A stretch of 54,020 nucleotides of DNA from Actinomycetota bacterium (GTDB lineage Bacteria > Actinomycetota > Actinomycetes > Nanopelagicales > Nanopelagicaceae): the NCBI GenBank assembly GCA_027728065.1, contig JAQBVO010000011.1, positions 1 through 54,020 on the forward strand, read 5' to 3'. Shown piece after piece: positions 1 through 54,020 of this stretch. Under the pieces are notes generated by a model. The model had not been told where the DNA came from. It did not search any database and saw nothing but the letters and a program-made list of their open reading frames with translations. Made by a program: the position numbers and the translations under genes. How positions within the stretch are numbered: position 1 is the first letter of the stretch; each line of letters opens with the position of its first letter.

Positions 1-1
1 C

Positions 2-1840
2 GCCTTTAGATCCCTTGAAAAAGACAGCTCGGTCTCATCTGAAAAAACAATCAATGTACCAACGGGAGTGAGCGCCTTTGATGCCGCATCCTGGAACGGT
101 ATTGCAATCGATTCAACCTGTGGTGGATATGGAACCTGCAAAAAATGTCGCGTCAAAATTACCGAGGGAGATGTCCCACCATCGAAATTAGATTTTCGAG
201 CATTTAGCGACAGCGAGATTAAGCAGGGCTGGCGATTAGCCTGTTTAGTGCGCACTAGTACAGATATATCGATCGATGTACCTCCACTGACAACGCGTCC
301 TAAGGCGGCAACGGTTGGAGTTGGGCGCCAGGTTATCTTGCGCCCTGCAGTGCAAAAACGCTATGTTGAGTTAGAAGAGCCAACGTTGCATGATCAGCGC
401 ACCGATATCGTCCGCTTATTTGATGCAATTGAGGATATCGAAGCCACAGCATCACTTGCTGCCATGCGCAATATTCCAAAGGTTTTGCGCGCGGCTAACT
501 TTAAAGTCACGGCAGTATTTGTCGATCAAGAGTTTATTGATATAGAAGCTGGCGATACCACGGCTTTTCGTTATGGAGTTGCATTTGACTTAGGTACAAC
601 TACCGTTGTGGCAACGCTCTTAGATTTAGATACTGGTACACCCCTTGCCGTGAAATCCATGCTCAACAAGCAATCTGCCTTTGGCGCTGATGTTATTACC
701 CGTATCAGCGCAACGATGCTCGATGGCGCAGCCCTTGAGAAACTATCAAAGCTGGCCCAAGAGACGCTTAATCAGCTCACTCAAGAGGTATGTCTAGAGG
801 CGCAAATAAGTCCGCTGCATGTCTATGAGATTGCCTTAGCCGGCAATGCCACGATGGTGCATCTGTTACTGGGTATAGATCCTGAAGCACTCGGAGTTGC
901 TCCATTTATTATGGCCGCTGCCGATTTCCCCAATGTAGATGCCAGCCAGATTGGAGTCGCAGTTCACCCACGTGCAAAGGCGATTATCTTGCCTTCGCTC
1001 GGGGCATATGTTGGTGGAGATATTATCGCCGGAGCTTTAGCATCTGGAATGGATCGCGATAAGCGTCTGCGTCTATTTATCGATGTGGGAACTAACTGCG
1101 AAATTGTTCTGGGTGATGGCGAAAAGATTTTGGCAACTGCCGCCCCTGCCGGACCTGCATTTGAAGCGGCGAGCATTAAATGTGGCGTGCGCGCAGCATC
1201 GGGTGCGATTGAAACTATCAAGATAACTGATGGCGAGTTAGTTATCGGCACGATCGATGATGAGCCTGCCATTGGAATCTGCGGCTCTGGATTAGTCGAT
1301 GCATGTGCAGCACTATTTGATATTGGCCTACTAGATAGTTCGGGGCGTTTTGTCGATAATGAGATTGCATCACAAGTTGCACCAACCCTTGCTCATCGTC
1401 TATTAGATCGAGAGGGTGAGCGAGTATTTGTACTCTCATGGAGCAAAGAGGTTGGAGATTTATCTGACTGTGTCTTTTTAACCCAACGTGATGTGCGTGA
1501 ACTCCAATTTGCTAAAGCAGCGATTGCAACGGGCTGGGCGCTACTTGTTGAAGAGTTTGGTGTTAGCGAGTCATCGATTCAACAGGTCTTACTCGCCGGC
1601 TCATTTGGATCCTATCTCTCCCCTGCATCTGCGATTAAAATCGGACTTGTACCAAAGCTCTCAGTCATGCGTATCTTGTCGGCCGGAAACGTTGCAGGTG
1701 AGGGTGCAAAGATGGTTTTACTCTCCGCCCAAGAGCGCCATGGAGCGGCGGCACTACTGGAGGAGATTGATTACATCGAGCTCTCTGATCGGGCAGATTT
1801 CAACGACAAGTTTGTAGAGCGATTAGCTTTTCCAATATGA
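2..1840 (+). CDS. Corrinoid-protein reductive activator (2Fe-2S ferredoxin + ASKHA/DUF4445), 5' end cut by window
   Basis: RACo-like ATP-dependent activator, which reduces inactive Co(II) corrinoid proteins back to Co(I) so they can accept methyl groups. A plant-type ferredoxin motif (CGGYGTCKKC, then a later Cys in ACLV) opens the protein. An actin/Hsp70-like ATPase fold follows, with FDLGTTTVVA, DVGTNCEI, GICGSGLVD and AGSFGSY. A GTG exists at 68, but the frame stays open to the left edge and the codons before 68 read like the first ferredoxin strand (TINVPTGVSAFDAA), so the true start lies outside the window. Its stop overlaps the DUF1638 gene by 4 nt (translational coupling). The upstream partners, expected to be a corrinoid protein and methyltransferase, are not visible. 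The family call is firm; the particular corrinoid partner is inference. Confidence 0.9.
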   Translation, partial: AFRSLEKDSSVSSEKTINVPTGVSAFDAASWNGIAIDSTCGGYGTCKKCRVKITEGDVPPSKLDFRAFSDSEIKQGWRLACLVRTSTDISIDVPPLTTRPKAATVGVGRQVILRPAVQKRYVELEEPTLHDQRTDIVRLFDAIEDIEATASLAAMRNIPKVLRAANFKVTAVFVDQEFIDIEAGDTTAFRYGVAFDLGTTTVVATLLDLDTGTPLAVKSMLNKQSAFGADVITRISATMLDGAALEKLSKLAQETLNQLTQEVCLEAQISPLHVYEIALAGNATMVHLLLGIDPEALGVAPFIMAAADFPNVDASQIGVAVHPRAKAIILPSLGAYVGGDIIAGALASGMDRDKRLRLFIDVGTNCEIVLGDGEKILATAAPAGPAFEAASIKCGVRAASGAIETIKITDGELVIGTIDDEPAIGICGSGLVDACAALFDIGLLDSSGRFVDNEIASQVAPTLAHRLLDREGERVFVLSWSKEVGDLSDCVFLTQRDVRELQFAKAAIATGWALLVEEFGVSESSIQQVLLAGSFGSYLSPASAIKIGLVPKLSVMRILSAGNVAGEGAKMVLLSAQERHGAAALLEEIDYIELSDRADFNDKFVERLAFPI

Positions 1841-2421
1841 GTATTGGTATTGTGGCATGCGGCGCGTTAGCCACACATATCGCCGAGATCGTTACGCAGA
1901 GATCTCTGGATGTGACGATTTATCCACTTCCGCCGCTCTTACATAACCGCCCTGAAAAAATCGCCGCCGAGGTTGATGCCCTATTGCATGAGATAAAAGA
2001 TAAACACCTGCGATGCGCCGTGGCATATGCCGACTGCGGAACATATGGGGCTCTGGATGCTGTGATTGATAGCCACAATGTTAAGCGCCTTGATGGCAAT
2101 CACTGTTATGACATCTTTGCCGGTAAAGCTGAGATAGAGCGCTTGATGGCCCAAGATGCTGGAACATACTTCTTGACGGATTTTCTCGTTAAATCCTTTC
2201 ATCGCAGTGTTATTGTTGAGCTTGGTTTAGATAAATACCCACACCTGCGCGATGATTACTTTAAAAACTATAGGCGCGTTATCTGGTTAGCACAAAATCG
2301 CACACCAGAGTTAGAAAAAGCGGCGATCGATGCTGCCGCTGAGATAAATCTACCGCTGGAGATTCAAGCAGCAGGATATGAAGGTTTAACTACCCAAGTA
2401 TTAAAGCTAATTTCGAACTAA
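1837..2421 (+). CDS. DUF1638 family protein
   Basis: A 194-residue soluble protein matching the DUF1638 pattern: YADCGTYGALD near residue 65, then LDGNHCYDIFAG, TYFLTDFLV and LGLDKYPHLRDDYFKNYRR. The conserved Cys and His in these motifs look like metal or corrinoid ligands, but no biochemical role is established to my knowledge. It starts inside the end of the activator gene (ATGA overlap), so the two are co-transcribed. In other bacteria DUF1638 genes tend to sit beside MttB-type methyltransferases, B12-binding proteins and ASKHA activators, which points to corrinoid-dependent methyl transfer. Its 3' end overlaps the convergent fdhA gene by 15 bp. Confidence 0.85.
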   Translation: MSIGIVACGALATHIAEIVTQRSLDVTIYPLPPLLHNRPEKIAAEVDALLHEIKDKHLRCAVAYADCGTYGALDAVIDSHNVKRLDGNHCYDIFAGKAEIERLMAQDAGTYFLTDFLVKSFHRSVIVELGLDKYPHLRDDYFKNYRRVIWLAQNRTPELEKAAIDAAAEINLPLEIQAAGYEGLTTQVLKLISN

Positions 2422-5400
2422 TAAAATATCTATCGCCTTAAGGACTATCGGTGAGAGTTTAGATTTTTCAACATCGCTGCGCAGACGCTCAATCATTACC
2501 GGTGTCCAGAACTGTACAATATGGTGGGCTACTTTAATTTCAGGTGCATCCGTGGTTGGGGTATTGGCCGCGATCTGATTGGCCATGCGCACGATTGAAT
2601 CTAACTGAGGATCACCGGCAACATGTCTTTCAATCATTTCACCAGGGCCTCTCGCGCTCGGTCCAACTTCAACGGCAGTCACCTTGTATTCAGGGCAGTT
2701 AGTGGCCCAATCTGAAAAATCAGTAGTAATAACGTTCGCACCAGACTCTGGGAAGTGAAAAGTCGTATACACAACACCGGCTGGAACTTCATCGGTAATG
2801 CGTGCCTTCATAATTGTTTCACCAACACGGCTAGAGAGTTTGACCCATGAACCATCGCTGATACCGCGTAATAGCGCATCGGATTCGTGCAGATCTAAAA
2901 TATCCTCGGTATGCCAGATGATATTTGCTGTGCGCCGGGTTTGGGCTCCTACGTTGTACTGACTTAAGACCCGTCCGGTAGTGAGCAAAAGTGGGAAGTT
3001 ACGTGTTGCCTTTTCATCAGTGGGCACGTATGGCGTATTCATAAAGCGGCCCTCCCCACGCACGAAACGATCGATATGCATCGTAGGTGTTCCGGCTGGA
3101 TTGGCCTCATTGCATGGCCATTGAATACTGCCTAGCTCATCGAGCTTATTAAATGAGACGCCTGCAAAGGTCGGAGTAGTCGCTGCAATCTCATCCATAA
3201 TCGCCGCACCATTTTCATACGACATTGGATAGCCCATTGCAGTTGCTAAATCACAGGTGACTTCGTACTCACTCTTTCCAGTTTTGGATTTCATGACTGG
3301 ACGAACTCTGTTGATACGTCGCTCGGCATTGGTGAAAGTTCCGTCTTTTTCTAGGAAAGATGTACCGGGTAAAAAGACGTGAGCAAACTTAGAGGTTTCA
3401 TTGAGAAATAGATCTTGAACAATCACCATATCCATCGCGCGCAGAGCGGCATGTACGTGAGATATATTGGGATCAGATTGCGCAATATCTTCACCCTGAA
3501 TGTAAAGTCCACGATATTCTCCGATAATCGCCGAATCAAACATATTTGGAATACGCATACCTGGCTCTGCTTGAAGCTCAACCCCCCAAGCATCGTTAAA
3601 TATCTTTCGTGTTTCTGGATTTGAAATATGACGATAACCTGAGAGTTCGTGTGGGAAAGAGCCCATATCGCAAGAGCCTTGCACGTTGTTCTGTCCTCGG
3701 AGCGGATTAACGCCTACACCCTTGCGGCCAATATTTCCCGTTGCCATAGCAAGGTTTGCAATACCCATCACCATTGTTGAACCTTGACTATGCTCGGTAA
3801 CGCCAAGGCCGTAGTAAATCGATCCATTTTTAGCAGATGCAAATAAATGGGCTGCAGCACGGATCTGCGCCGCTGGTACGCGAGATGATTGCTCTAGAGC
3901 CTCCGGTGAGTTCTCCGGCAAAGATATAAATGCCTCCCACTCTTTAAAGGATTGCAGATCGCATCTATCCTCAACAAATTCGCGTTTAATCAAACCATCT
4001 GTTGCAATGACATGGGCTAAGGCATTTATTACCGCCACATTAGTACCTGGCATTAACTGCAGATGGTGTGATGCAACGATTGAAGGAGTGCGAACAAGTG
4101 CGATGACTCTCGGGTCGATAATTATTAACTTAGCGCCTTTTCGTATCACCTGCTTTATCCTCGATGCAAAGACTGGGTGGGCCGTGGTTGGATTGGCACC
4201 GATGAGCATGATGACATCACTGTGCTCTACAGATTCAAAATCCTGCGTTCCAGCCGATGTACCAAATGTCTGCCCTAAGCCATAGCCTGTTGGTGAATGA
4301 CATACTCGGGCGCAGGTATCGACGTTGTTATTGCCAAAGGCGGCCCGTACCATTTTTTGAACGACAAAGACCTCTTCATTAGTACAGCGCGAAGATGTAA
4401 TCCCACCGATTGCATTAATACCACTTTCGGCCTGAATCTTCTTTAAACCTGTAGCGGCAAATGAAATCGCCTCTTCCCATGAGACCTCGCTCCATGGATC
4501 GGTAATACTCTTACGGATCAGAGGTTGTGTGATGCGATCAGTATGCGTTGCATAGCCATAGGCAAAACGTCCCTTCACGCAGGAGTGGCCCTCGTTCGCG
4601 CCACCGGCTTTAAGTGGAACCATACGAACGAGCTCTTCACCACGCATCTCAGCCTTAAAGGAACAACCCACACCACAGTAAGCACAGGTTGTTATGACCG
4701 ATGAAGTTGGCGCTCCAATCGTCAGTAAAGTCTTTTCAGTTAAGGCACCTGTTGGACAGGCCTGTACACAGGCACCGCAAGAAACACATTCACTGTCTAT
4801 GAAAGATGTGCCTGAGGATGAAACTCGTGCCTCAAAGCCACGGTTTTCAATCGTTAAAGCAAAGGTACCTTGAACCTCATCACATGCACGCACACAGCGA
4901 TTACAAACGATGCACTCAGTTGAGTCAAAGGTAAAGTATGGATTAGTTTCATCTTTAGGTAAATCCAAATGTGTCTTAACACTTGCATAGCGACTAGTAG
5001 AGATTCCTACTTTTTTTGCAACGATATGGATTTCGCACTCGTCCCCTGTTGCACAAGTAGCAGGGTGATCAGATAGATAGAGCTCCATCACTCCCTTACG
5101 GATTCGATCGATTTTTTCAGAGCGCGTTGAAACTTTCATCGCCTCTGCAACTGGCGTCGTGCAAGATGATGGAGTGCCATTGCGGCCATCTACTTGGATG
5201 ATGCACATACGGCAAGAACCAAATGCCTTTAATCGATCGGTAGAACAGAGTTTAGGGATTTCGATTCCAGCCTCTAGTGCAGCTCTCATAATCGAGGTGT
5301 TGGCTGCAACCGTAATTGTGCGGCCATCGATTTCAAGGCTGACTAGCTCTGTTTTTTGGCTGGCAGGTGTACCAAAATCCGATTCACGAATCATCGTCAT
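2407..5400 (-). CDS. fdhA: NAD-linked formate dehydrogenase, catalytic molybdopterin subunit
   Basis: Catalytic subunit (997 aa) oxidising formate to CO2, FdsA/NuoG-like at its N-terminus. Cys ligands in order: [2Fe-2S] C52, C63, C66, C80; an altered His/Cys motif (H112, C116, C122); two [4Fe-4S] clusters at C163/166/169/173 and C205/208/211/215; the molybdopterin-proximal [4Fe-4S] at C239, C242, C246, C274. The active-site stretch CARVCHSP puts a cysteine (C367) where many formate dehydrogenases carry selenocysteine, followed by catalytic H368. A molybdopterin-dinucleotide-binding domain follows residue about 850 (FPLLLTTGRVLSQYN). The ATG overlaps the fdhB stop by 4 nt. It needs bis-MGD, which the MobA gene nearby could help supply. 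No FdhD sulfurtransferase gene is in the window. Confidence 0.93.
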   Translation of the reverse strand: MTMIRESDFGTPASQKTELVSLEIDGRTITVAANTSIMRAALEAGIEIPKLCSTDRLKAFGSCRMCIIQVDGRNGTPSSCTTPVAEAMKVSTRSEKIDRIRKGVMELYLSDHPATCATGDECEIHIVAKKVGISTSRYASVKTHLDLPKDETNPYFTFDSTECIVCNRCVRACDEVQGTFALTIENRGFEARVSSSGTSFIDSECVSCGACVQACPTGALTEKTLLTIGAPTSSVITTCAYCGVGCSFKAEMRGEELVRMVPLKAGGANEGHSCVKGRFAYGYATHTDRITQPLIRKSITDPWSEVSWEEAISFAATGLKKIQAESGINAIGGITSSRCTNEEVFVVQKMVRAAFGNNNVDTCARVCHSPTGYGLGQTFGTSAGTQDFESVEHSDVIMLIGANPTTAHPVFASRIKQVIRKGAKLIIIDPRVIALVRTPSIVASHHLQLMPGTNVAVINALAHVIATDGLIKREFVEDRCDLQSFKEWEAFISLPENSPEALEQSSRVPAAQIRAAAHLFASAKNGSIYYGLGVTEHSQGSTMVMGIANLAMATGNIGRKGVGVNPLRGQNNVQGSCDMGSFPHELSGYRHISNPETRKIFNDAWGVELQAEPGMRIPNMFDSAIIGEYRGLYIQGEDIAQSDPNISHVHAALRAMDMVIVQDLFLNETSKFAHVFLPGTSFLEKDGTFTNAERRINRVRPVMKSKTGKSEYEVTCDLATAMGYPMSYENGAAIMDEIAATTPTFAGVSFNKLDELGSIQWPCNEANPAGTPTMHIDRFVRGEGRFMNTPYVPTDEKATRNFPLLLTTGRVLSQYNVGAQTRRTANIIWHTEDILDLHESDALLRGISDGSWVKLSSRVGETIMKARITDEVPAGVVYTTFHFPESGANVITTDFSDWATNCPEYKVTAVEVGPSARGPGEMIERHVAGDPQLDSIVRMANQIAANTPTTDAPEIKVAHHIVQFWTPVMIERLRSDVEKSKLSPIVLKAIDILLVRN

Positions 5401-6920
5401 CGCACACCCCCCTTAAAGTCGTCTGGGAAGTTAATCATGGCACTCTTTACTGGCATTGGCGTTAAACCACCCATGGCACAAAGAGATCCATCGCTCATAA
5501 CCTCGCATAAATCTAGCAGTAACCGCTTATTCTCCTCTACCTCTACGCCTTGGATAATGAGACCGATAGTTTCAGCCCCTCGCGTTGAACCAATCCGACA
5601 GGGTGTGCATTTACCGCAGGATTCAAGTGCGCAAAACTCCATGGCAAACTTGGCTTGTTGGGCTAAATCAACGCTTTCATCAAAAACAACAACTCCGCCG
5701 TGACCTAACATTCCACCTGCGGCGATGAGTGATTCATAATCCATTGAAGTATCAAACTGCGCAGTTGAGAAATATGCACCGAGTGGACCTCCTATCTGAA
5801 CGGCACGTAGAGTGCGTCCAGATAGAGTTCCGCCGCCATAAGTATGTACTAACTCATTGACGGTAATACCAAAGGCTTTTTCTACAATTCCACCACGTGC
5901 AACGTTGCCAGCTAATTGAAAGACCTGTGTACCAAGTGAGCGGCCAACACCACGTGCCTTATAGGCGGAGGCACCATCGGCAATAATCATCGGCACTGTT
6001 GCAAGTGTTAGTACATTGTTGATGATAGTTGGCTTGCCAAATAAACCTTCAATCGCTGGTAGTGGTGGCTTTGCGCGAACTACTCCGCGTTTGCCCTCAA
6101 TACTCTCTAGCATCGCCGTCTCTTCTCCGCAGACATAAGAGCCGGCACCAACGCGAACCGTCATATCAAATGAGTGCGAAGTTGCAAGAATTTTGCTACC
6201 TAAGAGATTGTTCTTTCGTGCTACTTCAATGGCTTTGCGCAACGTTGCAATTGCATATGGGTACTCTGACCTTAGATAGACAATGCCTGTGTTAGCACCA
6301 ACGGCGATACCGGCAATTATCATCGCTTCAATGAGAGTAAATGGATCGCCCTCAATGAGCATACGATCGGCAAAGGTTCCACTATCGCCCTCATCGGCGT
6401 TGCAACAGATATATTTCTGATCACTCGGTGTCTGTGCAACGGTGCGCCATTTAATGCCTGCAGGAAAACCAGCTCCTCCCCGCCCACGCAGTCCAGATTC
6501 GGTAACTTCGTCAATGATCCAATCACTTGTAGATGTGAGCGCCTTGTTTAATGCAACTAATCCCCCATGGGAGCGATAATCATCGAGTGAGAGTGGATCG
6601 ATAATGCCCACTCGAGCGAAGGTCACGCGATCTTGCGATGATAGCCATTGGATCTCATCGGTTTTTCCAAGGAATAGGGCGTGTGCGCCGCCGTTGAGAA
6701 AATCTGCATCAAAGAGTGAGGTGACATCATCCGGGCTAACTGGACCATATGCGATACGCCCATCGGGGCTTTGAACTTCAACGAGGGTTTCAAGCCAGAG
6801 AGCACCGCGTGAGCCGTTTCGTACAATCTCTGCAGATGGCGCGCGAAGGGCGATTGCTGCTGCAACTGCATCTGCGCCAACTGATATCGCTGCACTATCG
6901 CCTGGAATAAAGACTCTCAT
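5397..6920 (-). CDS. fdhB: Formate dehydrogenase, NADH/FMN-binding (NuoF-like) subunit
   Basis: Diaphorase subunit (507 aa) passing electrons from formate to NAD+. The first 100 or so residues form the thioredoxin-like N-terminal extension seen in FdsB/HoxF-type proteins. The NADH/FMN site follows: GLRGRGGAGFPAG around residues 143-155 and CNADEGDSGTFADR around 173-186. A C-terminal [4Fe-4S] site is made by SCGKCTPCRIG plus a later Cys in GSLCAMGG. It overlaps fdhG upstream (4 nt) and fdhA downstream (4 nt), so the three subunits are translationally coupled. With no other nuo subunits nearby, it belongs to a soluble formate dehydrogenase and not to complex I. Confidence 0.92.
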   Translation of the reverse strand: MRVFIPGDSAAISVGADAVAAAIALRAPSAEIVRNGSRGALWLETLVEVQSPDGRIAYGPVSPDDVTSLFDADFLNGGAHALFLGKTDEIQWLSSQDRVTFARVGIIDPLSLDDYRSHGGLVALNKALTSTSDWIIDEVTESGLRGRGGAGFPAGIKWRTVAQTPSDQKYICCNADEGDSGTFADRMLIEGDPFTLIEAMIIAGIAVGANTGIVYLRSEYPYAIATLRKAIEVARKNNLLGSKILATSHSFDMTVRVGAGSYVCGEETAMLESIEGKRGVVRAKPPLPAIEGLFGKPTIINNVLTLATVPMIIADGASAYKARGVGRSLGTQVFQLAGNVARGGIVEKAFGITVNELVHTYGGGTLSGRTLRAVQIGGPLGAYFSTAQFDTSMDYESLIAAGGMLGHGGVVVFDESVDLAQQAKFAMEFCALESCGKCTPCRIGSTRGAETIGLIIQGVEVEENKRLLLDLCEVMSDGSLCAMGGLTPMPVKSAMINFPDDFKGGVR

Positions 6921-7342
6921 CGACGTGCCTGTTCGATTTTTTCAAGTGTTGCACGGCCGATAATCTCTCCATTGACCATCACCGTGGGCCCGAGAGCGCA
7001 GTTACCAAAGCAGTAGCCGTCGTGGGTTTCATCGCCGAACTTTGCCTTTACCTCTTGTACAAGTACGCGTGCACCAACGGCCTGACAGGCCTCGGCTACA
7101 CAGATAGAAATCTCATGGGTAGTCGGCGCTGTTGTGCGTAGGTCATGGTAGAAAGTTAAGACGCCATGAACTTCTGCCCGCGATGTGTTAAAGAAGTTGG
7201 CGATGATTTCGATAGAGGCCTTATCAACATATCCAAACTCTTTTTGCATCAACTGTAGCGCCATTAAGACCGGCCCCATTTCATCGCGCAGGCTCGCAAG
7301 AAGTACAAGTGCTGCATCCTGTGACCATGGCCGATATTTCAT
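6917..7342 (-). CDS. fdhG: Formate dehydrogenase, NuoE-like [2Fe-2S] subunit
   Basis: Small (141 aa) thioredoxin-like [2Fe-2S] subunit, FdsG/NuoE family. Ligands are C81 and C86 (CVAEAC) and C111 and C115 (CFGNC). The loop between the two Cys pairs is 24 residues, shorter than the roughly 35 usual in NuoE, though the C-x4-C ... C-x3-C pattern is complete. The ATG overlaps the fhs stop by one base (TAATG), so it is coupled to formyl-THF ligase. This links formate release from 10-formyl-THF directly to formate oxidation. The family call is firm, and the assignment to this formate dehydrogenase follows from gene order. Confidence 0.9.
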   Translation of the reverse strand: MKYRPWSQDAALVLLASLRDEMGPVLMALQLMQKEFGYVDKASIEIIANFFNTSRAEVHGVLTFYHDLRTTAPTTHEISICVAEACQAVGARVLVQEVKAKFGDETHDGYCFGNCALGPTVMVNGEIIGRATLEKIEQARR

Positions 7343-9006
7343 TAAAAGACCCCAACAACCTTTCCATCGATGTAATCAATGCGCTCAGCTGCCGGTACTT
7401 TAGGTAAGCCTGGCATCGTCAAAATCTCTCCGCAGACTATGACTATAAACTCAGCACCTGCCGATAACTTTACTTCACGAATATTAAGGGAGTGACCACT
7501 TGGTGCACCGCGTAAGGCTGCATCGGTACTAAAGGAGTACTGAGTCTTTGCTACACAGATTGGAAAGCTGCCATAGCCAGATGCTTCGAGCTCTTTAAGC
7601 TTAAGCCTCACCCTTGCATCGGCGGTGACCTCTTTAGCCCCGTAAATCTTGGTTGCAACGAGAGTGATCTTCTCCCAGAGACTCTGCTCATCTTCATAGA
7701 CAAACTTCATCTGATTAGGTTGCTCACATAGTTCAACAACTGCATGGGCAAGATCTACCGCGCCTTTGCCGCCATCGGCCCAATGAGTCGCAAGCACAAT
7801 TTTGACACCTAACGCCTCAACACGTGCACGCAGAAGATCAACTTCGGCCTTTGTATCACTCGTAAAGTTATTGATGGAGACAACTAATGGCAGGTTATAG
7901 ATGTTTTTGATGTTATTGATGTGGCGCTCTAAGTTAACAATTCCAGCCCCTAGCGCCCCTAAGTTCTCTTGTGTAATACTCTTTAAATCCGCCCCACCGT
8001 GATACTTGATTGCTCGAATCGTTGCTACAAGAACACATGCAGATGGACGAAGCCCAGACTTGCGACATTTAATATCTATAAACTTTTCAGCGCCAAGATC
8101 TGCGCCAAAGCCCGCCTCGGTAACAACATAGTCGGCTAACTTCATGGCAGAAGTTGTTGCAACAACAGAGTTACAGCCATGAGCGATATTTGCAAATGGC
8201 CCACCATGGATAAAGGCTGGGGTGTTCTCTAACGTCTGTACTAAGTTGGGTTGAAAGGCATCCTTTAAAATTACCGTCATAGCGCCCTGGGCATTGAGTT
8301 CACTAGCTAGCACTGGAGTCTTATCGCGCTTATAGCCAACGACAATTTTACCGATCTTTTCCTTTAGCTCTTCGATTGATGTTGCAAGGCAGAAAATCGC
8401 CATGATCTCTGAGGCGACAACGATGTCAAACCCATCGCTGCGTGGGTAACCATTGCCAACACCTCCGATAGATTGAATGATTTCGCGTAAGGCGCGATCG
8501 TTCATATCGATAACTCGTTTCCACGTTACTCGGCGAATATCGATCGCTAACTCATTTCCATGGTGAATATGGTTATCGATTAAGGCTGCAAGTAAGTTGT
8601 TGGCAAGGGCTATCGCGTTAAAATCTCCAGTAAAGTGCAGGTTTATATCCTCCATTGGAACCACCTGGGCATAGCCGCCACCGGCTGCTCCGCCCTTCAT
8701 TCCAAAGACGGGTCCTAGCGATGGTTCGCGCAGTGTAATCATCGCCCTCTTTCCAATGTGGCGCAGAGCATCACCTAATCCAACGGTTGTTGTTGTCTTG
8801 CCTTCACCGGCTGGAGTCGGACTAATCGCAGTTACTAAAATCAACTTAGAGCCTTTGCGCTCTGGTAAGGCGGTTAAATACTTTAGATTTACCTTTGCTT
8901 TATATTTTCCGTATGCCTCAAGGTGTTCTACGTCGATACCAAGGGATGCGCCAATATCGTTGATTGGCTTCATTGTTGCATCTTGTGCGATTTCGATATC
9001 TGACAT
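7342..9006 (-). CDS. fhs: Formate-tetrahydrofolate ligase (10-formyl-THF synthetase)
   Basis: Full-length Fhs (554 aa). It catalyses formate + ATP + THF to 10-formyl-THF and is reversible. Diagnostic stretches include the nucleotide-binding loop [53 protein letters not shown] and [13 protein letters not shown] at the C-terminus. A good Shine-Dalgarno (AAGGAA) stands 7 nt before the ATG. It lies between etfA and the formate dehydrogenase genes, which suggests that it runs in the ATP-yielding direction, releasing formate from 10-formyl-THF made out of methyl or methylene groups. folD, which would make 10-formyl-THF, is not in the window. Confidence 0.97.
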
Positions 9007-9009
9007 CTT

Positions 9010-9969
9010 TTATTCCTTTGCTTGACGTATGGCGCTAGTGAGTGCGGGTATGACTTGGTGTAGATCTCCGATGATTGCATAATCGGCATAACGTAAAATC
9101 GGTGCCTCGGGATCGGTATTGATCACGACGATTGTCTTACTATTTTTCATTCCTGCGATGTGTTGCATGGCACCAGATATTCCAGCGGCGATATAGAGAT
9201 CTGGTGCGACTTTTGTACCTGTCTGCCCCACTTGTTCGGCATGTGGGCGCCATCCAGAGCTAGTTACAACGCGGGAGCAACCGACAGTACCTCCCAAGAG
9301 AGTCGCTAACTCTTCTAAGTTTGCAAAGCCCTCTGCGCCACCGACACCACGGCCCCCTGAAACGATAACTTTTGCATCAATCAGTGTTACCCCACCTTTA
9401 GATTCACCAGAACTCCTGCTAAGGATTTTTACAACTGTATCTGCCGGTTCTAACTCTGGTTGGAACTGGGCAAGAGTTGCCGCTGGTCCGTTGATGGATT
9501 GCGGCTCTGTTGAAAAGCTAAGTACTGTTGCAATCAATAATTCGGAGTGAACATGTGCCGATTCAATTAAGTTACCGGCCCATCGTGCACGCAGAACATG
9601 ATGCGGTGATCCCAATGTGATCTCTGAACACTCTGCCGCCATGGGAATATCCATGAAGGCGGCGAGATGGGCTAACTGCTCGTTGCCACGAGGAGAGCCA
9701 GCGGCCAATACGGCGGCGGGCTTAAGTTTTTCAACTAACTCACTTAATGCTCGACCCGATGCCATAGGCGTGTAGTCGGTAATTGCCGCATGTGATGCAA
9801 CGTGTAAAATCTGTGCGCCGTATTCACCAACAATGTTTAAAACTCCGGCACCATCACTACCAATGACAACTGCATGAATCTCTTGCGAGAGTTTGCGGGC
9901 GGCTGTAAGTGCTCGTAGAGATAGTGGATCGATCTCCCCACGGTCATGATCAACTAAAACCAGAATCAT
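9010..9969 (-). CDS. etfA: Electron transfer flavoprotein alpha subunit
   Basis: EtfA (319 aa), the FAD-carrying subunit of ETF. The N-terminal Rossmann-like domain starts MILVLVDHDRG. The C-terminal FAD domain carries VSGGRGVGGAEGF, SRVVTSSGW, QVGQTGTKVAPDLYIAAGIS, GAMQHIAGM and INTDPEAPI, all typical. Its start overlaps the etfB stop by one base. Placed directly behind the dimethylglycine-dehydrogenase-like gene, this ETF is most likely the dedicated electron acceptor of that flavoprotein. The ETF:quinone oxidoreductase needed to pass electrons onward is not in the window. Confidence 0.95.
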   Translation of the reverse strand: MILVLVDHDRGEIDPLSLRALTAARKLSQEIHAVVIGSDGAGVLNIVGEYGAQILHVASHAAITDYTPMASGRALSELVEKLKPAAVLAAGSPRGNEQLAHLAAFMDIPMAAECSEITLGSPHHVLRARWAGNLIESAHVHSELLIATVLSFSTEPQSINGPAATLAQFQPELEPADTVVKILSRSSGESKGGVTLIDAKVIVSGGRGVGGAEGFANLEELATLLGGTVGCSRVVTSSGWRPHAEQVGQTGTKVAPDLYIAAGISGAMQHIAGMKNSKTIVVINTDPEAPILRYADYAIIGDLHQVIPALTSAIRQAKE

Positions 9970-10724
9970 CAGAAGGCTCCAATCTGCTTCAAGACTTCCA
10001 CTAAAGCAGGTACGGCATCTGGACCTTTGCCTAAAATCTCAGCGCCCTTATCTTTTGATGGTGCAAGTGCCAGCGTTACCTTCTCTAGCTTTGGAACTCT
10101 CGCTTCTGCTTTTCTCACATCTACAGTTTTTTTACGGGCGGCCATTCGTCCAGGAACCGATGGATACCGTGGAATATTTAAACCATCTCGTACGGTGACA
10201 ATGGCTGGAAGTGGTGCTTCGTAATGCTCGCGGCCATATGCTACAACGCGATCACAGCTGACTATGTTGTTTTCAACTTTCATGGATTTAACATTTGTCA
10301 CGATCGGCAGATTAAGTGCATGAGCCATACGGATATGAATCTGGTAACCAGCGCTATCTGCAGATTCAGCGCCAAAGATAATGAGATCAAACTTTGTCTC
10401 TTCGGCTTTAATCGCATCGACCAGTGCCGCGGCCGTACCTTGTGGATCCCACTCTTGTCCATCGGTCTCAATAAGAACTGCGCGAGTCGCACCGATTGCT
10501 AACTGCGATCGCAGCTGCTCTTCAGCATCACTTGGCCCAAGTGTTAATAGTGTGAGCGTGCCACCCATTTGTTCGACTAGTTGCACACCAGCTTCAACTG
10601 CGTTTTCTTCGTGGGGACTGATACCAAAACCCAAGTGCTTGGTTTCAATATCGCGCAAATCAGGCGTCAAGATCAGAGTTCCACCTGCCAGAGGAACTCG
10701 CTTTAGGCAGACAAGTACATCCAT
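9969..10724 (-). CDS. etfB: Electron transfer flavoprotein beta subunit
   Basis: EtfB (251 aa), the AMP-binding partner of EtfA. It begins MDVLVCLKRVPLAGG and has the family's HEENAVEAGVQL and FGAESADSAGYQI-like segments, plus the ETF-beta signature region around RDGLNIPRYPSVPGRMAARKK. It overlaps the upstream flavoprotein gene by one base and etfA by one base. Length is normal. The context (DMG dehydrogenase, ETF, C1-folate enzymes) argues for a catabolic N-demethylation chain and not fatty-acid oxidation. Confidence 0.95.
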   Translation of the reverse strand: MDVLVCLKRVPLAGGTLILTPDLRDIETKHLGFGISPHEENAVEAGVQLVEQMGGTLTLLTLGPSDAEEQLRSQLAIGATRAVLIETDGQEWDPQGTAAALVDAIKAEETKFDLIIFGAESADSAGYQIHIRMAHALNLPIVTNVKSMKVENNIVSCDRVVAYGREHYEAPLPAIVTVRDGLNIPRYPSVPGRMAARKKTVDVRKAEARVPKLEKVTLALAPSKDKGAEILGKGPDAVPALVEVLKQIGAF

Positions 10725-13243
10725 TACGCCATAATCCGTTCGTTAGATGGGTCAAATACCGATGTCGCACCGACTTCGGCGATTGAACATGGATAGTGCT
10801 CGCCTAAATACTCAACTAAAAACTTATTACCAGCAAGGGCGAGCTCGGTCGGTAGATATGACATCAAAATATGTTTGCCTAAAGAGGGTGCAGATCCAGC
10901 ACTTGTGACATAAGAGCGGCGACCATGTGTATCCACTATTGGCTGCTTATCAAGGTTCAGGATCGGCTCGTTACCCATCATGTAGCGCATTTCACCGCTA
11001 GATGAAGTGTGGTCATCGACAAATAATGTGCAGAGCATTGTTACTGGCTTCTCACTACGATGCTTGACGTGGGCCGCCTTACCGATGAAATCAGCCTCTT
11101 TTAACTTCGGTGATTGCATTCCAGCTTCGACCACGGTGTATTCGGTTTCAAGCTCTGGGCCATATGCTCGATAACATTTTTCAAGACGACCTGTGGTGCC
11201 ATAAACACCGATTCCAACAGGAATCATCTCGTGGTTTTTACCTGACTCCCACAACATCTGCCATAGCTTTGCACCCTGTTCAATTGGAATATAGAACTCC
11301 CAACCAAGATCACCAACGTAAGAGATACGCGATGCAAGTACGCGTAGAGGACCAACCTCGATAATTTTGCAGGTGCTGAACTTAAATGACTCATGGCTCA
11401 TGTCGTTCTTAGTTACTGCTTGAATAATTTCACGGGCCTTAGGGCCCCAGATTCCAATCGTTGTATAGCTAGATGTTAAATCAAAGATCTGTGCAGAGCC
11501 ATCGGTTGGCAATAAATCGCCAAACCATTTCTTATCGGCCATGCCATGTGCTCCACCAGTTACAACTCGGAAATGATTGGTATCTAAGCGCATGATTGTT
11601 AAATCAGATTTAAACCCACCATTTGGTCCGAGAATTGGTGTGTAAACAACACGCCCAATTGCTACATCCATCTGGCGTAGAGCCGCTTTTTGTACTACTG
11701 CCAGCGCGGACGGACCCGTAATGTCAAAGATTGCAAAGGCTGAAAGATCGACAATACCGGCACTCTCGCGCATTTGAAGGTGCTCTGCATTGATAATCGG
11801 TGACCACCAACGTGACTCCCACTCGGCAGTACGGGGCATAGTTTTTTGCCCAAACTTTTCAAGCAGGTTTTTATTTGATTCATACCAAAATGGACGCTCC
11901 CACCCAGCGGTCTCGTAGAAGACTGCGCCGAGCTCTTTCTCTAGGGCGTAAAACGGAGATAGACGAACATTTCTATTCGATGCGTACTGCTCTAATGGAT
12001 GCACGATGCCGTAAGTCTTATTAAAACTCTCATCAACACGTGACTTGATATGGAACTCGGTCTTTTGATGATCGTGAAAACGGGCGATATTAGATGAGTG
12101 CAAATCGATCTGTGACTCTCCCAGTACCATCCACTCGGCCACAGATTTTGAAGTACCTGGACCCTCTTTAATCCATACGGCCGCCACCGACCATAGACCC
12201 TTGACCTCTGGTGTTTCACCGAGAATCGGCATTCCATCGGGTGTGTAAGAGAGAATTCCGTTGCATGCATATTTTTCACGCACGTTTTCGTCGCCCACGA
12301 TTGAAGGCATTAGTTCGTATGAGTGTTCATCTTGAATATCAAAATCTGCCTGGGTAAAAGCAAACTCAGTGGGTGAGAGTGTTGCCGCAGCATTAGATGG
12401 CAGATCATCGGGTGTGTAGAGAATTGGACGGTGAGCATAAGAACCAATCTCAAGACCTGTGCCATGTTGGCGTTCATACATAAATACATCCATGTCACGC
12501 ACGATTGGCCACTCAATATCACCCTTAGTTCCAGCAAAGAACGGGACTGGCCCAATATCTTTCATCTGGTGAACTGCCGGTGTTAATGGAATATGCGCCC
12601 CTGCCATTGCGGCAAGCTTGGGTGACCAACAACCAGTTGCGATGACAACATACTCAGCCTCAATTCTGCCTTGATCGGTAACGACACCAGTAACACGTCC
12701 ATCTACGACGGTAATATCTAAAACTTCAGTATTTGCAAATGAAACGGCGGCACCCATTTCGCTCGCGCTCTCGCGCATGAGCGTGCCTGTACGCAGGGAA
12801 TCAACAACTCCAACGGTTGGTTGGTAATAACCGCCCAAAATGATCGTCTCATCGATATATGGCACTAACTCTTTAACTTGGGCGGGTGTGAGGATGCGAC
12901 CACCATCGATTCCCCAAGATTTAGCCGATGTAATACGTCGGGCAAGCTCTTGCATGCGCTCTGGTGTACGTGCAACTTCAATTCCACCCGATTCGGTAAA
13001 TGTTCCAAACTCTTTATATTGGCGCATACTCTCAGCCGTTATCGCCGTCATCTCTTTCGAGTGATCTACAGGGAAAATAAAATTAGATGCGTGTCCAGTT
13101 GAGCCACCTGGGCTTGGTAAAGGTCCCTTATCAATCTGAACGATATCTCTCCATCCCAACTTTGCAAGGTGATAGACCATGCCGTTGCCGACAATACCTG
13201 CGCCAATAACGACGCACTTTGCCTTTGCAGGTAACTTACTCAT
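10724..13243 (-). CDS. Dimethylglycine/sarcosine dehydrogenase-like flavoprotein (FAD oxidoreductase + GcvT)
   Basis: An 839-residue enzyme oxidising an N-methyl group and passing the carbon to THF as 5,10-methylene-THF. Domains: FAD-binding DAO fold (VIGAGIVGNGMVYHLAKLG, residues 12-30; GSTGH51ASN, whose His corresponds to the residue that carries covalent FAD in mammalian DMG dehydrogenase); a middle FAO domain ending near 440; GcvT-like folate-binding domain about 460-730 (GWERPFWY, ESAGIVDLS, YVGDLGWEFYIP); and a GcvT C-terminal barrel. The start has a strong Shine-Dalgarno (GAGGAA). It sits 29 nt behind gntR and overlaps etfB, so its electrons probably go to ETF. Substrate could be dimethylglycine, sarcosine or another N-methyl compound; sequence alone does not settle it. 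Confidence 0.88.
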   Translation of the reverse strand: MSKLPAKAKCVVIGAGIVGNGMVYHLAKLGWRDIVQIDKGPLPSPGGSTGHASNFIFPVDHSKEMTAITAESMRQYKEFGTFTESGGIEVARTPERMQELARRITSAKSWGIDGGRILTPAQVKELVPYIDETIILGGYYQPTVGVVDSLRTGTLMRESASEMGAAVSFANTEVLDITVVDGRVTGVVTDQGRIEAEYVVIATGCWSPKLAAMAGAHIPLTPAVHQMKDIGPVPFFAGTKGDIEWPIVRDMDVFMYERQHGTGLEIGSYAHRPILYTPDDLPSNAAATLSPTEFAFTQADFDIQDEHSYELMPSIVGDENVREKYACNGILSYTPDGMPILGETPEVKGLWSVAAVWIKEGPGTSKSVAEWMVLGESQIDLHSSNIARFHDHQKTEFHIKSRVDESFNKTYGIVHPLEQYASNRNVRLSPFYALEKELGAVFYETAGWERPFWYESNKNLLEKFGQKTMPRTAEWESRWWSPIINAEHLQMRESAGIVDLSAFAIFDITGPSALAVVQKAALRQMDVAIGRVVYTPILGPNGGFKSDLTIMRLDTNHFRVVTGGAHGMADKKWFGDLLPTDGSAQIFDLTSSYTTIGIWGPKAREIIQAVTKNDMSHESFKFSTCKIIEVGPLRVLASRISYVGDLGWEFYIPIEQGAKLWQMLWESGKNHEMIPVGIGVYGTTGRLEKCYRAYGPELETEYTVVEAGMQSPKLKEADFIGKAAHVKHRSEKPVTMLCTLFVDDHTSSSGEMRYMMGNEPILNLDKQPIVDTHGRRSYVTSAGSAPSLGKHILMSYLPTELALAGNKFLVEYLGEHYPCSIAEVGATSVFDPSNERIMA

Positions 13244-13272
13244 AGTTTTTTCCTCGTTCTTTTCTTTGTGGT

Positions 13273-13935
13273 TTATAGAGATTGACGAATAGTTGTTTCA
13301 AAGCCTTCTACGTGATCGCGCATCGCTTTGCCTGCAGCCTTTGCATCATTACTGGCAATGGCTTCAAGCAAAAGTTGGTGTTCGATGATCGCTTCGCTTA
13401 GACGTGCGACTTTGTCGAGGGCTAAAAACCAGATCCGCAGTGCATGTGCATAGTAATTATCTAAAGCCGCTGCTAAAAAATCATTATGTGTGCATTGATA
13501 AATGTGATGATGAATCCGTTGATCTAAGCCAATCAAGGTAGGCATATCCACATTACCTTTTAAGCCCTTAATCTCTGCGATGAGTTTTTGAGTAATGACT
13601 TGGTCGGCCGATGTTGATCTAAGAGCTGCAAGTTCGGCCGCCTTTATCTCTAAAACCGCACGTACTTCAGAGAGCGCCGATAAGTTAGCCACATCGACCC
13701 TAGAGACAAACATTCCGCGTCGCGGATAGACATCGACTAATTTTTCATTGGCCAGCGAGCGCAGCGCCTCACGAATCGGCGTGCGACCAAAGCCCAGCCG
13801 CGCCATTAAATCACTCTCACTAATCAGGGAGCCTGGTTCAAGCTCTAAGGTAATAATCATCGAACGGATACGGCTATAGGCCTCATCTGAGAGTGATGCG
13901 CCCTGGCGGGTAAGGATTTGAATCACCTGGCTCAT
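13273..13935 (-). CDS. GntR-family regulator with FCD ligand domain
   Basis: 220-residue FadR-subfamily repressor. A winged-helix HTH spans residues 15-75 (AYSRIRSMIITLELEPGSLIS; RTPIREALRSLANEKLV). The C-terminal FCD all-helical domain has metal/ligand candidates D138, H142, H186 and H208. It is the first gene of the minus-strand C1 operon and probably controls it in response to a substrate or C1 intermediate. Its ATG follows a TATCAT -10 box by 7 nt with no Shine-Dalgarno, and a perfect palindrome overlaps that box, so autoregulation is likely. The effector is unknown. Confidence 0.9.
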   Translation of the reverse strand: MSQVIQILTRQGASLSDEAYSRIRSMIITLELEPGSLISESDLMARLGFGRTPIREALRSLANEKLVDVYPRRGMFVSRVDVANLSALSEVRAVLEIKAAELAALRSTSADQVITQKLIAEIKGLKGNVDMPTLIGLDQRIHHHIYQCTHNDFLAAALDNYYAHALRIWFLALDKVARLSEAIIEHQLLLEAIASNDAKAAGKAMRDHVEGFETTIRQSL

Positions 13936-13942
13936 GGCAGAG

Positions 13943-13965
13943 ATGATATATCAGTAATATATTGA
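13943..13965 (-). promoter_or_regulatory. gntR leaderless promoter with overlapping operator-like palindrome
   Basis: On the minus strand a -10 TATCAT (13943-13948) lies 7 nt before the gntR ATG. The perfect 10-bp palindrome TGATATATCA (13944-13953) covers this box, and the adjacent 13951-13965 is a second, imperfect inverted repeat with an AATATATT core. A TTTAAA at 13966-13971 is a weak -35 with 17-bp spacing. A repressor bound here would block polymerase directly. Confidence 0.6.
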
Positions 13966-13975
13966 TTTAAAGGGG

Positions 13976-14710
13976 CTAGACCAGGATGTACTTATGAAAG
14001 AGCCAGGCAGATGCACCAAAGCCCACGGCGAGAATTAAGGCGCGATAGAGCGGTGCTGGCAGGCGTGCGGCCCATCGCCCACCGACCGTGCCACCGATAC
14101 TTGAGCCGAGCATAAGAGCTAAGACAAATAGCCACTGCGCCCGCCCACTAAAGATATAGACCACGTTAGAGAAGAGAGATGTCCAGCCGACAATGAGGTT
14201 TTTTGCAGTGTTAAGTCGCGCCGGCTCTCTATCGCTATCTCGGGCTAAAGCGGCGATTACCATCACGCCCTGTCCTGGTCCAAAGTAGCCACAGTACAAA
14301 CCACTTGCCCCTATAGCTACTTTTTCAACGAGATCATGGTGTGCACCTTTGAGCGGTTTGGGTTTAATTAAAAAGGAGAGAGAGGCAAATAAAAGCAGGA
14401 AAGGCACCATCTTTTCAAATACACCTGGTGGAACACTTAATAAGAGAACTGCCCCAATCAACGAAGTCAGAATTGAAATGATAATGAGCTGCTTATACTC
14501 GGCAAAATAAGCGCGCATCTGATGGCGGACTGATATTAAGGCAAAGAAATTTGCAGGTGTAACGCCGAGCGCATTTGTAATTGCAGCACTCACTGGTGAC
14601 ATTCCAGTGGCCAGAAGAACTGGATACGAGATTATCGATGCCCCGCCCGCCATCCCATTTATTGCACCAACGAGGATTCCAACGAAAAAGACAAAGATGT
14701 ACTCCAGCAT
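13976..14710 (-). CDS. TauE/SafE family membrane permease
   Basis: Polytopic membrane protein (244 aa from the chosen start) of the TauE/SafE (DUF81) family of putative anion exporters. It has about 8 hydrophobic segments and the repeated family motifs GAINGMAGGASIISYPVLLATG and CGYFGPGQGVMV. I chose ATG 14710 (MLEYIFVFF) over the upstream ATG at 14725 because a TATGGT -10 ends exactly 6 nt before it. The substrate is unknown; family members have been linked to sulfite, sulfoacetate and other small organic anions. Standing between the C1 operon and the Moco genes, it could move a C1 or sulfur anion, but that is only a guess. Confidence 0.82.
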   Translation of the reverse strand: MLEYIFVFFVGILVGAINGMAGGASIISYPVLLATGMSPVSAAITNALGVTPANFFALISVRHQMRAYFAEYKQLIIISILTSLIGAVLLLSVPPGVFEKMVPFLLLFASLSFLIKPKPLKGAHHDLVEKVAIGASGLYCGYFGPGQGVMVIAALARDSDREPARLNTAKNLIVGWTSLFSNVVYIFSGRAQWLFVLALMLGSSIGGTVGGRWAARLPAPLYRALILAVGFGASAWLFHKYILV

Positions 14711-14716
14711 CCCTAC

Positions 14717-14722
14717 ACCATA
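14717..14722 (-). promoter_or_regulatory. tauE leaderless -10 box
   Basis: TATGGT on the minus strand, 6 nt before ATG 14710, with no Shine-Dalgarno. It overlaps the opposing moaD -10 by 2 bp. Confidence 0.5.
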
Positions 14723-14726
14723 CAAT
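14721..14726 (+). promoter_or_regulatory. moaD leaderless -10 box
   Basis: TACAAT on the plus strand, 6 nt before ATG 14733, with no Shine-Dalgarno. It is interlocked with the tauE -10 on the other strand. Confidence 0.5.
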
Positions 14727-14732
14727 AAGTAG

Positions 14733-14978
14733 ATGGAAAAAGGGGTCGAAATTCGCTACTTTGCCGCCGCACGTGCTGCCGCAGGCGTAGATCAAACTAG
14801 TTTTGCACCTGCTCGATTTGATTCAATCATTGCCCAAGCCTGTATCTCTAATCCATCGTTAGCACATGTGATTTCGCAGTGCAGCTTTCTCTTAGATAGC
14901 GTGGCCGTGCATGATCAAAGCTGCATGGTGGCCGATGGCAGTGTTATCGATGTACTTCCACGTTTTGCTGGCGGCTAA
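14733..14978 (+). CDS. moaD: Molybdopterin synthase small subunit / ThiS-MoaD family
   Basis: 81-residue beta-grasp sulfur carrier. It opens with the MoaD-like IRYFAAARAAAGV and ends in the essential LPRFAGG diglycine tail, whose terminal Gly becomes the thiocarboxylate that supplies sulfur for molybdopterin dithiolene. It is the only plus-strand gene of the Moco block, transcribed divergently from tauE and convergently with moaE (10-bp gap). The middle of the protein is divergent, but the context with moaE, moaC, moeA and mobA makes MoaD much more likely than ThiS. Confidence 0.85.
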   Translation: MEKGVEIRYFAAARAAAGVDQTSFAPARFDSIIAQACISNPSLAHVISQCSFLLDSVAVHDQSCMVADGSVIDVLPRFAGG

Positions 14979-14988
14979 ATCTGCGCTC

Positions 14989-15411
14989 TTAGGCACTATT
15001 GACCCACTCCCCGGTCCCATCTACAAATACTTGATACTTCCAGATAGGAAGTTTTGCCTTAATCTGATCAACTAATCTCGAACAGATCTCAAAGGCGCTG
15101 GCCCTATGGGCCGCCGAAACCGCTACAAAAAAGGCGCTTTCACCTATCTCAATGGCTCCATAACGATGTGAGAGCGCAACTTTTATGGCCTCACTGGATT
15201 CAATAACACTGTTGGCAATCACAGTAATCTGCTCATGAGCAGTTGGATGTATCTCATATCGCAGTGCGGTCACCTGCCTGCCTCCATCGTGATTACGGAC
15301 ATTGCCAGTAAATGTAGCTATAGCTCCAGCGCTATCATCTTTTACCAGCGCTATTAACTGAGCAATCGATAAAACATCGGTTGTAAGACTGGCACGCACT
15401 AACTGCGCCAT
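14989..15411 (-). CDS. moaE: Molybdopterin synthase catalytic subunit
   Basis: 140-residue MoaE, which converts cPMP to molybdopterin using MoaD thiocarboxylate. Family landmarks are GAIATFTGNVRNHDGGR, ALRYEIHP, ALSHRYGAIEIGESAFFVAVSAAHR and the catalytic lysine region LPIWKYQVF. It starts at the last base of mogA (one-base overlap) and ends 10 bp from convergent moaD. It would act with the MoaD encoded on the opposite strand. Confidence 0.93.
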   Translation of the reverse strand: MAQLVRASLTTDVLSIAQLIALVKDDSAGAIATFTGNVRNHDGGRQVTALRYEIHPTAHEQITVIANSVIESSEAIKVALSHRYGAIEIGESAFFVAVSAAHRASAFEICSRLVDQIKAKLPIWKYQVFVDGTGEWVNSA

Positions 15412-15902
15412 CAGTGATCGACTCCATCGAGCTGATCTAAGATATGGCCCGCTAAACGTTCGATAATAACAACGCCATCTCGTACGCCACCCTGTGATCC
15501 GGGTAGATTTATAATCAAAGAGTTTGCATGTGTACCTGCTAGCCCTCGAGTTAAATCTGCAGTTGCGACACTTTTCCGCGAATATGCCCGTAACGCTTCG
15601 GAAAAACCTGGAAGGAGTTTTTCAATAAATGGTGCGGTCGCCTCGGGTGTCACATCGTGGGGCGAAACTCCAGTTCCACCAGTTGTCACAATCAACCGTA
15701 CTTTATTTGCAAGGGCCTTAACTATTTCGCCACTTATAGCATCGATATCGTCGGCGACGATTACTGGATTGCTAACTACGTAGCCAAGTTTTTCGAGCGC
15801 CTCTTGCAGAGATTTACCACTTAAATCCGGGTAGATACCTTGCGATGCACGGTTGCTCGCAGTGATTACAGTTGCTGTGCGTGCTATCACGCCCGCTTCC
15901 AA
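15411..15902 (-). CDS. mogA: Molybdopterin adenylyltransferase (MogA/MoaB family)
   Basis: 163-residue MogA/MoaB-type protein that adenylylates molybdopterin ahead of metal insertion. Motifs: RLIVTTGGTGVSPHDVTPEAT (molybdopterin-binding loop) and GTHANSLIINLPGSQGGVRDG. It overlaps moaC by 16 bp and moaE by one base, forming a tight moaC-mogA-moaE unit. The MogA versus MoaB distinction cannot be made safely by eye; the function is the same in practice. Confidence 0.9.
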   Translation of the reverse strand: MEAGVIARTATVITASNRASQGIYPDLSGKSLQEALEKLGYVVSNPVIVADDIDAISGEIVKALANKVRLIVTTGGTGVSPHDVTPEATAPFIEKLLPGFSEALRAYSRKSVATADLTRGLAGTHANSLIINLPGSQGGVRDGVVIIERLAGHILDQLDGVDH

Positions 15903-16360
15903 TCACCGTTCTTACCTCCAGATTTAGAGTCGATGCGAATATCGGTGATCGTTGCCGATGGATCAAGAGCTTTAACCATATCGATAATAGTCAATCCGGC
16001 AACGCTGACAGCAGTTAGCGCCTCCATCTCAACACCGGTTCGATCATAGGTTACAACATGGGAGTTAATAGCAACCCCTGAATCAACTATCTCTAAATCA
16101 ATCCCTATCGAATTAACTGCAATTGGATGACATAGTGGAATAAGTTCGCTCGTTTTCTTAGCCGCCATGATGCCTGCGATCCGTGCAGTTGCTACAACAT
16201 CGCCTTTAGGTGTTGTCCCATCGCGCAAAAGTCCAACAACATGTGGCGATAGATGAACATGGGCCGATGCATCGGCGATCCGCAGACTCTCTTGGCGGCC
16301 AGCGGTATCGACCATATTGGCTGCACCTTTACTGTCTAGATGCGTTAACTTATCGTTCAT
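15887..16360 (-). CDS. moaC: Cyclic pyranopterin monophosphate synthase accessory protein
   Basis: 157-residue MoaC, which acts after MoaA to form cPMP from the 3',8-cyclo-GTP intermediate. Conserved blocks are MVDTAGRQESLRIADA, KGDVVATARIAGIMAAKKTSELIPLCHPI and YDRTGVEMEALTAVSVAGLTIIDMVKA. A TAGACT -10 lies 7 nt before its ATG in the 18-bp gap after moeA, so it probably starts its own transcript. No moaA gene is in the window, so that partner must be elsewhere. Confidence 0.95.
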   Translation of the reverse strand: MNDKLTHLDSKGAANMVDTAGRQESLRIADASAHVHLSPHVVGLLRDGTTPKGDVVATARIAGIMAAKKTSELIPLCHPIAVNSIGIDLEIVDSGVAINSHVVTYDRTGVEMEALTAVSVAGLTIIDMVKALDPSATITDIRIDSKSGGKNGDWKRA

Positions 16361-16367
16361 AGAGTTG

Positions 16368-16373
16368 AGTCTA
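16368..16373 (-). promoter_or_regulatory. moaC leaderless -10 box
   Basis: TAGACT on the minus strand, 7 nt before the moaC ATG at 16360, with no Shine-Dalgarno. It would give moaC-mogA-moaE an independent transcript. Confidence 0.5.
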
Positions 16374-16378
16374 ATTCG

Positions 16379-17539
16379 CTATGGCAGTGATAGCCAACGT
16401 ACTGATTCGCCAGGGGCAGTGAGAGTTTTAACTACAACGGCAAAGCCCGTTGAATGGGCTAAACCGCGCAACATCGCCGAACCCAAATACTCTTCAACCA
16501 CGAACTGGCCGTCTACTAAGTTACCAATGATTAAACGTGTGAAATCGGCTGGTGCCGTAAGTTCATCACGGGTAATCACCGTTGGAAGATCATCCCGGTT
16601 CTCCCCTAGCATCGCATCGATAACTGGTTGACCCAGTGAGATAAGTGCAACGATGGCAGATTGTGGATTGCCAGGCAGACCAAAGATTGCACTAGTCTGT
16701 GTGCGAGCTAACAACATGGGATGTCCCGGCCGCACTGCAACGGTATCAACGAGAATATCTGCACCGATTTCGGCTAAAGCGTTATGAAGATAGTCGCGCG
16801 GACCTGCTGCCGTACCACCTGTTGTAATGACAATATCGGCGCTAGCACATGCCTGGCGCGCAGCGTTAACTACTAAATCTAACTCATCGGAGATATATAT
16901 AGATGAGATGGTTTCACAGCCCATCTTTTCCAGCCAGCCGGGCAGTTGTGGGCCAAGTGCATCACGAACTAAACCGCGGCTTGGTACTCCAGTTAATTGA
17001 ATCTCATCGCCTAATAAAAGCAGTGCAACTCTTGGTTTTCTAACAACATCTATCGTGTCTAACCCAGCGGCTGCAAGTAAGCCAATCATCGCAGGATTGA
17101 GTTTTGTACCCGCCTTTATTAATAGATCTCCAGCTTTGCACTCGTGAGCTGCGGGGCGGATATCTTGATTCTCAATGGCTTGCCCAGTCAGTACTTTCTC
17201 ATCAACCTGCGCCTTCTCCCAACGGATTATTCCAAATGTGCCATCTGGAATTACCGCTCCCGTTGCAATGCCAACTGCATCACCGGCTTTAAGCGCGCTC
17301 TTCATCGGCATTCCTGCCTTTACTTCACCGATTATTTTCCATGGTCCACTACCTGCAACTGCATATCCATCCATTGCAGATGTTGCATACGTCGGTAAAT
17401 CACAGAGGGCATGTACATCACTTGCTAATACTCGATTGATACCCGCACTTACTGCGATATTGTGCGATGGCAGTGCAGTAAATGATTTCTTGGCAATACC
17501 TCGTGCCGCATCCCAACTACCCTCGATCAATGTGCTCAT
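16379..17539 (-). CDS. moeA: Molybdopterin molybdenumtransferase
   Basis: 386-residue MoeA, inserting molybdate into adenylylated molybdopterin. Evidence: the LPTYATSAMDGYAV motif near residue 50, a VITTGGTAAGPRDYLHNAL nucleotide-binding loop, RPGHPMLLARTQTSAIFGLPGNPQSAI, and a C-terminal domain IV. The loop reads TTGGTAAGPRDY where E. coli-type proteins have SGGVSVGDYD, so it belongs to a divergent MoeA subgroup. The ATG overlaps mobA by 4 nt. Confidence 0.92.
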   Translation of the reverse strand: MSTLIEGSWDAARGIAKKSFTALPSHNIAVSAGINRVLASDVHALCDLPTYATSAMDGYAVAGSGPWKIIGEVKAGMPMKSALKAGDAVGIATGAVIPDGTFGIIRWEKAQVDEKVLTGQAIENQDIRPAAHECKAGDLLIKAGTKLNPAMIGLLAAAGLDTIDVVRKPRVALLLLGDEIQLTGVPSRGLVRDALGPQLPGWLEKMGCETISSIYISDELDLVVNAARQACASADIVITTGGTAAGPRDYLHNALAEIGADILVDTVAVRPGHPMLLARTQTSAIFGLPGNPQSAIVALISLGQPVIDAMLGENRDDLPTVITRDELTAPADFTRLIIGNLVDGQFVVEEYLGSAMLRGLAHSTGFAVVVKTLTAPGESVRWLSLP

Positions 17540-18138
17540 AGCGCTTCATTATCGGCTACTTGGGCATCAAAAGCGATTGCCCGATCTAAATCAGCCTGGG
17601 TATCGATATCTAGTAGCGCTCGCGCTACTTCATCGCTCATTAAAACCTCTTGAACCCTCAGATGCGATATCAACTCTTTCATCGACTTTCCATCGACCTC
17701 GCCCATTTCGGCAAATGCTCGCTCAAGAGATTCAACGCGATAGAGGGCAGCAAGCGGCTGTTTAAATCCCTTGTCATCGACATACATCACAGCATCATCG
17801 TGGGCTCGCATGTAGTTTAATAGATTAATAACACGTGGTGGCGCAAAGGGCATATCGGTAGCGATGAGTGCAACCATGTGCGACGCGGCGATATCTAGGC
17901 CGGCTTTTAAAGCTGCCACTGGTCCACCACCCATCGGTTTTTCAACCACACACAGATACTGTGAACTATAAATATTTGGATCTGGCCCAACGATAATAAT
18001 CTCAAACCCTTTTGGAATAGATCTGAGAATACGTGCAATCAAAGATTCGCCACCGATTAGCGCGGCAGATTTATCAGAGCCAAAACGTGTACTGGTCCCA
18101 CCGCTTAAGATTATGACGCTCGCGCTTTTAGATTGCAC
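17536..18138 (-). CDS. mobA: Molybdenum cofactor guanylyltransferase (MobA-like)
   Basis: 200-residue nucleotidyltransferase adding GMP to Mo-molybdopterin to build MGD, the cofactor form used by formate dehydrogenase. It shows the NTP-binding signature IILSGGTSTRFGSDKSAALIGG, VGPDPN, EKPMGGGPVAALKAGL and ALIATDMPFAPP. The GTG start at 18138 is preceded 6 nt upstream by TATCCT and has no Shine-Dalgarno. It is first in a mobA-moeA unit. Its presence fits a bis-MGD enzyme, the FdhA encoded nearby. Confidence 0.9.
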   Translation of the reverse strand: MQSKSASVIILSGGTSTRFGSDKSAALIGGESLIARILRSIPKGFEIIIVGPDPNIYSSQYLCVVEKPMGGGPVAALKAGLDIAASHMVALIATDMPFAPPRVINLLNYMRAHDDAVMYVDDKGFKQPLAALYRVESLERAFAEMGEVDGKSMKELISHLRVQEVLMSDEVARALLDIDTQADLDRAIAFDAQVADNEAL

Positions 18139-18143
18139 ATGGC

Positions 18144-18149
18144 TAGGAT
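18144..18149 (+). promoter_or_regulatory. Metallophosphoesterase leaderless -10 box
   Basis: TAGGAT on the plus strand, 7 nt before ATG 18157. It nearly coincides with the mobA -10 on the other strand. Confidence 0.5.
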
Positions 18150-18150
18150 A
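18145..18150 (-). promoter_or_regulatory. mobA leaderless -10 box
   Basis: TATCCT on the minus strand, 6 nt before GTG 18138. It shares five of its six base pairs with the opposing metallophosphoesterase -10. Confidence 0.5.
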
Positions 18151-18156
18151 GTGACC

Positions 18157-19713
18157 ATGGGATATGCCCCGGGTGAAGCCAACGAACTGGGTTGGCGGGA
18201 TTTAGTTGTACAGGCCGATCAGCCTCATATCGGCCATCGCTTTCCCACAACCAGTATCCCGCTTCTTCTGCTGCATCACTTATCTGATCTGCATGTATGT
18301 GATGCTCAGTCTCCAACACGGCCTGAGTATTTAGATCGATGGGCCGATCCCGATAGTCCAATCCGTAAAGAAGTTGGCACCATCGGGACATATCGTCCCC
18401 ACGCGATGCTCTCACCACATGTTGTAGAGGCAATGGTTCAATCGCTCAATAAAATTACGCGCGGACCGCTCTCTGGCCATGAGATCAATGGAGCGATTAT
18501 TACTGGCGATACCACCGATAATGCGCAGTTCAATGAGGTCAGCTGGTACTTAGCTCTATTAGATGGCTTGGAGTTTCGCCCCGACTCTGGCGATTACGAA
18601 AAGTATGAGGGCGTAATCGATGATGGTGCCGATCACTATGACCTTCGATATTGGCACCCGCATGGAACACCTGCAGGAAAAGTCGATGATGATGCTCGGG
18701 CTAAATATGGCTTCCCAGTCGTACCAAATCTTTTAAACAACGTGCGCACAGTATTTAAAGCTACTGGACTTAAATTCCCTTGGTATGCAGTGCACGGTAA
18801 CCATGATGCACTACTGCAAGGAACGGTCGCTCCCGAACCAAACATTAATGGCGAGATGATTGGTAATAAGCGCTATACCGGATTGCCCTCAAATGTGAAC
18901 TTGGCCGAAGTACTAGCTAGCTTTCAAGAGGTCGGTCCTGCAGGTTATCCGCCAGCATCTGATGCCCCCTTTACGCAGGTAACTGCAGATATCCAGCGCC
19001 GCGCAGTAGAGCGCGGTGAGTACGCTGCAATGCACATGGCTGCCCCAGGTCTGCCAAAGGGGCATGGCTTTACGCAGGAGAATGTCGATAAGAAACATAT
19101 GTATTACGCCACATATATCGGTGCGGTAAAACTCATTGTTATCGATAGCGTCAATCACTTTGGCGGTTGGCAGGGATCTCTAGATGTCGAACAGTTTGAA
19201 TGGTTGGAGCAAGAGATCGCATCCTCGGATAGACCTGTAATTCTTGCCTCTCACCATCCGCTCAACACAATGTTTAACAGTTACGCTCCCTTTGGCAGAA
19301 GGGTTTGCCTCGAAGAGATTAAAGAGATGTTGCTGCGTTATCCCAATCTGATTGCCTGGTTTGCCGGGCATGAACACCGTCATCATATTGAGTGGGTTGG
19401 TGCCCAGGAAGAGGTGCGCGGCTTCTGGCATATTGAAACCGCCTCGCATGCCGACTGGCCGCAACAATCACGTGCTATCGAAATTGTCCGTGATGGGGCT
19501 GGAGATATCTACTTTGGCTTGAGCATCATTGATCATGCAGGTGGGTGCGATTATGGCGATGCGAAGGAGCCAGTTGATATCGCCGCCCTTTCCAGACTTT
19601 TAAGTGCAAACATCTGGCAAAAGCGGCCTGAACTAGGTAGCGGCCATGATATTCACTGGTGGAGCGGACGGGCTCAAGATAGAAATGTGATACTGAAGAT
19701 AAATAAACGTTAA
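18157..19713 (+). CDS. Metallophosphoesterase, large actinobacterial (TIGR03767-like) type
   Basis: 518-residue calcineurin-like phosphoesterase. Metal-binding motifs: LHHLSDLHVCDAQ (D-x-H), ITGDTTDN (GDxxD/N-like), VHGNHDALLQG (GNHD), ILASHHPLN and FAGHEHRH. I see no signal peptide or membrane segment, so it is probably cytoplasmic. The start was chosen at ATG 18157 because TAGGAT stands 7 nt before it; in-frame starts at 18133 and 18139 would run into the mobA start. Substrate is unknown. The stop shares a TTAA with convergent mgtC. The subfamily label comes from overall resemblance, so treat it as probable. Confidence 0.8.
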   Translation: MGYAPGEANELGWRDLVVQADQPHIGHRFPTTSIPLLLLHHLSDLHVCDAQSPTRPEYLDRWADPDSPIRKEVGTIGTYRPHAMLSPHVVEAMVQSLNKITRGPLSGHEINGAIITGDTTDNAQFNEVSWYLALLDGLEFRPDSGDYEKYEGVIDDGADHYDLRYWHPHGTPAGKVDDDARAKYGFPVVPNLLNNVRTVFKATGLKFPWYAVHGNHDALLQGTVAPEPNINGEMIGNKRYTGLPSNVNLAEVLASFQEVGPAGYPPASDAPFTQVTADIQRRAVERGEYAAMHMAAPGLPKGHGFTQENVDKKHMYYATYIGAVKLIVIDSVNHFGGWQGSLDVEQFEWLEQEIASSDRPVILASHHPLNTMFNSYAPFGRRVCLEEIKEMLLRYPNLIAWFAGHEHRHHIEWVGAQEEVRGFWHIETASHADWPQQSRAIEIVRDGAGDIYFGLSIIDHAGGCDYGDAKEPVDIAALSRLLSANIWQKRPELGSGHDIHWWSGRAQDRNVILKINKR

Positions 19714-20168
19714 GCGTCGCCGCGGTTAAATGATTTCTCAATAACATGTGTTGATCTCAAGATGATAAGAATAACCAAAGTCAATCCAGCGCCAGCAATT
19801 TGAAAACCCAAACCAACTGCAACGCCAACGGCGGCCGTTGAAAATACGGTTGCCGCTGTTGTTACGCCCTGAATTCCAGTTGTGTGTTTATCGGTAAAGA
19901 TTAAACCGGCACCAAGAAAGCCAATGCCTGTAATGATGGCGTGAAGGGCTCGAGTTGGATCTCCGAACTGCGCGTTAGCTCCAACAACGGCTCCGATTGC
20001 AACGACCGCTGCAGAGGCCGATCCCACCAAGGCCATAGTTCGGGGGCCGGCCGATTTACCGGCACGGTCGCGCTCCCAGCCGATAAGGGAGCCCAAGATA
20101 GCTGCGATACTTGCATCGATAATGACTGAGAACTGCACCCAGATATCGATTGAATGAAGATCAATCAT
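19710..20168 (-). CDS. MgtC/SapB family membrane protein
   Basis: 152-residue inner-membrane protein. The family hallmark is ASIAAILGSLIGWERDRAGKSAGPRTMALVGSAS, followed by GIGFLGAGLIF and hydrophobic helices to the C-terminus. The frame is open to 20300, but ATG 20168 (MIDLHSIDIWVQ) fits the family N-terminus and has TAGAAT exactly 7 nt upstream. MgtC-type proteins are associated with Mg2+ limitation or envelope stress; the role here is not evident from neighbours. Stop codon overlaps the metallophosphoesterase stop by 4 bp. Confidence 0.88.
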   Translation of the reverse strand: MIDLHSIDIWVQFSVIIDASIAAILGSLIGWERDRAGKSAGPRTMALVGSASAAVVAIGAVVGANAQFGDPTRALHAIITGIGFLGAGLIFTDKHTTGIQGVTTAATVFSTAAVGVAVGLGFQIAGAGLTLVILIILRSTHVIEKSFNRGDA

Positions 20169-20175
20169 GTGGCTA

Positions 20176-20181
20176 ATTCTA
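20176..20181 (-). promoter_or_regulatory. mgtC leaderless -10 box
   Basis: TAGAAT on the minus strand, 7 nt before ATG 20168. The 95-bp divergent spacer (20169-20263) also holds a plus-strand TAGAAT at 20218-20223 that may serve the methyltransferase gene; no convincing -35 is visible for it. Confidence 0.5.
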
Positions 20182-20263
20182 CGGTTTTTTTGAGCAAAAC
20201 TCCACATTATTGGGCTATAGAATAAACCTCTATACCAACTGCCAAGGCGATTCGAGAGTGAAA

Positions 20264-21142
20264 ATGTCAGCGATCTATGAAGCGTTAGAGAAAGCAACAC
20301 TTACCTCCGATGGTGCAATGGGTACGATGTTGCAAGCGCGCGGCTTAACCGATGGTGGTGCGCCAGAGTTATGGAACGTTGAAAAACCTGAAGAGATTGA
20401 GGCTGTACTTGAGGCATATGCAGCTGCAGGTTCAAATTTTATTACAACCAATACTTTTGGTGGCACACGTGGTCGACTGGCTATGCATGGTTTAGAAGAG
20501 CGTCTCTTTGAGCTCAATAAAGCTGGCGCACAAATAGCGCGAAGAGTTGCCGATCGTCACCCAGGTTGCTTTGTCATGGGTGATATCGGACCTTCGGGAG
20601 ATTTAATGGAGCCAATGGGGACGATGAGCGTTGAAAGTGGACAGGCTCTATTTGCCGAACAGATTCGCGGGCTAGTCGCCGGTGGCATCGATGCAATTTT
20701 GATTGAAACGATGTCGGATTTGGGCGAAGTTGAGGCTGCGATAAAGGCGGCACAAGAAGTTGCACCCAATCTTCCAATTATTGCAACGATGAGTTTTGAT
20801 ACTAATCTGCGAACAATGATGGGCGTAAAGCCGGCAATGGCGGTACAACAATTAGCCACGCTCGGTGTGCGCATCATCGGTGCTAACTGTGGTCGTGGCA
20901 CAGATGAGATGGCTGTAATCGCTCAAGATATGGTCAATGCCAGACCAGAGGGCGTATTTATTATTACTCAATCAAATGCCGGTCTGCCAAAGCTTCAAGG
21001 CGATGAGTTTATTTATGATGGAACTCCCGAAGAGTTAGGAAAGTATGCAGCTCAGATGAAGGCGATGGGTGTCAATATCGTTGGCTCTTGTTGTGGCTCA
21101 TCCCCTGCCCATACTGCAGCAATCCATGCATCTATCGGATAA
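20264..21142 (+). CDS. Homocysteine/betaine-type S-methyltransferase (MetH N-terminal domain-like)
   Basis: 292-residue zinc methyltransferase barrel (COG0646). Zn ligands are C209 (GANCGRG) and C276, C277 (GSCCGSS). Other motifs are SDGAMGTMLQ at the N-terminus, TTNTFGGTRGRL and ILIETMSDLGEVEAAIKAA. It lacks the folate, B12 and reactivation domains of MetH. Candidate methyl donors are betaine, S-methylmethionine or a methyl-corrinoid protein. Given the DMG dehydrogenase and corrinoid activator in the same window, a betaine- or corrinoid-linked role is attractive but inferred. ATG 20264 was chosen because GAGAG precedes it and the family sequence begins there; a TTG at 20210 is in frame but adds unrelated residues. 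Confidence 0.85.
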   Translation: MSAIYEALEKATLTSDGAMGTMLQARGLTDGGAPELWNVEKPEEIEAVLEAYAAAGSNFITTNTFGGTRGRLAMHGLEERLFELNKAGAQIARRVADRHPGCFVMGDIGPSGDLMEPMGTMSVESGQALFAEQIRGLVAGGIDAILIETMSDLGEVEAAIKAAQEVAPNLPIIATMSFDTNLRTMMGVKPAMAVQQLATLGVRIIGANCGRGTDEMAVIAQDMVNARPEGVFIITQSNAGLPKLQGDEFIYDGTPEELGKYAAQMKAMGVNIVGSCCGSSPAHTAAIHASIG

Positions 21143-21151
21143 AAGTGCAGA

Positions 21152-22060
21152 GTGAACTTTAATAAGGTCATTCTCTACTACGGCTTTGTACCGATCTTAG
21201 ATCCGGTAGCTGTGAAGTTATGGCAAACGAGCTTATGTGAATCGCTCAATATCAAGGGGCGTATCTTGATTGCACCTCATGGGATTAATGGAACTCTCGG
21301 CGGACATATGGATGATATTAAGAAATACATCAAAAACACACGACAATATCCAGAGTTTAAACGGATTGACTTTAAATGGTCGCAAGGTTCTGGAAATGAT
21401 TTTCCCAAGTTAAAGATTAAGGTCAAAGATGAACTCGTTGCCTTTGGAAATCCCGGCGAGATTAAAGTCAACGAAAACGGCGTTATTGGCGGCGGAGTAC
21501 ACCTTCGCCCTGAAGAGGTCAATAAATTAGTTGATGAGCGCGGCGGGGATGTAGTCTTTTTCGATGGACGCAACGCCTTTGAGGCAAAAGTCGGACGGTT
21601 CAAAGATGCCGTCGTACCAGATATCACAACTTCTCATGGGTTTGTTAAAGAGATTGAAAGTGGCAAGTACGACGATTTAAAAGATAAGCCGATTATTACC
21701 TACTGCACAGGTGGAATTCGTTGTGAGATTTTGTCGGTCGTGATGAAAAACCGCGGTTTTAAAGAGGTCTATCAAGTTAAGGGTGGGATTGTCCGTTATG
21801 GCAACACCTTTGGAGATGATGGTTTATGGGAAGGCTCTTTGTACACCTTTGATGATCGCTTGACTATTGATTTTAGCGATCACACCAAGTTAATTGGCCA
21901 GTGCGCCCATTGCAATGGAGCGACAAAAGAGTTTAGAAACTGCCAAAAAGCCGAGTGTCATCAACTAGTTCTACTTTGCGACTCCTGTTATGAGTCGCAC
22001 TTAGATCGGCCCTGCAAGCATGATCGCGAGATAAAGCGCAACCGCGAACTTATTGGTTAA
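21152..22060 (+). CDS. trhO: tRNA uridine(34) hydroxylase, rhodanese-like (TrhO/UPF0176)
   Basis: 302-residue UPF0176 protein. It has an N-terminal ferredoxin-like fold (ILIAPHGINGTLGG near residue 40), a central rhodanese domain with active-site Cys185 (TYCTGGIRCE), VYQVKGGIVRYG, and a C-terminal Cys-rich zinc-type tail (CAHC, CDSC). TrhO homologues hydroxylate U34 of tRNAs using O2. The start is GTG, 9 nt after the methyltransferase stop, so the two are probably co-transcribed. Its stop shares TTAA with the convergent small membrane protein. Confidence 0.93.
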   Translation: MNFNKVILYYGFVPILDPVAVKLWQTSLCESLNIKGRILIAPHGINGTLGGHMDDIKKYIKNTRQYPEFKRIDFKWSQGSGNDFPKLKIKVKDELVAFGNPGEIKVNENGVIGGGVHLRPEEVNKLVDERGGDVVFFDGRNAFEAKVGRFKDAVVPDITTSHGFVKEIESGKYDDLKDKPIITYCTGGIRCEILSVVMKNRGFKEVYQVKGGIVRYGNTFGDDGLWEGSLYTFDDRLTIDFSDHTKLIGQCAHCNGATKEFRNCQKAECHQLVLLCDSCYESHLDRPCKHDREIKRNRELIG

Positions 22061-22404
22061 TCTACTCGCTTGGTCTGGCGCCAGTGGTAAAGATAGAGCG
22101 GGGTTGCAACGGCAAATGTAATCAATGATTGCAACATTGACTTTATTGCTCTGCGCTGCTCGTACGACTCTTGTTGTGCAAGGGCTGCGACATTTGGCTT
22201 AACAGCAGGTGTTGCATAAGGGTCTATATAAGCAGGATCTGGTAAGAAAGAGCCCATGAGACCGCTAATAAAACTGATAACAGAGAAGAGAACGACCATC
22301 AGCGTAATCAAGCAGACGGCGTAGAGATAGAGAGATTTCCAATCGACACCAGTGCGCACTACCGACTCTGCCTTTTTTACAACTGCCTTCTTTGCTACTG
22401 CCAT
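22057..22404 (-). CDS. Small two-TM membrane protein, unknown function
   Basis: 115-residue protein I do not recognise. A Lys-rich N-terminus (MAVAKKAVVKKAES) leads to a hydrophobic segment at about 27-55, a Pro/Ala-rich loop, and a second hydrophobic segment near 90-105 ending in HWRQTKRVD. That predicts two membrane helices, probably with both ends inside. A strong Shine-Dalgarno (GGAGGAG, 5 nt spacing) supports a real, well-translated gene. Immediately upstream on the same strand lies the SIS-isomerase relic. Confidence 0.7.
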   Translation of the reverse strand: MAVAKKAVVKKAESVVRTGVDWKSLYLYAVCLITLMVVLFSVISFISGLMGSFLPDPAYIDPYATPAVKPNVAALAQQESYEQRRAIKSMLQSLITFAVATPLYLYHWRQTKRVD

Positions 22405-22424
22405 ATCAACTCCTCCGCTTGTTA

Positions 22425-22553
22425 TTAGTGAGTAAGAGTGACTTTACTAAGATCTTCAGGTACATCTGGATTATAGCCCGATGCGACTGCGAATTCGAGT
22501 GCAAAACGCTGCAAAACAATTGCATCAACCAAACTAGAAACTATCTCAGCATC
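22425..22553 (-). pseudogene. C-terminal relic of an SIS-domain sugar isomerase (GlmS/AgaS-like)
   Basis: In the 213-bp spacer between the small membrane protein and the kinase, one minus-strand frame reads 42 codons ending with QRFALEFAVASGYNPDVP and then EDLSKVTLTH before TAA. This matches the conserved last helix and tail of SIS-type aminosugar isomerases/deaminases (compare the GlmS ending, ...DVDQPRNLAKSVTVE). Just upstream the frame meets TGA at 22554-22556, and only about 60 bp remain before the kinase start, so the rest of the gene is gone. It sits beside an aminosugar-kinase-like gene, a plausible functional partner. I infer a decayed gene and not a live small ORF. Confidence 0.72.
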
Positions 22554-22604
22554 TCAGTTGGAACCAGCGGCTTTATGCTCCTATCATCTCATAACAAAAT
22601 AAAC

Positions 22605-22610
22605 TATTCT
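22605..22610 (+). promoter_or_regulatory. BadF-type kinase leaderless -10 box
   Basis: TATTCT on the plus strand, 7 nt before ATG 22618, with no Shine-Dalgarno. Confidence 0.5.
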
Positions 22611-22617
22611 TACGCCC

Positions 22618-23529
22618 ATGGTACTGAGCGTCGATTTGGGACAGTCAGGTACTCGTATTCGCTTAGGTGAGCGGACAATTAACTCAACTCGAGGTAAGTT
22701 AGCAGGAGAACAGCCACTACCTGCACTGCGTGCAGTCTTTGAATCAGTGGAGAGTTTATCGTGCGATGTCGTCGCACTCTCCTGCACAGGATTTGGTGGC
22801 CTTGTCACGGATCCAGCGCCTTTTGCCGAATTGTGCAAAGAGTTTTTTAACGCAGAAAGGGTTGCAGTAATAGACGATGGATTTGCTGGATTTATCGGTG
22901 CCCTTGGCGGAGCAAATGGCGTAGTTCTTTCGATTGGTGGTGGTGTTGTATCTGTAGGTGGCCGTAATACAAAGTTTGCACATCGGGATGGATTAGGTAG
23001 CACCTTTGGAGATGAGGGCGGTGGATTCTGGCTTGGAAAGTTGGGAATAACCAAGGCGTTAGGTGTGCGACAAGGTCGAGGTGATGATCAAAGGTTATTG
23101 CAAGCACTGGCCCAACAACTCATTGCCTATGACGAGCTTCAGTCCAAAAATGGTTCTGATGCTGCAACGCTTGCGATTACATCGGCTCAGGCGCTACTCG
23201 ATGCTGCAGATGGTGGGGTTGCAACTGCGATAAAAATCCGCGATGAGGGTGCGGCATTGTTAGCACAAACCGTAGTCGCAACATGGATTGGTGCTGGTGG
23301 CTCAGATGCTGAGAATTTAGAGATTGCAGTACAGGGCGGACCCTCTGCAAATAAGAGTTACGTTAAGGCTATAGAGAGCTCTATCCGTACAAAGCTGCCA
23401 AATGCCCAGTTTGTAAATGCCCGTGGAGATAATTTAGATGGTGCTAGATGGATTGCAATAAACATGCCCGCTGATGCACCACCATTACTTCAATGGGCAC
23501 ACAATACTTCTACCGCGGCGAAGCAATAA
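22618..23529 (+). CDS. BadF/BadG/BcrA/BcrD-family sugar kinase (N-acetylglucosamine kinase-like)
   Basis: 303-residue ASKHA-fold kinase: VLSVDLGQSGTRIRL (phosphate 1), VVLSIGGGVVSVGGR, and DGLGSTFGDEGGGFWLGKLGI, the typical BadF/NAGK block, then a Gly-rich adenosine site AVQGGPSANKSY. The family includes N-acetylglucosamine/glucosamine kinases used in cell-wall sugar salvage. The neighbouring SIS-isomerase relic supports an aminosugar role and hints that the downstream isomerase step was lost or moved. The 3' end overlaps the convergent lysE gene by 20 bp. Confidence 0.82.
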   Translation: MVLSVDLGQSGTRIRLGERTINSTRGKLAGEQPLPALRAVFESVESLSCDVVALSCTGFGGLVTDPAPFAELCKEFFNAERVAVIDDGFAGFIGALGGANGVVLSIGGGVVSVGGRNTKFAHRDGLGSTFGDEGGGFWLGKLGITKALGVRQGRGDDQRLLQALAQQLIAYDELQSKNGSDAATLAITSAQALLDAADGGVATAIKIRDEGAALLAQTVVATWIGAGGSDAENLEIAVQGGPSANKSYVKAIESSIRTKLPNAQFVNARGDNLDGARWIAINMPADAPPLLQWAHNTSTAAKQ

Positions 23530-24145
23530 GCAAAGTTACAGCAAGAAAGAGAATTCCAAGAGCAGAAAAAGCGGTTAATGCGCGACGTACTTTGGGCCTA
23601 GCTAAAGTAGTGGTAGCCCTACCAATCATATGGACAAGAAATGAATACCATGATGCCGATGTCATGGCTTGAACGATGGACAATAGGAATATCCCCCACC
23701 CTAAATTGAAATCAGCGGGTACAAATGCAGGGATAAATGCCACAGCAAAGACGGCTGCTTTAGCATTTGTTAAATTCGTTATCAAACCTAAGCGAAATGC
23801 TGAGATAAATCCAGTTGTCACCTCTCCTTGATAATCAAACTTTCCAAACTCCTGACGTAGCGACCAAAGGGTTTGGAGCGCTAAGAATGTTAAAAAGCCG
23901 ACACCTGCGAATTTAAGTAGGTTATATGCACTCTGTGATCGAGCGAATATCTGAGATAGTCCAACGGCCGATGCAGCCCCCCAAATAATCAGCGCGCTAC
24001 TGGTTCCAATTAAAGTTGTATATGCAGTTTTTGAGCCACCAACGATTGCTTGACGCAGAATCATCGCAACGGTTTGTCCAGGCACAAGGGCCAGCAAAAA
24101 GGCAGTTGCAATGAAGGCGGGAAGAATCTGTAGCAAAGAAACCAT
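23510..24145 (-). CDS. LysE/RhtB-family amino-acid exporter
   Basis: 211-residue membrane protein with about six hydrophobic helices. The N-terminal family motif appears as LALVPGQTVAMILRQAIVGG (usually PGP), with GVGFLTFLALQTLW and GLITNLTNAKAAVF in the middle. It probably exports an amino acid or related metabolite; the substrate is unknown. The ATG lies only 3 nt after the mature 3' end of tRNA-Glu, with no room for a ribosome-binding site, so its mRNA may be released by tRNA 3' processing. Confidence 0.87.
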   Translation of the reverse strand: MVSLLQILPAFIATAFLLALVPGQTVAMILRQAIVGGSKTAYTTLIGTSSALIIWGAASAVGLSQIFARSQSAYNLLKFAGVGFLTFLALQTLWSLRQEFGKFDYQGEVTTGFISAFRLGLITNLTNAKAAVFAVAFIPAFVPADFNLGWGIFLLSIVQAMTSASWYSFLVHMIGRATTTLARPKVRRALTAFSALGILFLAVTLLIASPR

Positions 24146-24148
24146 ACG

Positions 24149-24221
24149 TAGCCCCGAAGGGATTCGAACCCTCGTAGCTGACTTGAGAAGCCAGAGTCCT
24201 AGGCCGCTAGACGACGGGGCC
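24149..24221 (-). tRNA. tRNA-Glu (anticodon CTC)
   Basis: 73-nt cloverleaf. Acceptor GGCCCCG pairs with CGGGGCT (G-U at the first pair), discriminator A, T-loop TTCGAAT. The anticodon arm is CTGGC-TTCTCAA-GTCAG with CTC at positions 34-36. CCA is not encoded. It lies between tRNA-Gln and lysE. Confidence 0.97.
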
Positions 24222-24273
24222 GTGCCTGTTAATCTTTTTTTAACTAGGACAAAACATATTTAGTTGTATTTCG

Positions 24274-24345
24274 CTGGGGTACCAGGACTCGAACCTAGAC
24301 TTACTGAACCAGAATCAGCAGGGCTACCAATTACCCCATACCCCA
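24274..24345 (-). tRNA. tRNA-Gln (anticodon CTG)
   Basis: 72-nt cloverleaf. Acceptor TGGGGTA pairs with TACCCCA, discriminator G, T-loop TTCGAGT. The anticodon arm is GCTGA-TTCTGGT-TCAGT with CTG at positions 34-36. CCA is not encoded. It is 30 nt downstream of gltX on the same strand. Confidence 0.97.
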
Positions 24346-24375
24346 ATACTTCAAGCGGTAAGAATACCTTATTGC

Positions 24376-25833
24376 TTAGAGAACTAAAGCCGCCGAGATG
24401 CGGGCTAGACAGGCTTCTTTACCGAGTAACTCCATTGATTCAAATAGCGGTGGAGAAATTGTGCTGCCCGTAATTGCTATGCGGACTGCACCAAATGCGA
24501 TACGCGGCTTTAATCCCATTTCATCGATCAGTGATGCACGCAGCACCGCTTCAATTGCAGCATGTGTCCAATCCCTTACTGGCTCAAGATCTTTTAGTGA
24601 CCGCTTGAGCACATCTTTGGCGGCGACATCGCTGACTTTATCTACGCTCTGGGCTTCGATAGCAAAATCCTTAACAAATAAGAATTTGAGCATCACCGGG
24701 ACTTCGCTAAACATAATGATGCGCTCTTGAATAATCGGCAGTGCTCGCTTAACAAGTGCGATTTCATCGACCTGGCCAGTGATGAGATTAGCTTTGATTA
24801 GAAATGGCAAAACCCAGGCTAAAAACTCATCGATTGTCAGCGCACGGATCTTGTCGCCGTTAATCGCCTCTAGCTTCTTCATATCAAAGCGGGCCGGTGA
24901 GCTATTTACTTTTTCTACTGTAAATAGTTCGCACAACTCTTTCATCGTGATATTTTCACGATCATCACCAGGTGACCATCCCAGCAAGGCTAAATAGTTA
25001 CAGATCGCCTCTGGCAAAAAGCCTTTATCGCGATACCAAGCAATTGATACTTCGCCGTTGCGCTTAGATAATTTCGCATTATCAGAGCCCATGACAAAAG
25101 GTAGATGCGCAAAGACTGGATAATCCTCTTCTTTCAAACCCATCGCCTGATAGACGCGGATCTGACGCGGAGTAGATGATAATAAATCCTCTCCGCGCAA
25201 TATATGCGTGACCTTCATTAATACATCATCGACGGCAACAGCCAATGTATAGAGAGGCGAGCCATCGGCCCGGGCTAAGACAAAATCAGGAACAAATTTG
25301 TGATCAAATGCCATTTCACCCCGGATTAAATCAATAAAGGATGTGCCCCCATCTGGCATACGCATACGCACAACTGCGCCACGACCTTCGGCTTTATAGG
25401 CTGCGATTTGATTGGCCGTTAAATCACGACAGTGTCCGTTATAACCGGGAGCTTGATTTGCCGCACGTTGGGCTTCGCGAACGGCCTCTAGCTCTGTCGG
25501 TGAGCAGTAACAGTAATAAGCATCTTTTTGCTCAACAAACTTTTCTGCCCAATATGTATAGATATCTAAACGTTGAGACTGCAAGTACGGCCCATTCTCC
25601 CCGCCAACTTCTGGGCCCTCATCCCAATCCAGTCCGAGCCATTTTAAAGTATCGATGGCGGCGTTGATGTACTCATCTGTAACACGCGTAGTGTCAGTAT
25701 CTTCGATGCGAAAGAGGAATGTTCCACCTGTATGGCGGGCATAGGCCCAATCAAATAAGGCCGTGCGGATATTGCCAACGTGGAGGTCACCAGTTGGCGA
25801 TGGTGCAAATCTGACCTTAACTCTTTTGCTCAC
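24376..25833 (-). CDS. gltX: Glutamyl-tRNA synthetase
   Basis: 485-residue class I synthetase: FAPSPTGDLHVGNIRTALFDW carries the HIGH-like HVGN at residues 18-21, and DNAKLSKRNGEV supplies the KMSKS-like loop. The C-terminal half is the anticodon-binding domain. Actinobacteria usually lack GlnRS, so this enzyme is probably non-discriminating and charges tRNA-Gln with Glu for GatCAB; tRNA-Gln and tRNA-Glu lie directly downstream in the same direction. The ATG overlaps the preceding hydrolase by 4 nt. Confidence 0.97.
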   Translation of the reverse strand: MSKRVKVRFAPSPTGDLHVGNIRTALFDWAYARHTGGTFLFRIEDTDTTRVTDEYINAAIDTLKWLGLDWDEGPEVGGENGPYLQSQRLDIYTYWAEKFVEQKDAYYCYCSPTELEAVREAQRAANQAPGYNGHCRDLTANQIAAYKAEGRGAVVRMRMPDGGTSFIDLIRGEMAFDHKFVPDFVLARADGSPLYTLAVAVDDVLMKVTHILRGEDLLSSTPRQIRVYQAMGLKEEDYPVFAHLPFVMGSDNAKLSKRNGEVSIAWYRDKGFLPEAICNYLALLGWSPGDDRENITMKELCELFTVEKVNSSPARFDMKKLEAINGDKIRALTIDEFLAWVLPFLIKANLITGQVDEIALVKRALPIIQERIIMFSEVPVMLKFLFVKDFAIEAQSVDKVSDVAAKDVLKRSLKDLEPVRDWTHAAIEAVLRASLIDEMGLKPRIAFGAVRIAITGSTISPPLFESMELLGKEACLARISAALVL

Positions 25834-26615
25834 TTTTGACTCACTTTATTAGTGAGCTCGCCTAGGCCTTCAATAGCCATTGTTGCACTACCACCGGCAT
25901 TCATTGGACCAATTCCTGCTGGAGTACCAGTTAAAATCACATCACCTGGCAGCAAGGTCATAACACGGGAAACGAAGTTGATAATCTCTGGCGTTTTAAA
26001 CATCATGTCACTGAGCTTTGCCGATTGTTTAATCTGGCCATCAACGGTTGCCGTAATCTTTTGTGTTCCAGGAATAAAATCAGTATCGATCCATGGTCCC
26101 AGCGGGCAGAAAGTATCGAAGCCTTTAGCACGGGTCCACTGGCCATCTTTTTTCTGTAAATCGCGAGCGGTTACATCATTGGCGATTGTGTAGCCAAAGA
26201 TCACATCGTGAAAACGCTCGACGGGCACATCCTTACAGATACGACTAATCACAATTGCCAGTTCTGCCTCATGGTCAACGCGCTCTGACATTTCTGGCCA
26301 AACAATCGTGTCCCCTGGCCCAATCACCGACGTATTGGGCTTTAAAAAAATAATTGGTTCATCCGGTACAACTCCACCCATTTCAGCTGCGTGATCGGCG
26401 TAGTTTTTACCGATGCAGACGACTTTAGAGCGAGGGATAACTGGAGCTAATAAACGAACCTTCGAGAGTGAAACAATCGCCGCGCTCTTTTGGATCCCAG
26501 AATAAATCGGATCGCCCGTAATGATGTTAATTAATCCATCATCATCTAGTACGCCAAATAGAGGATCGTTGCCAAGGCCTGTATCAGGGCCAGGAGTGAA
26601 ACGCACGATACGCAT
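25830..26615 (-). CDS. Fumarylacetoacetate hydrolase family protein
   Basis: 261-residue FAH-fold protein: KVVCIGKNYADHAAEMGG, EPIIFLKPNTSVIGPGD, the metal-binding residues in DHEAELAIVI, GYTIANDVTARDLQ and ILTGTPAGIGPM. Family members act as acylpyruvases, oxaloacetate decarboxylases/tautomerases or 2-keto-4-pentenoate hydratases; the short N-terminal domain fits the acylpyruvase/oxaloacetate group. It heads the transcript with gltX. Start: ATG 26615 with TAGAAT 6 nt upstream. Confidence 0.9.
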   Translation of the reverse strand: MRIVRFTPGPDTGLGNDPLFGVLDDDGLINIITGDPIYSGIQKSAAIVSLSKVRLLAPVIPRSKVVCIGKNYADHAAEMGGVVPDEPIIFLKPNTSVIGPGDTIVWPEMSERVDHEAELAIVISRICKDVPVERFHDVIFGYTIANDVTARDLQKKDGQWTRAKGFDTFCPLGPWIDTDFIPGTQKITATVDGQIKQSAKLSDMMFKTPEIINFVSRVMTLLPGDVILTGTPAGIGPMNAGGSATMAIEGLGELTNKVSQK

Positions 26616-26621
26616 TGGGCG

Positions 26622-26627
26622 ATTCTA
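26622..26627 (-). promoter_or_regulatory. Leaderless -10 box of the FAH hydrolase-gltX transcript
   Basis: TAGAAT on the minus strand, 6 nt before ATG 26615, just past the stop of the CNNM/CBS gene, with no Shine-Dalgarno. Confidence 0.5.
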
Positions 26628-26631
26628 TCGC

Positions 26632-27909
26632 TTACTCGTGGTCTTCAACCTCTATCTCTAGACGCTCGATTAATACACTGCTAATTCGACGGCGGCGACC
26701 AACTGGGCGCTCAGATGTAATCGTCCAGCCACTAATCGAGACAGTACTGCCTGTAATTGGAACTCGACCGAGTTTTTGTGCCATTAACCCGCCGATCGTG
26801 TCAACATCTTCAAAGTCAGATTCATTAATCTCAATTTTTAACTCGTTTGCTAAATCTTCAATGTGAAGTGATGCATTTGCCCGTGCTCTATCACTGGATA
26901 ACCAAGTGAAGTGATCTTCACCATCATCAAACTCGTCTTCAATTTCGCCGACAATCTCCTCGATAATGTCTTCAATGGTAATAAGTCCTGCAGTTCCACC
27001 ATATTCATCGACCACAACAGCCAAGTGAATCTGGTTGCGCTGCATCTCTTTTAATAATTCATCGGCCATTTTGATCTCAGGCACAAATGTGGCCGGGCGC
27101 ATATGTTGCTCGATGTTCTCGCTCATCTCGGCTTCATGATGATCTAAGGCTCGTTTGGCTAAATCTTTGATGTAGACGATTCCTATGATGTTATCGGATC
27201 CGCTACCAACTACAGGGATACGGGAAAAACCAGAGCGCAGTGCAAGGGATAGGCCTTGACGGAGTGACTTATCTTTTTCAATCCACACCATCTCTGTTCG
27301 TGGAACCATAAGTTCGCGCACCAATGTATCGCCAAGTTCAAATACCGAGTGAATCATCTCGTGTTCATCGGACTCAACTAGTCCACGCTCGTGGGCTTGA
27401 TCTACAAGGTCACGCAGTTCGGCCTCTGATGTAAAGGGACCAGAGCGAAAACCTTTGCCTGGGGTAAGTGCATTACCGACGGCAATGAGCAGTTTTGTAA
27501 TCGGACCCAAAATAATCGTAAGCCCGTAGGCGACGATGATTCCCGAGCGGGCGTATTTATGTGGCTCTTGTTTTCCCAGAGTCCGTGGGCCAACACCAAC
27601 TACAACGTAGGAAAGTACAACCATGATTAAAACCGTCAACGCCATCGCTTGGGCCGATGGGTAGTTACGCAACAAGATCGAAGCGAGCAGAACTGTGGCA
27701 GTTAATTCGCAGAGTTTGCGGACCAGCAAAATAACATTTAAATACCGGGCAGGCTGCATGCTGTATTTGCGCAGCAACAATCCTCCACGCTTGCCCTCTA
27801 ACTCATCGACGACGATACGTGAAATCGAAGTAAGGGCCGATTCGCTTGCAGCTAGAAAACCGGCAAATGTTAAGAGGAGGATAATGCTAATAACTGCTAT
27901 TGAGCTCAT
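26632..27909 (-). CDS. CNNM/CorC-HlyC family membrane protein with CBS pair
   Basis: 425-residue protein with an N-terminal DUF21/CNNM transmembrane domain of about four helices (residues 1-170, FLAASESALTSISR), two CBS domains about 200-320 (MVPRTEMVWIEKDKSLRQG; HLAVVVDEYGGTAGLITIEDIIEEIVGEI), and a CorC_HlyC domain at the C-terminus. Such proteins are linked to Mg2+/Co2+ efflux. Follows ybeY with a 4-nt overlap, the standard actinobacterial order. era and recO, which often come next, are not here. Confidence 0.93.
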   Translation of the reverse strand: MSSIAVISIILLLTFAGFLAASESALTSISRIVVDELEGKRGGLLLRKYSMQPARYLNVILLVRKLCELTATVLLASILLRNYPSAQAMALTVLIMVVLSYVVVGVGPRTLGKQEPHKYARSGIIVAYGLTIILGPITKLLIAVGNALTPGKGFRSGPFTSEAELRDLVDQAHERGLVESDEHEMIHSVFELGDTLVRELMVPRTEMVWIEKDKSLRQGLSLALRSGFSRIPVVGSGSDNIIGIVYIKDLAKRALDHHEAEMSENIEQHMRPATFVPEIKMADELLKEMQRNQIHLAVVVDEYGGTAGLITIEDIIEEIVGEIEDEFDDGEDHFTWLSSDRARANASLHIEDLANELKIEINESDFEDVDTIGGLMAQKLGRVPITGSTVSISGWTITSERPVGRRRRISSVLIERLEIEVEDHE

Positions 27910-28343
27910 TGGGTTTTCTTCCAGTTTTCTACTATCTCTTCTTGCAGGGCAAACATCACGCGCTCTTCTTGCGGGACGGCATGATCATAACCAATTATGT
28001 GCAATAAGCCATGTGTTGCCAAAATATAGATCTCATGATCACTCGTGTGTCCAGCAATCTCTGCTTGGGCTTCGGCAAAAACTGGGCTAATCATGATGTC
28101 TCCAAGTGTTACAACATCGCCCTCGTTCTCTGGCAAGTCCATCGGAAATGAGAGAACATCGGTGCTTCCTGGTTCATCCATCCATTTAATATGGAGCTGG
28201 CTCATGTACTCATCATCAATAAAACCAAGGGTTAAATCACAGTCAGGATTGAGTTTGAGTGCGACCATGGCAAAAGTAAGCAGGGAGATTATTTCATTAC
28301 TTGGAACTAGCCGCCCTGAAGTATTTGTTACTTCGATAGTCAT
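27906..28343 (-). CDS. ybeY: Endoribonuclease YbeY (16S rRNA 3' maturation)
   Basis: 145-residue zinc metalloprotein. The catalytic HGLLHIIGYDH motif gives H111, H115 and H121, and STDVLSFPMD is the other family signature. YbeY takes part in 16S rRNA 3'-end processing and ribosome quality control. It starts 3 nt after phoH and overlaps the CNNM gene by 4 nt. Confidence 0.96.
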   Translation of the reverse strand: MTIEVTNTSGRLVPSNEIISLLTFAMVALKLNPDCDLTLGFIDDEYMSQLHIKWMDEPGSTDVLSFPMDLPENEGDVVTLGDIMISPVFAEAQAEIAGHTSDHEIYILATHGLLHIIGYDHAVPQEERVMFALQEEIVENWKKTQ

Positions 28344-28346
28344 CTA

Positions 28347-29324
28347 TTACCGAATCGGACGTAGCGATTGGCGCTGCTCATCAAAGCTCTCGTACGCCCT
28401 TACAATCTCGCCAATTAAACGGTGTCGCACAACATCTTCGGCCGTTAGTTCAAGAAATGCGATGTCATCGATATCGCCAAGAATATCTCTTACAACTCGC
28501 AGACCTGAGTGCTGACCATTAGGCAGATCGATTTGAGTAACATCGCCGGTAATAACCATTTTGGAGCCAAAGCCTAGACGGGTTAAGAACATCTTCATCT
28601 GCTCAGGAGTCGTATTCTGAGCCTCATCCAAGATTATAAAAGCATCGTTTAATGAGCGACCACGCATATATGCAAGAGGTGCGACTTCAATAACTCCAGA
28701 TTGCATCAAGCGAGGGATTGAATCAATATCGATCATATCGTGGAGGGCATCAAATAGTGGGCGTAGATAAGGATCGATCTTCTCGCTCAACGTGCCTGGC
28801 AGAAATCCTAAGTGCTCGCCAGCCTCTACTGCTGGGCGGGTTAAGACAATGCGATTAACTTTTTTATTCTGTAAGTCCGATATAGCCATCGCCATCGCTA
28901 AATAAGTTTTGCCCGTACCTGCAGGACCAATTCCAAAGGTTATTGTGTGCTCTTTAATCGCATCGACGTAGCGCTTTTGATTAGCTGTCTTCGGGCGGAT
29001 TGTTCGTCCACGAGTACTAAGAATATTTAAAGACAAGACTTCTGCTGGATGATCTACCGGTTTATTCTCGAGCATTGCAATTGATCGATTTACTGCATCA
29101 ACGGTTAAGTTATTTCCAGAGCGGATAACAACCAGTAACTCAGCAAAGAGATTTTCTATGGCGCGGCAATCGATTTGTGAACCGCGCAAAGTAATTTCAT
29201 TTCCGCGAACGGTGATATTGACCGATGGAAAGGCTGCTTCGACTACACGTAGATTGTCATCATGTGGACCAGTGAGTGCGACCATAGGAATGGCGATAGG
29301 TACTGTTATCAGTGTGCGCTCCAT
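28347..29324 (-). CDS. phoH: PhoH-like P-loop ATPase
   Basis: 325-residue PhoH-family protein. An N-terminal KH-like region about 15-85 is followed by the ATPase: GPAGTGKTYLAMA (Walker A, near residue 137), RPAVEAGEHLGFLPGTL, FIILDEAQNTTPEQMKMFLTRLGFGSKMVITGD (Walker B plus sensor). It probably works with YbeY in RNA processing, which the adjacency supports. A TAGATT hexamer 9 nt before the ATG might allow transcription with a very short leader. Confidence 0.94.
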   Translation of the reverse strand: MERTLITVPIAIPMVALTGPHDDNLRVVEAAFPSVNITVRGNEITLRGSQIDCRAIENLFAELLVVIRSGNNLTVDAVNRSIAMLENKPVDHPAEVLSLNILSTRGRTIRPKTANQKRYVDAIKEHTITFGIGPAGTGKTYLAMAMAISDLQNKKVNRIVLTRPAVEAGEHLGFLPGTLSEKIDPYLRPLFDALHDMIDIDSIPRLMQSGVIEVAPLAYMRGRSLNDAFIILDEAQNTTPEQMKMFLTRLGFGSKMVITGDVTQIDLPNGQHSGLRVVRDILGDIDDIAFLELTAEDVVRHRLIGEIVRAYESFDEQRQSLRPIR

Positions 29325-29342
29325 GTAAGGATAAATCTATCT

Positions 29343-29690
29343 TTAACCGGGCGGCCATGCCAGCCGACGGCCACCTAGCAGATGTAAATGCGCATGAAAA
29401 ACACTCTGCCCAGCTTCAGCGCCAGTATTAAATACGGTTCTATAGCCTGACAGCCCCCTTTCGGCTGCGATCTGTGCCGCGGAGCTAAAGAGTTCGGCCG
29501 TGATTCTCGCCGAGAGAGTGGCTAGTGCAGCGGCATTTTCAACGTGAATCGTTGGAACTATTAAGACGTGCGTAGGTGCCTGTGGATTGATGTCATTAAA
29601 GGCGAGAACGTTCTCATTTCGAAAAACTATATCGGCGGGAATATCTCCCAGAATAATCTTACAAAATAAGCAGTTAGAATCTAAGGCCAC
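29343..29690 (-). CDS. HIT-family nucleotide hydrolase (Hint-like)
   Basis: 115-residue histidine-triad protein. The triad is H99-A-H101-L-H103-LL. The N-terminal CLFCKIILGDIPA resembles the zinc-type start of Hint proteins, and the C-terminus WPPG is typical. It hydrolyses purine nucleoside phosphoramidates. The GTG start at 29690 has TATGGT 6 nt upstream and no Shine-Dalgarno, although rsmE ends only 4 bp before it. Confidence 0.94.
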   Translation of the reverse strand: MALDSNCLFCKIILGDIPADIVFRNENVLAFNDINPQAPTHVLIVPTIHVENAAALATLSARITAELFSSAAQIAAERGLSGYRTVFNTGAEAGQSVFHAHLHLLGGRRLAWPPG

Positions 29691-29694
29691 GCAA

Positions 29695-30405
29695 TTACCA
29701 TACCTTCAGCAGCGCCGAAACAGCAGCGACCGCGGCGATTCCTGCATGCGCCGAGCGCAGAATTGGTCGGCCCATGAGCGCAACCTTGGCACCAGCTTCC
29801 TTAAAGGCATCGAGTTCGGTTGGGGTGATCCCACCCTCTGGACCAATGATTATAAGCAAATGTGCAACATTGTGCGATGAAACGCAGTCACTGAGTTTGG
29901 CATCAGTGCTTTCGTGGAATGCAATTGCAAGATCACTTAGTTTTATCGCCTCACAGATCTGCTGCGTTGTTACAGTATCTGTGACCTCAGGAATGCGCAA
30001 TCTCCGGGACTGCTTGCTGGCCTCACGCGCCGTAAGTGCGAACTTTCCCGATACTTTGCCAATACTTCGCGATGCCGCCCACGGCACGATACGATCTACG
30101 CCCGCCTCGGTTAATAACTCAATGGCTTCTTTAGCACGATCACTCTTTGGAAGTGCCTGTACAACTGTGATGGTTGTGGCAAGTGGCTCTTGAAAACCGC
30201 TTACGAGAACTTCGACTTCAATCGACTTTTTCTTAATAGCAAAGGCCTTCACTTGACTCCAGGCTCCTGCGCCATCTCCGAGCATAAAAACCTCACCTGC
30301 AGCCATTCGCAATACACGTATGGCATGCTGTGCATCTTCATTATCGAACTCATAGATCTGACCGACCTCTGTCGGTAGATTTACAACAAAAAATAATGTC
30401 AACAT
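29695..30405 (-). CDS. rsmE: 16S rRNA (uracil-1498-N3)-methyltransferase
   Basis: 236-residue SPOUT methyltransferase. N-terminal PUA-like domain (HAIRVLRMAAGEVFMLGDGAG), VVQALPKSDRAKEAIELLTEAGVDRIVPW in the middle, and the knotted SAM site LLIIIGPEGGITPTELDAF ... LRSAHAGIAAVAA. It methylates U1498 of 16S rRNA. The ATG overlaps the dnaJ stop by one base (TAATG). Confidence 0.95.
   Translation of the reverse strand: MLTLFFVVNLPTEVGQIYEFDNEDAQHAIRVLRMAAGEVFMLGDGAGAWSQVKAFAIKKKSIEVEVLVSGFQEPLATTITVVQALPKSDRAKEAIELLTEAGVDRIVPWAASRSIGKVSGKFALTAREASKQSRRLRIPEVTDTVTTQQICEAIKLSDLAIAFHESTDAKLSDCVSSHNVAHLLIIIGPEGGITPTELDAFKEAGAKVALMGRPILRSAHAGIAAVAAVSALLKVW
29697..29702 (-). promoter_or_regulatory. 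HIT gene leaderless -10 box
   Basis: TATGGT on the minus strand, 6 nt before GTG 29690. It lies across the last codons of rsmE. Confidence 0.42.
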
Positions 30406-31499
30406 TACTTTATGAACGCACCTTTAATCTTTGAAAAGATTCCACCTTCATGATTTTTTACATGTGCAACCGAGTCGCCACGCAGATCGGCAAACTTCTT
30501 TAATAACTCTTCCTCTTCACGGGTTAATTTGGTTGGTGTTGTTACTTCGATGTGAACAATCAAATCTCCCCGACCTCCGTGACGCAGGCGGGTCATGCCC
30601 TTACCTTTAACTGCAATCAGCGTACCGCTCTGTGTACCAGCTTTAATGTGAAAATCTACTGGACCGTCTAAAGATTCAACGCTCACTGTTGTTCCAATCG
30701 CGGCTGCACTCATCGCTATGGAGACTGACATATGCAAAGTATCGCGTTCGCGAATTAGGTATTCATGCTTGCTCTCAACGATTTCAACATAGACATCGCC
30801 TGCAGGTCCACCACCATGTCCAACTTCTCCACGACCTGCAAGTTGAATGCGATTTCCAGTTTCAACGCCTTCAGGAATCTTTACGTGAATCTCTTGACGG
30901 GCACGTATACGGCCTTCACCAGCGCACTCGCGACAAGGGTTTGCAATAACAGTTCCATAGCCAGAGCAAGGTCCGCATGGACGAGAGGTCATGACCTGAC
31001 CAATGACTGAGCGCACAACTTGTTGAGTTTCACCCCGTCCTTTACAGACGTTACATATCGTTGGCTGTGCACCATCTTGGCAGCCACTACCGGTGCACTT
31101 AGGACAGACAACCGCACTCTCCACACTTATGTCGCGCTCAGTTCCAAAGCAGGCCTCGTGTAAATCAACTTCAATTCGGATTAAAGAGTCCTGTCCGCTG
31201 CGCATACGTGGCCGTGGTCCACGAGATCCGCCACCACCAAAGAATGCATCCATGATGTCGCTAAAGCCGCCTCCAAAGTTTGCTCCCCCGAAGTTACTTC
31301 CACCCATGTCATAGTTCTGGCGCTTCTGTGGATCACTTAAAGTTTCATAGGATGCCGTGATCTCTTTGAATTTATCTTGAACCTCTGGATCAGGGTTAAC
31401 ATCGGGATGAAGTTCGCGCGCTAATTTGCGATAGGCGCGTTTAATCTCATCGGCCGATGCATCACGTGAAACACCTAGCGTTTGGTAATGATCGGCCAC
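30405..31499 (-). CDS. dnaJ: Chaperone DnaJ (DnaJ2, hrcA-linked type)
   Basis: 364-residue type I J-protein: J domain with H31-P32-D33, a Gly/Phe-rich stretch (FGGANFGGGFSDIMDAFFGGG), four zinc motifs CPKCTGSG, CNVCKGRG, CGPCSGYG and CRECAGEG, then the substrate-binding C-terminal domains. This is the second DnaJ of actinobacteria, encoded behind hrcA and apart from dnaK-grpE. The GTG start follows the hrcA stop directly. Confidence 0.95.
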   Translation of the reverse strand: MADHYQTLGVSRDASADEIKRAYRKLARELHPDVNPDPEVQDKFKEITASYETLSDPQKRQNYDMGGSNFGGANFGGGFSDIMDAFFGGGGSRGPRPRMRSGQDSLIRIEVDLHEACFGTERDISVESAVVCPKCTGSGCQDGAQPTICNVCKGRGETQQVVRSVIGQVMTSRPCGPCSGYGTVIANPCRECAGEGRIRARQEIHVKIPEGVETGNRIQLAGRGEVGHGGGPAGDVYVEIVESKHEYLIRERDTLHMSVSIAMSAAAIGTTVSVESLDGPVDFHIKAGTQSGTLIAVKGKGMTRLRHGGRGDLIVHIEVTTPTKLTREEEELLKKFADLRGDSVAHVKNHEGGIFSKIKGAFIK

Positions 31500-32513
31500 T
31501 TATGCACCCTCGTTAATAAATCGTCCAACGTAACGGGCAACGGCAGATACAGCGGCTATGGATCCTGCGTAATCCATCCGTGTAGGTCCAATAACCCCCA
31601 GCGAGCCGAGTCGAACATCATCTGTTCCGTAGCCAACGGCCACTAAAGAGGTTGAACGAAGATTTGCATCGGCCTGTTCAGCGCCGATACGGACTTTCAC
31701 GCTCTGACTCACATCACCCAAAAGGCGAAGCAATACAACCTGCTCTTCAAGGGCTTCGAGTACTGGATGCATCGTCGTTGAAAAATCCTCATGAAATCTG
31801 GCCAGGTTTGCAGTACCTGCTAAAACTATCTTCTCTTCGGAGCGCTCCATAGCCATTTCAATAACGCAGGAGAGGACAATGGCAACATCTTTGCGATCAC
31901 GCGCACTATAACTCTCTAAAATCCCGCTAATTCGATCGGCAACATCTGGTAAGCGAAAGCCCATCATCGCCGAATTTAACTGTGCGCGCAGAGTATGTAG
32001 GAAATTCTCAGAGACATCCTGAGTTAGTTCGAGAACTCGTTGTTCAATTCGGCCAGTATCGGTTATCAGTACCATCATCAAGCGCGCAGGAGTCAATGAG
32101 ACAAGTTCAATGTGGCGCACTCGGGATTTAACCATCGATGGATACTGCACAACTGCTACCTGTTTTGTTACATCTGCTAGCAATCGCACGGTACGCATCA
32201 CGACATCATCTAAATCTAATGCGCCCTCTAAGAAGGTCTCAATTGCACGACGCTCGGCACTCGAAAGTGGTTTAACTTGAGCTAATTTATCTACGAAGAC
32301 GCGGTAGCCCAGATCAGTTGGGATTCGACCCGCACTTGTATGTGGCTGCGTAATTAAACCCTCTTCTTCTAAGACCGCCATCTCATTTCGAATCGTGGCT
32401 GGAGATATTCCTAAGTCATTGTGATCTGCGATTGATTTTGAGCCGACAGGTTCTTGTGTTGCAACGTACTCATCAACGATAGCACGCAGGATTTCTAGAC
32501 GGCGAGATGACAT
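31500..32513 (-). CDS. hrcA: Heat-inducible transcription repressor HrcA
   Basis: 337-residue HrcA. The N-terminal winged helix ([21 protein letters not shown] ... [18 protein letters not shown], then [11 protein letters not shown]) binds CIRCE; the C-terminal domain carries [13 protein letters not shown]. It represses groE/dnaK-type operons when GroEL is free. No CIRCE repeat is visible at its own 16-bp upstream gap, so autoregulation through a local CIRCE is not supported. Confidence 0.96.
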
Positions 32514-32529
32514 AGTATTGGTAAGGATA

Positions 32530-33651
32530 CTAGATAGTTATTTCACGGACGATTCGATCTGCAATCAAGCGACCAGTAGGGGTCAACAACGCACGATTAT
32601 CAGATAGTTCTACGAAGCCATCTCCTCTAAAGGTAGCCAAGAGCTCGATTTGATAAGGTTCTAGAAGCTCTATATCTAACCCTCCTCGCATACGTATTCC
32701 CAGCAAAATCGCCTCAAGCCCAATCTGACCTGCGGTTAGTACTTCGCTATCTGCAACTGGAGATTGTCCTGCAAAGAGCTTTTGCTTATAGGCCGTTGGG
32801 TGTTTAACATTCCAGAAACGCTTTCCATCAACGTGAGAGTGCGCACCCGGTCCCAGCCCCCACCAATTTTTATTCTCCCAATAAGCAATGTTATGTCGGC
32901 ACTCGTGCCCTAGCTTTGACCAGTTAGATAGTTCATACCAATCTAAACCTGCGCGCATACACAGCTGATCCACGAGTAGATACATATCGGCCATCAAATC
33001 ATCATCGGGCATAACTAAATCACCCCGTTTTATCTGCGCCGCTAACTTTGTTCCAGTTTCGACAATAAGTGCATAAGCGCTCATGTGATCGATATCCAAT
33101 GCAAGAGCGGTAGAAACTGTTTCGCGCCAATCATCGAGGCTCTCCCCTGGTGTTCCATAAATCAAATCAACGCTTATCGAAGTAAAGCCTGCAGCCCGAG
33201 CCATCGTGACCGCTTTTTCTACATTTTCAGGATTATGCGTGCGATCTAGAACCGCCAGCACATGTGGCTTGGCCGACTGCATTCCAAAGGAGATTCGATT
33301 GAAACCTACTTCGACATATTGTGCGAGTTTCTGCGCCGTTACCGAATCTGGGTTGGCCTCTAGTGTAATTTCACAATCAGGTGAGATTCCGTTACGAAGC
33401 TTTATCGCTACTATCACTCGGCCCAAATCATCGGCTGGCAAGAGCGATGGGGTTCCTCCCCCAAAGAAGATTGTTGGGACTTGATCAGTTGGTGCAGCCT
33501 CTAGTTCGCTCAACACCGCATCGATGTAATCACTACTGACAATCTCTAGAGTTGCGCCATCTTGAAGCTCGTTGGGTGTGTAGGTATTAAAATCACAGTA
33601 GCCACAGCGCTTTATACAGTATGGGATATGAACATAAAACGAGAGCGCCAT
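32530..33651 (-). CDS. hemW: Heme chaperone HemW (radical SAM)
   Basis: 373-residue radical-SAM protein with C12-x3-C16-x2-C19 ([12 protein letters not shown]), [23 protein letters not shown] and [17 protein letters not shown]. The motif and the position next to lepA fit HemW, the heme-insertion protein, and not coproporphyrinogen oxidase HemN. The ATG lies 2 nt after the lepA stop. Confidence 0.93.
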
Positions 33652-33653
33652 CT

Positions 33654-35528
33654 TTAGAGCTTTCGTGCCGCTTTCACTTTTTCAATATCGGCATCGGTTG
33701 CAAGGGCTGCTACGAAGGCCTCTTGTGGGACCTCAACTCGACCCACCATCTTCATGCGCTTCTTGCCCTCTTTTTGCTTCTCAAGCAGCTTGCGCTTTCG
33801 TGAGATATCTCCACCGTAACACTTAGCCAAAACATCTTTGCGAATCGCACGGATACTTTCGCGAGCGATGATTCGAGAGCCTATCGCTGCCTGAATAGGA
33901 ACTTCGAACTGTTGGCGTGGGATTAATTGGCGTAGTTTGCCGGTCATCATCACACCATAGGCATATGCCTTATCGCGGTGAACAACTGCGCTAAAGGCAT
34001 CGACGGCCTCGCCTTGTAGCAAGATATCAACCTTTACTAAGTTTCCTTCGGCATCACCCTTTTCTTCATAATCTAAGGATGCATAGCCCTTGGTACGGCC
34101 CTTTAACTGGTCAAAGAAATCAAAGACGATTTCGGCCAATGGAAGGTCGTATCTAATTTCAACGCGATCTTCAGATATGTAATCCATACCCAGTAATACT
34201 CCGCGGCGATCTTGGCACAGATCCATAATGGTTCCGATGAACTCTGATGGTGCAAGTATCGTGGATTTAACGATTGGCTCTTTAACAATTGCTACCTTGC
34301 CATCTGGAAACTCGGATGGATTAGTAACTCGAACTTCTCTTCCATCAGCCATCGTGACGTTGTAAACAACGTTCGGAGCAGTTGAGATTAAATTCAACTT
34401 ATGCTCGCGCTCTAATCGCTCGCGCACAATCTCCATATGTAAAAGACCTAAAAAGCCACAACGAAAACCAAAGCCAAGAGCGGCAGAACTCTCTGGCTCA
34501 TATACAAGAGCGGCGTCATTGAGTTGCAACTTATCTAACGCCTCGCGAAGTACGGGAAAATCTGCGCCATCTAATGGAAAAAGACCAGAGAAAACCATGG
34601 GCTTCGGATCTTTATATCCTGCTAAACCCTGCTTGGTTGGATTATTAAATGTAGTGATTGTGTCACCGACTCGTGATTGGCGAACATCTTTAACACCGGT
34701 GATTAAGTAACCTACCTCGCCCACACCCAGACCCTTGCTGGCAATTGGTTCTGGGGAGATGACTCCGACTTCCAGAGCCTCATGGCGAACACCAGTTGAA
34801 AACATCTGAATCTGTTCGCGGGGAGATAAGTGGCCATCAATTACACGGACATAGGTAACAACACCGCGATAACTGTCATAGACCGAGTCAAAGATCAATG
34901 CGCGCGCTGGTGCATTGGGATCACCCTTGGGTGCTGGAATCTGCTGAATGATTTCATCGAGAAGTTCTTTAACTCCTTCACCAGTTTTACCCGAGACTCG
35001 CAGGCAGTCTTCGGGTTCACAGCCAATAAGTTTGGCAAGCTCTGCAGCAAACTTTTCTGGTTGAGCATTTGGCAAATCAATTTTATTAAGAACCGGAATG
35101 ATTGTTAGATTGTTTTCCATCGCTAAATAAAGGTTAGCCAGCGTTTGGGCCTCGATACCTTGGGCACAATCGACAAGTAAAACTGCACCCTCGCAGGCCG
35201 CTAATGAACGGGAAACCTCATAGGTAAAATCGACGTGACCTGGTGTATCGATTAAATTCAAGATGTACTCGTCGCCATCGATCCCACTACGCCATGGCAA
35301 ACGTACGGCCTGAGATTTAATTGTGATTCCACGCTCACGCTCGATATCCATACGATCTAAATACTGCTCGCGCATATTGCGCGGATCTACTACCTCGGTA
35401 ATACCCAGCATGCGATCGGCAAGGGTGGATTTTCCGTGATCAATGTGGGCAATGATGCAAAAGTTACGAATCTGCGCCGGATTAGTTGATGCTGGTTGCG
35501 GCGCCTTAGCAAGTGAGATTGCAGGCAT
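33654..35528 (-). CDS. lepA: Elongation factor 4 (LepA)
   Basis: 624-residue translational GTPase: G1 AHIDHGKST (27-35), G3 DTPGHVDF, G4 NKIDLP, plus the LepA-specific C-terminal domain ([59 protein letters not shown]). It binds stalled or pre-translocation ribosomes. It lies 32 nt behind rpsT and is probably co-transcribed from the rpsT promoter. Confidence 0.98.
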
Positions 35529-35560
35529 TAACCTAGCCTCGCTTTAGAACCTTGGAAGAA

Positions 35561-35830
35561 TTAACGTGCGCCGGCTTTTGCGGCAGCCTTAGCCATCGAT
35601 GACTTCTTATTTGCTGCAGAGTTCTTATGCAGAACTCCCTTTTGAACTGCAACATCAAGGGCGGCAGAAGCGGTGCGAAGCTCAACCGAGATTAGAGCAG
35701 CATCACCGGCAGTTACTGCATCGCCGAATTTACGGACAGCGGTTTTGATAGATGAGCCCACAGACTTGTTGCGAAGGCGTGCCTTCTCATTGGTCTTAAC
35801 GCGCTTAATCTGAGACTTAATATTTGCCAC
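35561..35830 (-). CDS. rpsT: 30S ribosomal protein S20
   Basis: 89-residue basic protein: [23 protein letters not shown] at the N-terminus and [19 protein letters not shown] at the C-terminus, the S20 signatures. GTG start with GGAG 10 nt upstream. A well-spaced promoter lies in the 85-bp gap behind rne. Confidence 0.98.
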
Positions 35831-35873
35831 GTGCGTGGTACTCCGGACTCTTGTAATGGGTGATGAAGGCTAA

Positions 35874-35902
35874 AGGTTACCTGCTTGAGCGCTAAGGCTC
35901 AA
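35874..35902 (-). promoter_or_regulatory. rpsT-lepA promoter
   Basis: On the minus strand, -35 TTGAGC (35897-35902), a 17-bp spacer and -10 TAACCT (35874-35879), ending about 43 nt before the rpsT GTG. The spacer also contains GCTCAA, so TTGAGC-CTTAGC-GCTCAA forms a short inverted repeat over the -35. Confidence 0.55.
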
Positions 35903-35915
35903 ATCAAGGCAGAAA

Positions 35916-37991
35916 TCATGCAGTAATAATGCCCGATGAAGAGGCCCGACGGCGTTTGCGCCCGCCGAGCTTTGCTTGCGGCTTTGCCGGCTCAACATCG
36001 GCGTTGAGTGATTCATGAAACTCGTGTTCGGTGGCATCTTTTTCATCGGCATCTTCATGCTGAGCAGATGGAGTATCTAACTGAGGCATTGGTGCCTTCA
36101 TCTTGACCGGCTCCATGTGGATATGAATTCCGCGTCCAGCACATGCATCACAGGTAGTAGAAAAGGCTTCAATCAGGCCTTGTCCAACACGCTTGCGCGT
36201 CATCTGCACTAAACCAAGGGATGTAACTTCTGCGACCTGGTGCTTTGTGCGATCGCGACCAAGGGATTCAACTAAACGGCGCAAAACCATTTCACGGTTT
36301 GACTCAAGAATCATATCGATGAAGTCGATGACAACGATTCCACCTAAGTCGCGAAGACGTAGTTGGCGTGCAATCTCTTCGGCCGCCTCTAAATTATTTT
36401 TGGTTACAGTCTCTTCAAGATTTCCACCCTTACCGATGAACTTGCCGGTGTTAACATCGACGACGATCATCGCCTCTGTACGATCTATTACTAGCGATCC
36501 ACCTGAAGGTAGATATACCTTGCGATCAAAGGCCTTTGCTAACTGCTCTTCGACGCGGAAATCTGTAAAGAGATCGCCGGTGCCTGTGTACTTTTCAATC
36601 TTGGCTGTGAGCTCTGGTGCGATAAAGCCGAGATAGCTTGTAACTTCATCCCATGCGCTTGTACCTTGCACAGTTAACTTGCGGAAATCCTCATTAAAGA
36701 TATCGCGAATAACACGTACTGCAAGATCTGGCTCTTGATATAGCGAGGCTGGTGAATGAAAGTTGGAGTTCTGACTCTTTGCATAGATCTCATCCCACTG
36801 CGCTTTAAGACGGGCGACATCACTTGTTAAATCCTCTTCACTCACACCTTCGGCTGCGGTACGAACAATGACACCCGCGCTCTCTGGAATAAGATTCTTC
36901 AAGATAGCTTTTAAGCGTGTTCGCTCACTCTCTGGAAGTCGCTTTGAAATTCCTGACATTCCCCCGCCTGGAACAAAGACAACATAGCGTCCTGGAAGTG
37001 AAATCTGGCTTGTAAGGCGAGCGCCCTTCTGGCCAATTGGATCTTTAGTAACTTGAACGACAACGCTTTGTCCGCTCTTTAAAACTGTCTCGATCTTACG
37101 TGGTTCAGACTCTGAAATTCCTGCAGCATCCCAGTTAACCTCACCAGCGTACAAAACAGCGTTACGTCCCTTGCCGATATCGACGAAGGCTGCCTCCATA
37201 GATGGCAATACATTTTGAACGCGCCCTAAATAGACGTTTCCTACATACGAAATGTTGCTATTACGGTTCACATAATGCTCGACCATGATGCCATCTTCGA
37301 TAACTGCAATCTGTGTGCGATCTGCAATCTGCCGAACAAGCATCTCTCGATCAACATTTTCGCGACGGGCTAGGAATTCACCATCTGTGATGAGCGTTCC
37401 ACGCTTGCGATATGGCTCGCGATACTCACTGCGTCCGCCACGTTCATTGCGATCGCGACGGCGGCTACCTCGTTCAGATCTATCGGCTCGCTCGCTGCGT
37501 GCAGCTCGCGCTGGGCGCGCACGAACCTCTCGGACTTTAACAACGGTTACTACGCCATCTTCTTCAATGCTCTCTCCGGGAGTAACTCCATCGCTACCTG
37601 CTACGCGACGGCGACGGCGGCGGTGTGTTGAACTCTCGCCCGACTCTTCACTTGCATCTTGGCCTGTCACTTCAGTGCTAGCTGTGCCTTCGCCACCTGG
37701 CTTGCGCCGTCCACGTCCACCACGACGGCGACGGCGGTTACGGTTGGCGCGATCTTCACTCTCTGTAGATCCATCGGCTGCAGCGGCTTTGACTATCTCA
37801 GGGGCCGGCTCTGGTTTTTTACGCGTTGACTTCTCGACGGGCTTGTCCGGGGCTGCTTGAAAAATTGGAACTGGAACGGCTTTTTTGCGAAGCGCCTTCT
37901 TCGGCTCTTCTATAGGGCTTTCCTTGCTCTCTGCTTTTGCAGATACTTTCTTAACCGCACGCTTGCGCGGTGTTTTAGGCTCAATAGCCAT
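35916..37991 (-). CDS. rne: Ribonuclease E/G
   Basis: 691-residue endoribonuclease. The first 200 or so residues are a charged, low-complexity extension rich in Lys, Pro and Arg (NRRRRRGGRGRRK, THRRRRRRVAG), typical of actinobacterial RNase E and probably an RNA/degradosome tether. The catalytic core follows: S1 domain (ISYVGNVYLGRVQNVLPSMEAAFVDIG), metal-binding region MIVVDVNTGKFIGKGGNLEETV and GGIVVIDFIDM, and the zinc-link CDACAGRG. Shine-Dalgarno AGAGGA before ATG. Downstream is rpsT and not the usual rplU-rpmA-obg. Confidence 0.96.
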   Translation of the reverse strand: MAIEPKTPRKRAVKKVSAKAESKESPIEEPKKALRKKAVPVPIFQAAPDKPVEKSTRKKPEPAPEIVKAAAADGSTESEDRANRNRRRRRGGRGRRKPGGEGTASTEVTGQDASEESGESSTHRRRRRRVAGSDGVTPGESIEEDGVVTVVKVREVRARPARAARSERADRSERGSRRRDRNERGGRSEYREPYRKRGTLITDGEFLARRENVDREMLVRQIADRTQIAVIEDGIMVEHYVNRNSNISYVGNVYLGRVQNVLPSMEAAFVDIGKGRNAVLYAGEVNWDAAGISESEPRKIETVLKSGQSVVVQVTKDPIGQKGARLTSQISLPGRYVVFVPGGGMSGISKRLPESERTRLKAILKNLIPESAGVIVRTAAEGVSEEDLTSDVARLKAQWDEIYAKSQNSNFHSPASLYQEPDLAVRVIRDIFNEDFRKLTVQGTSAWDEVTSYLGFIAPELTAKIEKYTGTGDLFTDFRVEEQLAKAFDRKVYLPSGGSLVIDRTEAMIVVDVNTGKFIGKGGNLEETVTKNNLEAAEEIARQLRLRDLGGIVVIDFIDMILESNREMVLRRLVESLGRDRTKHQVAEVTSLGLVQMTRKRVGQGLIEAFSTTCDACAGRGIHIHMEPVKMKAPMPQLDTPSAQHEDADEKDATEHEFHESLNADVEPAKPQAKLGGRKRRRASSSGIITA

Positions 37992-38176
37992 GGCACCAAA
38001 TCCTCTATGCGCTTATTAAAAAGCGCTTCTATGTAAAAAAATCCCTTTTAGGTTTTTTTAAATACCTGTCCGCGCTGGGCTTTTGCCGCGAAGGATTCGC
38101 GAGCCGCGCTGAACTGTTGCCCTAAGTATGACAGAGAGGGGGGAAATTACCTAGTTGAGCCTCCCATGAGCGGATT
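37992..38176 (-). promoter_or_regulatory. Structured rne leader / rodA-rne spacer
   Basis: 185-bp spacer. Near the start codon is a perfect hairpin GCGCTT-N6-AAGCGC (38009-38026). Farther upstream is CGCGAA-N3-TTCGCG (38087-38101), flanked by two direct copies of CAGCGCGG. Between them, AT-rich 38035-38059 can fold into an imperfect A-run/T-run hairpin ending in T7, which might act as a weak terminator behind rodA or an attenuator before rne. RNase E leaders are autoregulated in enterobacteria; a similar role here is inference. No clear promoter is visible. Confidence 0.4.
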
Positions 38177-39337
38177 TTAGCCTTTGGAGCGGGCGTGGAC
38201 GTTCTGCAGGAGCCCGAAGCCAATCAAGGTGGCAAACATCGAGGAGCCACCATAAGAGATGAACGGCAGTGGCACTCCTGTCATCGGCATAAGACCCAAA
38301 GTCATTCCGATATTTTCAAAGATCTGAAAAGCAAACCAGCCGATGATACCAGTAGTCACAAGACGCCCAAATGGATCACTCGTACGTCGAGCAATTGCAA
38401 AGGCCCGCATCAATATTAATAGATATAAAAAGATAATAAGTCCGCCGCCTAAAAATCCAAGCTCTTCCCCGGCAACTGTAAAGATAAAGTCGGTCTGTTG
38501 CTCTGGAACAAAGCGGCCATTGGTCTGTGGGCCGTTAAATAAGCCCTTTCCAATGAGTCCGCCAGAACCTATGGCAATGCGTGCTTGCCGCAGTTGATAA
38601 CCAGTACCTTGTGTATCTGCCGTTGGATCTACAAATGTTTGTAAGCGGTTGAGTTGGTATTGACTTATTACACCTGTCTTCGTTGCAACGACTGCGACCA
38701 ATATGGCCAGTATCAATAACCCTATAACCCAGCGCGATGATGCACCTGATACCGCGATAATTGTTATGACGGAAGCACTAATGATAAACGCTGTCCCCAT
38801 GTCGGGCTGGCGAATAATAAGTAGAACAGGTATTGCGGCAATAACGAGGGCCTGTAGTAGATCGGAAGTTTCGGGTTTGTTACTGTCGTGACTTCGCTCC
38901 GATAGCAACATCGACATTCCAACAATAATTGCGATCTTAGCTAACTCTGCTGGTTGAATCTGAAAACCCCCAGGTAAGGAAATCCATGCCCGCGCACCAT
39001 TGATGGAGGTACCAAGACCCGGGATTAAAACTATTATTAAGCCAAGTACACCCAGACCCCAAAAAATCGGTATATATGCCCGCAGTAAGCGATAGTCAAT
39101 GAGAGTAGTGCCATAAGCAAGTAGTGTACCGATTGCAATGTTGATAACGTGACGTTTTAAGTAAAACTGAGGATCTAAGCCATTGCGCGCATACCAATCG
39201 CGTGTAGCTGCATATACCAACAAAGTTCCAATAATGAGTAAAAGTGCAACGGCCGTAGTTAGTACTGGATCAGATCCGTGAAAGATTGAGAAGCGGCGAT
39301 GTTGATATAGACCTCGGCGCACAGAGATTTGGCTCAT
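38177..39337 (-). CDS. rodA: Rod-shape SEDS peptidoglycan glycosyltransferase RodA
   Basis: 386-residue SEDS-family polytopic protein with about ten membrane helices. It contains IPGLGTSINGARAWISLPGGFQIQPAELAKIA, RQPDMGTAF, FVPEQQTDFIFTVAGEELGF and GVPLPFISYGGSSM, all SEDS signatures. It polymerises glycan strands with the PBP2 encoded just before it (4-nt overlap). The mreB-mreC-mreD-mrdA-rodA order marks it as RodA and not FtsW. Confidence 0.94.
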   Translation of the reverse strand: MSQISVRRGLYQHRRFSIFHGSDPVLTTAVALLLIIGTLLVYAATRDWYARNGLDPQFYLKRHVINIAIGTLLAYGTTLIDYRLLRAYIPIFWGLGVLGLIIVLIPGLGTSINGARAWISLPGGFQIQPAELAKIAIIVGMSMLLSERSHDSNKPETSDLLQALVIAAIPVLLIIRQPDMGTAFIISASVITIIAVSGASSRWVIGLLILAILVAVVATKTGVISQYQLNRLQTFVDPTADTQGTGYQLRQARIAIGSGGLIGKGLFNGPQTNGRFVPEQQTDFIFTVAGEELGFLGGGLIIFLYLLILMRAFAIARRTSDPFGRLVTTGIIGWFAFQIFENIGMTLGLMPMTGVPLPFISYGGSSMFATLIGFGLLQNVHARSKG

Positions 39338-41424
39338 GGGGCTACCCTAGGCTTTGTTGCCGGAGAAATCTTTGGCAGTTTGATCGGTGGTTTTCCATCT
39401 GGAAATATCGCCGCTCCTGGCACAACTTTATTTCCCTTTACACCGAAAAGTGTTTCGTAAATATTTCGAACTCCCACTCCCGATGTTGATGCACCGAATC
39501 CACCCTGGCTTACCATCATGACAACGGCGTAGCGTGGTTTATTACTTGGTGCATAGGATGCAAACCATGAGGTGTTATCTTTCAGCGAGCCATTTAAGTT
39601 ACGACCAAAGACTTCTGCCGTACCAGTTTTGCCACTGATTGGAATTGGAAAACCCGCAAAGGCTCCAGTGCCAGTTCCTGCAACAACTACTTCGCGTAGT
39701 GCCCCACGCAAGAAATCTATCGTTTCCTTAGATGCACTTAATGTGCCTAACTTTTCAGGCTTCATTGTTTTAACAACCGTGCCATCTGTCTTAACAATCG
39801 CCTTGCCGACCATCATCTGCCAGATTGTTCCACCATTGCCAATCGCTGCATACATCTGGGCCAATTTAAGTGGTGTCACAACTGTCTCGCCCTGGCCAAT
39901 AGAGAAGTTAACGGCATCTCCTGCGCGAACCTTGTCTCCATCAACGCAGTTCTCTTTTGCAAGAAGTATGAGGAAGGGTGTCTGTTGTGCTTTTGTCGCA
40001 CGTTCTTTGTAGTTACAGTAGAAATCTTTGTTCTGCTGATACCAACTCTTTTTATAAGCGCGATTTGCCAAGCGAGATGATGATTCAGAGGGTAGATCAA
40101 CGCCCACTTTCTGCGTGAAATTAAAACTCGCTGCGGCTTTAAAGAAGTAGTCATTGGGGTTTGATTTCGGACTAAGACCACCATCGCGTAGCCATTCATC
40201 GAATGCGATGCGATACCAAACTGTGTCACATGAGACCGCAATCATCTTCTTTAAACTCATAGTTCCCTGAGATTTACTTTCGAAGTTTTGAAATAAACGC
40301 GTTCCAACCTGTAGCTCAGATGGACATTTATAGGATGCGTTGAGGTTATAGCCGGCAGATGCCGCCGCGATTACCGAGACAGACTTAAATGTCGATGCAG
40401 GTGCATATAGGCCTTGCAGTGCACGCGAAAGAGCTGGTACCGCTTTTTTTTCACTAAAGAGATCTGATGCCTGCGCAACCGTTAAGCCCTTTTCAAATAT
40501 ATTTGGATCATATGTTGGATATGAGGCAATCGCCAATATCTGGCCATTTCTAACATCCATGACGACTGCAGCTCCTGAATCAGATGTATAGCCATTTGCG
40601 CGTCCACGTAGCACTGCATCGGCTAATGCAGTCTCAGTGGCAGCCTGTAAGCGCACATCGAGTGATGTCACTAAGTGATCACCTGCAACGGGAGGGGTAT
40701 TTTGTCTTTGCGAAGTAATCGCCTCTTTGCGATCGACGATTAAGGTGCGGATACCAGGAATACCGCGCAGAAATGAATCATAGACAATCTCTAAACCAGA
40801 TTTGCCGATGGATTCACTTCGAAAGAAATTCTTGCCGTTTTCTCCAGAGAGATCCTCTTCTGTGAGTGGACCGACATAACCAAGTACGTGGGCTGCGTTT
40901 ACTCCGACAGTTCCAGGATAGTTTCTGATTGCAATAGGTTGTGCATCTATACCTGGAAATTGATCTGAGTTCTCAACAATTTGTAGCGCAACATCTGGAT
41001 CTGCAGATTTAGTAATTGGTATTGGTTGATAGCGCGAACCCGTCCAACAGCCCGCCCTTTGGCCTGTAGGTAACTCCCCGCACAAGCGTGTATTGCGATA
41101 AACATTGGCGTACTGCAGTTTCAATAATCTGCTCAATCTGGCCATTACTGCAACACCTTTGTCTGGCTGCTTATCTATGGCGATTCGGTCGATCGTTATA
41201 GCCAATCCCACCTTATTTAGAGCCAAGGGCACTCCAGATGAGTCAACAATTAATCCTCGTGTAGCTGGAGATACAACATCGCGACTTTGAATACTTAACG
41301 CTGCATCACGATAAGTGGGGCCCATTGCGATTTGTAGATAAAAGAGACGACCCAATAGTGCCACCATGAGTGAAACAATCAAGATCTGTACTACAAGCAA
41401 ACTAAGACGTGAGCGTTGGTTCAT
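39334..41424 (-). CDS. mrdA: Penicillin-binding protein 2 (elongasome transpeptidase)
   Basis: 696-residue class B PBP. One N-terminal membrane anchor (about residues 8-30), a pedestal/dimerisation domain, and a transpeptidase domain with the SxxK serine in YAPASTFKSVSV, then the KTG motif in ISGKTGTAEVFG. A Pro/Lys-rich tail ends the protein. It cross-links lateral wall peptidoglycan with RodA. It overlaps mreD and rodA by 4 nt each. A segment with several Cys around residues 400-490 (YCNY, ENCVDG) is unusual but not disabling. Confidence 0.93.
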   Translation of the reverse strand: MNQRSRLSLLVVQILIVSLMVALLGRLFYLQIAMGPTYRDAALSIQSRDVVSPATRGLIVDSSGVPLALNKVGLAITIDRIAIDKQPDKGVAVMARLSRLLKLQYANVYRNTRLCGELPTGQRAGCWTGSRYQPIPITKSADPDVALQIVENSDQFPGIDAQPIAIRNYPGTVGVNAAHVLGYVGPLTEEDLSGENGKNFFRSESIGKSGLEIVYDSFLRGIPGIRTLIVDRKEAITSQRQNTPPVAGDHLVTSLDVRLQAATETALADAVLRGRANGYTSDSGAAVVMDVRNGQILAIASYPTYDPNIFEKGLTVAQASDLFSEKKAVPALSRALQGLYAPASTFKSVSVIAAASAGYNLNASYKCPSELQVGTRLFQNFESKSQGTMSLKKMIAVSCDTVWYRIAFDEWLRDGGLSPKSNPNDYFFKAAASFNFTQKVGVDLPSESSSRLANRAYKKSWYQQNKDFYCNYKERATKAQQTPFLILLAKENCVDGDKVRAGDAVNFSIGQGETVVTPLKLAQMYAAIGNGGTIWQMMVGKAIVKTDGTVVKTMKPEKLGTLSASKETIDFLRGALREVVVAGTGTGAFAGFPIPISGKTGTAEVFGRNLNGSLKDNTSWFASYAPSNKPRYAVVMMVSQGGFGASTSGVGVRNIYETLFGVKGNKVVPGAAIFPDGKPPIKLPKISPATKPRVAP

Positions 41425-41942
41425 ATCGCCGACCGAGTATTAAATGTAAAAGCATGTAGACGAGAAAATAGAGGCAGTACAATCGGTGTTACTACTAAAC
41501 TCCATATGAAAATGCCAACAAGCGTGATCAAAACCTGTTCAGAATCTCCACTGGCAACGCCTAATAGAGCGCCAGTAATTACATAGAATAATTCAACAAA
41601 GAAAATGGTAACTGTCGTCAAGAAAGTAAATCCCAAGGGGTTGCTCGATAAGCTCTCATTTCCAGAGCCCAAATATGAAACTGCATAGCAAGCAACGATC
41701 ATTAATAGGGTCCATTGACCGATTAGTCCAGCCGAACTTGGTGAGAGATCCATTAATAACCCTGCCATGAATCCCCCAAGAGCGGCGATTTTTGGTGAAC
41801 TCAAAATCGCCCAGATAAGAGAAAAAATCAGAAAGAGTGAGAAGCCTCCACCAAAGAAGCGAAACTGATTGACTACTGCCTCTTGGATGATATATACGGC
41901 AAAAAAAATTGAGAGAGCGATAGGAAATTGGCGCGTAATCAT
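41421..41942 (-). CDS. mreD: Rod-shape protein MreD
   Basis: 173-residue hydrophobic protein with five or so membrane segments, between mreC and mrdA. Sequence conservation in MreD is low, so the call rests on size, topology (AALGGFMAGLLMDLSPSSAGLIGQWTL is a typical MreD stretch) and gene order. It bridges MreC and the PBP2/RodA pair in the elongation machinery. Confidence 0.88.
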   Translation of the reverse strand: MITRQFPIALSIFFAVYIIQEAVVNQFRFFGGGFSLFLIFSLIWAILSSPKIAALGGFMAGLLMDLSPSSAGLIGQWTLLMIVACYAVSYLGSGNESLSSNPLGFTFLTTVTIFFVELFYVITGALLGVASGDSEQVLITLVGIFIWSLVVTPIVLPLFSRLHAFTFNTRSAI

Positions 41943-41948
41943 GTGAGG

Positions 41949-42872
41949 TTAATTTGTTGGCGTCGGTGAAGGTGTCACATAGACAGTCACGGTAGGGGTC
42001 GGGGTTGGTTGTGGTTTTGTTGGGACAAGCGCATCGCCCGGATTTCTTACAGGTGAACCCACAACTACTGCGACCACACCTAGCGCGTTAAAATCTGTAT
42101 AGAGGTGAACCGTTGCACTCTGGGCAACTGCACCTGCCGAGTTATCGACGGCGGTTATGTACCCCACAGGCACGCCTGGTACGAATGGCCGGTTAGCAAC
42201 ACTGCCGAGCGAGAGCAAAACATCGCCCACTTGGAGAGTAGTTAAGTTATCGATTAATTGCAGGCTGGCAGAGCGATTTCCGCGGCCAGAAAGGATTCCA
42301 ATCTGCTGACTGCCTGCAACACGGATGCCGATTCGAAATGATGGATCGGTGGCTAAGGATATTAACGCTGAATTTGAATATACATCTTTTACAACTCCTG
42401 CAATTCCAAACTCTGACAAGACCATCATATTGCGTTTAATTCCAGCATTTGATCCAGAATCGATTGTGATTGTCTGTGCAAATGACTGACTCGAGCCCTG
42501 ACTTATAACGCGAGCATTAACTACTTTAAACCCTGCAGTACCTGCTAAATCCAAAATGGTTTTTAATTGATCCAACTGTGCATCGGCATTTTTTCGATTA
42601 AGTAGCTCAGTTTGTAACTTTGCATTATCGGCACGCAGTCTTTCAATCTGGCTACGTGTACGCCCCAAATGAGTTACATCTGAAAAGAATTCTTTGATGG
42701 GGGTTAGAACAACATTTCCTGCACGCTGAAAAGGCGAGAGAACTGTTTGGCTTGCCGCCCTTGCCCCTTGTAGTACACCGACTCCACGTAGATCTAAGGT
42801 AATCAAGAAGAGCGCCGTTACGATAAGGATGATTAAGGGTAGTCGAGCGCTGCCTGCACCGGCCTTACGCAT
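41949..42872 (-). CDS. mreC: Rod-shape protein MreC
   Basis: 307-residue bitopic protein: one N-terminal membrane helix (LPLIILIVTALFLITLDL), a coiled coil about residues 65-100 (IERLRADNAKLQTELLNRK), then the beta-barrel periplasmic domain (RVISQGSSQSFAQTITIDSGSNAGIKRNM; GRGNRSASLQLI). The C-terminus is a Pro/Thr-rich tail (TPTPTVTVYVTPSPTPTN), probably a wall-spanning linker. It is 12 nt behind mreB. Confidence 0.95.
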   Translation of the reverse strand: MRKAGAGSARLPLIILIVTALFLITLDLRGVGVLQGARAASQTVLSPFQRAGNVVLTPIKEFFSDVTHLGRTRSQIERLRADNAKLQTELLNRKNADAQLDQLKTILDLAGTAGFKVVNARVISQGSSQSFAQTITIDSGSNAGIKRNMMVLSEFGIAGVVKDVYSNSALISLATDPSFRIGIRVAGSQQIGILSGRGNRSASLQLIDNLTTLQVGDVLLSLGSVANRPFVPGVPVGYITAVDNSAGAVAQSATVHLYTDFNALGVVAVVVGSPVRNPGDALVPTKPQPTPTPTVTVYVTPSPTPTN

Positions 42873-42884
42873 CTCTTAAACGCC

Positions 42885-43922
42885 CTATCGACGTGGTTCG
42901 GAGATTAAAACCTTCTCTAAGGCTTCAAACTCTTCGATGCACTTACCGGAGCCTTCAACAACAGCCTCTAATGGACGCTCTGCCAGGTGGATCGGCATTC
43001 CAGTCTCTTTGCGCAAACGTTCATCAAGACCTTTAAGTAATGCACCTCCTCCAGTTAATACGATTCCACGATCCATGAGATCTGAAGCTAACTCGGGAGG
43101 AGTCTTATCGAGCGTGCCCTTTACTGCGTTAACAATCGCGTTAACTGGCTCTTCAATCGCTTTGCGAATCTCGGCGGCTGAAACAACGATTGTCTTTGGA
43201 AGACCTGTTGTTAGATCGCGGCCACGAATCTCGGCGTCGTTCTCGCCGGCTAGTGGATATGCCGAACCAATCGCCATCTTAATCTCCTCGGCGGTGCGCT
43301 CTCCCAAAAGTAGTGAGAATTCGCGCTTAACCCAGTTAATAATCGAATGATCGAGCTCGTCGCCGCCGACACGAATTGATAGTGAACAAACGACTCCGCC
43401 TAGAGAGATAACTGCGACCTCGGTTGTGCCGCCGCCGATATCAACGACCATATTTCCAGTTGGTTCGTGGATTGGAAGTCCGGCACCGATAGCTGCAGCC
43501 ATGGGCTCCTCAATAATATAAACCTTGCGAGCCCCTGCAGCATATGCAGCATCTTTTACTGCGCGTTGTTCAACACCTGTGATACCTGATGGAACACATA
43601 CGACGATGCGCGGCTTAGCTAAGTAGCGACGGCGGTGAACTTTTTGAATAAAATAACGCAACATGCGTTCGGTAGTTTCAAAGTCTGCGATAACGCCATC
43701 CTTGAGCGGACGGATTGCGACAATATTTCCTGGAGTACGGCCAATCATTTTTTTGGCTTCTAAGCCGACGGCTAAAATTCCACCAGTATCTTGATTCACC
43801 GCTACAACAGATGGCTCATTAAGGACAATTCCACGTCCACGCACATAAACAAGCGTGTTAGCCGTTCCAAGATCTACGGCCATGTCACGTCCGATAAATG
43901 ACATCTTATTTTGTCTGCTCAT
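42885..43922 (-). CDS. mreB: Rod-shape actin homologue MreB
   Basis: 345-residue bacterial actin: [28 protein letters not shown] (phosphate 1), [21 protein letters not shown] (phosphate 2) and [17 protein letters not shown] (adenosine motif). It polymerises under the membrane and directs RodA/PBP2. Shine-Dalgarno GGAG before the ATG; an in-frame ATG 18 nt downstream is an alternative start. Presence of the full mre operon predicts rod or curved cells. Confidence 0.97.
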
Positions 43923-43939
43923 GCTGGTGTGCTCCTTGA

Positions 43940-44359
43940 TTATTTAGGGAAGAAAATCGCAATCTCGCGCGCAGCAGACTCTGGTGAATCTGATCCGTGC
44001 ACAATATTTTGTACAACTTTAGTGCCTTGATCCCGCGCCAAATCTCCACGAATCGTGCCGGGTACTGCAAGGGTTGGATCTGTAACACCGGCAAGAGATC
44101 GGAAGCCTTCAATGACACGCTCACCTGATGCAACGATGACAATGATTGGTCCAGACATCATAAACTCAACGAGCGGTTCATAAAATGGCTTACCTACATG
44201 TTCAGCGTAGTGTTTTTCCAGCAGAGCACGATCGGCATTGAGCATGCGTAAGGCTTCAATGAGATATCCCTTGCTTTCAATGCGCGAGATAACTTCACCA
44301 ACTAAGCCACGACGGATGCCATCTGGCTTGATTAGAATCAGTGTTTTTTCTGTGCTCAC
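43940..44359 (-). CDS. ndk: Nucleoside diphosphate kinase
   Basis: 139-residue NDK balancing NTP/dNTP pools. [23 protein letters not shown] at the N-terminus and phospho-histidine H121 in [16 protein letters not shown]. The GTG start at 44359 follows TACACT by 6 nt; the intervening AGGCGG is too close to the start codon to be a normal Shine-Dalgarno. Confidence 0.98.
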
Positions 44360-44365
44360 CCGCCT

Positions 44366-44371
44366 AGTGTA
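44366..44371 (-). promoter_or_regulatory. ndk leaderless -10 box
   Basis: TACACT on the minus strand, 6 nt before GTG 44359, within the 12-bp gap behind the DUF4233 gene. Confidence 0.45.
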
Positions 44372-44707
44372 TTAGGGCTTTTGAGCTTGGGAAGCCAGAT
44401 GGGCGGCGCGAGCGGCCTCGCCCTTTCGCCCCACGATAATCGCTGCAGCCCATAGCCCGATGAAAATCACCCCCATGATGAAAAAGGATGGGACGAAAAA
44501 GCCAAAAGCGATCATGAAAATCTGCAAAATAGAGCCGATATAGAATCCTGAACGGCGCTTAAGAAGTCCGGCCGTTAAAAATAATAGTAGCGAGACTATG
44601 GAGCCATAGACAATTGCAACGCTTGACTGCTCTTTAACAGCAAGCAGGATTGCAAAGCCTAAAGTCAGAGACTCCATTACTAATACCGCTGCACCTAAAA
44701 CTCTCAT
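44372..44707 (-). CDS. DUF4233 family membrane protein
   Basis: 111-residue protein with about four hydrophobic helices and a short polar tail (GRKGEAARAAHLASQAQKP). Its size, topology and position between folC and ndk match the actinobacterial DUF4233 family. Function is unknown. It overlaps folC by 4 nt and so is translationally coupled to it. Confidence 0.85.
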   Translation of the reverse strand: MRVLGAAVLVMESLTLGFAILLAVKEQSSVAIVYGSIVSLLLFLTAGLLKRRSGFYIGSILQIFMIAFGFFVPSFFIMGVIFIGLWAAAIIVGRKGEAARAAHLASQAQKP

Positions 44708-46050
44708 TTAGCAAACCTCTTTCGTAAATAGCTTCGAGCCTGGCCAACGGTTACGACCGAACCGGTCACGATAACTCCAATTGTATCCTCACTCAATGGA
44801 CGAGTCGCATCGACTACTGCGCGATCAAGTGCGGCATCTAAATTACTGACTTCGAACACGCGATCGACACCAAATACTTTTGAGGCAATCCTCTCTAAAT
44901 CTGCCGAACTCATGGCACGATCGGATGCGCTTTGGGTAACGATGACATGATCTACTATTGGCTCTAGCTCCTGCAGAATTCCTGCGGCATCTTTATCGCC
45001 AAATACACCTACAACTGCGATGATTTCATCGAAATTAAACTCACTGGCCAAAGTCTGGGCTAACGCCTTTGCGCCATGGGGATTATGTGCCGCATCTAGA
45101 ATTATCGTTGGGTTACGATGCACAACTTCGCAGCGCCCCGGTGATGTAACGGCGGCAAATCCAGCACGCACCGACTCAATATCTAGTGGTTGATCACCAA
45201 AGAAGGTTTCAACGGCCACCAGCGCGCTTCCCGCATTGGCTGCCTGGTGTTTACCGTGTAATGGCAGGAAAATATCCTCATACGTATCGTAGAGCCCAGT
45301 AATTGTTATCAACTGTCCCCCCACTGCAACGGCGCGTGATACAACGCTGTATTCAATTCCTTCGCGAACAACGTCTGCACCAACCTCGGCCGCCTTTCGG
45401 ATTAGCTCTTTTGCAGCCTCTGGCTCTTGCTGGGCCAAGACAATAAATCCACCCTCTTTAATAATGCCCGCCTTTGTAGCAGCGATTTCATGCAATGTGT
45501 TGCCTAGATACTCCATATGATCAAAGCCAATCGGCATAATTACCGAGACATCGGCATCAATGACATTTGTAGCATCCCATTGCCCGCCCATACCGACTTC
45601 AATAACGGCCACATCTACGGGATGCTCGGCAAAGGCTACGAAACCAAGGGCGGTCACGGCCTCAAAGAAGGATATTGGATGCGGGAATTTTGTATCCATT
45701 AAATCTAAATAAGCAGCGATATCGTTGTAAGCAAAGATTAAATCTTTAGGATCTATGGGCTGCCCATTAATTGCAATGCGCTCACGATATGTTTCAAGAT
45801 GTGGGCTAGTAAAGCGGCCGGTGCGAAGGCCATGAGCAAATAAGAGCGAATCAATCATGCGTGATGTCGTGGTCTTGCCGTTAGTACCACCGACATGGAT
45901 CGTTGGATATGTCAGTTGAGGTGAACCCAAAATATCTACAAGAGCAGCGATGCGTTCAGTCGATGGTGCGATGCGAGTCTCAGGCCAACGTGCAAGTAAA
46001 GCCTGTTCAATGCCATCTACACGCTCTTGATCATCGGCAGAGATAATCAT
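44704..46050 (-). CDS. folC: Folylpolyglutamate synthase / dihydrofolate synthase
   Basis: 448-residue Mur-ligase-type enzyme: P-loop HVGGTNGKTTTSRMIDSLL, TGRFTSPHLETYRERIAING, VIEVGMGGQWDATNVID, LDAAHNPHGAKALA. It adds glutamate to folates, which retains and tunes the THF pool that the C1 catabolic enzymes at the other end of the window depend on. It overlaps valS and the DUF4233 gene by 4 nt each. Confidence 0.96.
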   Translation of the reverse strand: MIISADDQERVDGIEQALLARWPETRIAPSTERIAALVDILGSPQLTYPTIHVGGTNGKTTTSRMIDSLLFAHGLRTGRFTSPHLETYRERIAINGQPIDPKDLIFAYNDIAAYLDLMDTKFPHPISFFEAVTALGFVAFAEHPVDVAVIEVGMGGQWDATNVIDADVSVIMPIGFDHMEYLGNTLHEIAATKAGIIKEGGFIVLAQQEPEAAKELIRKAAEVGADVVREGIEYSVVSRAVAVGGQLITITGLYDTYEDIFLPLHGKHQAANAGSALVAVETFFGDQPLDIESVRAGFAAVTSPGRCEVVHRNPTIILDAAHNPHGAKALAQTLASEFNFDEIIAVVGVFGDKDAAGILQELEPIVDHVIVTQSASDRAMSSADLERIASKVFGVDRVFEVSNLDAALDRAVVDATRPLSEDTIGVIVTGSVVTVGQARSYLRKRFAK

Positions 46051-48623
46051 GGGTTTTGAAGTTTTTGCAACTGCGCAGTGATGCGTGCGATATCTGCCGT
46101 TGTTTTTTCAAGGCGCTCTCGGATTTCAACAACAACATTTTCAGAGGCTTTGGCTATAAAGCCTTGATTATTGAGTTTAACTTCGGCGGTTTGCCTATCT
46201 TTTTGCGCAGTAGCTAGATCCTTTTCAAGACGCGCGCGCTCTGCGGCGACATCGATTGATCTCGTTAAATCAAACTCCACTTTAACTGCACCTATTTCGC
46301 AGTGCGCGCTTGGTGTGATTGTGCCAAGCTCAAGGCGCAGGACAAAGGCCATTGCATCGGCATAATCATTAATACGCTCTGGTGCAATAAAGCGAGCGGG
46401 AATCTTCTGGGAAGTCTTAATGCCTTGATCGTTACGGAATCTACGTACATCAGTAATAATCTCTTGAATCTCTACAATCAATTTTTCAGATTTTTTATCT
46501 ATGTGTTCGGGATGGCCTATTGGCCATGCAGCAATTACCAGTGACTCTTGCCCAGTTAATGTCGTCCACATTACCTCAGTGATAAAGGGCATTATTGGAT
46601 GCATTAATCGAAATAATTGATCTAATACAAAACCTAGAACTCGCTTGGTATTGGCTGAATCTTTAGATGCAAAACTCTCCTTGGAGAGCTCTAAGTACCA
46701 GTCACATAGGTCATCCCATGCGAAGTGATACATAAGTTCACAGGCCCGTGCAAACTCGTACTGTTCAAGGAGTGAATCGACCTCTGAAATAGTTTCAGAC
46801 AAACGGCTAAGGATCCACTTATCAATGGCGTTGAGTGAATCAAGTGGGGGCAGATCGCCATCGATGCTGGCTCCGTTTATCATTGCAAAGCGTGTTGCAT
46901 TCCAGAGCTTTGTAGCAAAGTTGCGTGAACCGGCGATCCAATCTTCGGCTAGAGCTTGATCTTTTCCTGGGTTAGCTCCACGCGCCAAAGTAAATCGCAA
47001 TGCATCGGCGCCGTACTTATCCATGAACTCAATTGGATCAACGACATTACCCTTGGATTTCGACATCTTCTTTCCAAATTGGTCGCGTACTAAGCCATGT
47101 AGTGCAATAGTGTGGAAGGGCTGTACGCCATCCATGGCAAATAAACCAAACATCATCATGCGTGCAACCCAGAAGAACAAGATGTCATAACCAGTAACTA
47201 ATACAGATGTTGGGTAGAACTTCTTCAAATCATCGGATTCGGCTGGCCAACCAAGTGTTGAGAAGGGCCAGAGTGCAGATGAGAACCAAGTATCTAAGAC
47301 ATCGGGATCTTGGTTGTAGCCAGCCGGTGGGCTTTCACCGGGGCCGAGAACAACACTCTCACCGTTTGGGCCATACCAGACTGGAATTCGATGACCCCAC
47401 CACAGTTGGCGCGAGATACACCAGTCATGCATGTTGTCGATCCAATCAAAATAACGTGGCGCTAACTCTTCTGGTTCAATCTTTACGCGACCATCGCGCA
47501 CTGCATCTCCTGCAGCCTTTGCAAGTGGTGCTACCTTTACAAACCACTGCTTGGAAAGACGTGGCTCGAGGGTTATATCGCAGCGAGAACAGTGACCGAC
47601 GGCATGAACATATGGACGCTTTTCATCCATTATTCGACCTTCATCGCGCAACGCTTCGACAACTGCTTTACGGGCATCAAAGCGATCCATGCCATCAAAA
47701 CGGGTGCCAGATCCATCCATCACACCGTGTTCGTTCATGATGACCACGAACGCAACGTTATGGCGCACCGCCATTTCAAAGTCATTGGGATCATGGGCTG
47801 CAGTTACTTTTACTGCACCTGTACCAAAATCCATCTCTACCAACTCATCGGCAATGATTGGAATATATCGATTGGCAAGCGGTAAGAGAACTTTCTTACC
47901 AATTAAGTGCTTGTAGCGCTTATCATCGGGGTGAACTGCAACTGCACCATCGCCGAGCATTGTTTCAGCGCGCGTTGTTGCGACAGTAATTTGAATATCG
48001 CCTTCACCATATCGAACCTGTACAAATTCACCGGAGTCATCGTGATAATCGACTTCGATATCTGAGAGTGCAGTTAAGCAACGTGGACACCAGTTAATAA
48101 TGCGCTCGGCACGGTAAATAAGATCTTGATCATGGAGTTTCTTAAAGATAGTTAATACTGCAGTCGATAGATTCGAATTCATCGTAAAGGCCTCGCGCGA
48201 CCAATCCACACTATCGCCCAAGCGACGCATCTGATCTAAAATTGCTCCGCCTGAATCGCTCTTCCACTCCCATACTTTCTTAACAAAATCCTCGCGTCCT
48301 AAATCATGTCGCGATATACCTTGGGCAGATAACTGTTTTTCAACAACGTTCTGTGTGGCAATTCCTGCGTGATCCATGCCAGGTAGCCATAACGCCTCGA
48401 AACCCTTCATACGCTTCATGCGTGTAAGGGTGTCTTGCAATGTGTGATCTAAGGCGTGACCGATATGCAAAGAACCCGTGACATTTGGTGGTGGAATTAC
48501 GATTGTAAATGGCGGCTTTGTAGATGCCGAATTAGCTCTGAAATATCCAGCTGCAACCCATTGTTTATACAGTGACGCTTCGATATCAGCTGGAGAAAAG
48601 CTGGAAGCTAATTCGCGGGACAT
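46047..48623 (-). CDS. valS: Valyl-tRNA synthetase
   Basis: 858-residue class Ia synthetase. PPNVTGSLHIGHALDHTL carries HIGH and GKKMSKSKGNVVDP carries KMSKS. The editing (CP1) domain lies between, and a C-terminal coiled-coil tRNA-binding arm ends the protein (AAERARLEKDLATAQKDRQTAEVKL). The ATG is preceded by TAGACT at 7 nt and no Shine-Dalgarno in frame of spacing, so it can start its own transcript after clpX. Confidence 0.98.
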   Translation of the reverse strand: MSRELASSFSPADIEASLYKQWVAAGYFRANSASTKPPFTIVIPPPNVTGSLHIGHALDHTLQDTLTRMKRMKGFEALWLPGMDHAGIATQNVVEKQLSAQGISRHDLGREDFVKKVWEWKSDSGGAILDQMRRLGDSVDWSREAFTMNSNLSTAVLTIFKKLHDQDLIYRAERIINWCPRCLTALSDIEVDYHDDSGEFVQVRYGEGDIQITVATTRAETMLGDGAVAVHPDDKRYKHLIGKKVLLPLANRYIPIIADELVEMDFGTGAVKVTAAHDPNDFEMAVRHNVAFVVIMNEHGVMDGSGTRFDGMDRFDARKAVVEALRDEGRIMDEKRPYVHAVGHCSRCDITLEPRLSKQWFVKVAPLAKAAGDAVRDGRVKIEPEELAPRYFDWIDNMHDWCISRQLWWGHRIPVWYGPNGESVVLGPGESPPAGYNQDPDVLDTWFSSALWPFSTLGWPAESDDLKKFYPTSVLVTGYDILFFWVARMMMFGLFAMDGVQPFHTIALHGLVRDQFGKKMSKSKGNVVDPIEFMDKYGADALRFTLARGANPGKDQALAEDWIAGSRNFATKLWNATRFAMINGASIDGDLPPLDSLNAIDKWILSRLSETISEVDSLLEQYEFARACELMYHFAWDDLCDWYLELSKESFASKDSANTKRVLGFVLDQLFRLMHPIMPFITEVMWTTLTGQESLVIAAWPIGHPEHIDKKSEKLIVEIQEIITDVRRFRNDQGIKTSQKIPARFIAPERINDYADAMAFVLRLELGTITPSAHCEIGAVKVEFDLTRSIDVAAERARLEKDLATAQKDRQTAEVKLNNQGFIAKASENVVVEIRERLEKTTADIARITAQLQKLQNP

Positions 48624-48630
48624 AAGGAGC

Positions 48631-48636
48631 AGTCTA
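48631..48636 (-). promoter_or_regulatory. valS leaderless -10 box
   Basis: TAGACT on the minus strand, 7 nt before ATG 48623, 2 bp after the clpX stop codon. Confidence 0.5.
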
Positions 48637-48638
48637 GA

Positions 48639-49925
48639 TTATGCGCTCTTCTCCTCTTGACCCTTTTGGCCTCGCGCGCGCTTTGGAATGTCACCTGTAT
48701 GAAGGATGAACTCTGGTTGTGCGCCGGTTGCGATACAGTCTTTAGTAACCAAGACCTTTGCGATCTCACCATGGCTTGGAACGTCATACATCACAGAGAG
48801 AAGTGACGACTCCATAATCGCACGAAGGCCACGGGCACCTGTGCCACGCAGTAGCGCTAGATCTGCTATCGCTTCGAGTGAATCGGCTGAAAATTCCAGT
48901 TCGACGTTATCTAATTTAAACAGACGTTGGTACTGCTTAACGAGTGCATTTTTTGGCTCGGTGAGAATCTGCATAAGGGCCGTCTTATCTAAGTTTTCAA
49001 CACTTGTTAGAACTGGAAGCCGTCCGATGAATTCAGGGATCATTCCAAACTTTAATAGATCTTCAGGCATAACATCGGCAAAGATATCTCTGCGATTCCT
49101 ATCAGAGGCATCTTGCAGTGTTGCGTTGAAGCCAACACCGGCTTTACCACTGCGTGATTCAATAATTTTTTCAAGGCCAGCAAATGCGCCACCGACAATA
49201 AATAGAACATTTGTCGTATCGATCTGAATAAACTCTTGGTGTGGGTGCTTGCGTCCCCCCTGTGGCGGTACTGATGCAACTGTTCCCTCTAGGATTTTCA
49301 ATAACGCCTGCTGAACACCTTCTCCTGAGACGTCACGGGTGATAGATGGATTTTCAGATTTACGCGCGACTTTATCGATTTCGTCAATATAGATGATTCC
49401 TGTTTCGGCTTTCTTAACATCGTAGTCAGCTGCCTGAAGAAGTTTTAGCAAAATGTTTTCAACGTCTTCGCCAACATAACCGGCTTCAGTAAGAGCGGTT
49501 GCATCGGCAATTGCAAATGGAACATTAAGCATGCGCGCCAAAGTCTGTGCCATTAATGTCTTGCCACATCCAGTAGGACCTAATAACAAGATATTAGATT
49601 TTGCTAATTCAATTGTCTCTTCGCGATGACCACCCTGAACGCGCTTGTAATGGTTGTAGACGGCAACTGATAGAGATTTCTTTGCTCGATCTTGACCGAT
49701 GACATATTGATCGAGGAAATCAAAGATCTCATGTGGCTTTGGTAGTTCGGTTAGGCCAAGGGATGTGGCCTCGGATAACTCTTCAACGATTATCTCGTTA
49801 CAAAGTTCGATACATTCATCGCAAATATAAACGCCAGGACCGGCAATGAGTTTCTTAACCTGCTTCTGGGTTTTACCGCAGAAGGAACACTTAAGCAGAT
49901 CGCTTGTTTCACCGATTCTTGTCAT
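48639..49925 (-). CDS. clpX: ATP-dependent Clp protease ATP-binding subunit ClpX
   Basis: 428-residue AAA+ unfoldase. N-terminal zinc domain with C13, C16, C35 and C38; Walker [15 protein letters not shown]; pore loop GYVGEDV; Walker [14 protein letters not shown]; the ClpX-specific [10 protein letters not shown] loop. It delivers unfolded substrates to ClpP1P2, encoded upstream. It is separated from clpP2 by an MFS gene and starts from its own TAAACT box 6 nt before the ATG. Confidence 0.98.
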
Positions 49926-49931
49926 GGGTAG

Positions 49932-49937
49932 AGTTTA
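49932..49937 (-). promoter_or_regulatory. clpX leaderless -10 box
   Basis: TAAACT on the minus strand, 6 nt before ATG 49925, with no Shine-Dalgarno. The 71-bp spacer up to the MFS stop shows no clear -35. Confidence 0.5.
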
Positions 49938-49996
49938 GATTCCCGTGGCTTCTTATGCGCGCCTTTTACGCCTGCATCTGTTCGCCGAGAGAATAA

Positions 49997-51220
49997 TTAC
50001 GCTGTTTTCCCTGGCATTCTCAAATCTTTAACGCCAGGAACGCGCAAAACCACTAAACATATGATGAGGTGAAAAACAGATGCACCAATAAGCAACTGTT
50101 TTTCTCCAAAAAGAGTTACGGCTGGACCAACTAATGCCATTCCAAGTGGCATTAATCCTGCCGATCCCATGTGGTCGATACTGAAAACTCGCCCCTGTAA
50201 CTCCCTTGGGACTTCGCGCTGGATCGCTGAGTTCCAGAAGGCCTCCCAAGGTCCGACAGAGAATCCAGCAAATAAATATGAAAGAACGACAAAGGCCTCT
50301 GAAATTGGAAATGCTAGTGAGAGCGTAGTGATAACCAAGAGCATCCATACTAAAACCGAGAACTCTCCCTCATGTTTGATTTTAAGTTTGACGCAGGCAA
50401 TGGCTGAAACTATTGCACCTAATGAAAACGCGGCAGCAGATAATGCAAATGCAGTATTGGTTCCAAATTCGCGCCGAGTGATCACCGGCAATAGAACTGT
50501 TTCAGCGGCAATTACAACCATGAGCTGAACCGATGCCATTGCAATCATCGCACCGATCCAGGGAATGTCTCTGACCGTTCTCAGACCTTCGCGCATCTCA
50601 ATCATGAAGCTCTCTTGTTGCTTCTTATTGCTATTCATATCTTCTTCAATTTTCGCTAGAAAATAAGTCCCTAGCGCAAAGGCAACGGCGGTAATGAGAA
50701 AAGTAAGGCGTCCACCAATTAAAAAGACTGATACTCCCCCGATTCCAGGGCCGATAATAGTTGCCGATCTAACGACTATTCCGCGAGCAACATTTCCTGC
50801 CGGCAATTTATCCTCGGGCAAAAGCGATGGCATGATCGCACCGGCCGATGCAGCGCCAAATGAATCACCGACTCCCATGGCAAAGACCAGGACCGCTAGA
50901 AAGATATGTGGCATTTCTGGCGCGGAGATAAATACCATTGCAAATACAAGTCCTGCACGGCCAAGATCGGCGAGAATCATTACTTGTTTACGTGGCAATC
51001 GATCCGACCAGACACCAGCAAAGGGAGCAAAGAGAACTGCCGATAGAACTCGCGCACCCAGAATTAAACCAAGTGATGTAGCGGTTCCGCCGGCATCTAA
51101 AATTGTGACTGCAAGTGCGATGGGAAATGCAGAAGCGCCAAGAACAAATATCGTCGTTGAAATCCAAAAGAGACGGTATCCCTTATACGACCACAGGAAT
51201 CCCGCCTCAAATAGTTCCAT
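49997..51220 (-). CDS. MFS transporter (DHA3/TMEM-type multidrug-like)
   Basis: 407-residue major-facilitator protein with about 12 hydrophobic segments. Family cues: GARVLSAVLFAPFAGVWSDRLPRKQVMILADLGRAG (the loop 2-3 A-motif) and AFWNSAIQREVPRELQGRVFSIDHMGSAGLMPLG, typical of the MFS_3/enterobactin-exporter-like group. Substrate unknown. It interrupts the clpP1P2-clpX order, begins 10 bp after clpP2, and has its own TAATAT -10 box 6 nt before the ATG. Confidence 0.88.
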   Translation of the reverse strand: MELFEAGFLWSYKGYRLFWISTTIFVLGASAFPIALAVTILDAGGTATSLGLILGARVLSAVLFAPFAGVWSDRLPRKQVMILADLGRAGLVFAMVFISAPEMPHIFLAVLVFAMGVGDSFGAASAGAIMPSLLPEDKLPAGNVARGIVVRSATIIGPGIGGVSVFLIGGRLTFLITAVAFALGTYFLAKIEEDMNSNKKQQESFMIEMREGLRTVRDIPWIGAMIAMASVQLMVVIAAETVLLPVITRREFGTNTAFALSAAAFSLGAIVSAIACVKLKIKHEGEFSVLVWMLLVITTLSLAFPISEAFVVLSYLFAGFSVGPWEAFWNSAIQREVPRELQGRVFSIDHMGSAGLMPLGMALVGPAVTLFGEKQLLIGASVFHLIICLVVLRVPGVKDLRMPGKTA

Positions 51221-51226
51221 ACCCAG

Positions 51227-51232
51227 ATATTA
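51227..51232 (-). promoter_or_regulatory. MFS gene leaderless -10 box
   Basis: TAATAT on the minus strand, 6 nt before ATG 51220. It overlaps the clpP2 stop codon. Confidence 0.48.
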
Positions 51233-51856
51233 CTTAACTGGCTTAGCCTTTCGTGTGGCTAATACCTGATCGATGATTCCGTATTCGGCGGCTTCTGCTG
51301 CCGTTAAAATCTTGTCACGCTCAATATCCTTTTCAATCTCTGCCGCTGACTTAATAACATGGCGGGCAAGTAGCTCTTCTTGAAGACGAGCAATACGTGC
51401 AATCTCTTTAGCTTGGATCTCAACATCAGATGCCTGTCCGCCACCTTCAGAGGATGGTTGATGAATCAAGATGCGTGAGTGCTCAAGTGCATATCGCTTT
51501 CCCTTTGCACCCCCTGCAAGGATTACCGCTGCAGCCGATGCCGCCTGACCTAAACAAATTGTGCTGATATCTGGGCGGACGAACTGCATAGTGTCGTAAA
51601 TTGCAGTCAGAGCAGTAAATGAGCCACCAGGTGAGTTGATGTAGATCATGATGTCACGATCTGGATCCATAGATTCGAGCGTTAAGAGCTGGGCCATGAC
51701 ATCGTTTGCAACCGTGTCATCGATTGGCTGTCCTAAAAAGATAATACGCTCTTCAAATAGCTTTGTATATGGGTCAAGGCGCTTAAAACCATAGGCTGTT
51801 TTTTCTTCGATCGTTGGAAGAACATAGCGAGATGTAATCTCTTGGATATTTTTCAT
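51230..51856 (-). CDS. clpP2: ATP-dependent Clp protease proteolytic subunit 2
   Basis: 208-residue ClpP. Active-site Ser107 ([16 protein letters not shown]) and His132 (ILIHQP); handle region [22 protein letters not shown]. It forms a hetero-tetradecamer with ClpP1 in actinobacteria. The ATG overlaps the clpP1 stop by one base (TAATG). Confidence 0.96.
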
Positions 51857-52482
51857 TATGCCTTTCCTCCAAATACTTGACCATCTGATGTTGCAATGTG
51901 ATCAATGAAGCCGTATGCCTTTGCATCTTCAACATTAAACCAGTTATCACGATCTGAATCGATCAGAATCTTTTCAAGCGTCTGACCTGTGTGCTTAGCG
52001 TTAATCTCTGCCATTGTGTGCTTAGTAATCGCCATTTGTTCGGCTTGAATTCGGATATCCGTTGCAGTACCACTAATTCCACCAAGTGGTTGGTGCATCA
52101 ATATGCGCGCATTTGGCGTTGCATATCGCTTGCCAGGTGCGCCAGCGGTTAGCAAGAACTGACCCATCGATGCTGCGATCCCCATTCCAACAGTTGCAAT
52201 ATCATTTTTGACGTACTGCATCGTGTCATAGATCGCCATTCCAGCCGTTACTGATCCGCCAGGTGAGTTTATGTAGAGATAAATATCCTTGTTTGTATCT
52301 TCTGCCGCTAGTAAGAGAATCTGCGCGCAGATTGCATTAGCCATTTCGTCGCGAACTTCGCCTGCAAGGAAGATGATGCGCTCGCGCAGCAAGCGATTAT
52401 AAACCTGATCATCTAGGCCGATCATTCCAATACTCGATGAGCGGGCATGGATTTCTCCTGCTTGTGGGTTATTAAAATCCAC
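51856..52482 (-). CDS. clpP1: ATP-dependent Clp protease proteolytic subunit 1
   Basis: 208-residue ClpP with Ser105 ([13 protein letters not shown]) and His130 (ILMHQPLGG). GTG start with AAGGA 8 nt upstream; an internal ATG at residue 20 ([13 protein letters not shown]) is an alternative start and could mark the mature N-terminus. Paired with clpP2 and close to tig, as is usual. Confidence 0.96.
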
Positions 52483-52561
52483 CTGTATTCCTTCCGTTGA
52501 GCGATTTCGTTCCTGTAGTCAGGCTAACAATGTTGGAGTCAATTTGCTTCCCAATATGGTT

Positions 52562-52610
52562 AAAAAGCAGCGTGAAGGCAGTTGTGTTCGCTCAGGGCTA
52601 AAGCCTGCTT
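52562..52610 (-). terminator. Possible weak terminator after tig
   Basis: On the minus strand AAGCAG (52605-52610) can pair with CTGCTT followed by T5 (52562-52570), but the loop is about 34 nt and the stem only 6 bp. The 132-bp tig-clpP1 spacer also contains TTGACT at 52537-52542 as a possible -35 for clpP1 without a convincing -10. Confidence 0.25.
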
Positions 52611-52614
52611 GCGA

Positions 52615-53910
52615 TTATGCCTGCTCGCTTTCTTCTGGCAGCTGCGGTGTAGGTCGCAGCGCCTCAAGATCGATTACGTTGCCCGATGCATCTTTAACGC
52701 TGACGCGACCAAGGATTGATGCCAATGCCTTTGCACGGGTAACTTCGGCAACTAGCTGCGAAATCTGACCGGCTTTTTGCAACTCTTCTGCAAACTGTTG
52801 TGGCGCCATTCCATAACGCTGTGAGGTTCGCACTAAGTACTCAGTCAACTCAATCTCAGTTACCTGTACACCCTCTGCCTGCACAATGGCATCGAGTAGA
52901 AAATCAGATTTGAGTGATGAACGAACCTGGCCGGTAACCTCGGTGCGGTGTTCAGCATCTTCGGTACGTTTTTCGCCCTCAAGGTGCTCAGTAACTTCGA
53001 GTTCGACGAGATTTTCTGGAACTGGAATATCTAACTCCGCTAATAGTTTTTCTACTAGGCGATCTCGGGCCTGAGTACCCTGTTCCATCTTCTTGACGCG
53101 ACCAAGGCGCACGACAAAATCGGCGCGTAGTTCGGCCAATGTGTCAAACTCAGATGCTAACTTGGCAAAGGCATCATCTACTGGCGGAAGCTCGCGCTCT
53201 TTCACAGCTTTGACAGTGGCTTCGACCTCACCCTTTTCACCCTCAGCCTGTCCTACGAGTTGAGTTTCAAACCTCTTTGTCTGGCCCGCAGACATCCCGA
53301 TCAAAATATCATCAAGGCCTTTAATCATGCGATCTGAACCGACTTCGTAGGAAATATCATTTGCCTTTCCGCCTTCAACGCTTTTGCCTTCAATAAAAGC
53401 GTTCATATCAAGAGTTGCAAAATCACCCTTAACAATGGCCCGTTCGAGAGTTGTTAGAGTCCCAAAACGTATCCGCAGTGATTCAACCTGCTCATCAATA
53501 TCTGCATCTGCGACAGTTACATCATCGACCTCGATAGTAATCGTTGAAAAATCTGGCAGCTTGACCTCTGGACGAATATCAACTTCGACCGAGAAAGAAA
53601 GTCTCTCCTTATCAACAAACTCTTTAATATCTACAACTGGACGACCAATGACAGCTACAGCATGCTCGCGCGCTGCTTTGCCATAGAACTCTGGTAGAGC
53701 TGCATTTATCGCCTCATCCAGAACAGTTCCACGACCGATGCGCTGATCAATCATCGCCGCTGGAACTTTTCCTTTACGAAAGCCCGGAATGTTTACCTGT
53801 GTTGCAACCTTCTTATATGCATCGGCCACATGTGAGCTCATCTCACTGTATTCAACTTCGATATCAAGACGCACGCGTGTTGGAGAAAGTGTCTCGAGGC
53901 TGCTTTTCAC
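52615..53910 (-). CDS. tig: Trigger factor
   Basis: 431-residue ribosome-associated chaperone and prolyl isomerase. The N-terminal ribosome-binding domain has the signature GFRKGKVPAAMID near residue 45; an FKBP-type domain is about 150-240 (VKGDFATLDMNAFIEGK ... GLDDILIGMSAGQTKRFE); the C-terminal helical arms follow. It starts with GTG, with Shine-Dalgarno AGGAG 5 nt upstream. Just upstream is tRNA-Pro on the same strand. Confidence 0.97.
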   Translation of the reverse strand: MKSSLETLSPTRVRLDIEVEYSEMSSHVADAYKKVATQVNIPGFRKGKVPAAMIDQRIGRGTVLDEAINAALPEFYGKAAREHAVAVIGRPVVDIKEFVDKERLSFSVEVDIRPEVKLPDFSTITIEVDDVTVADADIDEQVESLRIRFGTLTTLERAIVKGDFATLDMNAFIEGKSVEGGKANDISYEVGSDRMIKGLDDILIGMSAGQTKRFETQLVGQAEGEKGEVEATVKAVKERELPPVDDAFAKLASEFDTLAELRADFVVRLGRVKKMEQGTQARDRLVEKLLAELDIPVPENLVELEVTEHLEGEKRTEDAEHRTEVTGQVRSSLKSDFLLDAIVQAEGVQVTEIELTEYLVRTSQRYGMAPQQFAEELQKAGQISQLVAEVTRAKALASILGRVSVKDASGNVIDLEALRPTPQLPEESEQA

Positions 53911-53948
53911 AACTGCTCCTAAATAAGTTTTGGACTAGAAAAAACAAC

Positions 53949-54020
53949 TGGTCGGGGCGGGGAGATTCGAACTCCCGGTCTCCTGCTCCCAAAGCAGGCG
54001 CGCTAGCCACTACGCTACGC
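53949..54020 (-). tRNA. tRNA-Pro (anticodon TGG), 5' end cut by window
   Basis: Reads on the minus strand. The 3' acceptor CGCCCCG, discriminator A and encoded CCA are present; T-loop TTCGAAT. The anticodon arm is CCTGC-TTTGGGA-GCAGG with TGG at 34-36. The first few acceptor bases lie beyond the right edge. Unlike the other two tRNAs here, its CCA is genomically encoded. Confidence 0.95.

Follow-up and report, generated by a model that had tools for sequence, protein, structure and literature searches.

A probable bidirectional promoter for two leaderless mRNAs occupies the 18-bp gap between mobA and a metallophosphoesterase gene in a member of the Nanopelagicaceae

How can two divergent genes be transcribed when only 18 bp lie between them? 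The question is raised by a 54,020-nt stretch of DNA (here, the window) that represents contig C11 of a 1.40-Mb, 45-contig genome (G000) of the Nanopelagicaceae. On its minus strand, a mobA-like molybdenum cofactor nucleotidyltransferase gene (17536-18138) begins with GTG at 18138, and on its plus strand, a TIGR03767 metallophosphoesterase gene (18157-19713) begins with ATG at 18157. Both open reading frames are genuine genes. The mobA-like protein matches NTP_transf_3 in Pfam but falls under the NCBIfam MobA equivalog cut-offs, and the phosphoesterase scores 338.3 bits against the NCBIfam model TIGR03767, which has a cut-off of 330.75. Behind mobA on the minus strand lie moeA, moaC, a mog/moaB-like gene (MoCF_biosynth), and moaE (14989-17539; Pfam matches), which are probably co-transcribed with mobA, judging from their common strand and the short gaps or overlaps between them. 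The whole intergenic region (18139-18156) reads ATGGCTAGGATAGTGACC, so that 18 nt separate the first base of one start codon from that of the other, for a start-to-start distance of 19. We propose that the housekeeping RNA polymerase uses this gap as a bidirectional promoter, from which it makes two leaderless mRNAs with predicted starts at 18138 and 18157, and we assign this reading a probability of roughly 85%. It is built on the sequence, the spacing, the conservation of the site, and the genome-wide position of TANNNT, from which we infer the start sites, leaderless translation, and two-way use.

The original prediction had drawn attention to two almost coincident −10 boxes in the gap, and inspection of the sequence confirms their placement. 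TAGGAT on the plus strand (18144-18149) has its first base at −13 from the phosphoesterase ATG, with 7 nt in between (18150-18156), while TATCCT on the minus strand (read from 18150 to 18145) has its first base at −12 from the mobA GTG, with 6 nt in between (18139-18144). The two boxes have five base pairs in common (18145-18149) and together span the symmetric heptamer TAGGATA (TANNNTA, 18144-18150), the proposed common melting site, in which A18145 and T18149 of the plus box pair with T and A of the minus box. In the mechanism that we propose, TANNNTA would provide one TANNNT −10 box per strand, with the key A of either box paired to the last T of its partner. The polymerase would bind either way round and open the same handful of base pairs; transcription would begin about 6 to 7 nt downstream on the first base of a start codon, either 18138 (minus strand, mobA) or 18157 (plus strand, metallophosphoesterase). 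Both mRNAs would be leaderless and translated as such. As the predicted starts coincide with both start codons, no room for a leader or a Shine-Dalgarno site would be needed, and the promoter would be the entire intergenic region. One polymerase would sterically shut out the other, with an effect on expression set by promoter strength.

Warman et al. reportedly described, in 2021, bidirectional promoters in which both directions share one near-symmetric −10 element. In the available text of the Grainger group's work, a bidirectional promoter is defined by divergent starts 7 to 25 bp apart on opposite strands (PMC10268837); the starts are most often 18 bp apart, which gives a 5-bp overlap, 10 and 23 bp are also frequent spacings, and slight shifts are tolerated (PMC12825309, PMC10268837). 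The site studied here resembles these promoters in its overlapping, opposite-strand −10 boxes and in the reciprocal pairing of the −11A of one box with the −7T of the other, which TAGGATA displays. Its predicted spacing lies within the 7- to 25-bp range and next to the 18-bp optimum, although we count the value of 19, rather than 18, against the bidirectional-promoter reading. It differs from them in that the predicted starts, 19 bp apart, coincide with both start codons, making the arrangement double leaderless, and in that it is known from cross-species conservation, whereas the published promoters were defined from start-site maps. The original prediction had further held that two polymerases cannot share the site and that the genes must therefore be transcribed in competition. 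Steric exclusion is indeed expected, since opposing polymerases cannot bind together at bidirectional promoters in general, as described in 2026 for Escherichia coli, but obligatory competition goes too far because the basal activity given in the same texts is too low for it (PMC12825309, PMC10268837).

Leaderless promoters of Actinobacteria provide the second precedent. In Mycobacterium tuberculosis, as far as the available text of Cortes et al. 2013 goes, leaderless mRNAs are associated with TANNNT 7 to 12 bp 5′ of the start and with no −35 consensus (PMC3898074), and leaderless TANNNT promoters are also documented for P. acnes (PMC3848588). The site agrees with this pattern, with leaderless mRNAs predicted and the first base of TANNNT close to 12 nt 5′ of each start codon (−12 for mobA, −13 for the phosphoesterase). 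No −35 element is evident: in the alignment, the conservation of columns −36 to −31 is no more than coding-like, and a sigma-70 consensus scan of 17500-18800 returned a single site elsewhere, reporting no promoter at 18144-18150. Unlike the leaderless promoters in the available portions of PMC3898074 and PMC3848588, the site would place two leaderless genes on one −10 element, an arrangement for which our search of open-licence papers also found no description. The step beyond what is known is nevertheless small, because closely juxtaposed divergent promoters are reported as common in M. tuberculosis and one divergent pair with leaderless mRNAs is shown there (Cortes et al. 2013, PMC3898074). 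We thus regard the site as a candidate two-way promoter of an already known kind, unusual in its compactness, whose new aspects would be the double leaderless form and the reduction of the gap to the promoter.

The heptamer pattern alone is no proof of function, because CAYN5TANNNTAN6RTG is expected 0.45 times per window, occurs once, and reaches one occurrence in 37 of 100 shuffles. Such within-window statistics are not significant, so chance is excluded only by conservation. Among 201 sampled genomes of the family, mobA-like matches came from 47 and phosphoesterase matches from 81. In 15 of the 30 mobA loci that we read, the phosphoesterase starts at exactly the distance seen in the window; the other 15 lack the arrangement. 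We also read 40 phosphoesterase loci, comprising 30 from family genomes and the remainder from the named collection, where 10 of 20 loci were left out of the count as contigs already counted. A divergent mobA lies upstream in 22 of the 40 and is absent from that place in 18; at locus L078, where the contig ends, only 27 aa of mobA are present. Within the named collection, the phosphoesterases most closely related to that of the window are 64 to 82% identical to it, and their records carry the names Candidatus Planktophila, Actinomycetota, Actinomycetes, and uncultured actinobacterium, as well as two Streptomyces names.

All 22 paired loci keep the start-to-start distance of 19, the 18-bp gap, the phosphoesterase ATG, and the mobA start (ATG in 18, GTG in 4); the window itself also offers in-frame alternative starts at 18133 (TTG), 18139 (ATG), and 18151 (GTG). 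Lack of conservation of the hexamers had been named as an outcome that would count against the original prediction, and it was not observed, since the overlap is retained in 22/22. Across 15 distinct 18-mers, the heptamer consistently reads TAG(G/A)ATA, with six of its seven positions invariant, including the reciprocally paired A18145 and T18149, and the remaining one kept in 21/22. Identity between pairs of loci averages 0.87 across the 18 bp, versus 0.36 at 109 fourfold sites within the phosphoesterase gene, which are near saturation and include none that is invariant. The 22 loci are not 22 independent events because they share ancestry. The overlapping-box site looks functional, and it is conservation that makes the case.

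The alternative that survives best is that only the plus box is a promoter, with the mobA promoter lying inside the phosphoesterase gene and the minus-strand TATCCT arising as a by-product. Phosphoesterase loci without mobA alongside speak to both sides of this proposal. TANNNT is present at −12/−13 in 14 of these 18 loci and missing in 4, so the plus direction alone can account for the TANNNT motif. However, the base after the plus box, which completes the minus box, is A in 22/22 loci with mobA versus 5 of the 14 box-bearing loci without it (Fisher p 2e-5, a guide only, since the loci are related and shared descent is uncorrected). The four loci of the same genus without an adjacent mobA have T (L033, L049, L053) or C (L062, assigned to the genus from its record title) at this position. 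The five loci that carry the A without mobA are what the plus-only alternative would allow, but taken together these counts link the last A of the heptamer to mobA, which is the expectation if it belongs to a mobA −10 box. Also against the alternative, the mobA start lies at exactly the leaderless offset of −12 in 22/22 loci, the same geometry recurs in a second, unrelated gene pair (see below), and the alignment columns for the 30 bases that open the phosphoesterase gene show no evident conserved mobA promoter. We consider it unlikely. On a strict reading, the mobA direction is the weaker half of our claim. Where mobA lies apart from the phosphoesterase within the genus, the picture is mixed: in genome G115, TATTAT stands 6 nt before an in-frame-looking ATG by eye while a scan from the alignment-derived start listed only −6, and in G197, a scan from the alignment-derived start gave nothing at the expected place of the box.

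We assessed the position of TANNNT across the genome using gene starts from a home-made ORF caller that is blind to promoter signals and imperfect in its choice of starts. Of 150 divergent genes of this genome, 22% are preceded by TANNNT at −12 and 13% by TANNNT at −13, compared with 0 to 3% at the remaining offsets printed (−25 to −3), and the peaks at −12/−13 are repeated in four more genomes of the family. The boxes of the mobA/phosphoesterase gap stand at precisely these offsets, which favors the suggestion in the original prediction of one symmetric melting site. Four-base Shine-Dalgarno motifs before the same genes reach at most 5% per offset and show no such peak, and this bears on a further alternative, in which AGGA (18145-18148) serves the phosphoesterase gene as a Shine-Dalgarno site and the gap matches TANNNT by coincidence. 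AGGA does lie 8 nt 5′ of the ATG at 18157 and is kept in 21/22 paired loci, but the exception, TAGAATA in genome G133, destroys it while preserving both TANNNT boxes, and loci without mobA (TAGACT, TAGAAT, TACGCT, etc.) likewise preserve TANNNT and not AGGA. The invariant last A and the mobA side, on which no Shine-Dalgarno site was seen by eye, are left unexplained, and we view this alternative as very improbable. In the bidirectional promoter that we favor, the AGGA of TAGGATA may double as a Shine-Dalgarno site for the plus-strand gene.

Least probable of all is that the conserved 18 bp are an operator for a regulator, for example a molybdate-responsive one, instead of or on top of a promoter: conservation does extend slightly past the heptamer, with an invariant AC at −3/−2, which is not explained by a −10 box, and C at −14 in 20/22 paired loci, but the conserved core is just 7 bp, fits the general −10 motif, and precedes unrelated genes, and inspection by eye shows no longer palindrome in the gap.

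The bidirectional-promoter reading extends to other divergent pairs of the family. Our sample comprised 259 pairs in five genomes (720 kb of one and 400 kb of each of four), several of which are orthologous between genomes and thus not independent. Boxes are present on both sides in 15 of the 21 pairs with start-to-start distances of 1 to 30, as opposed to 21 of the 232 pairs with larger distances. The commonest short distance is 19 (6 pairs), and both boxes are found in every one of these and of the 3 pairs at 23; by best starts, the five genome samples contain no pair at 15 to 18, 20, 21, or 24. Six short pairs (14, 22, 25, 25, 28, and 28) lack one or both boxes at −12/−13. An 18-bp pair on contig C7 was set aside, as calling it requires a 65-aa ORF and an alternative start.

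A 19-bp shared −10 layout is present between PfkB-family kinase and nucleoside hydrolase genes on contig C15 of the same genome (L191; 107131/107150) and is conserved across the genus. Among 30 nucleoside hydrolase loci, a PfkB-family kinase is divergent upstream in 27 and no kinase is found in 3. The spacing in the 27 is 19 by alignment in 18 and 24 in 5, and 4 further loci have CAY at the 19 column with an alignment that begins further in. TAGG(C/G)TA is invariant in 22 kinase/hydrolase loci (22/30 hydrolase loci). In the 24-type pair of G115, boxes stand at −13 and −12 on both sides and overlap by TA. Polyprenyl synthetase and MTHFR genes on contig C13 (L161; 89291/89314) have starts 23 bp apart, and in 6/6 loci of the same genus, the distance is 23 and the two boxes share a central TA. 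No both-sided match was obtained for this pair in G003 or in 22/23 loci from other families, where the starts hang on alignment edges and the result is not evidence of absence; in one locus (L174), the boxes are 58 apart. A carboxyl transferase/biotin ligase family pair in G103 (L247; contig C1, about 645429/645448) has a 19-bp layout with a shared TACGGTA, and the pair in G115, also at distance 19, is similar by eye.

Inside genes, both in the window and in samples of three genomes, TANNNT is depleted. The genome samples were compared with synonymous-codon shuffles, a baseline that does not preserve dinucleotides across codons and against which small differences are not readable. Observed-to-expected ratios on the sense and antisense strands are 0.66/0.69 in G000, 0.49/0.49 in G067, and 0.53/0.53 in G003. 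The depletion is confined to the TANNNT spacing, neighboring spacings giving 0.80 to 1.10 of the shuffle expectation. Its presence on both strands supports TANNNT as a polymerase signal in either orientation. TANNNTA falls further, to 0.41, 0.23, and 0.24 of expectation in G000, G067, and G003, respectively, which is below the values obtained by multiplying its one-sided parts (0.54, 0.30, and 0.34). Stray −10 boxes seem to have been purged from genes, as would be expected under selection against stray promoters.

We lean slightly towards a general statement for this streamlined family: the shortest divergent gap would be the promoter only, a TANNNTA serving two leaderless genes, with discrete spacings and the heptamer purged from genes. 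Because the transcription start and the start codon would coincide, start-codon distances would fall into a few box-overlap spacings (18-19 and 23-24). If so, orthologous pairs can switch spacing class, as the kinase/nucleoside hydrolase pair suggests (most species have 19, others 24), and bidirectional promoters become readable and countable from a genome alone. Such promoters were described recently, and their combination with leaderless mRNAs would allow architecture, selection, and evolution to be traced in bacteria that are hard to grow. At the present locus, a single polymerase site would link a molybdenum cofactor gene cluster with a phosphoesterase unrelated to it, with single-base predictions at 18144, 18150, 18138, and 18157, and the shared promoter suggests a possible route by which genome streamlining compresses regulation.

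Elsewhere in the window, an Rfam scan returned tRNAs only, and a tRNA at 53952-54020 is truncated by the contig end. Beside the molybdenum cofactor genes, a small plus-strand ORF (14733-14978) has no Pfam match, ends in Gly-Gly, and appears MoaD-like by eye.
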